A stretch of DNA of 64,000 bases, taken from positions 1-64,000 of the forward strand of contig JBBPSI010000113.1 in the NCBI GenBank assembly GCA_038093515.1, given 5' to 3'. The DNA comes from Butyriboletus loyo. Lineage: Eukaryota > Basidiomycota > Agaricomycetes > Boletales > Boletaceae. The notes under the pieces are model-generated. The model saw only the letters and a list, made by a program, of their open reading frames with translations, was not told the DNA's origin and made no database searches. Position numbers and translations under genes: made by a program. Below, one piece after another: positions 1 through 64,000 of this stretch (the first letter of the stretch is position 1; every line of letters begins with the position of its first letter).

Positions 1-397
1 GGCAAGGATTATAGAGTATAGCAAAGTACCTTAGTCCCTCAACTGTTTCCAGCAAACAAGACAAGTGGTTAAAGCTAAGGGAACTTAGCCACAAGCCTTT
101 ATATATTGTACAGAATGGTGCACAGACCAAGCTGTGCATGTGATAAACTACTATACATGGTTAGACTAAGAAGCTAACAGTGATCAGAAAAAGAGAAGTA
201 ATGGAGATTAAGTACATGAGGTATGATGTCATAGTCTAGACTTGATGATGTCATGGGCCAGTCTGGACCATTATGTCATAGGCTCTGTCTAGATTCTGAT
301 CACATGTACTGTCCCATGATCATGTGCACTGAGTCATGTGACCTTTGAAAGTGAAAGGTAAAGTCCAAAAGCATGGAAATAATATAGTATTATAACA
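1..397 (-). mobile_element. LTR of family D, left end cut by window
   Basis: Reverse-oriented copy of the LTR family found at 1012-1516, 3339-3881, 19355-19837, 25423-25913, 36816-37293 and 62561-62856. It ends with ..tataaca at 397, next to Tc1 transposase sequence. It carries the family's TATA-like block (tttatatattgtacag near 100-115) and the shared cacgtgatc/ggtcacgtg-like motif. The left boundary and one target-site copy lie outside the window, so solo LTR versus full element cannot be decided. Confidence 0.85.
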
Positions 398-823
398 ATA
401 CCTCTGCAACATCAGAGAATCACCTCCAAACTTCAAGGTTTCCTCTACCAGCCTATCACTCAAGCCCTCCCCAGCCTTCTTCCACACCCACTTTCTTCCA
501 TATGATCCCAATCTATTGATTTTAGTCTCATCTGACCTTACCACCCTTTTCCAATAATCTACAGTCCAATCTTTATGGGAAATAGTAAAGTTCAGTCTCT
601 CCTTTCTATGATGTACTTGCAGAAGAGGCCTTTTTCTCTTCACCACAGCCTTCATTCCAGCCTGAGACAAGTGACAATGAACTGTTTAGTAGATAGAGGT
701 TCATTGATGATATTCTTGATGATCCTAATAACTTGGACAGCAGTTTCAGCCTTCCTGGATATGATCAGATATATAGCATGACATATATGTATTAGCTGGA
801 GAGAGCTTGGAAGGGCAACCACC

Positions 824-1776
824 TGTTACAATTTCCTACACTTTTTTCCTTCATTTCCTATGGACTACCATTCACCCCTAGGGCATGCCTCCTATTCCCT
901 GAATGGCTTAACCATTCCACTTTGTCATCATGTTCTCATTTGGACATTGTTTCTTTCATACTCCAGAATCTTCTAGAGTATTCTTTCCACTTTAGTCTCT
1001 TTGACTCATCTTGTTACGAGACAACGATGTTATCAAGTCACACGAAGTTCCACTACTGTTGCAGTACTACACAAGTACTGGCGAGGTATAATGAGGATAG
1101 CTCAAATCTTAATCTCTCAACTGTTGCCAGCGAATAAGACAAGTGGTTAAAGCTAGGGAATCCTAGCCGCAACCACGAGCCCTTTTATATTGTACAAGGA
1201 CGCGCACAGACCATGCTGTGCGTGTGAGGAATTACTATACATGGATAGACTAAAGAAGAGAAGCGCAACGGTGATTAACCACACGAGGCGCGGGGATCAA
1301 AAAGAAGAGAAGTAAACGGAGATTAAATACATGTGTCGTGACATCATAGAGTCTAGGCCTGGTCTAGGCCATGACATCATATGCTTAGTCAGCAAGGGAT
1401 CACATGTAAGTTCCCACGATCACGTGCGCTATGTCACGTGACCTTTGAAAGTGAAAACGACTAAGTCCGAATTGAAAGTGTACGAAGTGTACGCATAAAA
1501 TGTTATGATTATAACACATCTTGACTCATACTGACTCTCAATGACTCATGCAACCTGATCGGGCCCTGGTCCATGCCCTGATCCCCATAGTATAAATACA
1601 GTACCATATATTAGTAGTTCCCTATCTAGTTCTACACAATATACTTGCTAGCAGCTAGTATCATTCCAGACTCTTAGTGCCAGCACTAAGACATAGTCTG
1701 AGATCTCGCTTCACAGAGTCTTATGGCCACTCAAGAGTGCCACCTGAAGCTAGATGTTAGTGCTTCTAGTGTAATA
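824..1776 (+). mobile_element. Solo LTR, N-type, with 5-bp TSD ccacc
   Basis: Starts tgttacaatt and ends gtgtaata (terminal CA mutated), flanked by ccacc at 819-823 and 1777-1781. Without the nested LTR D (1012-1516 plus one target copy) it is about 443 bp, matching the 445-bp 3' LTR of element N at 40245-40689. It holds a TATA-like box (tataaat near 1591) and the paired cagact/agtctg hairpin seen in A/B LTRs. It is inserted in the transposase gene of the Tc1-like element. Confidence 0.9.
1012..1516 (-). mobile_element. Solo LTR D nested in LTR N, TSD catct
   Basis: Runs from tgttacgaga to gattataaca, 505 bp, flanked by catct at 1007-1011 and 1517-1521. Removing the LTR and one catct restores continuity with the LTR at 40245-40689. 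This is the third level of nesting here: Tc1, then LTR N, then LTR D. Confidence 0.92.
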
Positions 1777-2288
1777 CCACCTAGAGACTTCTGGAGGGAG
1801 GAGTGATGTTTGGAGTGAAGTCTGGATATAGTACTGACATGGATACCAGAAGAGAGTGAAATTTGATTGGTAGATAGGCCAGAATCCAGTGAAGAGTGAA
1901 TGTGTTTGGTTTGAGTAGAGAATAGAGCTTCCATGATTACTGAAGATGTTGGGGGGTGAAGTACCAGCTCAGAGGTCTTCATATACAATATAGTCACATG
2001 ACATTGTTGATTTGCACAGTGGCTGTGCAGGATTTCAACAGAATCATGTGACTTTATACTTTTCTGAATGGCAGGAACAAAACTATTGCAATGAGTATGT
2101 CTGACCAAAATAGATGTATCTCAGCCAGAAATGGGAGATTACATAATATTATTGCACCATGTTAAAGCCAAGATGTAAGGGCATATACCCAAATATATTT
2201 ATGAGTTTATCAAATTTTCCTTCTGAGATATATCTGAATCTATCCAAATGTGCAAAACATTGCAATATTTTTGTCCCTCACTGTATAC

Positions 2289-2432
2289 AGTGGAAAAACC
2301 AGTTGAATGCATCTACTACTTCATTTCCCCACTTCACATTCTCAATTGAGGTGAGATAAAAGTTTTTGGCAACATGAATTCTGTGTAGGTCAATTGATGG
2401 TCCAGTTTGGCATTCTTGGAAGCTGAAAGCGA
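2289..2432. other. Short unassigned segment
   Basis: 144 bp between the Tc1 inverted repeat (with its TA) and a family-C LTR. On the minus strand it can be read as an open stretch of about 45 residues, but there is no recognisable domain. It may be remnant host or transposon coding sequence. Confidence 0.4.
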
Positions 2433-3132
2433 TGAATGATGCAAGACAGGACTGAGAGTGAAGAACCCTGCTATAGGAAGAACTCAATCCAATCAAAAGC
2501 AAAGAAATAAGAAAAGGGTGCAATATGATCGACCTCAAAGAGAAGTAAAGAGGAACTGAAGAGATGATCACCAGGGAAGGTCGTTTCCACTGATGTCTTT
2601 ACAGAAAACACAAAATTCTGGACTTCCTCTGCTGTGGAATGGACTGGAGAGGACATGGAAATGCGAGGGGATGGACAGAATCTGTTGGCTATGGCTTGAA
2701 GATCGAGGAACAAGGACAATGGGTAACTAGACAATTGCACAGAGGCAGGAGAGTCAAAAAGTAATATTTTAGGTCGTAGTTACAACATTTTTATAGTCTG
2801 GGCATTTCCCAAGACTTGAAACACTAAGGATAAGTGAAAACTAAGTAGAAACATCAAGGAAATCATTGACAGAATGTATATAATCATAGCAGTTGTCATA
2901 GAAGTCAATCAGATATAATAAGTATGAGATCAAATAGAAAAGAACCTATCTGTGAACACTTTCTGGACATATGGAATCTTGATGACCATGGAAATATTGG
3001 AATAGATCGGAACTTGATGAGGAAGAGGAAAGGAAGTGAAGAGAGTTGCAAAGTGATTGTTTGTGACACATGCGAGTGCTGAATTGCCAGGAGAAGGAGT
3101 GATTGTGACCTAGAGAATATGTGTTCTCTACA
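2433..3132 (-). mobile_element. LTR of Gypsy family C
   Basis: About 700 bp, running on the plus strand from tgaatgatgc to gttctctaca, the reverse of the LTR at 44058-44763. It contains the TATA-like stretch (ctataaaaa on the minus strand near 2800). No matching 5-bp flanks are visible. It lies directly upstream of host-like gene copy 1, and exactly the same LTR/gene junction occurs at gene copy 2 (28849/28850), so the pair seems to have been duplicated as a unit. Confidence 0.85.
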
Positions 3133-3338
3133 TCTGCAGGAGTCTTTGATTCTGACCATCCTCAGTCAGTCACATGATTCTGATGCAAGTGGGGTGGCAA
3201 CACATGTGCAAACAAAAACTTGCTGATTGTTGACTGTCCATGCTTTCCTTCCTTTCTTCCATATACCACTCCATCCATCTGTCCATCTCATCTTTTCTTC
3301 ATCATGTCTTTCCGCCTTGATGACCTCCTTGCAGCATC

Positions 3339-3881
3339 TGTTATAATCATAACATTTATTCGTACACTTTGAACTTTGGACTTAGTTGTTTCGTTCCAAT
3401 TTCACTTTCAAAGGTCACGTGACATAGTGCACGTGATCGTGGGAACTTACATGTGATCCCCTGCTGACTAAGCATATGATGTCATGGCCTAGACCAAGCC
3501 TAGACTCTATGACGTCACGACACATGTATTTAATCTCCGTTTGCTTCTCTTCCTTTTGATCCCCACGCCTCATGTGGTTAATTACCGTTGCGCTTCTCTT
3601 CTTTATGATTCCCGTTGACCCTGTAGTCTAGCCATGTATAGTAGTTCCTCTCACGCACAGCTTGGTCTGTGTGCATATCTGTACAATATATAAAGGCTTG
3701 TGGTTAGACTAGGATTCCCTAGTTTTAACCACTTGTCTATTCGCTGGCAACAGTTGAGGATTAAGTTGAAGCTCCAGAATCACTCCTGCCAGGTCTTTGT
3801 GTAGACCTGCAACTGTCGTATAGGACCGCTTGTGGCAACGGTATTCGCACTAGCATTCGACTGTGTGTTGCTTGCACAACA
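3339..3881 (+). mobile_element. Solo LTR D in exon 1 of gene copy 1, TSD gcatc
   Basis: Starts tgttataatc, ends gcacaaca, 543 bp, flanked by gcatc at 3334-3338 and 3882-3886. Excision in silico joins GCAGCATC to CCAAGG exactly as in gene copy 2. It carries a TATA-type box (tatataaag near 3690) in plus orientation, so it could drive antisense or sense read-through of the gene fragment. Confidence 0.93.
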
Positions 3882-4298
3882 GCATCCCAAGGCCTGAAGG
3901 TGGAGGATCTGAGAGTGATCACACAAGAACAGATCACAGCAGTGGTGGAAGCAGTGGACACAGCAGCATGCATATGTCTGGATGACAATGATGATCTGCA
4001 GGAGGAGCAGGACTTCTGATTGCTGGAATGGGATTGGGTAATGGTAAGTAACTTCATCTTGTTTTCTGTTACGGTAGTGGTATACTTTTTCTCTCCACTA
4101 CCACTTGGACTATTACGTTCACCTAGCCTTTTGCTAGTTCCTTTTGAATGGTACTAACCGTTCCAGCTTAGTCATCACTTCCCGTGCATGGACGTGCTTT
4201 CTTTCATACTCCAGAACCTTCTAGAGTACTCCTTCCTCGTTTGTACTTTCACTCTTGTGACCCGATTAGGAGCATGGTCTGTGCACAGACCTCAGTAG

Positions 4299-4341
4299 TA
4301 TAAAGACTCGGTCTTTACACCCATGTACTTTATCTAGTTCT
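4299..4341 (+). promoter_or_regulatory. LTR promoter and self-primer sequence, element A
   Basis: tataaag at 4299-4305 is followed about 27 nt later by atctagttct (4332-4341). The latter is the exact complement of the putative primer-binding site at 4496-4505. The TATA-to-motif distance fits a transcript whose first bases form the primer. The start site itself is inferred. Confidence 0.6.
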
Positions 4342-4373
4342 ATGCAGATACCTGCTAGCAATTAGTTCCCTTC

Positions 4374-4407
4374 CAGACTCTTAGTGTGTGCACTAAGACA
4401 TAGTCTG
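4374..4407 (+). other. Conserved leader stem-loop in the LTR
   Basis: Outer stem CAGACT (4374-4379) pairs with AGTCTG (4402-4407); inner stem CTTAGTG (4380-4386) pairs with CACTAAG (4391-4397) around a 4-nt loop. The same two-stem arrangement occurs in the LTRs of B, E and N and at 824-1776, although surrounding sequence has diverged. It lies between the predicted RNA start and the primer site, so it may act in priming, packaging or translation. Confidence 0.6.
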
Positions 4408-4495
4408 AGATCCAGCTCAGAAACGCTTCACGAGTCCTGCGGCTACTCCAGAGTGCCGCCTCGCTGTTCTAGTTGTTAGCGCCCAGCGTAACAAA

Positions 4496-4505
4496 AGAAC
4501 TAGAT
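4496..4505 (+). promoter_or_regulatory. Putative self-priming primer-binding site, element A
   Basis: agaactagat, 2 nt after the LTR end, is complementary over 10 nt to 4332-4341 in the LTR leader. It does not start with the tgg usual for tRNA-primed elements. The same sequence follows the 5' LTR in B (7940-7949) and F. Confidence 0.65.
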
Positions 4506-4535
4506 CTTCACCTCGCTTCTGCTTCTCAGCAGTAA

Positions 4536-5868
4536 AGCCGCCCTCCCCTCTTGCCCACCATTACCACCCCACGATCAAGATGCGTCGGTCGCTCCTTCCG
4601 CATTCCCTCTCCTGAACCGGAACCTATCGTTGTCGACAACCCGTCACTGCCACGCTCTCCCGCCCAGCCAGACCCTCAACCCCAGTCTGACCCTGAACCC
4701 TCTTACCAACCCGAACCCTCTTACCAACCCGAGGACCAGGGTCTAGGGCAAGGATCTGAACAAGAGCCTAATGACGACGACTATAGCAGCGACTACCTTG
4801 ATCGCACCCCCCACGTCTCTCGCTCCCCATCCCCGCCATATTATCCTCCCGCATTCCCTGTCGCAGACAACGACGACGACGACATGTCTGACAAGAAAAA
4901 CATCGTCCCCAAGGACTTCTCTGGCCTCAACGAGGATGCCTCCCGATGGCTCCTCGCCATGCGCACCTACTTCGACGCCAACCAGACGTCCTTCCCCGAC
5001 GACAAATCAAAGATCAACGCCCTCCTCATGAAAATGAGTGAAGGAAAAGGAAAGACATTCTCCGAAGGCTGGATGGGCCTTCTCCTAGACGGACACCCCA
5101 CAGCACAGCAGAAAGAGTTTAAAATGGTCTGCGAGGACTTCCAAAGAGTCTTCCATCCCTTTGACGTAGGAGAAAGTGCCAGAATTGACCTGGGGAACCT
5201 CACCCAGAACAAAGCCAACCGCAAGGACGGCTACGACACCTATGTCACGGAGTTCCAACTCCTCGCAGCCAAGTCTGGGATCACTGATGAGAAGGCCCTC
5301 ATTGAATGGTTCATTTGCGGTCTCGACCCCCGCCTCGCCGAATCTGTCCTCTCATGGGAGAAACCCCCCACCACACTCGCTGGATGGGCTGAGAAGACCT
5401 CCGCCTTCCATGCCCAGCACAAATGTATTGACGACCTCCGCACAGGGAAGCGCTACATCCCCACGTTCTCCTCCTCATCCAAACCCTCTCCCCACCGAAA
5501 AGACCCCAACGCCATGGACGTTGACGCAGTCCGACTTACTCCCGTACAACGCGCGGAGTACATGAAACAGAACAAGTGTTTCATATGCCACCAAGTCGGA
5601 TGTCGCTCCACTAACCACCCTCACCCCCCTCGCAATGGACAGAACTCCCAAGGACCACCTCCTCGCCCTCCTCGCAACCCTCAGCGTGCACACGCTGCCG
5701 TCGTCACACCCCCCGAACCAAAGCCCTCCCCACTCGTCGACTACCTGTCTGAGAAGGTCGAGGCACCCAGCAAAAGATGTCCTGAAATGTCTCAAAGCAT
5801 GTTTCAGATGAAGAAAGGCTGGCTCCAGCCAGCAACTGCAGTGACTGGCTGCATTTTTAGAAGAGAGG
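4536..5868 (+). pseudogene. gag: Gag of element A
   Basis: The frame is open from the codon after TAA at 4533-4535. It encodes a Pro/Glu/Asp-rich N-terminal region (about 110 residues), then MSDKKN.. (first in-frame ATG at 4884), a capsid-like helical domain rich in Trp/Phe (SRWLLAMRTYF, SEGWMG, YVTEFQLLA, IEWFICGLDPRL), and a small Cys/His cluster (CFICHQ..C..H, about 5571-5615). Gag forms the capsid-like particle. The frame is lost near 5750, where sequence found in B and F is missing. No ATG precedes 4884 in frame, yet the upstream region is conserved as protein with B and F. Confidence 0.85.
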
Positions 5869-6312
5869 GAAGTTTCGATGTCTTCACCTCTCCATGTAAT
5901 CGCCCCTGTAGTTCTATCAAATCCCCATGTGCAATCCATTCGAGTTCCAGTATCACTTTTCGCGCATGAAGGGGGACAAATCGTCGACACATTCGCCCTG
6001 GTGGACAGTGGCGCAAGCGGATGCTTCATAGATCATGATCTAGTGAAGCGAAAGAAACTGCCGATGGAACGGCTACCCAAACCACTCAGTGCCCAGAACG
6101 TGGACAGGTCAAACAACCAAGGAGGAGTCATACGACACAAGGTCACCATCTCCATCAGGATAGGAGAAACCAAGGAGGAACAGAGTTTCCTGGTCCTCAA
6201 CATTGGAAAAGAAAACATGATCCTAGGGCTACCATGGTTAAGAAAAGCTAACCCGGTAATAGATTGGGCCACTGGCCACATCGATCTCCCAGATCAAATC
6301 AAGAAGCCCTGA
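5848..6312 (+). pseudogene. Protease domain of element A
   Basis: Retropepsin-like aspartic protease: FALVDSGASGCFI has the catalytic D-S-G-A signature, and ENMILGLPWL is the typical second conserved block before the flap end. It would cleave Gag and Gag-Pol precursors. It ends at an in-frame TGA (6310-6312); the same frame continues into the RT region beyond it. F has the same TGA at the same position. Confidence 0.85.
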
Positions 6313-7510
6313 CACGACTCCCCTCAGGCAATTGCGCAGCACTACCTCATACAGTACCTGGACTTGGACCCAGACTCCAAGATCGCCAAGCTCTGGAAGA
6401 AGCGAGTAGACGCTTCAGCAAGGGAAGCTTACCCTGTCAGAAAAGCAACCATCGCCACCAAGATCGCCTCCCAAGTCGTCAAGGAGAAAGCAGTTCTCCC
6501 AACCCTGTTTGCTGCCTTTGCGGACATTTTTGACAAAAAAAACACTGAGGAGTTACCTCCGTCCAGGTCTTTCGACCACGCCATTGACTTAGACAAAGAC
6601 TTTGTACCCAAAGTCGCCAAAGTCTACCCCTTGAACCCGAAAGAGTCTGAGGTGTGCAAGGCCTTCGTTGAGGAACACCTCAAGTCAGGAAAAATCACCC
6701 TGTCCAAGTCTCCGCAGGCGGCCCCCTTCTTCTTCATGTCCAAGAAGGATGGCTCGTTACACCCCTGCCAGGACTACCGATACCTGAACTCACACACTGT
6801 CAAAAACGCCTATCCTCTCCCCCTCATTTCCGACCTTGTCGACCATCTCAAAGGGTCAAAAATCTTCACAAAGATGGATATCCGCTGGGGATACAACAAT
6901 GTCCTCATTAAACCAAATGACCGCTGGAAAGCAGCCTTCATCACTCCCCAAGGGCTATTCGAACCCACTGTGATGTTTTTCGGGCTTTGGAACTTCCCTG
7001 TGACATTCCAGGCACTGATGGATCGCATCTTCGGTGACCTCATGGCAGAAGGATGGTTGATCATTTACATGGACGACCTTCTCATCCATTCAGCCACCAC
7101 AGCAGAACACGAGGCTCGAATGATACACATCCTCGAAAGGCTTCAGGAACACAAACTCTTCCTCAAGCTGGAGAAATGTTCGTTCGATGCCGAGGAAGTG
7201 GAATACCTCGGTATGATGGTTCGAGAAGGACAGGTCAAAATGGACCCAACCAAATTGAAAGCCATTTGCGAATGGAACCCCCCAACTTCGGTGAAGGCAG
7301 TCAGGTCCTTCATCAGGTTTTGCAATTTCTATCACAGATTTATCCAGGACTTCTCCCATATTGCGAAACCCCTACACAACCTCACAAAGAAGAACTCTCC
7401 ATGGGCATGGACCCTGGCTTGCGAACAAGCATTCCAAGCAATCAAGCAGTCGTTCCTAAGGCAGCCCGTCCTCTCAATGCCCAATGTCACGAAGCCATTC
7501 GCTGTCATGA
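6313..7510 (+). pseudogene. pol: Reverse transcriptase of element A, left part of split pol
   Basis: Standard Ty3 RT blocks are visible: [49 protein letters not shown], the catalytic YMDDLL near 7068-7085, and EVEYLGMMV. After the thumb region the frame runs into the start of RNase H (..MPNVTKPFAVM), where element B is inserted at 7510/7511. The reading frame resumes with TDA.. at 14371. No internal stop appears in the RT core, so the domain is close to intact. Confidence 0.92.
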
Positions 7511-7937
7511 TGTTACAGTAGTGGTTTACTTTTTCTCTCCATTACCATTGGGACTACTACGTTCACCTAGCCTTTTGCTAGTTTCCTTTGAACGGTAACA
7601 ACCGTTCAGCTTAGTCATCAGTTCTCGCGCACGGACACGTTTTCCTTCATACTCTGGAACATTCTAGAGTATCTTTTCTTCATTTGTACTTTCGCTCTCG
7701 CGACTCGATTAGGGAGCATGGTCTGTGCGCAGACCCCAGTAGTATAAAGACTTTGTCTTTACACCCATGTACACTATCTAGTTCTATGCAGTCACCTGCT
7801 AGCAATTAGTTCCTTTCCAGACTCTTAGTGTGCACACTAAGACATAGTCTGAGACCCAGCTCGAGAATCATCTCAGAGTCCTGAGACTACTCCAGAGTGC
7901 CTCCTCGCTGTTCTGATTGTTAGCGCCCAGCGTAACA
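7511..7937 (+). repeat. 5' LTR of element B
   Basis: tgttacagta..gcgtaaca, 427 bp, with tataaag at 7743-7749, primer motif atctagttct at 7776-7785 and the conserved hairpin near 7817-7852. Confidence 0.95.
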
Positions 7938-7939
7938 AA

Positions 7940-7949
7940 AGAACTAGAT
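7940..7949 (+). promoter_or_regulatory. Putative self-priming primer-binding site, element B
   Basis: agaactagat, 2 nt after the LTR, complementary to 7776-7785, exactly as in element A. Confidence 0.65.
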
Positions 7950-7979
7950 CTTCACCTCGCTTCTGCTTCTCAGCAGTAA

Positions 7980-9322
7980 AGCTGCCCTCCCCTCTTGCCC
8001 AACATTTCCATCCCACAATCAAGATGCGTCGGTCGTTCTTTCCGCATTCCCTCTCCCGAACTGGAACCCATCGTCATTGACAACCCATTGCCACCACACT
8101 CTCCCACCCAACCAGACCCTCAGCCCCAGTTTGACCCTCTGCCCCAGTCAGACCCCGAACCCTCTTATCAACCTGAGGACCAGGGTCTAGGGCAGGAATC
8201 TGAACCAGCACCCAGCGACGACGATTACCACAGCGACTGGCTTGACAGAACCCCCCACGTCTCCCGCTCTCCATCCCCACCGTATTACCCTCCCGCAGCC
8301 TTCCCAGATGACAACAACAACAACGATATGTCTGACAAAAAGAATATTGTCCCTAAAGACTTCTCCGGCTTGAACGAAGATGCCTCGCGATGGCTCCTCG
8401 CCATGCACACGTACTTCAACGCCAACCAAGCAGCCTTCCCTGATGACCAGTCAAAGGTCAATGCCCTTCTCATGAAAATGAGCGAAGGGAAAGGAAAAAC
8501 GTTTTCAGAAGGCTGGATGGCCCTTCTCTTAGACGGACACCCCACCGAGCAACAAAAAGAGTTCTCAACGGTTTGTGAGGACTTTCACAGGGTCTTCCAC
8601 CCCTTCGACGTAGGCGAAAGTGCCAGAATTGACCTGGGGAACCTCACCCAGAACAAAGCCAACCGAAAAGACGGGTATGACACCTACGTCACAGAGTTCC
8701 AACTCCTCGCCGCCAAGTCAGGGATCTCCGATGAGAAAGCGCTCATTGAATGGTTCATTCATGGTCTCGACCCCCGCCTCGCCGAGTCCGTCCTCTCTTG
8801 CGAGAAACCCCCCACCACGCTCGCCGGTTGGGCCGAAAAGACTTCCGCCTTCCATGCGCAACACAAGCGCATCGACGACCTCCGTGCAGGGAAGCGCTAC
8901 ATTCCCACCTTCTCTTCCTCTTCCAAGCCCTCGTCCAACAGAAGGGACCCCAATGCCATGGACGTCGACGCCGTCCGACTTACTCCAGTACAACGAGCAG
9001 AGTACATGAAGCAGAACAAATGCTTCATTTGCCACCAAGTCGGCTGTCGTTCAACCAACCATCCTCGCCCCCCTCGTAATGGGCAGAACTCCCGAGGACT
9101 GCCCTCCCGTTCTCCTCGCAACCCTCAGCGTGCATGCGCCGCAGTCATCACCCCCCCGAACCAAAGCCCTCCCCACTCGTTGACTACTTGTCTGAGTTAA
9201 AGGGTCAAGGCACCCAACAGGAAGATGTCTTGAACGCCCTCAAGGCATGCTTCAACGAGAATGAAGAAAGGCTGCCCGTTGCAGCAACAAAGGTGGCCGA
9301 AGAATGGCCGAAGGATTTTTAA
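7980..9322 (+). pseudogene. gag: Gag of element B
   Basis: Same domain order as A's Gag: Pro-rich acidic N-terminal extension without an upstream AUG, first in-frame ATG at 8328 (MSDKKNIV), capsid-like domain, Cys/His cluster (CFICHQVGC..H near 9020-9060), then a C-terminal tail ending ..EEWPKDF and TAA at 9320-9322. A C-homopolymer (7 Cs near 9150) shifts the frame before the tail, which is then read in another frame from about 9134. The Gag stop is in the context GAT-TTT-TAA; the protease frame lies at -1 relative to it. Confidence 0.85.
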
Positions 9323-9660
9323 AAGAGAGGGAAGTTTCGACGTCTTCGCCTCTCCATGTAATCGCCCCTCTAGTACTGTCAAACCCCAATGTGCAATCAA
9401 TTCGAATTCCTGTGTCATTATTCGCGCACGAAGGGGGTCAAATCGTCGACACATTTGCCCTGGTGGACAGTGGCGCAAGCGGATGCTTTATAGATCGAGA
9501 TCTAGTAAAGCGAAAGAAACTGCTGATGGAATGGCTACCCAAACCACTTAGTGCCCAAAACGTGGACAGGTCAAATAATCAAGGAGGAGTCATCAGACAC
9601 AAAGTCACCCTCTCCATCAGAGTTGGAGAAACCAGTTTCCTGGTCCTCAATATTATTGCT
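9304..9660 (+). pseudogene. Protease domain of element B, truncated
   Basis: Starts in the -1 frame overlapping the Gag stop (..GFLKEREVS..) and contains the catalytic FALVDSGASGCFI motif. After SFLVLNI the sequence jumps to IIAQWYLVHYLDLDPDSK, so the second conserved block and the stretch equivalent to A's 6200-6330 are deleted. The element cannot make a complete protease. Confidence 0.85.
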
Positions 9661-9845
9661 CAATGGTACCTAGTACACTACCTTGACTTGGACCCAGACT
9701 CCAAGCAGTTCTCCCAGCCCCGTTCGCCACCTTTGCAGATGTTTTCAACAAAAAGAACACCAAAGAGCTGCCCCCATCTAGGTCGTTCGACCATGCCATT
9801 GACCTTGACAAGGACTTCGTTCCAAAAGTTGCCAAGGTCTACCCC

Positions 9846-10676
9846 TTGAACCCGAAAGAGTCGGAGGCATGCAAAGCATTTGTTGAAGAGCATCTCAAAT
9901 CCGGAAAAATAACTCCCTCAAAGTCCCCCCAAGTGGCACCTTTCTTTTTTGTCTCCAAGAAAGATGGCTCGCTACACCCTTGTCAAGACTACCAGTACTT
10001 GAACTCCCACACGGTCAAGAATGCCCACCCCCTCCCTCTCATCTCCGACCTCGTCGATCACCTCAAGGGATCAAAGATCTTCACAAAGATGGACATCCGC
10101 TGGGGATATAACAATGTCCTCATTAAACCAAATGACCAATGGAAAGCAGCATTCATCACCCCCCAAGGATTGTTCGAACCGACAGTGATGTTCTTCGGAC
10201 TGTGCAATTCCCCCGCTACGTTTCAGGCACTGATGGACCACATCTTCGGCGATCTCATGGCTGAAGGATGGCTGATCATCTACATGGACGACCTTCTAAT
10301 CCATTCTGCCACTGCTATGGAGCATGAGGCCCGTACAATTCGCATTCTAGAACGCCTCCGAGAACACAAATTGTTCCTCAAGTTAGAAAAGTGCTCGTTC
10401 GACGCTGAGGAAGTCGAATACCTCGGAATGATGGTCCGAGAAGGTCAGGTCAAAATGGACCCCACCAAATTGAAAGCCATTCGTGAATGGAACCCCCTGA
10501 CCTCGGTGAAGGCAGTTCAGTCCTTCATCGGGTTTTGCAACTTTTACTGCAGGTTCATCCAGGACTTCTCCCACATTGCGAAGCCGCTTCATGACCTGAC
10601 GAAGAAGAACTCCCCGTGGGCATGGACTCCGGCTTGTGAACAGGCATTCCAAGCAATCAAACAGTCGTTCCTATGA
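9846..10676 (+). pseudogene. pol: Reverse transcriptase of element B
   Basis: Contains all RT blocks ([36 protein letters not shown] near 10289-10306, EVEYLGMMV) and ends at a TGA (10674-10676) where A has CGA (Arg), a C-to-T change at CpG. The same frame continues directly into RNase H. The N-terminal part upstream of 9846 is out of frame because of the deletion near 9655-9700. Confidence 0.92.
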
Positions 10677-10691
10677 CAACCCATCCTCTCT

Positions 10692-12617
10692 ATGCCCGAC
10701 ATCACGAAGCCGTTTGCAGTCATGACAGATGCGTCCCTTACTGCCACTGGAGCAGTCCTCATGCAGAAGGACGTCAATGGCGACTTACATCCCTGCGCTT
10801 ACCTCTCGAAGACGCTCTCACCCGCAGAGCGTAACTACGATATCTACGATCGCGAGTTGCTCGCGGTCATCCATGCACTAGAAGAATGGCGACACTACCT
10901 ACGGGGTACTGGTCACCAAGTGGAGATTCTCACCGACCACAAGAATCTCACGTACTTCCGCCAGCCAAACAAGTTGTCCCGCCGACAAGCCCGCTGGCTG
11001 ATGTTCCTGCAGGATTTTGACCTGCATTTCCACCACATCCCTGGAACTCAGATGGGCCCCGCCAACGCCCTGTCCCGACGAGATGACGTCGACACTTCTG
11101 CAGACAACCAGGAAGTTACTCTCCTTCCCGATAACTTGTTCGCCAGAAAAATCAACCTCGCCCTGGCCGAAAAGATTGCCGCCTCCTCCCCCAGCGACCC
11201 CATGATCAAGCGTTGCATGCAGGCCCTCTATGAGGACTCCCCCCTCTTCCCGAAGATGAACGCCGGAGATTGGGATTTCGATGGAAAAGACCTGTATTTC
11301 CGGAAGAAACGTTACATTCCAGAAGCTGCCCGTGTCGACCTCATCCGCTCCTTGCACGAGAGCCCAGCTGGTGGTCACGGTGGTATCTTTCGCACCCAGA
11401 ACCTGATGCAACGGGATTACTGGTGGCCAGGAATGGCTAATCTTGTCCGATGTTTCATCTCCAGTTGCGCTACTTGCCAAGCGCACAAGGTTAATACCCA
11501 CCCCACCATCCCGCCTCTCACTCCACTGGCCAGCATGGCCTCTCGCCCCTTTGAACAGGTCTCGGTTGATCTCATCACCGGGCTTCCCCCCTCGTTAGGT
11601 TATGATTCTGTCATGGTCGTGGTAGACCATGGGCTTACAAAGGGGGTAATTTATTCCCCTTGCAACAAAGACATCGACGCAGCAGGAGTCGCCAAACTAT
11701 TTTTCAAAACTGTCTTCCTTCGCTTCAGCCTGCACTCCCGATGCATCTCAGATAGAGGTCCCCAATTCGCATCCGCCTTCGCTAGAGAACTTGTGAGACT
11801 CCTCGACTACGATCTCGCCCTCTCCTCCGCGTACCACCCCCAGACTGATGGCGAAACCAAACGGGTCAACCAAGAATTGGAAACGTACCTCCGAATCTTC
11901 TGCGATGGCCACCCCGAACAATGGGCTGAACTACTCCCTATGGCTGAGTTTTCCCACAATTCTATGACCCACTCGTCGACCAACGTGACGCCCTTCTCCC
12001 TGATGGTCGGGTATGAGCCGAGGTCTTATCCTCCAATCGGAAAGACCTTCCTCCCCGCCCTCGAGTCCAGACTCTCAGAACTCACAGGAGCCCGAACGGA
12101 AGCTCTAGAAGCCCACGAGAAGGCGCGGCAATTGATGAAGGAACGGATCTCATCCAAGTTCCGTCCGTGGAAGACAGGTGATAAGGTTTGGTTGGAAGGG
12201 CGCAACCTGAGACTCAGGTACCTGTCAAAGAAGCTTGCCCCTAGACGGGAAGGACCGTTCGAGATTGCGCAAGTAATCTCTCCTGTGGCGTACAAACTCC
12301 GACTGCCACCCACCTGGAGGATCCATAACGTCTTCCATGCGTCACTCCTCACCCCTTATCGCGAAACCGTGGAGCACGGCCCCAATTTCACAAACCCTCC
12401 TCCGGAAGAAATAGACGGAGATGAAGAATACGAGATTGATTGGATCTTGTCCCACCACGGTTTGAAGGGACGCCATCAGTTCCTTGTGTCCTGGAAAGGA
12501 TACTCCGCAGCAGAGAACACCTGGGAACCAAACGGGAACCTGGTCCATGCGCAAACCCTTCTCAGGGCTTATAAGCTGCGACACCCCAAGGAGTTTCCCT
12601 CCCTATCTTCGCAGTAA
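10692..12617 (+). CDS. pol: RNase H, integrase and chromodomain of element B
   Basis: A 641-codon open frame. RNase H spans residues about 10-130 (TDASLTATGAVL, YDIYDRELLAVI, LTDHKNLTYF). The integrase zinc region follows (H..H, then C-x2-C in CATCQAH), then the catalytic core with Asp in VSVDLITG, Asp in SDRGPQF and Glu in the DGETKRVNQELE segment. A GPY/F-like module (RREGPFEI) and a C-terminal chromodomain (EYEIDWIL..FLVSWKGYS..NTWEPNGNL) complete it. Chromodomains of this type steer integration towards marked heterochromatin, which fits the nested arrangement. This is the longest undamaged frame in the window, but the upstream TGA at 10674 separates it from RT. Confidence 0.95.
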   Translation: MPDITKPFAVMTDASLTATGAVLMQKDVNGDLHPCAYLSKTLSPAERNYDIYDRELLAVIHALEEWRHYLRGTGHQVEILTDHKNLTYFRQPNKLSRRQARWLMFLQDFDLHFHHIPGTQMGPANALSRRDDVDTSADNQEVTLLPDNLFARKINLALAEKIAASSPSDPMIKRCMQALYEDSPLFPKMNAGDWDFDGKDLYFRKKRYIPEAARVDLIRSLHESPAGGHGGIFRTQNLMQRDYWWPGMANLVRCFISSCATCQAHKVNTHPTIPPLTPLASMASRPFEQVSVDLITGLPPSLGYDSVMVVVDHGLTKGVIYSPCNKDIDAAGVAKLFFKTVFLRFSLHSRCISDRGPQFASAFARELVRLLDYDLALSSAYHPQTDGETKRVNQELETYLRIFCDGHPEQWAELLPMAEFSHNSMTHSSTNVTPFSLMVGYEPRSYPPIGKTFLPALESRLSELTGARTEALEAHEKARQLMKERISSKFRPWKTGDKVWLEGRNLRLRYLSKKLAPRREGPFEIAQVISPVAYKLRLPPTWRIHNVFHASLLTPYRETVEHGPNFTNPPPEEIDGDEEYEIDWILSHHGLKGRHQFLVSWKGYSAAENTWEPNGNLVHAQTLLRAYKLRHPKEFPSLSSQ

Positions 12618-12627
12618 AAACACAAAA

Positions 12628-13938
12628 ATGGCCATTCCTCCTGCTGAGAACAACGCTGCTGACAACAACGAAAACCTTCCCCTTCCGCCTCAACCCCCTG
12701 TTCGCTCATCCCGCCTTCCAGTGTCTTCCCGCCGCGTCCTCTATGCCGCCGTCCTTGAAAACCCCGTCGCCACATATGCGCTTGAACAGCGCATGGACTT
12801 CACTGGAGACTATGTCCTCCATACGCTCGCCTCGCTCTACCGTTCATATGCCCTCGCCTGCACCGTCCATACCCGCCTATGCCCTGACAACCAACCCCCC
12901 GTGTGCACCGCCACCCTCGAGTCTTCCTTGATGGAAGCTCAGGGATACACCCTGGACATCCTTCATGCCGAAGGGTTCGGTTATGTCGTGGACCAGCTCC
13001 TGCCAGGTATTCTGGCCCCTGTCCTTAGACCCATCCTCATCACGCTTGCTCCTAGGGAGCGGCAATTCTACCTTCACTCTGCCGACTGCATCGGCCACCT
13101 CCGCCCCATGGCCTGTGGTCCCAATCCAGTGCCTCGCCCTCCCCCAGCAAGATCTCCTTCGCCACTACCTATACCAGCGCCACCCACCCAGGAGTCTCCC
13201 GCAACCACATTGGTAGCGGATTCGTCTCGCGAAACGACAGGAGAGTCCCTGGAGTCCTTTCGGACCGACGTCGACGAGCCCCAAGTCGCTCGTCGACACT
13301 CCCCCCTACCGCCTCGCACAGTGCGTTGCCAACCTCACCAGGCGTTACTCCAGGTCGGAGCCATCCCAGGGTCCGTTACCCTCACTGCTGCGGGAAGAAG
13401 GATCGCCAACCAAGCCATCCGCTCCGTCACCCCCCAACCACCTACTCAACGAGGAACTCCTGCCATCCAGCTCATCCCTCGTATCACCTCCCCCCTCACA
13501 ACAGCTGGTAGCTCTAATGACTCTTCCTATGGACCCCCACCTCCCTACCTCGCCAACCAGGGCACTCGTGATTCCCCTATCATCATCGACGATCAATCCC
13601 CTGATCCCAGCCCAGGCCCTGCTTGACCTTGCCTCATCCGCCCGCAGCTCTGCTTTGAGTGCGGTACCATCGGTCACTTCCGCAGGGATTGTCCAAACTA
13701 CACCTGCCCGTTCTGTCATCAGATCACCCCAGGTCATATACAGGAATTTTGTCCAAGGCGTGTCTATGGCTTATGTGGCACCATTGGCCATATCGTCGCC
13801 AATTGCACCTTCAGGGACAACGTCTGGGCAGATATCTCTGCCGATGACACTTACAACAATGATTTCAATGAGGGGGCCTCTCAGTGCAGGGACGATACAA
13901 GTAGTGGAGTCAGTGTCTCCACCATGGGAAGGGGGTAA
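12628..13938 (+). pseudogene. ORF3 of element B, zinc-knuckle protein downstream of pol
   Basis: Begins with ATG (MAIPP) 10 nt after the pol stop and runs about 436 codons to TAA at 13936-13938, with one TGA at 13624-13626 (CGA in A). It has a conserved N-terminal region of about 180 residues (MDFTGDYVL..LASLYRSYA.., ESSLMEA.GYTLDILHAEGFGYVVDQLLPGILAPVLRPILI), a Pro/Ser-rich linker, and a C-terminal canonical CCHC knuckle (CFECGTIGHFRRDCP) followed by further Cys/His pairs (CPFCHQ, C..H..C). The function is unknown. The knuckle suggests RNA or DNA binding that is usually provided by Gag. All five A/B-type copies in the window have this ORF at the same place. Confidence 0.85.
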
Positions 13939-14365
13939 TGTTACGGTAGTGGTCTACTTTTTCTCTCCATTACCATTGGGACTACTACGTTCACCTAGCC
14001 TTTCGCTAGTTTCCTTTGAATGGTAACAACCGTTCAGCTTAGTCATCAGTTCTCGCGCATGGATGCGTTTTCCTTCATACTCTGGAACATTCTAGAGTAT
14101 CTTTTCCTCATTTGTACTTTCGCTCTCGCGACTCGATTAGGGAGCATGGTCTGTGCGCAGACCCCAGTAGTATAAAGACTTTGTCTTTACACCCATGTAC
14201 ACTATCTAGTTCTACACAGTCACCTGCTAGCAATTAGTTCCTTTCCAGACTCTTAGTGTGTGCACTAAGACATAGTCTGAGACCCAGCTTGAGAATCATC
14301 TCAGAGTCCTGAGGCTACTCCAGAGTGCCTCCTTGCTGTTCTGATTGTTAGTGCCCAGCGTAACA
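13939..14365 (+). repeat. 3' LTR of element B
   Basis: tgttacggta..gcgtaaca, preceded by a polypurine tract (gggaagggggtaa, 13926-13938). Confidence 0.95.
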
Positions 14366-16260
14366 CATGACTGATGCCTCTCACTGCTACTGGAGCAGTC
14401 CTCATGCAAAAGGATGTCAATGGCGACCTGCATCCTTGTGCCTACTTGTCTAAAACGCTCTCGCCAGCAGAGCGCAACTATGATATTTACGACCGCGAGT
14501 TGCTTGCCGTCATTCACGCCTTGGAGGAGTGGCAACACTACCTGCGCGGTACTGGTCACCAAGTGGAGATTCTCACCGACCATAAGAACCTCACTTACTT
14601 CCGCCAGCCCAACAAACTCTCTCGCCGGCAAGCACGCTGGCTCATGTTCCTGCAGGATTTCGACCTGCACTTCCATCACATCCCAGGCACACAAATGGGA
14701 CCTGCAGATGCTCTGTCTCGACGAGATGACGTTGACACCTTCGCTGACAACCAGGAGGTCACCCTTCTTCCTGAGAACCTGTTCGCCAGGAAAATCGACC
14801 TTGCTCTCACCGAAAAGATCGCAGCCTCCTCCCCCGGCGACCCCATGATTAAATGGTGCATGCAAGCATTATACGAAGACTCACCTCTCTTCCCTAAAAT
14901 GAACGCTGGCGATTGGGACTTCAATGGCACGGAACTGTATTTCTGGAAGAAGCGTTACATCCCCGAGGCAGCTCGTGTGGACCTCATTTGGTCCCTGCAT
15001 GAGAGTCCCACTGGCGGTCATGGTGGCATCTTCTGCACCCAGAACCTGGTGCAACGGGATTATTGGTGGCCAGGTATGGCTAATCTCGTCAGATGCTTCA
15101 TCTCCGGTTGCGCCATTTGCCAGGCGCATAAGGTTAATACTCATCCCACCGTGCCCCCTCTCACTCCTTTGGCCAGTGTGGCCTCTCGTCCTTTTGAGCA
15201 AGTCTCTGTTGACCTCATTACCAGTCTCCCTCCCTCTTTGGGGTATGATTCTGTCATGGTCGTGGTAGACCATGGGCTTACGAAGGGGGTAATTTATTCC
15301 CCTTGCAACAAAGACATCGATGCAGCAGGAGTCACCAAGCTATTTTTCAAAACCGTCTTCCTTCAGTTCGGTCTCCACTCCTGCTGCATCTCTGACTGAG
15401 GTCCCCAGTTCGCTTCTGCCTTTGCCAGAGAACTCGCTAGGCTCCTTGATTATGACCTTGCCCTCTCCTCCACATACCACCCCCAGACCGATGGAGAAAC
15501 CGAACGAGTCAACCAGGAGTTGGAGACTTATCTAAGAATCTTTTGTGACGGCCACCCGGAACAATGGGCCAAACTCCTCCCCATGGCCGAATTCTCCCAC
15601 AACTCGATGACACACTTGTCTACCAATGTGACTCTGTTCTCCCTGATGGTCAGATATGAGCCAAGATCTTATCCTCCAATTGGAAAGACATTCCTTCCCG
15701 CCCTTGAGTCCAGGCTCTTGGAACTCACGGGAGCATGAACTGAAGCCTTGGAAGCCCACGAAAAGGCACGATGATTGATGAAGGAGCAGATTTCTTCCAA
15801 GTTCTGCCCATGGAAAACAGGCGATAAGGTTTGGCTAGAAGGGCACAATCTTCAACTCAGGTACCTGTCAAAGAAGCTCGCACCAAGAAGGGAAGGACCG
15901 TTTGAGATCGCACAGGTGATCTCCCCTGTGGCGTATAGGCTCCGACTACCACCAACCTGGAAGATCCACGACATCTTCCACGCGTCACTGCTGACTCCTT
16001 ATCATGAAACTGTGGAGCATGGTCCAAATTTCACAAACCCTCCCCCAGAAGAAATAGACGGAGATGAAGAGTACGAAATCGATCAGATCTTATTGCATCA
16101 AGGATCAAAGGGGCGCCGCCAGTTCCTTGTGTCCTGGGAAGGATACTCTGCAGCGGAGAATACCTGGGAGCCAAACGGGAACTTGGTCCATGCGCAGGCC
16201 TTGCTCAAGGCTTATAAACTGTGTCACCCAAAGGATTTTCCCTCCCCATCTTTGCAGTAA
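14366..16260 (+). pseudogene. pol: RNase H, integrase and chromodomain of element A, right part of pol
   Basis: Continuation of A's pol after nested B. RNase H (TATGAVLMQKD, YDIYDRELLAVI, LTDHKNLTYF), integrase zinc region, core Asp residues (VSVDLITS, and SD in CISD before a TGA at 15397-15399) and the Glu-bearing segment (DGETERVNQELETY) are visible, then the chromodomain near 16070-16215 (EYEIDQIL..FLVSWEGYS..NTWEPNGNL). Stops at 15397 and 15736 replace arginines read in B, as expected from CGA to TGA changes. The pol stop is TAA at 16258-16260. Confidence 0.92.
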
Positions 16261-16269
16261 AACTCGAAA

Positions 16270-17527
16270 ATGGCTATTCCACCCATTGAAAACGCTTCCG
16301 CTGAGAACAATGCTCCCCTTCCGCCTCAGCCTCCCGTCCGTTCTTCCTGCCTCCCAGTCTCTTCTTGCCGTGTCCTCTACGCTGCCGTGCTGGAAAACCC
16401 CATCGCTACATATGCTTTAGAGTAGCATATGGATTTCACCGGAGATTATGTCCTCTGTACCCTCGCCTCCCTATACCGCTCGTACGCCCTCGCCCGCACC
16501 ATCCACACCCGTCTTTGCCCAGACAACCAACCCCCCGTCTATGCTGCTGCCCTTGAATCCTCCCTGATGGAGGCTAGAGGGTATACATTGGACATTCTTC
16601 ACGCAGAGGGGTTTGGTTATGTGGTGGACCAGCTCTTCCCAGGTATTCTGGCCCCCATTCTTCGTCCCATCCTCATAGTGCTTGCTCCTAGAGAGTGGCA
16701 ATTCTACCTTCACTCTGCCGACTGTATCGGCTACCTCCATCCCATGGCTCATGGCCCTGATCCAGTGCCTCGTCCTCCCCCGGCAAGATCTCCTTCGCCT
16801 GTACCTGTCCCAGCGCCATCCATCCAGGAGTCTCCTGCAACCACGCTGGTAGCTGATTCATCTCGAGAAATGATGGGAGAGTCATTGGAGTCCTTTCGGA
16901 CTGATGTCGACGAGCCACAGGTTGCTCGGAGACACTCCCCCCTACCGCCTTGGACTGTGCGTCGCCAACCTCACCAGGCCCTTCTCCAGGCTGGATCTAT
17001 CCTGGGATCAGTCACCCTCACTGCTGCAGAAAGAAGGATCGCCAACAGAGCCGTCCGCTCCGTCACCCCCCCAACCATCCACTCGTCGCAGAACCCCCAC
17101 AATCCAGCTCATCCCTAGAGTCTCCTCCCCCCTTGCCGCAGCAGCTGGCAGTTCTAATGGTTCCTCCTACAGACCCCCACCTCCCTACCTCGCCCACCAG
17201 GGCACTCGTGATTCCCCTATCATCTTGGACGATAGATTCCCTGACACCAGCCCACACCCTACTAGACCTCGCCTCGTCCGCCCGCAACTTTGCTTCAAGT
17301 GTGGCACCGTCGGTCACTTCCGCAGGGATTGCCCCAACTACACCTGCCCATTCTGCCACCAGATCGCCCCTGGTCATATACAGGAGTTTTGCCCAAGGCA
17401 TGTCTGGGGCCTTTGTGGCGCCGTTGGCCACATCGTCGCCAATTGCACCTTTACGGAGGACGTCTGGGGAGATGTCTCTGCCAACAATGCTTACAACAAC
17501 GATTTCAACGAGGGGGCATCTCAGTGA
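16270..17527 (+). pseudogene. ORF3 of element A
   Basis: ATG (MAIPPIEN) 9 nt after the pol stop. The same layout as in B: conserved N-terminal region (with TAG near 16423), Pro-rich linker, C-terminal CCHC knuckle (CFKCGTVGHFRRDCP, about 17290-17335) plus CPFCHQ and further Cys/His pairs, ending ..EGASQ and TGA at 17525-17527. The frame shifts once near 17080-17120. E, F and N carry the same protein, often in fragments. Confidence 0.85.
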
Positions 17528-17578
17528 AGGGACAATACAGGTAGTGGAGTTGGTGTCTCCACCATGGGAAGGGGGTAA

Positions 17579-18005
17579 TGTTACGGTAGTGGTATACTTT
17601 TTCTCTCCACTACCACTTGGACTATTACATTCACCTAGCCTTTTGCTAGTTTCTTTTGAACAGTACTAACCATTCCAGCTTAGTCATCACTTCTCGTGCA
17701 TGGACGTGCTTTCTTTCGCACTCCAGAACGTTCTAGAGTACTCCTTCCTCATTTGTACTTTCACTCCCGCGACCTGATTAGTAGCATGGTCTGTGTGCAG
17801 ACCTCAGTAGTATAAAGACTCGGTCTTTACACCCATGTACTTTATCTAGTTCTATGCAGATACCTGCTAGCAATTAGTTCCCTTCCAGACTCTTAGTGTG
17901 CGCACTAAGACATAGTCTGAGACCCAGCTCAGAAACACTTCACGAGTCCTGCGGCTACTCCAGAGTGCCGCCTTGCTGTTCTAGTTGTTAGCGCCCAGCA
18001 TAACA
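17579..18005 (+). repeat. 3' LTR of element A
   Basis: Preceded by the polypurine tract gggaagggggtaa (17566-17578). It ends gcataaca, with the TSD ttttc at 18006-18010. Confidence 0.95.
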
Positions 18006-18908
18006 TTTTCCTCCCCTTTCACTGCTAACATCCCACAGAGCACCCTTTGTAGCACAATGACCACTGGATTGGAGGTCAATGCCAGACCCTCAATCTCAGC
18101 AGAAACCCAAGGCCAACTCCAAGAAGCGGAGCACCTGCACGACAAGTGAGGCGTGGAATGGAAGGCACAGGAAGAGGAGGCAAAAGAGAAGGCACAGATT
18201 GAGGAGAAAAAAGAGAAGGCATGGATTGAAGGGGAGAAGGAGAGGAGTGCATCAGTGAGCACAGAGGTATTCCAGATTGAGGAGCCCAAAGCAGAACAGA
18301 AGGACTCAGGGGTGCCTGAGACAAGCAGGTCAGGGCAGATGATGGAAGTCGCTGTCCTGTGGTTGTGAAAAGTGAGTATTCATTTCCTTCAGTCCCAATC
18401 AATACTGATATTTTGGAGGTGCACCCGTCCTACACCTGAAGAGGAGGAGGATGAAGAGGAAGAAGAGCCAGGTGTTCCCACTCCACAGGATGATGCCATC
18501 AACAAGACACCTTGTGGCAAATGCAAGGTGCTTCAAATTCCATGTTGAGGAGAGCCTGGGTGGTTGTGCGTCAAGTGCACATCACTCAAGACCGCATGCA
18601 ACAAGTCCCAGTTCTGTGCAAAGGTGGAAAAGAAGGGAAAGCAACCCAGTAAGTAACGCTGCTCACTTCTGGAAGTCTGTATTAACATTTTGCAGAGTGG
18701 AAAGGCAGAGTGGTGCAATGACAACTGTTCCTGCTTGTGATTGACTTCAGTGACCCAGAAGATGTGGTGCTGCATGACAAGGGAAAAGGAAAGGCAAAGG
18801 CATTGGGAGGAGTTGCTTGGGCATGAACTGCAGCGCAGATGTGCCACATGCAGGCTTGTTTGAGGGAGGTGGAACTGGAGCTGGAGGAGATGCTGGAGGA
18901 GCTAGAGT

Positions 18909-19349
18909 ACGTAGTCACTTCCTTTTACTGAACCCTCTCGTTGTGTACCTGTACCATAGTGCAATGTACCTCATTCCATTATGTTCCATGGTTCCGTGTG
19001 AGATTCCATGTGTGACCATTCTGTGCTCACTAGGCAGACTTGGTAAGGATCAGAATTTAGTAAGCGTCAAGAAAGGAGAAATAAGAAACAACTTCTGTGA
19101 AACTGTCCTGGTCCATCACTAATCTTTCTTCCAACTTTCTGGATCACAGATACTATGGAAAATGAGCATGGTGTCTCTACATGCAGTAGAAGTCTGAAGT
19201 TATGTAAGTGTCTTGCGAGATGCACAATTCAAATATTAGTGGTGTCTTTAGAGATGGAAGGAACAGAGTGTATCATATAATTTGTTTCATTTTTTTTATC
19301 TTGTATTTGTTTTTATCTTTGTCTTTTGTCTTTGTTTTTTACTTGAGAG
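18909..19349. other. Flank downstream of gene copy 1, nothing recognised
   Basis: About 440 bp between the last recognisable exon of gene copy 1 and the LTR D target site. T-rich, with short open frames and a long T/TTG run near 19290-19340. No domain, repeat or RNA gene is recognised; it may be the 3' UTR and flank of the gene. Confidence 0.35.
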
Positions 19350-19354
19350 GTATG

Positions 19355-19837
19355 TGTTACGACCATTGGAGTAATCCACACAGAACATTCCACAAGCAGT
19401 TCACTACAAGTTGCAGAGCTACACAAAGCTCTGGCAGAGGTTTATAGAGTTTAGCAAAGACCTTAGTCCCTCAACTGTTTCCAGCAATCAAGACAAGTGG
19501 TTAAAGCTAAGGGATCTTAGCTCAAACCACAAGCCTTTATATATTGTACAAGATGGCACACAGACCAAGCTGTGCATATGATAAACTACTATACATGGTT
19601 AGACTAAGAAGCTAACAGTGATCAAAAAGAAGAGAAGCAAACAGAGATTAAATACATGAGGTATGATGTCATAGTCTAGACTTTATGATGTCATGGGCCA
19701 GTCTGGACCATTATGTCATAGGCTCTGTCTAGATTCTGATCACATGTATAATCCCACGATCACGTGCACTGAGTCACATGACCTTTGAAAGTGAAAGCAG
19801 AAGTCCGAAAGCATGGAGATAATATAGTATTATAACA
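19355..19837 (-). mobile_element. Solo LTR D, TSD gtatg
   Basis: Reverse orientation, tgttacgacc..attataaca, 483 bp, flanked by gtatg at 19350-19354 and 19838-19842. Confidence 0.93.
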
Positions 19838-22439
19838 GTATGATTGTAATCCTGGTTTGTTTAGTTTCTTTTTCATTGAACCATCAGGGGATGTAAGAGA
19901 TCACTGGACTAATCCCAGGGTTAAACAGATCTCTGGATGAATCCCAGGGTGAAATGGATTCCTGGAACATGGAATGCAGTTATGCAAGATCAAATGAGCT
20001 GGTTCATCTTCTGCCAGATCACCATCCTCTATTTCATCTTGAGAGATGAGATCATCATTGTATTGATTGAATACTCCTGTAACCAATGGTAAGGGGGTAG
20101 TTCTTGGATGATAGGGAAGCAATCAGAATGCTACATAACACAGCCTCGAAATTGACCCATCCAACTCCACCAGGATAGAGGAACTGCCAGTCATCCTGTG
20201 AAGAATGACCATTGGTCCTAAGTACCTTGGCTTCATTTTCCAGTTCAACTTCTTCTCAATGTGGGTATTCTGGATGAGTACTAGGATTCTGTGATGGAAG
20301 TCATAATCCCAGATTCAGTTCTTGAATAAGGCTTCGAACTGCTTGAGTGAGTTGAATTGAGCCTTGAGGACCTTTGCTTCTATTGATTCAAGATCCTCTT
20401 GGCATTTCTGTAATTGTTGAGCTCAAAATTCTATAAGCTCAGAAGTAGAGAAAGAATCAGCATCCAGAAGTGGAACAAGAAATGTCACTTTGGATATATC
20501 AAACAAGAATATTGGCTCGATTCTGTGAGCCATGAAATAAGGTGATAGACCAGTTGATCACTGTATGGTCACCCATTCTACCCACAAGACAGAGTGCACT
20601 GTGCATGGCCAGTGTGACTTGTCTCCCATGGTTGTTTTAATGATGGCCTCCCAGACATCATAGTGATGTCTCTCAACAATCCCATTAGCTTGGGAGTTGT
20701 AGGGGGGAATCCAGATATGACAGATGTGGTAATGTGCTGCCAGAATGTCCAAGGCTTGTACAAAACTCGGTCCATTGTCAGTAACAATCTCAGAAATAGC
20801 ACCCCGATGACATAGGATATCTTTGAAGATGAAGGAAGCAAGGGTGGAAGCATTTTTGGAGCAAAGCATTTGCCACTCCAGAAACGTGGATAGTGCACAC
20901 CTTGCCTGGACTATGTAGTGATAACCACCATTTCATAATATGCCACACGTATCTAAGAATCTGCGGACCTGGGTAAGTGTATAACACTCTGGCCAGTCAC
21001 AGATCTTTTGGACCTTTGTATCCAGAGGGATGCGACCCTCTAGAGTGCACTTGTGCCTGACAATAATTGTGTCTGGGGCAGCAAGCACAAACATTTTGGC
21101 TGACACCATAGTGCCTACATTCTGTAATCTCTGTAAAATGTGGTTAATAACTATTAGGTGTTCCCAGATAAAACAGCAAATACCAGGATTATCCAGAATT
21201 GTTTCATAAGTTCTGTCTGCTCCCTGATATTGGGTTAGGACAGACTTTGCTGGTAGATCATCAATGAAAGGGTATTGTATGATGTGGAATTTTGTCCTGT
21301 AGTATAAAGGACATATCTGCTTGGTAGATTTGGACAGCATTAGTATGATCCATAGGAAGAGTAGTGAGACAATGTGGGCCCATAGGACTTCCAAAGGTAG
21401 TCATATCCTGTGATTCCACATGCAAGGGGCACTGGTCATAACCTGCAAACAAGTCAAGCATTCCATAGACTGCATATCCAGCAAAGGATTCCACAAGATG
21501 CTCAATAAATGGAGGTGTGGAAGCATTACAGATAGTAACTACATTGAGAGGCTGGAGGCCATGTACCAGGCAGAGTGACTTTCCATCCTGTTTGATGACA
21601 CAAAACCACCAGGATCAGTATGTGGCTGCAGAGGGCTCATATACCCCTGACGCAATCCAATCCTTGATAATCTGGATAGCCTCATTGTGTATCGCAGGCA
21701 GAATCAGAATATTGCAGAGTACCCATGGAGTATGGGGCACTGTCAGAATCTTGACTGGCAGAAAGTACCACTCATCTAACTGTCCATGCTCCATTGGAAT
21801 CCAAGTAAAGGCAGTCTCATGTGCACAAACTATCCAGCAGACAAGTTTCAACTCCTCTGGCCACAGCCATTTAGCTGGGTCAAGGTCAATAGCATTGGCG
21901 CACTCTTGGGTGAATTGAGTACCTGGAATAAAGTCTGGTGGGTGAGTAGGCATGTTTGGTAACCCTGCCAATGGCTCATCTGGCAAGCAATGGATAACAC
22001 AAAACTCTTCCTTAAGAGGAGCTGCTACTGTGAGAACCTTCTTAGCCACTGGCTTGTAGGCTAGGGTATGAGAAATAGGATCTAAATAATAGACTGATTG
22101 GAGCATGAAAATTGCAGCAGGAGTTAAAATGGAAGATGAAGAAGAGAGATGGGCATAATTCCCACTGCGCAGAGATGTAACAGAATGTTCAGAATTGGAA
22201 AGAGAAATGTTGAAGAGAGAAACAGAACTGGATGATAAATCTGGATTCAAAGCGGAAAACATGGAACCAGATGAAAAGGAACAGAATAAGGAACATGTAA
22301 TCAAGGGCTTCAGGAATGGATATATTGCCTTGAATACCTTGCACATTGGATAGATTATAGGATCTCCCCATCCATTTGACAGGTCATCTAAACCTAAAAA
22401 CCCATTTCCACAATGCTCTGATGATTGGAACAGGAAATT
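19838..22439 (-). pseudogene. Gypsy family C fragment 1: protease-RT linker to integrase end
   Basis: Minus-strand relic of a Ty3/Gypsy element without a chromodomain. From right to left: the linker upstream of RT (22439-21780), RT fragments (LDLFAGYDQCPLHV, LTTLPMDHTNAVQIYQ; about 21500-21260), a jump with missing RNase H, integrase core (IVTDNGPSFVQALDILA with the second catalytic Asp, then NSQANGIVERHH; 20880-20580), and a C-terminal tail near 20300-19900. Many stops and frame shifts. The right end is cut by the LTR of element E at 22440; the left end meets the LTR D target site. Confidence 0.8.
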
Positions 22440-22853
22440 CGTTATGCTGGGCACTAACAACTAGAACACTAGGTGGCACTCTGGAGTAGCTGCAGGACTT
22501 GGGAGACGATTCTCAGACTATGTCTTAGTGCGCACACTAAGAGTCTGGAGTGAAACTAATTGCTAGCAGAAGACTCTGTAGAACTAGATAAGTTACAAGT
22601 GTCCTAAGGCTGGGTTTATATAGTACAGAGGTCTGCACACAGACCATGACCCCAATCGGGTCACGGAAGTCATAAAGACTAAAAAGGATGGAATACTCAA
22701 GAATGTTCTGGAGTATGAAGGAAATAGCATCCAAGTGTGGGAAATGGTGACTAAGCTGAATGGTCACACCATTCAAAGGGAACTAGACAAAGTCTAGGAG
22801 AAAATGGTAGTCCAAATGGTAGTGGAGAAAATAAGTAGACCACTACCATAACA
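22440..22853 (-). repeat. 3' LTR of element E
   Basis: Reverse of the A/B LTR, about 414 bp, first base altered or lost (cgttatgctgg for tgttacgctgg). It contains the conserved hairpin (cagactatgtcttagtgcgcacactaag.. region, 22515-22548). Confidence 0.88.
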
Positions 22854-22894
22854 TTACCCCCTTCCCATGGTGGAGACTCTGACTCCACTACTTG

Positions 22895-24615
22895 CAAGAC
22901 CCCCTCACTGGGATGCTCCCTTGTTGATGTCATCATTGTAAGCATCATTGGCACTGACGTCTGCTCAGACATCCTCCTGAAAGGTGCAGTTGGCAACGAT
23001 GTGGCCAATGGCGCTGCAGAGGCTGCAGATGCATTTGGGGAAAAACTCCTGAATATGACCTGGGGCAATCTGGTGACAGAAGGGACAGGTGTAGTTGGGG
23101 CACTCCCTGCGGAAATGTCTGACAGTGCTGCACTTAAAGCAAAGTTGCAGGCGGACGAGGTGAGGTTGAGCAGGGCGAGGGCTGGCTGCAGGGGATCTGT
23201 CATCCAGGACAATGGGGGCATCACAAGTGCTGTGGGTGGAGAGGTAGGATGGCGGAGGTCCATATGAGGAGCTGGCAGAACCAGCAGTTGCGGCGAGGGG
23301 GGAGGAGACCTGATTTTGGAAGTGGTAATGTCTGAGCAGGCGCACCGAGGGCAATGAAGGATGCAAGGGTAAACCTATCAGTGGAAAGACTCACTGATAA
23401 TATGAGAGTGAAAGTATCGCAAACAAAGTACTTGAAAGAGTATAAGGAGCAAGGCTCAACTTAGAGATATCGCAGTAGTGATGATAGAACTGAAAGATCT
23501 AGAGAAAAGCAACAAGCCATAAGGGCTGTCTTATATACAGTACAAGAGTGTTTGTACTTGTGTTCTGTATAGTACCTATATAAGGTATAGTATGAAATAC
23601 ATGACAATATGATAGAGATAAGAGATAAGACTAAGCATATCGTCCAATAGCATAATAAGAGCTATTTGTAATGTAACAAGCGTGACAAGGTCTAGACCAT
23701 GAAGTCATACAGACCAGTCTAGAAACGTAGTGGCTGTAAGTGAAATACAGAAATAGAACACTACCGTTTCAACACCTGAGGGATGAGCTGGATGGCAGGG
23801 GTTCCTCTATGAGAGGGTGGCTGGGGGATAACAGAGCGTACTGCTCTGGTGGCGATTCTTCTTCCTGCAGCAGTGAGGGTGACCAATCCGGGGATAGCTC
23901 CAACCTGGAGAAGTGCCTGGCAAGGTTGGCAATGCACAGTTCAAGGCAGTAAAGGGGAGTGTCAACGAGCGACCTGGGGCTCATCAATGTCAGTCTGAAA
24001 GGACTCTAAGGATTCTCCCATGGTTTCTCAAGATGAGTCGGCTACCAGTGTGGTCGCAGGTGAAGCTCTGTTGGATGGTGCAGGCACAGGTAGTGGCAGA
24101 GGAGATCCTCCCGCGGCAGGACAAGGAGGGGGATTGGGGCCATGAGCGAGGGGACAAAGGAAGCCGATATGATTGGTGGACTGAAAATAAAACTGCCTCT
24201 CCCGGGGAGCGAGAGCAATGAGGATGGGGCAGAGTATGGGGGCAAGAATGCCCAGGAGTAGCTGGTCTACGATGTATCTGAACCCTTCAGCATGGAGGAT
24301 GTCCAATGTGTAGCCCCAGGCCTCCATCAAGGAGGACTCCAGGGCAGCAGAGTAGACAGGTGGCTGATTATCTGAGCAGAGGCAGATATGGATGGTGCGA
24401 GTGAGGGCATACGAGCAATAAAGGGAGGTGAGGGTGCAGAGGACATAGTCCGTGGTGAAGTCCATACATTGTTCTAATGCATACGTGGCAGCAGGGTTTT
24501 TGAGGATGGTGGCATATAGGATGTGGTGGGAGGCAATGGGGAGGCAAGAAGAGCGGATGGGAGGCTGAGCTGGGAGCGGGGCATAGTTGTCAGTGGGAGG
24601 AATGGCCATTTTCAT
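22895..24615 (-). pseudogene. ORF3 of element E
   Basis: Starts with an ATG pair (MKM, 24615) only 1 nt after the pol stop TAA (24617-24619). The N-terminal conserved region (ATYALEQCMDFTTDYVLCTL..LDILHAEGF) is open to about 24028. The Pro-rich linker is split by the insertion at 23313-23773. The C-terminal knuckle is preserved (CFKCSTVRHFRRECP, about 23160-23110) with CPFCHQ following. Confidence 0.85.
23313..23773. mobile_element. Unclassified 461-bp insertion with TSD acctg
   Basis: Flanked by acctg at 23308-23312 and 23774-23778; removing it restores the ORF3 reading of A and B. Ends read attttggaag.. and ..gtttcaac, so the usual LTR tg/ca ends appear only if a shorter target duplication is assumed. 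AT-rich, with several TATA-like stretches, no coding capacity, and no other copy noticed in the window. It could be an unusual solo LTR or a small non-autonomous element. Confidence 0.7.
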
Positions 24616-24616
24616 T

Positions 24617-26500
24617 TTATTGCGAAGATGAGGAAGGAAAGTCCTTGGGGTGTCTCAGCTTATAAGCCTGAAGCAGGGCCTGTGCATGGACCAGGTTCCT
24701 GTTTGGTTTCCAGGTGTTTTCTGCAGCCGAATATCCTTTCCAGGACACAAGGAATTGGTGGTGTCCCTTCGATCTGCAATGCGATAAGATCTTCTTGATC
24801 TTGTACTCTTCATCTCCGTCTATTTCTTCTGGAGGAGGGTTTGTGAAATTCAGACCATGTTCTGCAGTTTCACGATAAGGAGTCAGGAGTGATGCATGGA
24901 AGACATCATGGATCTTCCACATCGGCAGTAGTTGGAGTCTGTAGGCCACAGGGGAGACAACCTGTGCAATCTCGAATGGTCCTTCCCATCTTGGGGCAAG
25001 CTTCTTTGATGGGTACCTGAGCTTGAGGTTGCGCCCTTCAAGCCAAACCTTATCTCCTGTCTTCCACGGGCGGAACTTTGATGAGATCTGTTCCTTCATC
25101 AAGCATTGCGCCTTGATGTGAGCTTCTAGAGCTTCTGTTCGGGCTCCAGTGAGTTCCGAGAGTCTGGACTCGAGAGTGGGGAGGAACATCTTTCCAATTG
25201 GGGGATAAGACCTCGGCTCATATCCAACCATCAGTGAGAATGATGTCACGTTTGTCGAGGAGTGGGACATCAAGTTATGTGAAAACTCAGCCATAGGGAG
25301 CAGTTTGGCCCATTGTTCCAGATGTCCATTGCAGAAGATCCTCAGATATGTCTCCAGCTCCTGGTTGATGTGTTCTGTTTCTCCATCCATCTGGGGGTGG
25401 TAGGCAGAGGAGAGAGCGAGGTTGTTATGACAACGGAGTTATCAGAGCACACAGGGTTCACAACTGTTGCAGCTATACACAATAGCTGGCGATGGTAATG
25501 AGGAATAGCTCAGACCATAATCTCTCAACTGTTGCCAGCGAATAGACAAGTGGTTAAAGCTAGGGAATCCTAGCCCAAACCACAAGCCTTTATATATTAC
25601 AGGGAAATGTGCACAGACCAAGCAGTGCGTGAGACTAGTTACTATACATGTATATACGAGAAGAAGTCAGGGTCGACGGAGATTAAAATAGAAGTCGACA
25701 GTGATCAAAAAGAAGAGAAGCAAACAGAGATTAAATACATGAGGCATGACGTCATAGAGTCTGGGCCAGTCTGGACCATGACATCATATGCTTAGTCAGC
25801 CTGTGGTTACATGTAAAATCCCACGATCACATGTACAGAGTCACATGACCTTTGAAAGAGAAATATGATGAAGTCCGAATGCAAAGTTTGTTATAGGAGA
25901 TACAATTATAACAGAGGTCGTAGTTGAGGAGCCTTGCAAGTTCTCTGGTGAAGGCTGAGGCGAACTGAGGACCACAGTCCGAGATGCATCATGAGTGGAG
26001 ACCAAACTGGAGGAAGACAGTTTTGAAAAATAGGTTGGCAACTCCTGCTGCATCAATGTCTTTGTTGCAAGGGGAATAAATTACCCCCTTCGTAAGCCCA
26101 TGGTCTACCATGATCATGACTGAATCATAACCCAATGAGGGTGGGAGTCTGGTGATGAGGTCAACAGAGACCTCCTCAAAAGGACAAGTGGCCACACTGG
26201 CCAGTGGAGTGAGAGGCAGAACAGTGGGATGGGTATTAACCTTATGCGCTTGGCAAACAGTGCAGCCTGAAATGAAATGTCGGATGAGATTAGCCATACC
26301 TGGCCACCAATAATCTCATTGCACCAAATTCTGGGTGCAGAAGATGCCACCATGTCTGCCTGCAGTGCTCTCATGTAGGGAGCGGATTAAATCAACTTGA
26401 GCGGGCTCAGAAATATAGCATCGCTTTCGAAAATAGAGGTTTTTGCCATCAAAGTCCCAGTCCCCTGTGTTCATTTTGGGAAAGAGGGGAGAGTCTTCAT
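24617..26500 (-). pseudogene. pol: Integrase and chromodomain of element E
   Basis: Right to left: integrase zinc region (C-x2-C in CTVCQAHKVNTHP near 26240) and core Asp (VSVDLITRL near 26160), then LTR D (25423-25913), then the Glu segment (DGETEHINQELETY), GPF module and chromodomain (EYKIKKIL..FLVSWKGYS..NTWKPNRNL, 24830-24680). Stop TAA at 24617. Parts are open over 258 codons. Confidence 0.88.
25423..25913 (-). mobile_element. Solo LTR D in element E, TSD gaggt
   Basis: Reverse orientation, 491 bp, tgttatgaca..attataaca, flanked by gaggt at 25418-25422 and 25914-25918, inserted in the integrase. Confidence 0.93.
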
Positions 26501-26751
26501 TTTCAATACCTGGAGCTCACTGTCAGAAACTGAGAGACAAAGACAGTGAGCTCCGAGCTACATGCGAAGCGCTACAACAACAGTAAATAATGCGCCACAA
26601 TGTGGCTGACAATATGACTAAGGTAACACTCTAGAAATGCGCAGAGTGCGAAATAAGTAAATGTAACAGAACTATGGAATCAAGATGGTTGAGATACAGT
26701 GGGGTTCGTACATGACAGGTGACAGACTACAAGGAAGGGAATCTGGAATGA
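26501..26751 (-). repeat. Repeat R, single copy
   Basis: Reverse complement of the sequence repeated at 48580-48910, including the tttctgacagtgagctccag block (26510-26529 here, reversed) and the segment reading gcgccacaatgtggctgacaat. It lies between the break in element E and the stop codon of gene copy 2. Class unknown. Confidence 0.6.
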
Positions 26752-28683
26752 CTACTCCAACTCCTCCAACTGTTACGCTAGTAGCGCACAATAGCTAGCA
26801 AGAGAGCACTTATAGGGGCTCGAGCCTAATGAGGAAACTAGCCGACTTGCGTAGCAATGCTATTGGGTGTCTTGCAAAGCAAGTGTCAGTGAGATCTTGA
26901 GTGGTGGCGACCAGACAAGATTGAGCAGACTCTTATCAGCTATATCGGCAAGAGGAGGGTATACTGCTAGATTACTATGCACTTGGTAGATGCGTAGAAT
27001 TAGCTAGAGAACCTGTACTAGTCTAAGTGCGAGTATATATACTAATACATATTGTGCACAGACTGAGCTGTGCATGGCAGCGGGGGTAAAGGGTTATGAG
27101 TCGACGCAAGTCATAATGGCAAATGGGGAAGTGGCAAAGTGCCGGTAACGAGGGAGCGAAGCTCCGAGTAAGGTGGCGACATTGTCAGCGAATGAGAAGA
27201 GCAGAAGATGAAGTGACAATGTCCATGAGGTGCGGCCCACAGGGCAAAGGGGATGTGAACGGTGGAGCCCTTGGATACGGGTCTCGACGCGAAGGTACTG
27301 ACACGTCGTAATCTAATCACGTGCTAGTCACATGATGTAACAAATATCATTGGTCAAAGAATGAAGGATGCGACAGCTCAACTGAAGGTCCGGCCCGACA
27401 GGGTGACAAGACAGGGGCTATCTCAGTGTAGCATCACTGAGACTCGCAGAACAACTGGGGAAGTGGATTATGTCCACTAGGCGACTGGGGAGCAGGCGAT
27501 GGGCGGCATCGCAGGACGGCGGGGGTGGCGGGTATGCGAGAGCGTGGGAAAACGAGTGGCGGGGTATGTTTAGGGGTAAAACTGTAACACCAACATCTCC
27601 TCTAGCTCCAACTCCACCTCCCTCAAATGAGCCTGCATGCAGCGGATCCGCACTGCAGTCCATGCCCGAGCTACCCCTCCCAACACCTTCACCTTTCCCT
27701 TGCCCTTGTCACACAGCACCACCTCTTCCTTGTCGTATGGCGCTACCTCTTCCAGGTCACTGGAATTGATGATGAGCAGGGACGGTTGTCGTCGCACTGC
27801 TCTGCCTTTTTGCTCTGCAAAACGTCAATTCGGATCCTTGGAATGGAGAAGTGTACTTACTGGGTTGCTTTCCCTTCCTTTCCGGCTTCGCACGGAACCG
27901 GAATTTGTCGCATGTGATTTTGAGCAACATGCACTTGATGCACAACTGCCCAGGTTCTCCTCAACACGGAATTTGAAGCACCTTGCATTTGCTGCAAGGC
28001 ACCTTGTTAACAGTGTCGTCCTGGGCAGTTGGGACACCTGTTTCTTCCTCCTCGTCCTCCTCCTCCTCTGGGGTTGGACGGGTGCGCTTCCGAATCATTA
28101 GTAAAAAAACGGATGTAAATGGAAACAGTTACTCACTTTTCATAACTGTGGAACAACAACCTCCATCGTCCACCCTGACCTCCCAGCCTCAGGTGCCCCC
28201 TCGTCCTTTTGCACTGCCTTGGGATCCTCAATCCGGAACAACCCTGCACTCTTCAGTGTGCTTGGTCCCTTTTCCTCTTCGACCCGTGCCTTTTCCTTCG
28301 CCGCCTCTTCTCACACCTTCCATTCTCTGCTCCACTTGTTGTGTTGGTGCTCCACTTCTTGGAGCTGGCTGGACGTTTCTGGAAAAATCGAGGGTCCAGC
28401 ATTCACCTCCAATCCCGCGGTCATCGCAGAATGGAGGGCGCTCTGTAGGAGTTAGCTGCAAAGAGGGAGAAACCCGAGGCAGAATACTCACCATTACCCT
28501 ATCCCATTCCTGCATCCAGAACTCCTGTTCCTCGTGCAGGTTGTCATTGTCGTCTGGACAGGTGCGCACTGCCATGTCCACCACTTCCACCACTGCCACG
28601 ATCCGTTCTTGCGTGATTGCTCTCAGATCCTCCACCCTTGGGCCTTGGGATGCTGCGAGGAGTTCGTCGAGATAGAAAGACAT
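26752..28683 (-). pseudogene. Host-like Cys-rich gene, copy 2
   Basis: Minus-strand gene with four exons: 28683-28492 (MSFYLDELLAASQGPRVEDL..), 28442-28137, 28086-27861 and 27814-27590 plus 26765-26752 (stop TAG). Introns have GTGAGT or GTAAGT donors. Exon 1 encodes an acidic helical segment; exon 3 an acidic stretch followed by two cysteine clusters (VPCSKCKVLQIPC and LCIKCMLLKITC); exon 4 a Lys/Glu-rich C-terminus. GC-richer and better preserved than copy 1. It is split in the last exon by LTR2 and has a TGA immediately after the first Cys cluster, also present in copy 1. Function unknown. Not recognised as transposase or polymerase. Confidence 0.72.
26771..27589 (+). mobile_element. Solo LTR2 in last exon of gene copy 2, TSD ccaac
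   Basis: tgttacgcta..aactgtaaca, 819 bp, flanked by ccaac at 26766-26770 and 27590-27594. A second copy is at 38491-39300 and a fragment at about 63675-63944. It has a TATA-type region (gtatatatac near 27033). Confidence 0.92.
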
Positions 28684-28849
28684 GGTGAAGAAGTGGATGG
28701 ATGGAGGGATGGAGTGGTGTACAGGAGAAAGGAAGGAAAGTGCAGACAATCAGCGATCAGCAAGTTTTGTTTGCGCATGTGTTGCCACACCACTTACATC
28801 AGCATCGCATGACTGACTGAGGACAGTCAGAATCAAAGACCCCTGTGGA

Positions 28850-29556
28850 TGTAGAGAATGCATATCCTCTAGGTCGCAAATCGCTCCTTTTCCTTGAAAT
28901 TCAGCACTTACATGCAGCGCAAACAACCACTCCGCAACTATCTCCACTTCCATTCCTTTCCATATTGAGTTCCGTCCTATTCCGATGTTTCCGTGCTCAT
29001 CAAAGTTCCGTGTCAAGGTTCCGTGTGTCCGGAAAGTGTTCACAGGTAGGTTCCTTTTTATTTGATCTCATACTTATCATTTCCGTTCGATTTCTATGGC
29101 AACCGCTATGATTATATACATTCTGTCAACGATTTCCTTGATATTTGTACTTAGCTTTCACTTATCCTTAGTGTTTCAAGTCTTGGGAAATGCCCAGACT
29201 ATAAAAAGGTTGTAACTACGACCTAAAATACCACTTTTCGACTCTCCTGCCTCTCTGTGTGATCGTCTAGTCACCCACTGCCATAGTTCCTTGATCTTCA
29301 AGCCATAGCCAATGGATTCCGTCCATCCTCTCACATTCCGAGTCCTCTCCAGTCCGTTCTGTAGTGGAGGAAGTCCGGAATATTGGGTTTTCTGTAAAGA
29401 CATTAGTGGAAATGACCTTCCCTGGTGTTTCTCTCTTTGTTGCCTCTCTACTTCTCTTTGGGGTTGATCATATTGCACCCTTTTCTTTGCTTTTGATTGG
29501 ATTGAGTTCTTCCTGTAGCAGGGTTCTTCACTCTCAGTCCTGTCTAGCATCTTTCA
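28850..29556 (+). mobile_element. LTR of Gypsy family C upstream of gene copy 2
   Basis: tgtagagaat..ctagcatctttca, 707 bp, GC-richer than the other C LTRs. It contains a TATA-type box (ctataaaaagg near 29200). Its left end meets gene copy 2's upstream region at the same base as the LTR at 3132 meets gene copy 1. Its right end abuts a C internal region of opposite orientation. No TSD. Confidence 0.85.
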
Positions 29557-32500
29557 CTGCTCATCTAACTGTCCATGCTCCGTTAGAATCCAAGCGAAGG
29601 TGGTCTCATATGTGCGAACTATCCAGCAGACAAGTTTCAACTCCTCTGGCCACAGCCATTTAGCTGGGTTGAGGTCAAGAGCATCAGCACACTCTTGGGT
29701 GAATTGAGTTCCTGGAACAAATTCTGGTGGGTGAGTAGGCATAGTTGGTAACCCTGCCAATGGCTCATTGGGCAAGCAATGGATAACATGAAACTCTTCC
29801 TTAAGAGGAGCCACTACCATATGAACCTTCTTAGCCACTGGCTTGTAGGCTAGGGTATGAGAATTAGGATCTAAATAATATACTGATTGGAGCACGGAAA
29901 TCACAGCAGGAGTTAAAATGGAAGATGAAGAAGAGAGATGGGCATAATTCCCACTGAGCAGAGATGGAACAGAATGTTTGGAATTGGAAAGAGAAATGTT
30001 GAAGAGAGAAATGGAACTGGATGGTAAATCCGGATTCAAAGCAGAAAATGTGGAACCAGATGAGAAGGAATGGAATAAGGAACATGTAATCAAGGGCTTC
30101 AGGAATGGATATATTGCCTTGAATACCTCGTGCATTGGATAGATTATAGGATCTCCCTATCCATTTGACAGATCATCGAAACCTAAAAACCCATTTCCAC
30201 AATGCTCTGATGATTGGAACAGGAAATTCCTCAACAACAACAGGGACATCCCTCCCTCCATGGCCATGTGGGGAGTCTAAACTCCTTTCCACTGTTTGGA
30301 TCTCGGAGGGTGATGTCCTGCACTCCATCCAGAAAATCATTAGTAGTTGTGCTCATTAGACAATGAAAGGGTCGACCAAGCAATAGGTCAAAGTTGGCCT
30401 TTGTGATGACCTGAACCTGGAGAGAGATTTCCCCAGGTCCAAAGGTCAGCAGAAGATTCTCTAGAATGCCTAGAGTAGAATACATGTTGGTGTTGGCAGA
30501 CAACATCAACATCAGATGATCAGTGCGAACTGGAAGTCCTAGTGTCTCCCAGATCCGCTTAGGCATGGCAAAAATCTCACATCCAGAATCCAAGATGCAG
30601 GTAAGAACTCTTTCCAATCCTATGACCTTAGCCTCAAAGTATTGCAATGGGAGAGTGTGGTGAGTGACTATGAGTCCATTTTCGCTTCGGAGGATGTGAT
30701 CTCCATACTCCCACTCTACCATTCCAGGATCTCGACCAGATAGTTCATTCACCTGGACAGTATTTGCAGAAGGGGATAGCGCAGGGGCAGATATGCACTT
30801 TGTGGTGGTGAGATCACAGAACTGTTTATGGAATTTCAGAGCTACAGCAAAGAGTTCCTTGACTGGAACTGGAATCGATGACTCAAGTACTCTATCGAGA
30901 ACCCACTTCGGAGCAGTCTCGTCCTCAAGAGGAAAGGAATATTGGAATTGGTTGTTTGGTGGATGGGATGGGGCGAAACCGGAAGTTGGTATGGATGATC
31001 TGACAGGGGTAGTAGATAGTCTTGGAGGCATGTCCCTTCCAGTTGATGGTGTGACTGGAAGATTATCACTCACACGTCCAGAAGTATTGTGGGATTTCTC
31101 AATGACATGGGAGGTAGGTGGTGGTATTTCAGGCCTGCATGATTGTTGGATACCTGGGAACTCTATCTCTCAGAAACAGAAGCAGCATGGGTTTCCTGCC
31201 TCAGGGGTTGCCTTGGCAGAACTGCTACTCCATCGAAGTGAACTTACTTGGCATGATTCCCCTCTTTCAAGGTTCTCTCTGCCTGAAAGCTCGCCCAAGC
31301 TTGAACTAGAAAGGGTTGAAATTCAGGGTCAGTGATACTAGGAGGAGCAGAAACATTGTCTCTGCCTGAATAAAAGACAGATTTCTGCTCAAAGGCTACT
31401 GGCTCAAAATCCAGAACTACATCCATATCCAGATATGTCAAGGAGACAATTCTGGAAGTCATATGCAGAGGCATGTCCCAGATCCTGGAGGAACTTGCCA
31501 CTGGTGCTGTGCTCAAGCCAGAAGGATGTTCTGCCTCTAGTCTCTCGATGCAATCCTTTATGCATCAGGTTCCAGGTATGTGCAGAATGTGCGAATTATC
31601 TGCCATATACAAGCATCCATCTGCTCCATGAAGGATACACCCTGCCTGGATATACTCCTCTACACTTGGGCAAGAAAGCATAGGACTTGTGCTGTGCTGT
31701 CAGAGCATATTCCAGTTTTGGGACTTGAGGGATCAGAGGTTGGTGTCATATACTGGTTGGTACCTGGTTTTGACTTTGGTGTGTTGAAAAACTGTGATTG
31801 GTGGTAGTAGGTGCTGTGGCAGTTGTAGATGGAATAGTGGAAGATCAAAGTGCTGATCCTGTCAATAGAAACTTAGGTGCACCAATAGTATCAGTGATTG
31901 GGTATGGATTGTCAGGGTGGAGGTCCAACCAGACTATAGATAGCCAGTGCCGGATCCTTTCCTTCACATCCTGCGGAAATAAAAAGAGAATCATGTTCTG
32001 CCTCTGAACACTTCTTAGTAGCAATCAGGAGGGATGCGATCTTTATGAATTTCTGTCAGTACTCTCCAAGATCCTCTTGGCTGCACATTGCATGAGCCTT
32101 GGAATCCTGAACTAGATATTGGAGGTCAGCTCGACAATACTGGTCATCCCATTCGCATACGGGGTATAGATCTTTAACTGCTGATATGAATAACTCCCAA
32201 TCATCTCCTGAGGCTGAAGGCAGGGTTTCTCAAACCTTGGCCTCATCAAGATCCATGTAACGGATTGCTGCTCATATTTGTTGCAATTTCATGAGATCAG
32301 CAGAGACTCTGAGGAACTCAATATCCACTAAGTATTGTGGAAGCTGCACAGGAGTCTTTCTGTCGAACTTGGGTGTGTTTTGGGTACCTCTAAGAGGCAT
32401 CTAGAAGGTGTGAGGCATGGCTCATTGTGGAGCTGGTGATGGCAGTGGTGAAGGGTTTGGTATAGATTCAATAGTAGGATGATCCACAGGTGCAATATTA

Positions 32501-33070
32501 GCAATTCTGTAATGTTCCAGCATGGAATCCAAGAGATCAAGGGATATATGTTGTGTTGGTTGGAAGAGGAATAACAAGGAGAAGGAATCTGGAGTGTTTG
32601 GTTGTGAAGGTGGAAATGATGAAGTTAGAGATGTTAATGAAGATCCTCTAGATTCCGGTGGTTCTGAAAGATGGACAATATATGGATTTCAACAAGGAGA
32701 TGAGTGAGCAAAGGCACCAGGAACACCAGTTAACTTGAAACCCAAGAGATCTGGCACCAATGTCAAGGTGTGATGGACTGCTATTGCAGTTATCTAGTTT
32801 CCAGGAACTGAGTCTTGATAGCTGTCAACCTGTGTCAAGTCTGGCAGGTGATGTCTGTCTGATGTCTCTGTTGCTAGATTGACAGGAATTTCAAATGAGC
32901 TGTCAGTGGACCAGATCACATCGGAATTGGTAGTGATGACAGGTGTCAGGAATCAGGAATCCTCAGAATTCCGAAAATGCACGAGCAGGTTTTCTAGCTC
33001 GACATGCTATGGATTGGACTGAAGGGTCCTTCTCATCGATGCTTCTACTTCCCTTGCAGTGGGCTCCAGT
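29557..33070 (-). pseudogene. Gypsy family C fragment 2: Gag, protease and linker
   Basis: Minus strand from the 5' LTR at 33071. An 8-nt tggagccc motif 2 nt after the LTR is a conventional tRNA-type primer site. Then Gag (about 32540-31500, with a Cys/His knuckle region near 31700-31580), protease (CILDSGCEIFAMPKRIWETLG, catalytic DSG, near 30600; LLLGRPFHC), and the linker before RT (30135-29557). The RT, RNase H and integrase are missing where the plus-oriented C LTR begins. Numerous stops and frame shifts. Confidence 0.8.
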
Positions 33071-33785
33071 TGAACGATGCTGTATGGGACTGAGAGTGAA
33101 GAACCCTGCTATAGGAAGAACTCAATCCAATCAAAAGCAAAGAAATAAGAAAAGGGTGCAATATGATTGACCCCAAAGAGAAGTAGCAAGGAAACAAAGG
33201 GAGGAACACCAGGGAAGGTCATTTCCACTGATGTCTTTACAGAAAACCCGAAATTCCAGACTTCCTCCACTGTGGAACAGACTAGAGAGGACACGGAAAT
33301 GTGAGGAGATGGACAGAATTCATTGGCTATTGCTTGAAGATCAAGGAACAAGGATGGCAGGTGACTAGACAATCACATAGAGAGGCAGGAGAGTTGAAAA
33401 GTAATATTTTAGGTCATAGTTACAACCTTTTTGTAGTCTGGGCATTTCCCAAGACTTGAAACACTAAGGATAAGTGAAAACTAAGTAGAAACGTCAAGGA
33501 AATCATTGACAGAATGTACATAATCATAGCATTTGTCATAGAAGTTGAACAGATATAATAAGTAGAAGATCAAGTAGAAAGGAACCTACCTGTAAACACT
33601 TTCCAGACACATGAAACCTTGACATGGAATTTTGATGACCACAGAAATATCAGAATAGGATGGAACTTGATAAGGAAGAAGAAAGGAAGTGAAGAGAGTT
33701 GTGAAGTGATTGTTTGCAACACATTTGAGTGCTGAATTGCCAGGAGGAGGAGTGATTGTGACCTAGAGGATATGTGTTCTCTACA
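33071..33785 (-). repeat. 5' LTR of C fragment 2
   Basis: Reverse-oriented, 715 bp, tgaacgatgc..tctctaca; on the minus strand it is followed after 2 nt by tggagccc. The outer end abuts a Copia integrase relic. Confidence 0.88.
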
Positions 33786-34424
33786 ATGCCACACTGGTAG
33801 CCACCAGGCATTTTTTAAGGATGGTCACAATGCAGTTTACTGTGAAAGTACAAGGATAGATGTCCAATGCTGTGGGAGAATATAAATCCTCTGCATTCAA
33901 CAATTTGCTCAAGGATCAAGAGATTCACACCTTTCAGAGTGCTCCCTATACTCAACAAAAAATGGACATGCTGAACAATTCATGTGCACTGTTATGGATA
34001 AATTGGAGTTGATTTATCACAAAGCTTGCATCCCTGATAGTTGGTGGGAATTTTCAATTGTCCATGCAACCCATGTGTACAACCATGCTCCCCTCTGCTG
34101 CCATAACTGGCATACTCCATATGAGATCCTTCATAGATCTGTACCTGATATTGCACACCTCCAAGTTTTGGATGTAGTGCCATTGTTCAGATACTGGAAG
34201 ACATGCAGGTTAATAAAATGGCTCCTAAATTAGAATCTATGGTGTACCTGGGTATAGCTCCAGGAATGACAGGAAATTTCCTGTTCATGCAATCTCCCAA
34301 CAATGTTCTTTTTACATCTGCTCACACCATATTTGACAAAGAGTGATTTCCCTGCTGTGCAAACAAACATTGCATGCAACCTACTGCACATCTTGTTCCC
34401 CCTGTTGCTGATGAGTGCATGCCT
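33786..34424 (+). pseudogene. Ty1/Copia integrase relic
   Basis: Encodes part of a Copia integrase core and C-terminal region: NGHAEQFMCTVMDKLELIYH (Glu-bearing helix), CIPDSWWEFSIVHATHVYNHAPLCC, HWHTPYEILH-like segment and the following NKMAPKLESMVYLGIAPG with PNNVLFTSAHTIFDKE. Frame shifts and stops throughout. Both ends are broken: left by the C LTR, right by element N. Confidence 0.82.
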
Positions 34425-35629
34425 GATCTTTTGATCATGCTATCAACCTTGATAAAGACTTCATCCCTAAGGTAGCCAAGGTGTACCCCTTGAACCCCAA
34501 GGAATTTGAGGCATGTAAGGCATTTGTTGAAGAACATCTTAAGACTGGCAAGATCACTCCCTCAAAATTACCTCAGGGAGCACCATTCTTCTTTGTGTCC
34601 AAGAAGGATGGTTCCTTGTGACCCTGTCAAGACTACTGGTACCTCAATTCCCATATGATAAAGAATACATACCCACTTCCCTTAATCTCTGATCTTGTCA
34701 ATCCTCTCAAAGAATCACAAATATTTACCAAAATGGACATCAGATGGGGATACAACAATGTCCTCATCAAGCTGAATGACCAGTGAAAAGCAGTGTTTAT
34801 TACCCCCCAAGGACTATTCAAGCCAATGGTTATGTTCTTCAGACCCTGCAACTCCCCTGCTACCTTTCAAGCTCTTATGGACCACATCTTTGGAGACCTT
34901 ATGGCTGAAGGATGGCTAATCATCTATGTGGATGACCTCCTGGTCCATTCTGCTATGACAAAAGAACATGAACAGTGGATGATCTGAGTCCTGGAATGAC
35001 TCCAAGAACACAAGTTGTTTCTCAAGCTGGAGAAGTGTTCATTTGATGCCAAAGAAGTGGAATACCTTGGGATCATGGTTTGTGAGGGGCAGGTCAAAAT
35101 GGACCCAACTAAGCTGAAGGCTATCTGTGAGTGGAACCCATCCACCTCAGTAAAGGCAGTCAGATCCTTTATAGGATTCTGCAATTTCTACTGAAGGTTC
35201 ATTAAAGGTTTCTCATCTATTGTGAAACCTCACCATGACCTCACCAAGAAGGGGCACTCTGGGTTTGGACACCAGCCTGTGAATGCACTTTCCAGGAGAT
35301 AAAACAATCCTTTCTCTGCCAGCCCATCATTTCCATGTCAGACATTACCAAGCTATTCACTGCCATGACTGACACCTCCCTCACTGCCATGGGTGTAGTG
35401 TTGATGCAGAAGGACAGGAATGGTGATTTGCACTCCTGTGCCTATCATTCCAAGACCCTCTCTCCCATCAAACAGAATTACGATATCTACAACTGCAAAC
35501 ACCTGGCAGTCATCCACACCTTGGAAGAATGACATCATTATCTTCATGGAATGGGGTACCAGGTGGAGATTCTAATAGATCACAAAAATCTCACCTACTT
35601 TCACCAGCCCAAAAAACTGTCCTGCTGAC

Positions 35630-36055
35630 TGTTATGGTAGTGGTCTACTTTTTCTCTCCATTACCATTGGGACTACTACATTCACCTAGCCTATTGCTAG
35701 TTCCTTTTGAACGGTACCAACTGTTCTAGCTTAGTCATCACTTCCCACGCACGGACACCGTTTCTTTCATACTCCGGAAGCTTCTAGAGTATTCCTTCCA
35801 CTTTTGTCTTTCACCCTTATGACCTGATTAGGGACATGGTCTGTGCGCAGACCCCAGTAGTATAAAGACCCAGTCTTTACTCCCATGTACACTATCTAGT
35901 TCTATGCAGATACCTGCTAGCAATTAGCTTCACCCCAGACTCTTAGTGCGAGCACTAAGACATAGTCTGAGACTTCTCCCAGAATCATCTCTCGAGTCCT
36001 GTGGCTACTCCAGAGTGCCGCCTCGCTGTTCTAGTTGTTAGTGCCCAGCGTAACA
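35630..36055 (+). mobile_element. Solo A/B-type LTR in element N, TSD ctgac/ccgac
   Basis: tgttatggta..gcgtaaca, 426 bp. Flanks ctgac (35625-35629) and ccgac (36056-36060) differ by one C-to-T at a CpG. It splits the end of RNase H. Confidence 0.9.
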
Positions 36056-36815
36056 CCGACAGGCACAGTGGCTAATGTTCCTGCAGGATTTTGATCTTCT
36101 TTTCCACCACATCCCTGGCATCCAGATGGGTCTTGCTGATGCCCTGTCCAGGCAAGATGAGGTATCCACCTCAGCTAATAATTAAGAGGTCACACTTCTT
36201 CCCAAGGCCCTATTTACTTGCAAAATTGATGTCACCCTTGCCAAGAAGCTTGCTGCCTACACCCCTGAGGATCTCCTGATCAAATGGTGCATGCAGGCTC
36301 TTTACGAGGACTCATCTCTGTTTCCTAAGATGAATGCAGATGATTGGGATTTTGACAGACAATAGCTGTACTTCTGCAAGAAGCACTATGGCCCTGAAGC
36401 TGCCCATACCAATCTCATATGATCTCTGCATGAGAGTGCTGCAGGCAGCCATGGTGGTATCTTCCACACCCAAAACCTAGTGCAGCATGATTACTGGTGG
36501 CCTGGGATATTCTCCCTCATCCACCACTTTGTCTCTGGATGTGTGGTTTGCCAAGCACACAAGGTCAATACCCATCCTATGGTTTCCCCCCTCACACTGC
36601 TGGCCAGCATGGCCACACATCCCTTTGAGCAGGTCTTGGTGGATTTAATCATGGGACTTCCCTCATCTGATGGTTATGATTCTGTCATGGTCATGGTAGA
36701 CCATGGGCTTACAAAGGGGGTAATTTATTCCCCTTGTCACAAAGATATCAACATAGCAGGGGTCACCAAACAATTTTTCCATACAGTCTTCCTTCAATTT
36801 GGCCTTTACTCCCAG

Positions 36816-37293
36816 TGTTATAATACTATACTATTTCCATGCTTTTGGACTTTCCTTTTTACTTTCAAAGGTCATGTGACCTAGTACATGTGATCGTGAG
36901 ATAGTACATGTGATCAAAGTCTAGACAGAGCCTTGACATAATGGTCCAGACCAGCCCATGACATCATTGTTCTAGACTATGACATCATATCTCATGTACT
37001 TAATCTCTGTTTACTTCTCTTCTTTCTGATCACTGTATGCTTCTCAGTCTATCCATGTATAGTAGTTTGTCACATGCACAGCTTGGTCTGTGCACTGTTC
37101 TGTATAAAATATAAAGGCTCATGGTTCAGGCTAAGTTCCCTTAGCTTTAACCACTTGTCTTGTTTGCTGGAAACAGTTGAGGGACTAAGGCAACAGCTAT
37201 TACTCTTATCATCACCAGTACTTGTGTAGTACTGCAACCTCAGTGGAACCACTTGTGGCATTGTTTGGAGTTTACCCTCTAGCAATCACAACA
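36816..37293 (+). mobile_element. Solo LTR D in integrase of element N, TSD cccag/tccag
   Basis: tgttataata..tcacaaca, 478 bp, flanks cccag (36811-36815) and tccag (37294-37298), one transition apart. Removing it rejoins the integrase Cys-Ile-Ser-Asp segment. Confidence 0.9.
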
Positions 37294-38183
37294 TCCAGTG
37301 TATCTCTGATTGGGGCCCACAATTTGCCTCCATCTTTGCTAGGGAACTTGCTTGACTCCTCAATTATTACCTTGCCCTCCTCTCAGCATACCCTCCCCAG
37401 ACTGATGGAGAGACTGAGCAAGTCAATCAGAAGTTGGAGACCTACCTCAGAATCTTCTGTGATGGACCCCCAGAATGTTGGGCCAAGCTCCTCCCTATGG
37501 CTGAGTTTTCACATAGCTCCATGTCTCACTCCTCCATGAACAAGTCCCCATTCTCACTGATGGTTGGCTATGAACCTCAGCCTTATCCACCAATCAGAAA
37601 GACCTTTCTCCCTGCCCTTGAGTCATGACTGTTGAAACTAATGGGAGCCTGAATGGAGTCTTTAGAAGCACATGTGAAGGCACAATGGATAATGAAGGAA
37701 CAGATCTCATCCAAGTTCCATTCCTGGAAAGTGGGAAACAAGGTTTGGCTTGAAGGGTGCAACCTTAAACTCAGGTATCCATCAAAGGAGCTTGCCCCCC
37801 TAGACAGGAAGGCCCATTTGAGATTTCACAGGTGATCTCCCCTATGGCATATAAACTCTGATTACCCCCAACCTGGAAGATTCATGACATCTTCCATGTG
37901 TCCCTGCTGACCTCTTTTCATGAAACCATGGAACATGATCTGAATTTCACAAACCCACCCCCTGATAAGATAGACAGAGATGAGGAGTATGAAATCAATA
38001 AGATCTTATTGCATTGTGGATCTCATGGATGGCAGCAGTGCCTAGTTTCCTGGAAGGGGTATTCATCTGTGGAAAACACTTGGGAACCAACTGGGAACTT
38101 GGTCCATGTGTAGGCCTTACTAAAAGCTTATAAGCTGTGACATACAAAAGGAATTCCCTTCCACAGCCTCCCAGTAAAATGAA

Positions 38184-40192
38184 ATGGCCATTCCACCCAC
38201 TGAAAACAATGCCCCTCTTCCTGTTCAACCTCCAGTTTGTTCTTCTTGCCTCCCTGTCTCCTCCTGCCATGTTCTCTATGCAGCAGTTCTGGAAAACCCT
38301 GTTGCCACTTATGCCCTCAAACAAAAAATGGATTTCACAGGTGACTACATCCTTCATACCATCACCTCCCTTCATCACCCTTATACCCTTGCTCACATGG
38401 TCCATACCTGCCTGTGCCCTGACAACCAACCACCTGTCTACTCTGGCACCTTGGAGACTTCACTAATGGAAGTCAGGAGCTACACCTTGGTGTTACGCTT
38501 GATGTGCAAAACAACTAGCAGTGAGCACTTGAATAGGGGCTCGAGCCTAATATGGAAAGTGCTGACTCGTGTAGATGACACTGTCAGGCTTCTGCAAAGC
38601 TAGTGTCGGCAAGATATCATGTGGTGGCGACCAGACGAGATCAAGCAGGCTCTAATTGGCTTTATTGGCAGGAAGGGTATATTGCTAGATTGCTGGGCAC
38701 TTGGTAGATGCATAGAATTAGAGCTCATACTGTCTAAGTACATGTATATATACTATAAGGTATTGTGCACAGACCAAGCTGTGCATGACAGCAAGGGTGG
38801 AGGGTTATGAGTCAACTCAAGTCATAATGGCAAGTAGAGAAGTGGCAGGGTGCCGGTGACAAGGGAGCGAAGCTCCAAGTAAGATGGCGACATCATCAAC
38901 AAATAGGAAGATCAGAATGTGAAGTGACGATGTCCACAAGGAGGGGCCCACAGGGCAAAGGGGACACAAACAGTGGGGCCCTTGGATACGGGTCTCAGCA
39001 CATAGGTAAAGACATGTCGTAATCTAGTCACGTGCTAGTCATGTGATGAACCAAATGTCATTGGTCAAGAAAGGAGAGATGCAACAGCTCAGATAAAGGT
39101 CCAGCCTGATGGGGCGACAACATAGGGGCTGTCTCAGTATCACGGTACTAAGACGTCTGGGAATAACCGGAAAAGTGGATGACATCCACTAGTGACTAGG
39201 GAGTGGGTGATAGGCAGCATTGCAGGATGGCGGGGGTGGCGGGGACGTGTGAGCGTGGGAAAATGAGTGGTGGGGTATGCTTAGGGGTAAAACTGTAACA
39301 CCTGGACATCCTCCATGCAGAGGGCTTTGGATACATGGTTGACCAACTTGTCCCCAGCATCCTTGCCCCAATCCTTTGCCCCATCCTTGTTGCTCTTACC
39401 CCTTGTGAAAGGGAATTCTATTTTCAATCTTCTGACCATATCAGATTTCTTTGGCCCACCACTCATGGTCCCAACCCCCAGCATGACCCCCCACAGCAGC
39501 ATCACCTCCTCCAGTCCCTATTCCAGTGCCTGCTGTGCCCAGCTCACTGGCAACCACCTTAGTGGCCAACTCCTCTCATGAGACCACTGGGAAGTCCCTC
39601 AAGTCCTTTTGGACAGATATCAACAAGCCCCAGATTGCTCATCAACACTCCCCCTTATCACCTCATATGGTGCATCGCCAACCTCACCAGGTGCTCCTCC
39701 AGATTGGGCCATCCCAGGGACCATCACCCTCACAGCTGCTGGAAGGAGAATTGCTGCCAGAGCAGCAAGGTCTGCTACCCCTCAACCTCCCATAATCCAA
39801 TTATGGCCCTGGGTCCCCACCCCTGTTGCTTCAAATGACCCACCACCTTTGTATCTCACCACCCATGGTACTTACACTGCCCCCATTGTCCTGGACAACA
39901 GATCCCCTGATCTCAGCCCTGATCCTTCTCAACCTTACCTCATTAGGCCACAACTCTGTTTCGAATATGGAACCATCATGCACTTCCAGAGGGAATGTCC
40001 CAACTACACATGCCCCTCTGTTGAAGAGTAGCCCTGGGTCATATTCAGGAGTTTTGCCCTGAACATGTCTGTGGGCTCTGTGGTGGGGTTGGCCACATCA
40101 TTGCCAACTGTAGCTTCAGAGACGACCCCTGGGTGAACCTCAACCCCAATGACACTTATGATTACAACATCAATGAAGGGGAGTCCCAGTGA
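38184..40192 (+). pseudogene. ORF3 of element N
   Basis: ATG (MAIPPTENN) 6 nt after pol TAA (38175-38177). The N-terminal region is conserved (MDFTGDYILHTITSL) up to SYTL, where LTR2 is inserted; it resumes at 39301 with LDILHAEGFGYMVDQLVPSILAPILCPIL. Then Pro-rich linker, a degenerate knuckle (CFEYGTIMHFQRECP, one Cys lost to Tyr) and ..EGESQ with TGA. The ORF therefore predates the split of the A/B and N lineages. Confidence 0.82.
38491..39300 (+). mobile_element. Solo LTR2 in ORF3 of element N, TSD cttgg/cctgg
   Basis: 810 bp, tgttacgctt..actgtaaca; flanks cttgg (38486-38490) and cctgg (39301-39305) differ by one transition. Confidence 0.9.
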
Positions 40193-40244
40193 GGGGGTGT
40201 TAGAAGATTGTGGAGCCAGAGTCTCCACCTTACAACAGGGGTAA

Positions 40245-40689
40245 TGTTACAATTTACTACACTTTTTCCTTCATTCTCTATGGACTACTATTTTCCCCTA
40301 GGGCACACCTCCTATTCCTTGAACAGCTTAACCATTCTGCTTTGTCATCATGTTTTCATTTGGACACTATTTCTTTCATACTCCAGAATCTTCTAGGGTA
40401 TTCTTTCCGCTTGAGTCTCTTTGACTTGTCTTGACTCATACTGACTCTCAACGACTCATGCAACCCAATCAGGCCCTGGTCTGTGCCCAGATTTTCCATA
40501 GTATAAATACAGTGCCATGTAGTAGTAGTCCTCCATCTAGTTCTACACAATTCATTGCTAGCAGCTAGCTTGACTTCCAGACTCTTAGTGTGAGCACTAA
40601 GACATAGTCTGAGACCTCACTTCCAAGAGTCCTGTGGCTACTTGAGAGTGCCACCTGAAAGTCTAGTTGTTAGTGCCACAAGTGTAACA
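40245..40689 (+). repeat. 3' LTR of element N
   Basis: tgttacaatt..agtgtaaca, 445 bp, preceded by a degraded purine tract (caggggtaa). It has tataaata near 40501 and the conserved cagact..agtctg hairpin near 40577-40612. Confidence 0.9.
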
Positions 40690-40985
40690 GGGACATGCCT
40701 CCAAGGGCATCTAATACCCCTGTCAGATCATCCATACCAACTTCCAGTTTCACCCCATCCTACCCACCAAGCAACCAGTACTGATATTCCTTCCCTCTCA
40801 AGGACAACACTGCCCCCAAGCAGGTTCTCAAAAGGGTACTGGATTCATCAATTCCAGTCCCAGTCAAGGAACTCTTTGCTGTCACACTAGAATTCCATAA
40901 ACAATTCCGCAATCTTACTACCACCAAGCACATATCTACCCCTCTGGTATCCTCTTCTGTGAATACTGTCCAGGTGAATGAACTA
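40690..40985 (+). pseudogene. Gypsy family C fragment, Gag-protease junction
   Basis: Plus-strand sequence matching the reverse of 58560-58260 and 31050-30750: RDMPP..NTPVRSSIPTS, KDNTAPKQVLKRVL, IPVPVKELFAVTLEFHKQF, NTVQVNEL. It is bounded left by the end of element N and right by a TA with a Tc1-like inverted repeat. Confidence 0.85.
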
Positions 40986-41529
40986 CAGTGAGGGACAAAA
41001 CTATTGCAATGTTTTGCACATTTGGATAGATTCAGATATATCTCAGAAAGGAAATTTGATAAACTCATAAATATATATTTGGGTATATGCCCTTACATCT
41101 TGGTGTTAACATGGTGCAATAATATTATGTAATATCCCATTTCTGGCTGAGATACATCTATTTTGGTCAGACATACTCATTGCAATAGTTGTGTCCCTGC
41201 CATTTAGAAAAGTATAAAGTCACATGATTCTGTTGAAATCCTGCACAGCCACTGTACAAATCAACAATGTCATGTGACTGTATTGTATATAAAGACCTCT
41301 GAGCTGGTACTTCACCCCCCAACATCTTCAGTAATCATGGAAGCTCTAATCTCTACTCAAACCAAACACATTCTCTCTTCACTGGATTCTGGATTATCTA
41401 CCAATCAAATTTCACTCTCTTATGGTATCCATGTCAGTACTGTATCCAGACATCACTCCAAACACCACACCCCCCTCCAGAAGTCTCTAGGTGGTTGCCC
41501 TTCCAAGCTCTCTCCAGCTAATACATATA
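40986..41529 (+). pseudogene. Tc1-like element (family K), 5' third only
   Basis: Starts cagtgaggga.. after TA (40984-40985). Outer and inner inverted motifs (..actattgcaatg at 41000-41012 and cattgcaatagt near 41181) frame the long inverted repeat. The transposase N-terminus follows (MEALISTQTKHILSS.., about 41337-41520, ending ..GGCPSKLSPANTY). It is cut at the TA where element L begins; the rest is absent on the other side of L. Confidence 0.85.
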
Positions 41530-43057
41530 CAGTGGGCAACAAAACTGTTGCAATGTTGGCAACATTTTGATTGTTAAGCTAATAACTCAAGAACCACTAA
41601 AGGCAAACCTCCCAAACCTATCCATAGCAGAAATCCATAATGGGCTTTCCAAAAATATATACATTGCTTATGTAATTCATTCTATATTCACAAATTAAGC
41701 AAGGGTACTCATTGCAACAGTTTTGTTGCTGACCCTATAAAATGTTAGAATCATATGTTGTGGCTGAGTATTACATAATCAATGGGTCATGTGATGCATA
41801 AGAAGTTCAACATTGTGCAAACACATCAAAACACCATCGCTTTTTCCATTACTTCCATCATGAAATCCCTTTCTATTGAATAAACCAACCAAATCATCTC
41901 CTGCCTGGAAATGGGTCAATCCACTTGCCAGATCTCACATTCTACTGGTCTCAACCACTCTACCATTAGTAGACTTTGCTCCAAACACTATCCAGACCTA
42001 CCCAAAGCCTCTGGTGGTTGCCCATCCCTCATAACTCCCACTGACATCTGCCATGCCATTTGTCTTATTGGTACTGGGAAGGCTGAAAATGCTGTGCAGG
42101 TTACCAAAACTCTTCAGGACATCAAGAACCATCCCATCTCCCCCCAAACCATTTGTTGTCACCTCAGGAAGGCCGGTATGAAGGCTGTGGTGAAGAAGAA
42201 ACGCCCCCTTCTCTCTATGCATCATAGGAGGGCAAGAATGGACTTTGCTTTAAGCCATCAGGATTGGACTGTGGAGGACTGGAAGCATGTCATATGATCA
42301 GATGAGACCAAAATCAATTGCATTGGGTCAGATGGAAGGAAATGGGTGTGGAAAAAGGCAGGAAAGGGCCTAAGTGATAGGCTGGTGGAAGACACAGTGA
42401 AGTTTGGAGGAGGATCAGTGATGATATGGGGTTGTATGACCTGGGAAGGAGTTGGAATGGCTTGCAAGATTGATGGTAAGATGGATGCTAATCTTTATGT
42501 GCAGATCATGGATTCAGTATTATGGAAAAACTCCAGAGGACATTATCTTTCAGCAGGATAATGACCCCAAGCATACCAGCAGGAGTGCCAAGGAGTGGTT
42601 TGCTGACAATGGATTTGAGGTCATGGTGTGGCCTGCTCAGAACACCTATGGTTTCTTCTCAAAAGAAGGCTAGCAGAGTATCCTGAGTCACCTAAGGGGG
42701 TATTGGAGTTGTTGGAGCATGTACAGGCAGAATGGGATAGGATTGGGACTGCACAGTGTCAGGAGTTGATTGAGAGTATGCCTAGAAGGATTCAGGAGGT
42801 GATTAAAGCCAAAGGAGGATATACTTCAGATACCCTTGATATCAGCAACAAAACTGTTGCAATGAGTACCCTTGCTTAATTGGTGAATATCTCCTGATAT
42901 AGAATGAATTACATAAGCAATGTATATATTTTTGGAAAGCCCTTGATTATGGTGTTCTGCTATGGGTAGGTTTAGGAGGTTTGCCTTTAGTGGTTCTTGA
43001 GTTATTAGCTTAACAATCAAAATGTTGCCAACATTGCAATGGTTTTGTTGCCCACTG
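41530..43057 (+). mobile_element. Tc1-like element L, full length, 1528 bp
   Basis: Inverted repeats of about 200 bp, starting cagtgggcaa and ending ttgcccactg, with TA at both sides (41528-41529, 43058-43059). The transposase relic has an HTH domain (TCQISHSTGLNHSTISRLCSKH), then SDETKI (first Asp), QQDNDPKHTS (second Asp kept) and, in another frame, EHLWFLLKRRLAEY. The segment expected to carry the catalytic Glu (SPDLNPIE-like) is reduced by a small deletion near 42640 that also changes frame. There is an early TAA after MKSLSIE. Non-autonomous now. Confidence 0.9.
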
Positions 43058-45417
43058 TAATAAGCTAAACAATCCACTTCCCAATTTGGAAGAAATACCC
43101 AATGACAAAGATAATGACATGTCATTGGCTAATGCAGCTTATTTGGCATTTGCTGAAACTAATCTAGGAGACAATCCTAAGACTCTAGGGGAGGCTAAGG
43201 AATCACCTGAATGGCCTGAATAGGAAAAGGCTGTCCAAACTGAGCTAAATCAGTTGAAAGAAATGGAAACTTGGGATTTAACTGATTCTCCCAACAACAG
43301 AATTCCCATAGCAAGTAAATGGGTATTTGTCAAAAATGGAGAGTTATTAAAATACACAGCATGCCTCATAGCTAAAGGATTTACCCAAAGACCAGGTATG
43401 GATTACAATGAAACCTTTTCACCTGTAGTCCAACTTGAAACAATCCAAGCAATTCTCACTCAAGCAGTCAAATATGATTGGGAAATCCAGCAAATAGATG
43501 TAAAAGGTGCTTATCTAAATGGTACCCTAAAAGAGGTTATCTATATGAGGCAACCTGAAGGTTACAATGATGGCACAAATTGGCTATGCTGATTAATAAA
43601 AATATTATATAGATTGAAGCAGTCAGGACAAGAATGGAACAAAGAGTTGCATAAATAACTCCAATGAAAAGGATTCCACTGACTACAATCTGATTCATGC
43701 GTCTATATCAGACAAAAAGATGGTAATATTGAAATCATCACTGTATGGGTTGACAATCTATTACTATTTACTAATAAGTCTGACATAATGACAAAATTAA
43801 AAAAGGAACTTCAAAGCCTATTCGAGATAACCAATATGGGCAAACCATCTAAAATTGTAGGAATAGAAATTGATCATGATAGAGAGAAGAAAAAGCTCTC
43901 AAAATCTGGCAAACTCTATCCTACAAAAAGAAAAGATGGATAAGGCCAATATTGTTGGCATGCCTATGCATCTGAATGTAAAACTTGAATTGGACTCAGA
44001 ACCAAATTCTGGCATGAGTACCACATATGCATCACTTATCAGATTGCTAATGTATGCTGTAGAGAATACATATTCTCTAGGTCGCAGTCATTCCTCTTTC
44101 AGGCAATCCAGCATCTACATGCATTACAAACCATCACTTCTCACTTCCTTCCCTCCTCTTTGCTGCATTCTGTCCTATTCCAATGTTTCTGTGGTCATCA
44201 AGGTTCCATGTCAAAGTTCTGTGTGTCTGGAAATTGTTTGCCGGTAGATTCCTTCTTATTTGATCTTGTACTTATTATATCTGATCGACTCCTATGACAC
44301 CTGCTATGCTTATGTACATTCTGTCAATGATTTCCTTGATGTTTGTACTTAGTTTTCACTTATCCTTAGTATTTCAAGTCTTGGGAAATGCCCAGACTAT
44401 AAAAAGGTTGTAACTACAACCTAAAATACCACTTTTTGGCTCTCCTGCCTCTCTGTGCAATTGTCTAGTCACCTGCTGTCCTTGTTCCTTGATCTTCAAG
44501 CAATACCCAACAGATTCTGCCTATCTTCTCACATTTCTGTGTCCTCTCCAGTCCATTCCACAGTGGAGGAAGTCTAGAATTATGGGTTCTCTGTGAAGGC
44601 ATCAGTGGAAACGACCTTCCCTGGTGATCCTCTCTTTACTTCCTCTCTACTTCTCTTTGGGGTTGATCATATTGCACCCTTTTCTTTATTTCTTTGCTTT
44701 TGATTGGATTGAGTTCTTCCTGTGGCAGGATTCTTCACTCTCAGTCCCATCTAGTATCATTCAACACAATGGTTGACATGTGTCCAGATTTCACATATGC
44801 AGTCTCCTGACTCATGGCATTCATGGCAAACCCAAATATGGGACATTGGGCTGCTACAAAGTGTATTCTCAGATATCTCACTGGCACACAAGATTATGCA
44901 ATAACATATTCTGCCAATGAAGATACTAAGAGACCCACTACAAATTTTTATCGTTACTCAGACACTGATTTTGCTAACCATCTGGATTGTTTATCAATAT
45001 CCAGTTATTTCTTTCTGCTTAGTAATGGAACAATCATGTAGAACTCCAAAAAGCAGAACACTGTTGTATTATCTATGGCTGAAGCCAAATATACAGCACT
45101 GGCTCATGCAGAAAAAGAAGCTGCCTGGTTGAGAAATCTATTCTTAGAAATAGGTTTCCATCAGACTGAACCAACTATTTTATTTGGTGATAATCAATTG
45201 GCCTTAGCAATAGTGAATAACAATCAATATCATCAGCATTCAAAGTACTTCAATATTTGTAGTTATTTTATCCAAGATAAGATAAGATTAGGGTCTATCA
45301 AAATATGTTATTGTCTGACCACTCAAATGACAGCAGAAATTTTTACCAAAGTGTTATCCAAGCCAAAACACTATCAACACACTGCTGAACTCAGCCTGAG
45401 TTTGGCTTGAGGGGAAG
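43058..45417 (+). pseudogene. Ty1/Copia RT and RNase H relic, split by a C LTR
   Basis: Copia RT: WPE.EKAVQTELNQLKEMETWDL, IPIASKWVFVKNGE, ACLIAKGFTQRPGMDYNETFSPV (catalytic block), QQIDVKGAYLNGTLKEVIYMRQPEGY, VWVDNLLLF (normally VDDLL; the second Asp reads Asn), and SLIRLLMYA, where the LTR at 44058 interrupts. It resumes at 44769 with MVDMCPDFTYAV, WAATKCILRYLTGT, then RNase H blocks (MAEAKYTALAHAEKEAAWLR, FGDNQLALAI, HHSKYFNI-like, ILTKVLSK-like) to a polypurine tract before the LTR at 45418. Many stops. Confidence 0.88.
44058..44763 (+). mobile_element. LTR of Gypsy family C in Copia RT
   Basis: tgtagagaat..tatcattca, 706 bp, TATA-type box ctataaaaagg near 44396. Direct flanks (tatgc, acaca) do not match, so it may derive from recombination or have mutated flanks. 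Confidence 0.85.
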
Positions 45418-45634
45418 TGTTGAAGCCTATATGGTCACATGGTAACAAGCTGACAGGCTGATGACCTGACTGACCAATTATATCAAATATGTAGATCTAG
45501 TATATAAACTAGATAGTGGATTCTCAATACAATAACACATATTGCACCCAAACTCTCATCTAAGTGCATTCCACAATTGTCTCATGCCATCTAGCCCTGA
45601 GACATCATTACTATATTTGTTTGATTCCTTAACA
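45418..45634 (+). repeat. 3' LTR of the Copia relic
   Basis: tgttgaagcc..ccttaaca, 217 bp, directly after a purine-rich gaggggaag tract. No second copy was seen, as the 5' end of the element is missing. Confidence 0.7.
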
Positions 45635-46948
45635 CATGTCATGCTGCATCTGTGCACACACACTACATACTTGTAATATCCTATATAACTGGCCCAGTAA
45701 CATATGTATGTTTTTATCAAGAAGGAAGTTTATTGCCTTATTATCACCATGAAATATATCTCTGCTGCTCAAAGGCACAATATCCTCTCTCTAGCTTCTC
45801 TTGATATTTCCTCTAGGCAAATTGCATCCCATACTGGCCTAGGGAAGTCTACAGTGGCTAGGGTACCCCAAGAGATCCAACCTGACAAGAAGAAGCTTCA
45901 TGCTGGCTATTCTTCTAAGCTTACTCCTACCAACAAATGTGCTATTGTCCAGCAAATCATTACTGGCAAGGCCAAAAATGCAGTCCAGGCTACAAATTTC
46001 ATCAATTTCATCATTGAACCTCCCATCCCCTTACATACAGTGAGAAATGCCCTCAAGGAGGGTGCATTTAAAGGCTGTGATGAAGAAGAAAAAATGACTT
46101 CTTCTAATCAGCCCTGGAAAAAGTTGATTTGCCTTTGCTCTCAAGTATCAATAAGGACTGAATGGGACCAAAATAAATATAATTGGATCAGATGGACTGG
46201 AGTATATGTGTGGAAAAAGAAGTGAGAGGGCCTAACTGCCAGAGAGGTTAAAGGTGTGGTTGGGTTTGGAGTAAGTTTCCTAATGGTGTGGGGTTCACTG
46301 GAATGGGGGCATTAAATGAGGTTGAGGGGAGGATGGATGGTGAACAGTATGTGTAAATTCTAGAGGAAGAATTGCTATAACACATGGAGAAATCTGGAAT
46401 TTCTGAACATGATATCATTTTTCAGCAGAATAATGATCCCAAACATACCTCCAAAAGAGCCCAGAATTGGTTTGAGAAGCAAGGAATCAAGCTTCTGGGT
46501 TGGCCTGTACACTCTCCAGATCTCAATCCTATTGAACACACTTGGGGTCATCTGAAAAGATGCCTTTCAGTTTATTCAACTGCTCCTACATGGATTTATC
46601 AATTATGGGAAAGGGTGGAAAAGCAGTGGGGGAACATTTCTGTAAAAGAGTGTCAAATGTAGATAGAAAGCATTCCTAGAAGAATCCAAGAAGTTATTAA
46701 GGCCAAGGGAGGTCATACTAAGTATTAAATACCATTTCTTATATAAAGTCAAAGAACTGTCCCAATGAGTTGTCATTTTGATATGGCTTCTATTCAGTCA
46801 GATCTTATCCATATTGTTTGGCCCAGAGATCATTGAGAAAGGCCTTCCTTTCATACACCAATGACCTAACCTTAGGATTAGGTGCCAACTAAATATATTG
46901 TAATTAGTAAGCAACATGCAAACATTGGGACTGTTGTTTGAGCTACTA
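45635..46948 (+). pseudogene. Tc1-like element M, left end missing
   Basis: Transposase N-terminus from MKYISAAQRHNIL (45750) with HTH (ISSRQIASHTGLGKSTVAR), then a degenerate middle, then MEKSGISEHDIIFQQNNDPKHTSKRAQNWF.. and SPDLNPIEHTWGHLKRCL (catalytic Glu kept) to about 46725. The catalytic second Asp is Asn (QQNNDP, where L has QQDNDP). The right inverted repeat spans about 46735-46948, with inner gtcaaagaactgtcccaatg and outer cattgggactgttgtttgag. The left inverted repeat is absent next to the Copia LTR. Confidence 0.85.
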
Positions 46949-46950
46949 TA

Positions 46951-47860
46951 TTACTTGAAGTCCTACCACCAATTTCAATTTCCCCCATATTAAATCCTGA
47001 TGATATGCAACAACTGTCTCCTCAACCATCAGTCACACCTTCATCCTGGGTTATGCCTGAAAATCCACCATTACCATTATTTTTTGACCCCCCATCTCCT
47101 GACTCAGTTCATGAAGCACAACCACCTGTATTCTCTCCTCCATATTCTGGAGTTAAAAGAGAGACACCAGATACTGGACATAGATCATCTATATTGAATC
47201 AATACCAATACAAACATCAAATGATACCTCTTTTGGAAACTTCAGATTCATCCTTTCACTTTCTTACCTTCAACCAGAGTATATCCTGAACAAATCACTG
47301 AATTTCATAATTCTCCTCATCAACATCATCTGACACATGATGAATGTGCTTGAGGTTATCAATGTGACTTATATGATGAGTCCAATCAGGATTTACAATC
47401 TTGTGGTGTTCCAATCCCAACAATTACTGATCCAGATTTCTTACAGACAGGCAGGACTTTAATCCTCACCCTACTCACAGCTGTGTTCCATGGATTGTCC
47501 AAGACAATGCTTATGAGAATTGACCTCCAATTGAGATAGAATGTGATATACATTGAGGAATGGATCCAATTTAGGAGGAGTCTATTCCAACTCCACAACC
47601 AGTTAATCAACTGAGACCCACAAATGAAGGAAATGACTTAGGGCAGATGTACAGCACATATTGACTCTTTTGGATGCTTACAGAAGCTACAATGCACAGT
47701 ACACACATGGGCATCCTGGACACCATTTGAAAATGAGATTTCTTTGGATGATGTTAGTTCACACATACCCTAAGTACCTGATGTGCCTTCTCCTGCTATA
47801 GACTATCCCTTCATGTTAGTTATGTATGTACAATATGTTGTTGTATTTGTATAGCTATAA
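46951..47860. other. AT-rich stretch with a short open frame, unassigned
   Basis: A plus-strand open frame of 94 codons (47005-47289) is Pro/Ser-rich and not recognised. Further downstream, fragments can be read across frames (for example VPIPTITDPDFLQTG near 47408-47450). No domain is identified. It may be part of a decayed transposon adjacent to the Harbinger relic. Confidence 0.3.
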
Positions 47861-47869
47861 TGAACTTGT

Positions 47870-48300
47870 GTGATCACTATCACTATTATTCCCATTGTTC
47901 ATTGCATGATTTGCTCTGATAGTTGAGTAATCCTGCCATATTGCTTCAGCAATCCTATCACATAGTGCTCATGCCTTTGATGGCTCATTGTCATTTCCTT
48001 CACCATCCATATCAGCACCACCATAAGGAATTCCCATGCCACCTTCAGTGTCTTTATCTTCCTTATCAGAGATATGACCATTGATCTGAATAAAGTTATG
48101 AATGCACACAGGGCAATAGGAATCCATCCCTTAGAGAAGGGGTATGCAGGTAGGTGCAAGTAATAAGATCTCAACCTTTATTTTAATAATCCAAAAAGTT
48201 GTTCTATGACATTTCTTGCAGATGCATGACACAAATTAAAAAGTTCCTCCTTTAACATTGGCCTAGTGCACAATTTATCACTACTCACTTTCTTGATAAA
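47870..48300 (-). pseudogene. PIF/Harbinger transposase relic, C-terminal end
   Basis: Read across frame shifts on the minus strand: MLKEELFNLCHASARNVIEQLFGLLK (48260-48185), RLRSYYLHLPAYP, then VCIHNFIQINGHISDKEDKD, and a tail ending RIAEAIWQDYSTIRANHAMN. The order FNLxHxSxRNVIExxFGxLK, then CxIHNFI, is the signature of the C-terminal part of the DDE_Tnp_4 transposase of PIF/Harbinger elements. The catalytic Asp residues would lie upstream and are not recognised. No terminal repeats were found. Confidence 0.7.
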
Positions 48301-48539
48301 CATCATTGGTACTGTATTGCTAATAGCTGTGACTCTCCACTAACCTGACTGCAGATAGACACACTGTTTGTCTACCCATTATGGTAATAATGCTTCATGA
48401 CAGCAAGGAGCCCACCATGGATATATCTTCCCAGGGTCAATCAAATGTATTATGTGATTGATGGCTCACAATGGTGATAGCTCAGTCTCACTGGCCTTGG
48501 AACAGTGATTTAACTAACTTATACAATTGCTTTCGCACT

Positions 48540-48966
48540 GCTTTGACATGGTCATCTTGTTAGAGTTGTTTATTTCGCACTCTGCAGATTATGGACTGTC
48601 TACTTAGTCATCATGTTGTGTCTTGTTGTTGTAGCACTTCAGATGTAGCTCGGAGCCCACTGCCTTAGTTCCTCAGTTTCTGACAGTGAGCTCCAGGTAT
48701 GTGAAGTTAGTTCTACTTGAATATATAGTTTCTGACAGTGAGCTCCAGCTGAGAGAGTCCAGCTGCTAACACATTTCTAGAGTGTTACCTTAGTCATACT
48801 GTCAGCCACATTGTGGCGCATTATTTACAGTTGTTGTAGCGCTTCACATGTAGCTTGGAGTTCACTGTCTTTGTCTCCCAGTTTCTGACAGTGAGCTCCA
48901 GGTATGTGAAGTTAGATTTACTCGAATATAAAGTTTCTGACAGTGAGCTCCAGCTGTGAGTTTCCA
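48540..48966 (+). repeat. Tandem repeat R, two ~205-bp units
   Basis: The block tttctgacagtgagctccag occurs at 48677, 48729, 48882 and 48934: two pairs, each with 52-bp internal spacing, the pairs 205 bp apart. Surrounding sequence (gttgttgtagc.cttca.atgtagct.ggag.) is also duplicated. A single copy lies inverted at 26501-26751. It borders element F directly. No coding capacity. Confidence 0.75.
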
Positions 48967-49453
48967 GCTGTTAACAATTGGGGCCATGAGTGGTGGGGCA
49001 CAGAAACCCAATATGGTCATTGGACTGAAAGTAAAACTCTCTTTCCCTAGGGGCAAGAGTGACCAGGATGGGGCGGAGGACAGGGGCCAAGATGCCTGGG
49101 AGAAGCTGATCCACAATGTACCCGAAGCCTTCAACATGAAGAATGTTGAGGGTATATCCTCTAGCCTCCATCAGGGAGGTTTCCAGGGTGGTGGTGTATA
49201 TGGGGGGTTGGTTGTCTGGGCAGAGGCAGGTGTGAACGGTGTGGGCAAGGGCGTAGGACTGGTAGAGACTGGCGAGGGTGCAAAGGACATAGTCTCCAGT
49301 GAAATCCATATGTTGCTTTAAAGCATATGTAGTGATGGGGTTTTCTAAAACAGTGGCATAGAGGACATGACGTGAGGAGACTGGGAGGCATGAAGAGTGG
49401 ACTGGGGGTTGAGCAGGAAGTGGGGTGTTGTTTTCTGTGGGGGGAATAGCCAT
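48967..49453 (-). pseudogene. ORF3 of element F, N-terminal half
   Basis: ATG (MAIPPTENN) 7 nt after the pol TAA (49461-49463). The conserved N-terminal region is read without stops: LYATVLENPITTYALKQHMDFTGDYVLCTLASLYQSYA to LNILHVEGFGYIVDQLLPGILAPVLRPILVTLAPRE. Truncated at 48967 before the linker and knuckle. Confidence 0.88.
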
Positions 49454-49460
49454 CTTTGTT

Positions 49461-51730
49461 TTACGGAGAAGATGGGGAGGGAAACTCCTTGGGGTGGTGC
49501 AGCTTATAAGCCTTGAGCAAGGCCTGCGCATGGACCAGGTTCCTGTTTGGTTCCCAGGTGTTCTCAGCTGTGGAGTATCCTTTCCAGGACACAAGGAATT
49601 GGCAGCGTCCCTTGGAGCCTCAATGGGATAAGATCTTATCGATCTTGTATTCTTCATCTCCGTCTATTTCTTCCAGAGGGGGATTGGTGAAATTCGAACC
49701 ATGCTCCGCTGTTTCACAATAAGGAGTCAGCAGGGACACATGGAAGACATCATGGATCTTCCAGGTCGGTGGCAATGAGAGCCTGTAAGCCACAGGAGAG
49801 ACAACTTGTGTGATCTTGAACGGTCCTTCCTGTCTTGGGGCGAGCTTCTTTGACAGGTACCTGAGTTTCAGATTGCGCCCTTCCAACCAAACCTTATCTC
49901 CAGTCTTCCATGGGCGGAACTTGGAGAAGATCTGGTCCTTCATTAATCGTTGTGCCTTCTCATGGGCTTCCAAGGCTTCTGTTCGGGCTCCCATGAGTTC
50001 CGAGAGCCTGGACTCGAGGGCAGGAAGGAATGTTTTTCTGATTGGAGGATAGGATCTCAGTTTGTATCCAACCATCAGGGAGAATGGAGTCACGTTTGTT
50101 GAGGAGTGCATCATTGAGTTATGGGGAAACTCAGCCATAGGGAGCAGTTTGGCCCATTGTTCTGGATGACCATTGCAGAAGATCCATAGATAGATCTCTA
50201 ATTCCTGGTTGACGTGTTTGGTTTCACCATCGGTTTGAGGATGGTACACGGAGGAGAGGGCGAGGTCATAATCAAGGAGCCTCACGAGTTCTCTGGCGAA
50301 GGCGGATGTGAACTGAGGGCCTCAGTCTGAGATGCAGTGGGAGTGGAGGCCAAATTGAAGGAAGACAGTTTTGAAAAATAAGTTGGCGACTCCTGCTGCA
50401 TTGATATCTTTGTTGCAAGCGGAATAAATTACCCCCTTCGTAAGCCCATGGTCTACCATGACCATGACTGAATCATATCCTAAAGAGGGAGGAAGACCAG
50501 TGATGAGGTCGATGGAGACCTGTTCAAAGGGACGAGAGGCCATGCTGGCCAAAGGAGAGAGGGGAGGAATGGTCGGATGGGTATTAACCTTATGTGCCTG
50601 GCAAGTAGTGCAACTGGAAATGAAATGTCGGATGAGATTGGCCATGCCAGGCCACCAATAATCCTGCTGCACCAGGTTCTGGGTGCGGAATATCCCGCCA
50701 TGACCTCCAGTGGGACTTTCGTGCAGGGAACAGATGAGGTCAACACGGGCGGCTTCCAGGATGTAGCATTTCTTTCGGAAGTAAAGGTCATTGCCGTCAA
50801 AATCCCAATCACTGGCGTTCATCTTGGGGAAGAGGGGAGAATCTTCATAGAGGGCCTGCATGCACTGTTTGATCATGGGATCACTGGGGGAAGAGGCGGC
50901 AATCTTTTCTGCCAGGGTGAGATCAATCTTCCTGGTGAACAGGTTCTTGGGAAGAAGGGTGACTTCCTGGTTGTCGGCAGAGGTGTCGATGTCATCTCAT
51001 CGGGACAGGGCATCCGCAGGTCCCATCTGCGTGCTGGGGATGTGATGGAAGAACAGGTCGAAGTCCTGTAGGAACATTAACCAGCGTGCCTGCCGGCAGG
51101 ACAGCTTGTTGGGTTGGCAGAAATAAGTGAGATTCTTGTAGTCAGTGAGGATCTCCACTTGATGGCCAGTACCCTGAAGGTAATGTCGCCATTCTTCCAG
51201 AGCGTGGATAACTGCGAGCAACTCGCGATCGTAGATATCGTAATTACGCTCTGCTGGTGAGAGCATCTTTGATAGGTACGTGCAAGGATGCAGGTCACCA
51301 TTGACGTCCTTTTGCATAAGTACTGCTCCGGTGGTGGTGAGGGAGGCGTCCATCATGACAGCAAACAGCTTCATGATGTTGGGCATGGAGAGAACTGGTT
51401 GGCGCAAGAAGGATTGCTTGATCGCTTGAAACGCTTGTTCACAGGTGGGGGTCCAAGCCCATGTTGTAGCCTTTTTTGTCAAGTCGTGAAGCGGTTTTGC
51501 AATGTGGGAGAAGTCTTGGATGAACCTGCGGTAGAAGTTGCAGAACCCTATGAAAGACCTAACTGCTTTTACTGAGGTAGGGGGGTTCCATTCACGAATC
51601 GCCTTCAACTTGGTGGGGTCCATCTTGACTTGCCCTTCTCAGACCATCATGCCGAGGTATTCCACTTCCTTGGCGTCAAAGGAGCACTTCTCTAATTTGA
51701 GGAACAGTTTGTGTTCCCAAAGCCTTTCCA
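49461..51730 (-). pseudogene. pol: RNase H, integrase and chromodomain of element F
   Basis: RNase H (DASLTTTGAVLMQKD, YDIYDRELLAVI, LTDYKNLTYF) in 51370-51000; integrase zinc region (CTTCQAHKVNTHP near 50600), VSIDLITGL Asp, and a TGA after CISD (near 50322) at the same arginine codon as in A; Glu segment GETKHVNQELE; chromodomain at 49650-49510 (YKIDKIL.. and FLVSWKGYS-like in another frame). Open segments reach 220 codons. Confidence 0.9.
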
Positions 51731-51735
51731 AAACC

Positions 51736-52161
51736 TGTTACACTGGGCGCTAACAATCAGAACAGCAAGGAGGCACTCTGGAGTGGCCTCGAGACTCAAG
51801 AGACGATTCTGGGTGAGTCTCAGACTATGTCTTAGTGCGCACACTAAGAGTCTGGAAGTGAACTAATTGCTAGCAGATTGCTGCATAGAACTAGATACTG
51901 TACATGGTATGAAGACTGGGTCTTTATACTACTGGAGGTCTGCACACAGACCAGGTTCCTAATTGAGTCGTGAGAAGGAAACTACAAATGAGGAAGGAAT
52001 ATTCCAGAGAGTTCTGGAGTATGAAAGAAAGCGCGTCCGTGTGTGAGAAAGGATGACTAAGTAGGAACAGTTGTTACCGTTCAAGTGGAACTAGCAAAAG
52101 GCTAGGTGAATGTAGCAGTCCCAATGGTAATGGAGTGAAAAAGTAGACCACTACTGTAACA
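51736..52161 (-). mobile_element. Solo A/B-type LTR in RT of element F, TSD aaacc
   Basis: Reverse orientation, 426 bp, tgttacactg..tactgtaaca; flanked by aaacc at 51731-51735 and 52162-52166. Confidence 0.93.
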
Positions 52162-52166
52162 AAACC

Positions 52167-53018
52167 CGGATCATTCGGGCCTCATGTTCCTTTGTGGTGG
52201 CGGAATGGATTAGAAGGTCATCCATGTAGATAATTAACCATCCTTTGGCCATGAGGTCGCCGAAGATGTGGTCCATCAGCACCTGGAACGTGGCGGGGGA
52301 GTTACAAAGTCCAAAGAACATCACCGTTGGTTTGAACAGTCCCTGTGGAGTGATAAATGCTGCCTTCCAGCAGTCATTCGGTTTGATGAGGACATTGTTG
52401 TATCCCCAGCAGATATCCATTTTGGTGAAAATTCTTGATCCTTTGAGGCAGTTGACAAGGTCAGAGATGAGGGGGAGAGGGTAGGCATTTTTGACGGTAT
52501 GGGAATTCAGGTACCGGTAGTCCTGACAGGGGCATAGTGACCCATCCTTCTTTGATATGAAGAAGAATGGTGCTGCCTGGGGTGATTTGGAAGGAGTGAT
52601 TTTTCCAGACTTGAGATGTTCTTTGACAAAGGCTTTGCATGCCTTGGATTCCTTCGGGTTCAAAGGATAGACTTTAGCGACTTTAGGTACGAAGTCCTTG
52701 TCTAGGTTGATAGTGTGGTCGAAAGATCTGGATGGGGGTAACTCCTCGGTGTTCTTCTTGTCAAAAACATCTGCAAAGGACTTGAACAGGGTTGGGAGAA
52801 CTGCTTTCTCCTTGACAACTTGTGAAGCAATTTCAGTGGCAATGGTGGCCTTTCTGACAGGGTAGGCTTCCCTTGCTGAAGCGTCTACTCGCTTCTTCCA
52901 GAGCTTGGCGATCTTGGAGTCTGGGTCCAAGTCCAGGTACCATACTAGGTAACGCTGCGCAATTGCCTGAGGCAAGTTGTGTCAGGGCTTCTTTATTTAA
53001 TCTGGGAGATCAATATGG
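52167..53018 (-). pseudogene. pol: Reverse transcriptase of element F
   Basis: RT blocks from PQAIAQRYLVWYLDLDPDSK (52972) through LCPCQDYRYLN, FTKMDICWGYNN and YMDDLLIHS (near 52230-52204) to the LTR insertion. An in-frame TGA separates it from protease at the same position as in element A (AAG-CCC-TGA-CAC), with a TAA 12 nt before. Confidence 0.92.
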
Positions 53019-53440
53019 CCAGTGGCCCAATCCATTACCGGATTGGCTTCCCTTAGCCAAGGTAATCCCAGGATCATGTTGTCTTTTCCAATGTTGAGGA
53101 CTAGGAAGCTCTGTTCCTCCTTGGTTTCCCCAATTCTGATGGAGATGGTGACTTTATGTCAGATGACTCCTCCTTGATTATTTGACCCGTCCATGTTCTG
53201 CGCACAGAGTGGTTTGGGTAGCCGTTCCATTGGCAATCTTCTTCACTTCACTAGATCGTGGTCTATGAAGCATCTGCTTGCGCCACTGTCCACCAGGGCG
53301 AATGTGTCGACGATTTGTCCTCTTCATGTGCGAATATTGACACAGGAACTCGAATTTATTGTGCATGGGGGTTTAATAGTACTACAGGGGCGATTACATG
53401 GAGTGGAGAAGACGTCGAAACTTCCCTCTCTTCTAAAAAT
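53019..53440 (-). pseudogene. Protease domain of element F
   Basis: FALVDSGASRCFIDHDLVK (catalytic DSGA) near 53310-53255 and DNMILGLPWLREANPV near 53080. Interrupted by several stops. It begins in the -1 frame over the Gag stop (GAT-TTT-TAG) as in B. Confidence 0.85.
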
Positions 53441-54745
53441 CCTTGGGCCAAGCTTCGGCCACTTTTCCAGCTGCGATGGGTAGCCTTTCTTCTTCATTGC
53501 TAAAGCAGGCTTTGAGTACGTTCAGGACATCATCCTGCTGGGTGCCTTGACCCTTCAACTCAGACAAGTAGTCGATGAATGGGGAGGGCTTTGGTTCTGG
53601 GGGCATGATGATGGTGGCATGTGTACACTGGGGGTTGTGAGGGGGACGAGGGGGTGGTCCACAAGAGTTCTGGCCATTGTGAGGGGGGCGAGGATGGTTC
53701 ATGGAGTGGCATCCGACTTGGTGGCATATGAAGCATTTGTTCTGCTTCATGTACTCCATGCGTTGTACAGGAGTAAGTCAGATGGTGTCAACATCCATGG
53801 CATTTGGGTCTCTTTGACTCATTGAGGGCTTGGAAGAGGAGGAGAAGGTGGGAATATAATGTTTCCCAGTGTGGAGATCATCAATTCTTTTGTGTTGGGT
53901 GTGGAAGGCGGATGTTTTGTCAGCCCAGCCAGTGATGGTGGTAGGGACTTTCTTGCACAAGAGAACTGCTTCGGTGAGGTGAGGGTTGAGCCCTCGGATA
54001 AACCACTCAATGAGTGCCTTCTCATCAATGATTCCAGACTTGGCTGCGAGGAGTTGGAACTCCGTGACATAGGTATCATACCCATCTTTGCAATTGGTTT
54101 TGTTCTGGGTGAGATTCCCCAGATCAATACGGGTGCTCTCTCCTACATCAAAGGGATGGAAGACTCTCTGGAAGTCCTTGCAGACAGTCTTGAATTCTTT
54201 TTGGTGTTTGGTAGGGTTTCCATCTAGGCTGAGGGCCATCCAACCTTCGGAAAACATCTTTCCTTTTCCTTCACTCATTTTGGTGAGGAGGGCCCCGATT
54301 TTCGACTTGTCGTCGGGGAATGCGGTGGGATTCATGTTGAAGTAGGTCCACATGGTGAGGAGCCATCGGGAGGCATCTTCATTCAACCCTGAAAAGTCCT
54401 TTGGAACAATGTTTTTTCTTTCGCTGGACATGTCGTCGTCATTGTCGCCTGGGAAGTATGCAGGAGGGTAGTATGGCGGGGATGGGAAGTGGGATGTGTG
54501 GGGGGTTCTGTCAAGATAGTCGCTGTCATAGTCATTGTTGTCAGGCGCTTGTTCAGATCCTTGCCCTAGACCCTGGTCCTCAGGTTGGTAAGAGGGTTTG
54601 GGGTCAGGCTGGGGCTGAGGGTCTGGTTGGGCAGGAGAGTGGGGCAGCGACGGGTTATCAACGACAATGGGTTCTGGTTCGGGGGATGGAATGCGGAAAG
54701 AGCAACTGACGTGTCTTGAGTGTGGGGTGGTAATGGTGGGCGAGA
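53433..54745 (-). pseudogene. gag: Gag of element F
   Basis: N-terminal Pro/Asp-rich extension (54745-54432, no upstream AUG; the TTG found in A and B is TCG here), ATG at 54431 (MSSERKNIVPKDFSGLNEDASRWLL), capsid-like region to a TGA at 53778-53780 (arginine codon in B), then the Cys/His cluster (CFICHQVGC..H, near 53740-53700) and a tail ending ..EAWPKDF and TAG at 53433. Confidence 0.88.
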
Positions 54746-54848
54746 GGGGAGGGCAGCTTTACTGCTGAGAAGCAGAAGTGAGGTGAAGATCTAGTTCTTT
54801 TGTTATGTTTGGTGCTAACAACAAGAACTCTGAGGCAGCACTCTGGAG

Positions 54849-56411
54849 GAACTGTCCACATGTTCGCATGTTTTACATTAAATATCACTCAACACAATAA
54901 CCCCTGATCCTAACCCTAGGCAGTGGGTGTATGGAATATGGTACCCACGCTTGGCATTCTATTGGCCTAGTAATCAGGTAATATAGATAAGGTTTGATGG
55001 AATGCCAGCTATTTTAAAATGACAGGTCATGCATTAAGTTTTGATCACATATATTAGACCTTAGATGCTGTAATATCATTACATACATCCATCAAGGGTC
55101 CTATTATGTCACCTTTATGTAACTGAGTGTCAGCCAACATATAAAAACCCCATCCTCCCATGTTTATTTTCTCACCATCACCATGAAATCCATTTTCACC
55201 TCTCTAAGACAAAATATTATCTCTCTCTCCTCTCTTGGCCTTTCAACTAGGAAGATTGCCTCCCAGACTGGCCTAGGGAAGTCTACTGTTGCTAGAGTAC
55301 TCCAAGAGATCCAACCTGACAAGGAGAAGCTTCATGCTGGCTGTCCTTCTAAGCTTACTCCTACCAACAAATGTGCTATTGTCCAGAAAATCATTACTGG
55401 CAAGGCCAAAAATGCAGTCCAGGCTACAAATTTCATCAATTCCATCATTGAACCTCCTATCCCCTCACACACAATGAGAAAAGACCCCAAGGAGAATGCA
55501 TTTAAAGGCTGTGATGGAGAAGAAGAAATGTCATCTTCCAATCAGCCCTAGAAAAAGATGATTTGTCTTTGCTCTCAAGTATCAATAAGGACTGGAAGAG
55601 GATTATTGGGTCAGATGAGACCAAAATAAATAGAATTGGGTCAGATGGACAGAAGTGTATGTGTGGAAAAAGAAGTGAGAGGGCCTAACTGCTAGAGAGG
55701 TTAAAGGTACAGTCAAGTTTGGAGGAAGTTTCCTAATGGTATAGGGTTCAATGGAGTGGGGGCTTTAAGTGAGGTTGAGGGGAGGATGGATGGTGAACAG
55801 TATGTGTAAATTCTAGAGGAAGAATTGCTATAACACATGGAGAAATCTAGAATTTCTGAACATGATATCATTTTTCAGCAGAATAATGATCCCAAACATA
55901 CCTCCAAAAGAGCCCAGAATTGGTTTGAGAAGCAAGGAATCAAGCTTCTGGATTGGCCTGCACAATCTCCAGACCTCAACCCCATTGAACACACTTGGAA
56001 TCACCTCAAAAGATGTCTCTCAGCTTATAATAGCACTCCTATAGGAGTTCATCAATTATGGGAAAGGGTGGTAGTAGAGTGGGGGAATATTTCTGTGGAA
56101 CAGTGTCACAAATGGATAGAAAGCATGCCTAGAAGAGTTGAAGCAGTTATCAAGGCCAAGGGAGCTCATACCAAATACTAGATAGTGGAATTCTTGTAAA
56201 GTCAAAAAACTGTCTGCATGACCTGTTATTTTAAAATAGCTGGCATTCCATCAAACCTTATCCATATTACCTGATTAATGGGCCAATAGAATGCCAAGAG
56301 TGGGTACTGTATTTCATACACCCACTGCCTAGGGTTAGGATCAGGGGCTATTGCATTGAGTGATATTTAATGTAAAACTTGCAAACATGCGGACAGTTTT
56401 TTGAGCCACTG
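54849..56411 (+). mobile_element. Tc1-like element G, first ~15 bp of left repeat missing
   Basis: Left inverted repeat begins inside the outer motif (aactgtccacatg); right end ttttttgagccactg at 56411 followed by TA. Transposase: MKSIFTSLRQNIISLSSLGLSTRKIASQTGLGKSTVAR (HTH; ATG 55183), open to a TAG near 55549, then SDETKIN (first Asp, about 55613), degenerate middle, then FQQNNDPKHTS (second Asp changed to Asn, as in M) and SPDLNPIEHTWNHL (Glu kept), ending ..GAHTKY at 56181. Related to M and to the palindrome at 61365-62558. Confidence 0.88.
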
Positions 56412-56413
56412 TA

Positions 56414-56741
56414 TATGCTTTCTCATAATATATTACATACCTGTGACATAATAGAACCCTTACCTATGATACATAAGCACTTTACAGTATTCCAGGGTCC
56501 AATGTATGTGATAAGAATTTAAAGTCAAAGAATTGTCCCAATGAGTGACTGTTTTGATATGGCTATCATTCAATCAGATTTCATCCAAATCTTTTGCACT
56601 ATAGACCAGTTCTGTAGCCTTGAGTGTCATCATTCTTCCATACACCAGTGGCGTAGGGTTAGGATAGTGGTTATCAGGGAATATTATTGTTAGTGTAAAA
56701 CATACAAACATTGGGACAATTGTTTGAGCCACTGTATCTGC
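56414..56741 (-). repeat. Tc1-like terminal fragment H
   Basis: 5' subterminal region and inverted repeat of a minus-strand Tc1-like element of the M type: inner gtcaaagaattgtcccaatg (near 56525) and outer cattgggacaattgtttgag ending gccactg next to TA at about 56740. The coding part is gone, replaced by element G. Inserted in the family-C element. Confidence 0.75.
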
Positions 56742-59700
56742 TTGATAAATTTGGACAGCATTAGTGTGACCCATTAGAAGAGTAGTGAGATGATGTGGGC
56801 CCATAGGACTCCCAAAGGTAGTCATATCCCATGACTCCACATGCAAAGGATGCTGGTCATAACCCACAAACAAGTTGAGCATCCCATAGACTGCATATCC
56901 TGCAAAGGATTCTGCGAGATGTTCTATGAATGGAGGTACAGAAGCATCACAGATAGTAACTGCATTCAGGGGCTGCAGGTCATGGACCAGTCAGAGTGAC
57001 TTTCCATCCTGTTTGATAATGCAAAACCATGGGGATCAATATACAGCTGCAGAGAGCTTGTATACCCCTAACACAATCTGATCCTTGATAATCTGGATAG
57101 CTTCATTGTAAATCACAGGTGGAATCAGAATATTGCGGAGTATCCATGGAATATGTGGCACTGTCAGAATCTTGACTGGCAGAAAATACTGCTCATCTAA
57201 CCATTCCCACTTCATTGGAATCCAAGTGAAGGTGGTCTTGTGCACATGAACTATCCAGTGGCCAAGTTTCAACTCCTCTGATCACAGCCATTTAGCTGGG
57301 TTGAGGTTGAGAGCATTGACATGCTCTTGGGTGAATCAAGTTCCTGGTATAAAGTCTGTAGGCTAGGATATGGTGAATAGGATCTAGATAATAGACTGAT
57401 TGGAGTGTGGAAATCATGGCAGGAGTCAAGATGGAAGTGGAAGAAGAGAAATGGGTATAATTCCCACTGTGCAGAGAAGGAATGGAATGTTCAGAATTGG
57501 AGAGAGAAATGTTGAAGAGGGAAATGGAACTAGATAGTATATCTGGATTTGAAGTGGAAAACACAACAAGATGAAATAGAGAACATGTTATTGAGTGCTT
57601 CAGAAACAGATATACTGCCTCAAATACCATGCATGTTGGATAGATTGTAGGATCTCCCTGTCCATTTGACAGATTATCAAAGCCTAAAAACCCATTTCCA
57701 CAATGCTCTGATGATTGGAACAGGAAATTCCTCAGTGACAGCAGGGACACCCCTTCCTCCATGGACATGTAGGGAGTCTAAACTCCTTTCTGATATTCAA
57801 ATCTTGGAGTGTGATGTCCTGCACTCCATCTGGAAAATCATTAGTAGTTGTGCTTGATAGACAATAAAAGGGGTGACCAAATAATAGGTCAAAGTTAGCT
57901 TTTGTGATGATCTGAACCTGAAGGGATATTTCTCCAGGTCCAAAGGTCAGTGGAAGGTTTTCTAGAATACCTAGAGTTGAACACCTAGAGTTGAATCTGT
58001 GTTGGTGTTGGCAGATGACATCACCATTAGATGATTGGAGCAAACTGGAAGTCCAAGCATCTCCCAGATCCACTTAGGCATGGTGATGATCTCGGATCCA
58101 GAATCCAAGATGCAAGTGAGAACTCTTTCCAAACCTATGACCTTGGCTTTGAGGTATCACAATGGAAGAGTGTGATGAGCAACTATGAGACTGTTTTCAC
58201 TTTGGAGAATGTGATCTCCATACTCCTGTTCTACCATTCCAGGAGCATGACCAGATAGTTTGTTCACCTGAACAGTATTCATGGAAGAGGATACCAGAGG
58301 GGTAGATATGTGCTTGGTGGTAGTAAGATCACAAAGCTGTTTATGGAATTCCAGTACAACAGCAAAGAGTTCCTTGACTGGTACCAGTATTGATAACTTG
58401 AGTACCCTCTCAAGGACCTGCTTGGGAGCTGCATTGTCCTTGAGAGGAAAGGAATATTGGTATTGGTTGGTTGGTGGATAGGATGGGGCAAAACCAGAAG
58501 TTGGTATGGATGATCTAACAGGGGTAGTGGATAGCCTTGGAGGCATGTCCATGCCAGTTGAGGCTGTAACTGGAACATTATCACCCATGCATATGGAAGT
58601 ATCATGGGATTTCTCAATGACACACAAGGTAGGCAGTGGTGTTTCTGGCCTGTGTGATTGTTGAATATCTGGGAACTCTATTTCCTTGGAAACAGAAGCA
58701 GCATGAGTTTCCTGCCTCAAGGATTGCCTAGGCAGAACCACTACTCCATTGAAGCAAACTTGCTTGGCACAATTCCCCTCTTTTGAGGTTCTCTCTGCCT
58801 GGAAGCTCACCCATGCTTGAACTAGAAAGGGTTGAAATTCTGGGTTAGTCATACTAGAAAAGGTAGACACTTTATCACTGCCTGACTAAAAGGTGGATTT
58901 CTGCTCAAAGGCTACTGGCTCAAAATCAGGTATGACATCCACATCTGGATATGTCAGGAAGACAATTCCAGAGGTCATATGTGGAGGCACATCCCAGATC
59001 CTGGAGGATTCGCCACTGGTGCTGTGGTTGGGCCAGAAGCACACTCTGCCTCAAGTCTCTCAACACAATCCTTTATGCATTGGGTTCCAGGAATTTGCGG
59101 AATATGCGAATTATCTGCCATATACAAGTGTCCATCTGCTTCACAGATGATGTGTCCTGTCTGGATGCACTCTTCTACACTTGGGCAATTCCATGTGAAG
59201 TGCCCAATAATCATGCAAAAGGCACAGGACTTCTGCTGCGCCATCAGAGCATATTCTGGTTTAGGAGCTTGAGGGACCAGAGGTTGGTGTTGTATACTGG
59301 TTGGTAACAGGTTTTGACTTTGGTATGTCAACAAACTGCAATTGGTAGTATTAGGTGGTGTGGTGGCTGTAGATGGAATCACAGATGATCAAAGTGCTGA
59401 TCCTGTCAAAAGAAACTTGGCTGCACCAATAATATTGGCAATAGGATATGGATCATTAGGGTGGAGGTCCAACTGGACTATAGATAGCTGGTATCAGATC
59501 CTTTCCTCCATATCTGGCAGAAATCCAGAGAGAAAAAGAGAATCATGCTCAACCTCTAAATGCTTCTTAGTAGAAATCAGGAGGGAGGCAATCTTTATAA
59601 ACTTCTAGCTGTACTCTCCAAGATCCTCTTGGCTGTGCATAGCATGAGGCTTAGAATTCTGAACTAGATATTGAAGATCAGCTCAATAATACCAATCATC

Positions 59701-60652
59701 CCATTCACATCTAGGGTATAGATCTTTAACAGCAGCAATGAATAACTCCCAATCATCTTCTGAGGCTGAAGGTAAGGTTTCCAAAACCTCTCCCTCATTG
59801 AGATAGATCCATGTAGCAGATTGCTGCTCAGATTTGCTGGGATTTCATGAGGTCGGCAGACATTCCAAGAAACTCAATGTCCTCTAAGTATTGTGGAAGC
59901 TGCATAGGAGTCTTTCCATCGAACTTGGGGTGCATTTTGGATACCTCTAGGAGGCATCTGGAAGATGTGAGGCATAGCTCTTTGTGAAGCTAGCAATGGT
60001 GATAGTGAAGAGTTTGGTGTTGATTCAATAATAGAAGGATCCATGGGTGCAATATTAGCAATTCCACAATGTTCCAGTATGGAATCTGAGAGATCAAGGG
60101 ATATAATATACATATGCCATGTTGGCTGGAAGAGAAAAGACAAGGAGAAGGAATCTGGAGTGTTTGGTTGACAAAGTGGAGATGACAAAGTCAGAGGTGT
60201 TAGTGAAGATCCTCATGATTCCAGTGACTCCAGAAGACAGAAGATGGACAATATATGGGTTGCAATGAGGAGATGAGTGAGTGAAGGCACCAGGAACACC
60301 AATCAACTTGAAACCTGAGAGATCTGGCACTGATGTCAAGGTGTGATGGACTGCTGTCACAGTTATCTGGGTTCCAGGAACCAAGCCTTGACAGCTGCCA
60401 ATCTGTGTCAAGTCTGGCAGGTGACATCTGCCAGAAGTGTCCATTGCTAGATCAATGGGAACTTCAAATAAGCTGCCAGCAGACTGGCTCACATTGGAAT
60501 TGGTAGTGATGACAGGTGTCAGGAATCAGGAATCCTCGGAGATATTGAGATTCTGGAAATGTGTGAGCAGGTTTTCTAGCTTGACACACTGTGGATTGGA
60601 CCAAAGGGTCCTTCTCATCAATGCTACTACTTCCCTCATGGTGGGCTCCAGT
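56742..60652 (-). pseudogene. Gypsy family C fragment 3: Gag to RT
   Basis: Minus strand from the 5' LTR at 60653. tggagccc lies 2 nt after the LTR (60650-60643 reading right to left). Gag has an N-terminal region (60492-60094), central part (MDPSII.., LPQYLEDIEFL, about 60050-59500) and knuckle CAFCMIIGHFTWNCPSVEECIQTGHI (59230-59150). Then TVQVNKLSGHAPGMVEQEYG, protease (CILDSGSEI near 58110, LLFGHPFYC), linker (57768-57292) and the start of RT (LDEQYFLPVKILTVPHIPW; LNLFVGYDQHPLHV). The left end is cut by fragment H. Many stops. Confidence 0.83.
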
Positions 60653-61354
60653 TGAATGATGCTAGATGGGACTGAGAGTGAAGAACCCTGCTACAGGAAG
60701 AACTCAATCCAATCAAAAGCAAAGAAATAAAGAAAAGTGTGCAATATGATCAACCCCAAAGGAAAGTAGAGAGGAAACCAAGAGAGGAAGACCAGGGAAG
60801 CTTGTCTCCACTGATCTTTATACAGACAACCCATAATTATGGACTTCCTCCACTGTGGAACAGACTGGAGAGGATACAGAGGTGTGAGAATATGGATGGA
60901 ATCCATTGGCTATAGCTTGAGGATCAAGGGATGAGGATGGAGGGTGACTAGACAATGGCACAAAGAAGCAGGAGTGTTGAAAAGTGGTATTTTAGGTTGT
61001 AGTTACAACCTTTTTATAGTCTGGGCATTTCCCAAGACTTGAAACACTAAGGATAAGTGAAAACTAAGTAGAAACATGAAGGAAATCATTGACAGAATGT
61101 ACATAAGCATAGGGGTTGTCATAGGAGTTGATCAGATATAATAAGTATGAGATCAAATAGAAAGGACCTACTGGTGAACACTTTCTGGACACATGGAACC
61201 TGGATGACCACAGAAATATTGGAATCAGTTGGAATTTGATAAGGAAGATGAAAGGAAGTGAGGAGTGTTGCAAAGCAAGTATTTGTGATGCAAGTGGGTG
61301 CTGAATTGCCTGAAAGAGGAGTGACTCTGACCTAGAGAATATGTATTCTCTACA
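60653..61354 (-). repeat. 5' LTR of C fragment 3
   Basis: 702 bp, tgaatgatgc..tctctaca on the plus strand. TATA-type box (ctataaaaagg on the minus strand near 61015). The outer end abuts the left arm of the Tc1 palindrome. Confidence 0.88.
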
Positions 61355-62558
61355 CCAGTGCTTGGCCTTTTATTGGCCCAGGAATCATATGGATAAGGTT
61401 TGATGGAATGGCAACTATTTCAAAATGACAGGTCATGTGGACAGTTTTTTGACTTTAAGTTTTGATCACATATATTAGACCCTAGATGCTGTAATATCAT
61501 TACATACATCCATCAAGGGTCCTATTATGTCACCTTTATGTAACTGAGTGTTAGCCAACATATATAAACCCTATCCTTCTATGTTTATTTTCTCACCATC
61601 ACCATGAAATCCATTTCAACCTCTCTAAGACAAAATGTTATCTCTCTCTCCTCTCTTGACCTTTCAACTAGGAAGATTGCCTTCCAGACTGACCTAGGGA
61701 AGTATACAGTGGCCCAGGTTCTTCAGGAAATCCAACAAGAGAGCTATTGTTCAGCAAATCATAACTGGCAAGGCCAAAAATGCTGTCCCTTCTTTTTCCA
61801 CACATACTCTTGGCCATCTGACCCAATTCTGTTGATTTTGGTCTCATCTGACCATCACAGTCCAATGCTGATACTTGAGAGCAAAGGCCAATCTTCTTTT
61901 TCTATGATTGATTTCTTCACCACAGCTTTCAATGAGGCCTCCTTGAGGGTATCCCTCACTGTCTGTGAGGAGACAGGAGAGTTAACAATAGAATTGATAA
62001 ATTGAGCAGCTTGGACAGCATTTTTGGCCTTGCCAGTTATGATTTGCTGAACAATAGCTCTCTTGTTGGATTTCCTGAAGAACCTGGGCCACTGTATACT
62101 TCCCTAGGTCAGTCTGGAAGGCAATCTTCCTAGTTGAAAGGTCAAGAGAGGAGAGAGAGATAACATTTTGTCTTAGAGAGGTTGAAATGGATTTCATGGT
62201 GATGGTGAGAAAATAAACATAGAAGGATAGGGTTTATATATGTTGGCTAACACTCAGTTACATAAAGGTGACATAATAGGACCCTTGATGGATGTATGTA
62301 ATGATATTACAGCATCTAGGGTCTAATATATGTGATCAAAACTTAAAGTCAAAAAACTGTCCACATGACCTGTCATTTTGAAATAGCTGCCATTCCATCA
62401 AACCTTATCCATATTGCCTCATTCCTGAGCCAATAAAAGGCCAGGAGCGGGTACCGTATTTCATACACCCACCACCTAGGGTTAGGATCAGGGGCTATTT
62501 CATTGAGTGATATTTAATGTAAAACATGCAAACATGCTGACAGTTTTTTGAGCCACTG
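61355..62558. mobile_element. Palindromic (foldback) Tc1-like derivative
   Basis: Left arm about 61365-61788 and right arm about 62013-62437 are inverted copies, almost identical over some 420 bp (one substitution seen in the inner 400 bp), around a 224-bp spacer. Each arm holds the Tc1 5' region and the first ~62 codons of the transposase (MKSISTSLRQNVISLSSL..; starts at 61604 plus and 62197 minus). Both arms share the same deletion and frame shift after QEIQQ. The right side keeps the full inverted repeat ending gccactg at 62558 with TA; the left lacks the outermost part. The spacer is minus-strand transposase sequence up to SDETKINRIGSDGQ. Transcription through it would give a long hairpin RNA. 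Confidence 0.92.
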
Positions 62559-62560
62559 TA

Positions 62561-62856
62561 TATTGTACAGAATGGTACACAGACCAAGCTATGTGTGTGA
62601 CAATCTACCATACATGGATAGACTAAGAAGCACACAGAGATCAAAGAGAAGAGAAGTGGAATGGAGATTAAGTACATGAGGTGTGATGTCATAGTCTAGA
62701 CTGATAATGTCATGGACTGGTCTGGACCAATGATGTCATAGGCTCTGTCTATACTTGGTCACATGTACTGTCTCACAATCATGTGTACAAGGTCATGGGA
62801 CTTTGAAAGTAGAAATGACAAGTCCAAAAGTGTGGAAATAATATAGTATTATAACA
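62561..62856 (-). repeat. 3' LTR (family D) of element J, cut by the Tc1 palindrome
   Basis: Right-hand 296 bp of LTR D, ending tattataaca at 62856. The Tc1 derivative is inserted at the TA of the LTR's TATA region (tatattgtacag). The remaining part of the LTR is not found on the other side. It is followed by a C-rich tract (ctacccccctagg), the complement of a polypurine tract, which marks this as a 3' LTR on the minus strand. Confidence 0.85.
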
Positions 62857-64000
62857 CTACCCCCCTAGGACTCATATTCCAGACAAGTTCCTTGATAAAA
62901 GATTCCATGTTCTGGACCAAATTCCTTAAATAATGAAGAAAATTCAAATAAAGTAAGGCCTCAAAGAGGTCAAGGGGTGGAAGGGTGGGCATGGTGATAA
63001 TCCACAATAACATCCTGTGAGTTGCCCAAATTGGAAACTGGTTCCCAAGTTTGATCCATTTCATCATACCCTCTCCAGTGTACCAGATACTCTAGCTTTT
63101 TGCACTTCATCCATGAAGAGACCATATAGTCTACTTCAAATTCTGTGTGTCCTTTGTCTGTGATGTTGACAGGGTCTGGGCAGATGATAGGTTGCCCAGA
63201 TAGGGTTTCCTAATAAGGTTTGACATGTGAAATATTTACAGTTGGATGAATATGCATGCTACTCAGCAGCTGAAGCATAACAGCATTTGGCTTGAGAGCT
63301 GTGATCCAATAAGGACCAATCCAATGCTGCATGAGTTTCCTAGTGGTGTATGGTAGCTTCAAGTTCTCCATACTGAGCCAAATTCTATCTCCCAGTTTGT
63401 ACTCCAGTGCAGCTGATCATCTATTATCAGCTTGTGATACCATTCCTTTTCTAGCTTCTTCCAAAGCTTCTTTAAGTTTGGCATGAGCCTTTTCAGCTCT
63501 ATGTGCAAAATCTCCAGCCAATGTAGAAGAAGACTTTTCAAATCTGACTTATGGATAATAGTTACAAGTGATAGAGAATGGAATAGTGGCAGTGGCAGTG
63601 GTAAGGGAATTGTTATGGTTGAACTGAGCAATTTTAATCCACTCAGCCCACATTTCTTGTTTTTTAGCCACATATTGTATATACCAGTACTTAGACAGTA
63701 CAAGTTCTTTAGCTAATTCTATGCATCTACCTTGTGTATAGCAATCTAGCTTATACCCCATCCTTGCCAATAGAGCTGATAAGAGTCTACTTGATCTCAT
63801 CTGGTTGCCACCACTCAATATCTCACTGACACTTGCTTTGCAGGAACCTGATAGTGTTGTCTATGCAAGTTGACCATTACCCAATTAGGTCAAGCTGCTA
63901 TTGAGTGCTTACTAGCTAACTTGTTGTGTGCATCGGTGTAACATTGGAGGACTTCTTTTATGATATTCTCATGTTCTGCCTTAGTTCTCCCTTTCATGAA
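62857..64000 (-). pseudogene. pol: Element J: chromodomain Gypsy, 3' end of pol
   Basis: Minus strand, right to left. RT near the window edge (FMKGRTKAEHENIIKEVLQ, 64000-63945), then an LTR2 fragment (63944-63675), then integrase C-terminal part (WAEWIKIAQFNHNNSLTTATATIPFSITCNYYP, 63650-63550), GPY-like region, and a chromodomain (EFEVDYMVSSWMKCKKLEYLVHWRGYDEMDQTWEPVSNL, 63150-63020) with a stop near 62970. RNase H and most of integrase are missing at the LTR2 junction. It seems to represent the autonomous family behind LTR D. Unlike A/B it has no ORF3 after the chromodomain: the LTR follows within about 115 bp. Confidence 0.85.
63675..63944 (-). mobile_element. Partial LTR2 in element J
   Basis: On the minus strand it starts tgttacaccg at 63944 and matches the first ~260 bp of the LTR at 38491, ending near the TATA-like gtatatac. 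The RT sequence on one side and integrase on the other are not contiguous, so a deletion accompanied or followed the insertion. Confidence 0.8.

What the first reader, a model, noticed from the sequence alone, without database searches (positions are those of the whole stretch)
61365..62437. A natural 420-bp hairpin made from a Tc1-like transposon
Two nearly identical inverted arms carry the promoter region, start codon and first ~62 codons of the transposase; both share the same internal deletion and frame shift, so one arm was copied from the other after the deletion. Read from either side or from the flanking LTR, it would give a long double-stranded RNA matching related Tc1 elements (G at 54849, M at 45635). 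Foldback loci of this sort can act as trans-silencers through RNA interference (Mu killer in maize is the known precedent). Whether this one does is inference.
Basis: partly seen in the sequence, partly recalled or inferred. Interest (0 to 1): 0.8.

Follow-up and report, generated by a model that had tools for sequence, protein, structure and literature searches.

The report
Transposon hairpin in a mushroom genome
In a mushroom-type fungus one broken jumping-gene copy has folded half of itself back into a near-perfect hairpin that could make double-stranded RNA against its relatives, but the complete relatives that we checked are already broken, so it looks more like a repair accident than a proven silencer.

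Summary
The hairpin is real and its junction occurs once in a 30.3-Mb genome (Boletaceae-like by one gene). Inner arms 61387-61788 and 62013-62414 match at 401 of 402 positions around 224 nt of native transposase sequence. The right half (61789-62558) is an ordinary Tc1-like 5' part with its TIR tip; the left arm is its inverted copy. The outer 32 bp are far more diverged (6 substitutions, a 5-bp indel) and lie inside the TIR: a young copied tract in an older, broken insertion, most simply from fold-back repair, or from later conversion between arms. Core RNAi domains (Piwi, paired RNase III, RdRP) are present, each arm keeps the family's TATA-ATG region, and all 39 family loci examined share 53-143 of 382 exact 21-mers with the arm. 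Against a dedicated silencer: 21 of 21 full-length copies examined have no ATG frame above 127 aa (intact relatives: 338 aa), and the five Tc1 frames of 300 aa or more found share no 21-mer with it. The flanking LTR is oriented away; copy M shares no 21-mer. Verdict: structure confirmed; trans-silencing possible but unshown; Mu killer-like architecture without evidence of its function.

The parts
61355..61386 (.). outer left arm: TIR segment next to the LTR; 6 substitutions and a 5-bp deletion against the right arm
61387..61788 (+). inner left arm: inverted copy of 62013-62414 (401 of 402), with TIR inner part, TATA motif, ATG and 185 nt of transposase
61559..61571 (+). TATA-type motif of the left arm (mirror copy 62230-62242 on -); CATATA(T/A)AAACCC is found in 20 of 21 full-length copies
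61604..62005 (+). open frame from the left arm's ATG across the junction into the spacer, 133 aa; no Pfam match; two partial relatives (45-51% identity over about half) but no identical protein in the protein database
61789..62012 (-). spacer/loop: native continuation of the transposase of the right-hand element
62013..62414 (-). inner right arm (native orientation, inferred donor)
62344..62558 (-). 5' terminal inverted repeat of the right-hand element, tip CAGTGG at 62558, TA at 62559-62560
60653..61354 (-). 702-bp LTR (TG...CA) abutting the left arm; sense direction leftward, away from the hairpin
62559..62900 (.). right flank: part of another repeat family (43 matches counted in the genome, itself included; a lower bound) into which the Tc1 end is inserted
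54830..56420 (+). copy G, a family member with stops inside its DDE region, sharing 80 of 382 exact 21-mers with the arm

Best explanation
An old, already damaged Tc1-like insertion underwent a recent fold-back (snap-back) repair event: the strand being copied turned round inside the transposase, copied the 5' half backwards, and rejoined the element's own left TIR, replacing its 3' half by an inverted copy of the 5' half. Shown: the anatomy, the single junction and the two identity levels. Inferred: the repair route. The product is a by-product of repair. It can probably make double-stranded RNA when either arm's own promoter fires (about 198 bp of stem from an assumed internal start; the full 400 bp needs outside transcription or pairing of the two convergent transcripts), and such RNA would feed siRNAs against a family whose full-length copies are, as far as examined, already non-autonomous. 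I expect at most a minor, incidental silencing role.
For: Right half contiguous with the family's 5' part, left arm a copy of it. 401/402 inner identity against 6 differences in 32 columns in the outer TIR segment, Fisher p = 6.7e-7 (hand-counted columns, boundary seen before testing). The identity break lies within the TIR, where an original left TIR would allow rejoining. Both outer segments share a private C-to-T (CCTTTTATTGG) found only in the window's own rows of the 78-row TIR alignment, so they belong to one element lineage. Single junction. Internal-start transcript folds with 198 arm-arm pairs. 21 of 21 full-length copies have no ATG frame over 127 aa, against 338 aa in intact relatives from public data.
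Against: A later arm-to-arm gene conversion of an older inverted duplication explains the two identity levels as well. No microhomology is seen at the inner junction (by eye). Exact 21-mers to 39 of 39 family loci and the presence of core RNAi domains are what a working silencer would need. The 39 loci are not the whole family (one search counted 176 matches, not all listed), and 127 of the 132 DDE_3 matches were not read, so an intact family copy could have been missed or lie outside the assembly.
Confidence: 0.6

Rival explanations
1. A Mu killer-like trans-silencer: the locus is transcribed, its hairpin RNA is diced, and the siRNAs silence family members across the genome. (Compatible with either origin; the odds given here and elsewhere are not exclusive.)
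For: Long near-perfect stem; arms carry promoter motif, start codon and first codons, the same kind of region as in Mu killer; Piwi, RNase III and RdRP domains present; 39 of 39 family loci share exact 21-mers, 37 of 39 also within the coding part; runs of exact match up to 130 nt; loss of RNAi frees a DNA transposon in another basidiomycete, Cryptococcus (PMC6643885, passages).
Against: No expression or small-RNA data; flanking LTR oriented away; 21 of 21 full-length targets examined are already defective; the five Tc1 frames of 300 aa or more share 0 of 382 21-mers, in stretches of 1701 bases each; other close inverted repeats (three further places, arms 390-719 bp, 88-93%, spacers under 800 nt) occur in the same kind of TE-rich sequence.
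Confidence: 0.2
2. An older inverted duplication whose inner 400 bp were later made identical by gene conversion between the arms; the outer 32 bp escaped.
For: Abrupt change from 1 of 402 to 6 of 32 differences; shared private substitution in both outer segments.
Against: Needs two events; the break lies inside the TIR, as the one-event model expects.
Confidence: 0.3
3. An assembly artefact (chimeric or palindromic read).
For: Inner arms nearly identical; no reads or second assembly seen; the junction-spanning frame has no identical entry in the protein database, which says little.
Against: Arms differ in sequence (mismatch at 61414, 6 substitutions and a 5-bp indel outside), have different flanks, and the left arm stops exactly at an LTR end.
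Confidence: 0.07
4. Two separate Tc1 copies inserted head to head, both later truncated.
For: Head-to-head 5' halves.
Against: 401/402 identity and the same 53-bp deletion in both, while 21 separate full-length copies differ by 3.9% at the median.
Confidence: 0.03

Closest known systems
Mu killer (maize)
   Same: Partial inverted duplication of a DNA transposon's transposase gene with TIR region; proposed source of hairpin RNA and siRNAs (PMC3440606: abstract start in listing and passages)
   Different: Mu killer silences an active MuDR in crosses; here no transcript, siRNA or intact target is known, the arms are about 0.4 kb against a proposed ~4 kb hairpin RNA, and the host is a basidiomycete
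Drosophila hairpin RNA (hpRNA) loci, e.g. Nmy and hp-ODox2
   Same: Young inverted repeats; hp-ODox2 arms are a transposable element and give siRNAs complementary to it (PMC10317233, passages)
   Different: Those have transcripts and Dcr-2-dependent siRNAs; this one has sequence only
Tc1 TIR read-through dsRNA in C. elegans (Sijen and Plasterk 2003: recalled, not read; named as a citation in a passage of PMC6643885)
   Same: Tc1-type inverted sequence as a possible dsRNA source for silencing
   Different: There, as recalled, the dsRNA comes from the TIRs of ordinary copies; here from an internal inverted duplication that adds promoter and coding sequence
Fold-back inverted duplications at DNA breaks (yeast; PMC11724301, abstract start in listing)
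   Same: Inverted templated copy made by fold-back at a break
   Different: Those described are mostly about 5-34 bp; this tract is about 400 bp

Membership tests
Tc1-like DNA transposon (parent element) | Terminal inverted repeats and TA target duplication | tested here: met
   For the family: 25 of 39 loci have both tips, 23 of these 25 with TA on both sides; 21 of the 25 are 1554-1596 bp; TIR about 218 bp. The hairpin element itself shows only its right tip with TA
Tc1-like DNA transposon (parent element) | Tc1 transposase domains | tested here: met
   In relatives, not in the hairpin's own 133-aa frame (no Pfam match): a related long frame on C83 has HTH_Tnp_Tc3_2; 338-aa relatives carry PF01498 and PF13358; places of family copies appear among the DDE_3 matches
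Mu killer-type trans-silencer | Long inverted duplication of transposase 5' part | tested here: met
Mu killer-type trans-silencer | Hairpin or antisense transcript from the locus | not testable with these tools
   no RNA data held; promoter motif kept in both arms, LTR oriented away
Mu killer-type trans-silencer | siRNAs from the arms | not testable with these tools
   RNAi domains present, small RNAs not seen
Mu killer-type trans-silencer | Intact autonomous target matched by the hairpin | tested here: inconclusive
   None found: 21 of 21 full-length copies defective; 5 of 132 DDE_3 matches lie in frames of 300 aa or more and all 5 share 0 of 382 21-mers. The other 127 matches were not read and copies outside the 39 fetched loci were not checked
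hpRNA locus | Dicer-dependent siRNAs from one hairpin transcript | not testable with these tools
   no small-RNA data
Foldback (FB) transposon family | Multi-copy elements that move as hairpins (defining feature recalled) | tested here: not met
   junction occurs once at up to 3 mismatches; no second facing pair of places among the listed matches

The most novel reading that the evidence does not exclude
A self-adjusting silencer: both arms keep the family's own promoter facing inward, so whatever wakes the transposon's promoter also makes the hairpin RNA, giving a feedback brake against the whole family in a mushroom, formed by one repair event in an old copy. That every full-length copy examined is now defective would then be the outcome of a successful shutdown rather than evidence against it.
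Probability: 0.1. Interest if true: 0.75.

Novelty: new member of a known kind. Interest (0 to 1): 0.4.

Why it matters
Naturally formed hairpins from selfish DNA that give silencing RNA are known from maize and flies; a fungal case would show that the first dsRNA trigger can arise by chance repair inside a dead copy. A survey of fungal hairpin small RNAs (PMC9757828, passages) says that work is needed to tell clearly whether induction of RNAi by long hairpin RNAs occurs naturally in organisms. This locus is a clean test: one copy, near-perfect arms, own promoter motifs, many matching relatives and RNAi-type genes in the same genome.

Tried and rejected
Head-to-head insertion of two copies: rejected by 401/402 identity and the shared 53-bp deletion. 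Six-base microhomology at the inner junction (suggested by an alignment overlap 61783-61788): rejected, only 4 of 6 bases agree (by eye). A DIRS-type inverted terminal repeat on the left: rejected for an LTR with TG...CA ends and a minus-strand interior. A directed C-to-T mutation process in the arms: 13 of 30 differences are C>T/G>A, against 6 T>C/A>G and 11 transversions; no clear signature. Independent confirmation of the junction through its 133-aa frame: no identical protein among 2 matches, uninformative. Host identity by 18S: four busy answers, replaced by one Dicer-like frame, 84% identical to Lanmaoa and Butyriboletus proteins. Literature: none of the titles and abstract starts listed by searches reports a natural Tc1-like inverted-duplication silencer in a fungus (lists were capped in 30: 12 of 13, 31: 15 of 62, 62: 10 of 30), and one search (Boletaceae, transposable elements, Tc1) found no paper; only open-licence PMC papers are held. 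Passages were read in four papers.

Full report
What is there. The inverted repeat is real: arms 61387-61788 and 62013-62414, 402 nt, with 224 nt between them; by alignment 401 of 402 positions agree, the exception being 61414 (A against G). Weaker homology goes on outward to 61355 and 62452, with 6 substitutions in 32 columns and a 5-bp indel. The RNA folds as one long stem. Of 9 inverted pairs of 80 nt or more within 6 kb in the window it is the only one with a spacer under 1 kb. A word search with up to 3 mismatches found the arm-spacer junction once in the 30.3-Mb, 420-contig assembly, and the 1073-bp query gave no second facing pair of places among the listed matches (176 in all, not all listed).

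Anatomy. The right arm, the spacer and the stretch up to 62558 form one continuous 5' part of a Tc1-like element: terminal inverted repeat of about 218 bp ending CAGTGG next to TA, TATA motif, ATG, transposase start. The left arm is the inverted copy. Both arms lack the same 53 bp that relatives have, which shifts the frame. The left arm ends exactly at a 702-bp LTR (60653-61354) whose TG end faces the hairpin. The four frames tested in that retroelement are on the minus strand: three have no Pfam match and one has DUF4100 below its cut-off; a parallel copy of the element at 29844-33785 (81% identical) holds an aspartyl-protease frame just over its cut-off, also on the minus strand. So the LTR's sense transcription should go left, away from the hairpin; backward firing was not tested. 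On the right the element sits in another repeat with 43 counted matches in the genome, itself included.

The family. I fetched 39 loci of the family. 25 of 39 have both tips, and 23 of these 25 have TA on both sides; 21 are 1554-1596 bp long, and four longer or shorter ones were left out of the next counts. Among the 21, the median pairwise identity is 96.1% and the best pair 98.7%; 20 of 21 hold CATATA(T/A)AAACCC; the longest ATG frames are 85-127 aa. Relatives in public data are intact at 338 aa with PF01498 and PF13358, up to 88% identical to a related long frame on C83. Against one such relative, 15 of the 21 copies match in pieces in more than one frame and 6 in one frame only; the ORF lengths show that these 6 are broken too. 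So the examined family looks non-autonomous. Five of 132 DDE_3 matches lie in frames of 300 aa or more; stretches of 1701 bases around all five share 0 of 382 21-mers with the arm, and three that were compared are about 45% identical in protein to the C83 frame. The other 127 matches were not read.

History. The hairpin belongs to a side branch: its 5' part is 88.7% identical to the C205 copy, 86-89% to the other loci aligned and 84% to G (L027, L029, L030 and L031 were not in that alignment). The two identity levels, 1 difference in 402 inside and 6 in 32 outside (Fisher p = 6.7e-7, with hand-counted columns and a boundary chosen after seeing the data), show a young tract inside an older insertion. 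Both outer segments carry CCTTTTATTGG, found only in the window's own rows of a 78-row TIR alignment, while the left alone has GGAATCATATGG and the right alone GAATGAGGCAAT. The break lies inside the TIR. One fold-back copy that rejoined the element's own left TIR explains this in one step; conversion between the arms of an older inverted duplication explains it in two. Both are inference.

Could it silence? For: Piwi-domain matches (19, on C38, C326, C67, C6, C33), paired RNase III domains on C33 and C24, the C24 frame 84% identical to Dicer-like proteins of boletes, and RdRP matches on C16, C2, C163; each of 39 loci shares 53-143 of 382 exact 21-mers with the arm, longest exact runs 39-130 nt, 37 of 39 also within the coding part, and copy G shares 80. 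A transcript from an assumed start at 61590, some 20-30 nt after the TATA motif, pairs arm to arm over 198 bp, -448.0 kcal/mol against -176.3 for a same-length stretch of one ordinary copy. Against: no RNA data; LTR orientation; copy M shares no 21-mer; defective targets; and close inverted repeats are not rare in this TE-rich DNA: three further places with arms of 390-719 bp at 88-93% identity and spacers under 800 nt (C205, C293, C274), one with 208-bp arms (89%, spacer 180) and one with 450-bp arms (96%, spacer 1195) in the biased 325,256 fetched bases. This one has the highest identity among those with arms of 390 nt or more; the shorter TIR pairs of some ordinary copies reach 98-99.5%.

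Comparison. The architecture is that of Mu killer, a partial inverted duplication of a transposase gene with TIR (PMC3440606, abstract start and passages). That paper's passages also report antisense transcripts starting inside Mu killer and dispute read-through from a flanking gene as their source, which makes internal promoters the relevant question here too. In flies, hp-ODox2 is a hairpin whose arms are a transposable element and which gives matching siRNAs (PMC10317233, passages). In the basidiomycete Cryptococcus, deleting AGO1 or RDP1 raises the count of colonies that report movement of a DNA transposon 1,000- to 10,000-fold (PMC6643885, passages). Structure places this locus with known kinds; function is untested, and an intact matched target, needed for a Mu killer-type case, was not found in what I examined.

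Host. One Dicer-like frame is 84% identical to proteins of Lanmaoa asiatica and Butyriboletus roseoflavus, so the genome is probably of Boletaceae; this rests on one gene. The same search found a 100% match on an unnamed 5,021-base public contig, so reads of this or a very close organism are probably public.

The odds of the best explanation and of the rivals are not exclusive, since origin and function are separate questions.

Noticed in passing
G000 C2:181404, C195:7681, C351:11489, C274:13665, C229:33061: DDE_3 transposase matches in frames of 313-365 aa without stops, sharing no 21-mer with the hairpin; three start alike (MGHVMHKK) and may be active movers in this genome (inference).
   Followed up: partly
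21 full-length copies among L009-L047: A Tc1-like family of about 1590 bp whose 21 full-length copies examined are all broken, yet up to 98.7% alike, as if defective copies had been amplified in trans.
   Followed up: partly
window 62559-62860 and the 5' flanks of L015, L029, L031: Several family members sit at TA sites in one other repeat family, suggesting a preferred target.
   Followed up: no
L068, L070/L074, L075 (C205, C274, C293): Close inverted pairs in loci fetched through the LTR, arms 390-719 bp, 88-93% identical, spacers 318-768 nt.
   Followed up: no
window 56433-56737: A TIR-like stretch about 69% identical to the hairpin family's end, abutting the left end of the retroelement; probably a second Tc1 family.
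   Followed up: no
L033 and L034 (C416, C219): Two contigs carry what looks like the same Tc1 copy with the same near flanks, perhaps two haplotypes or a duplication; identity not computed.
   Followed up: no
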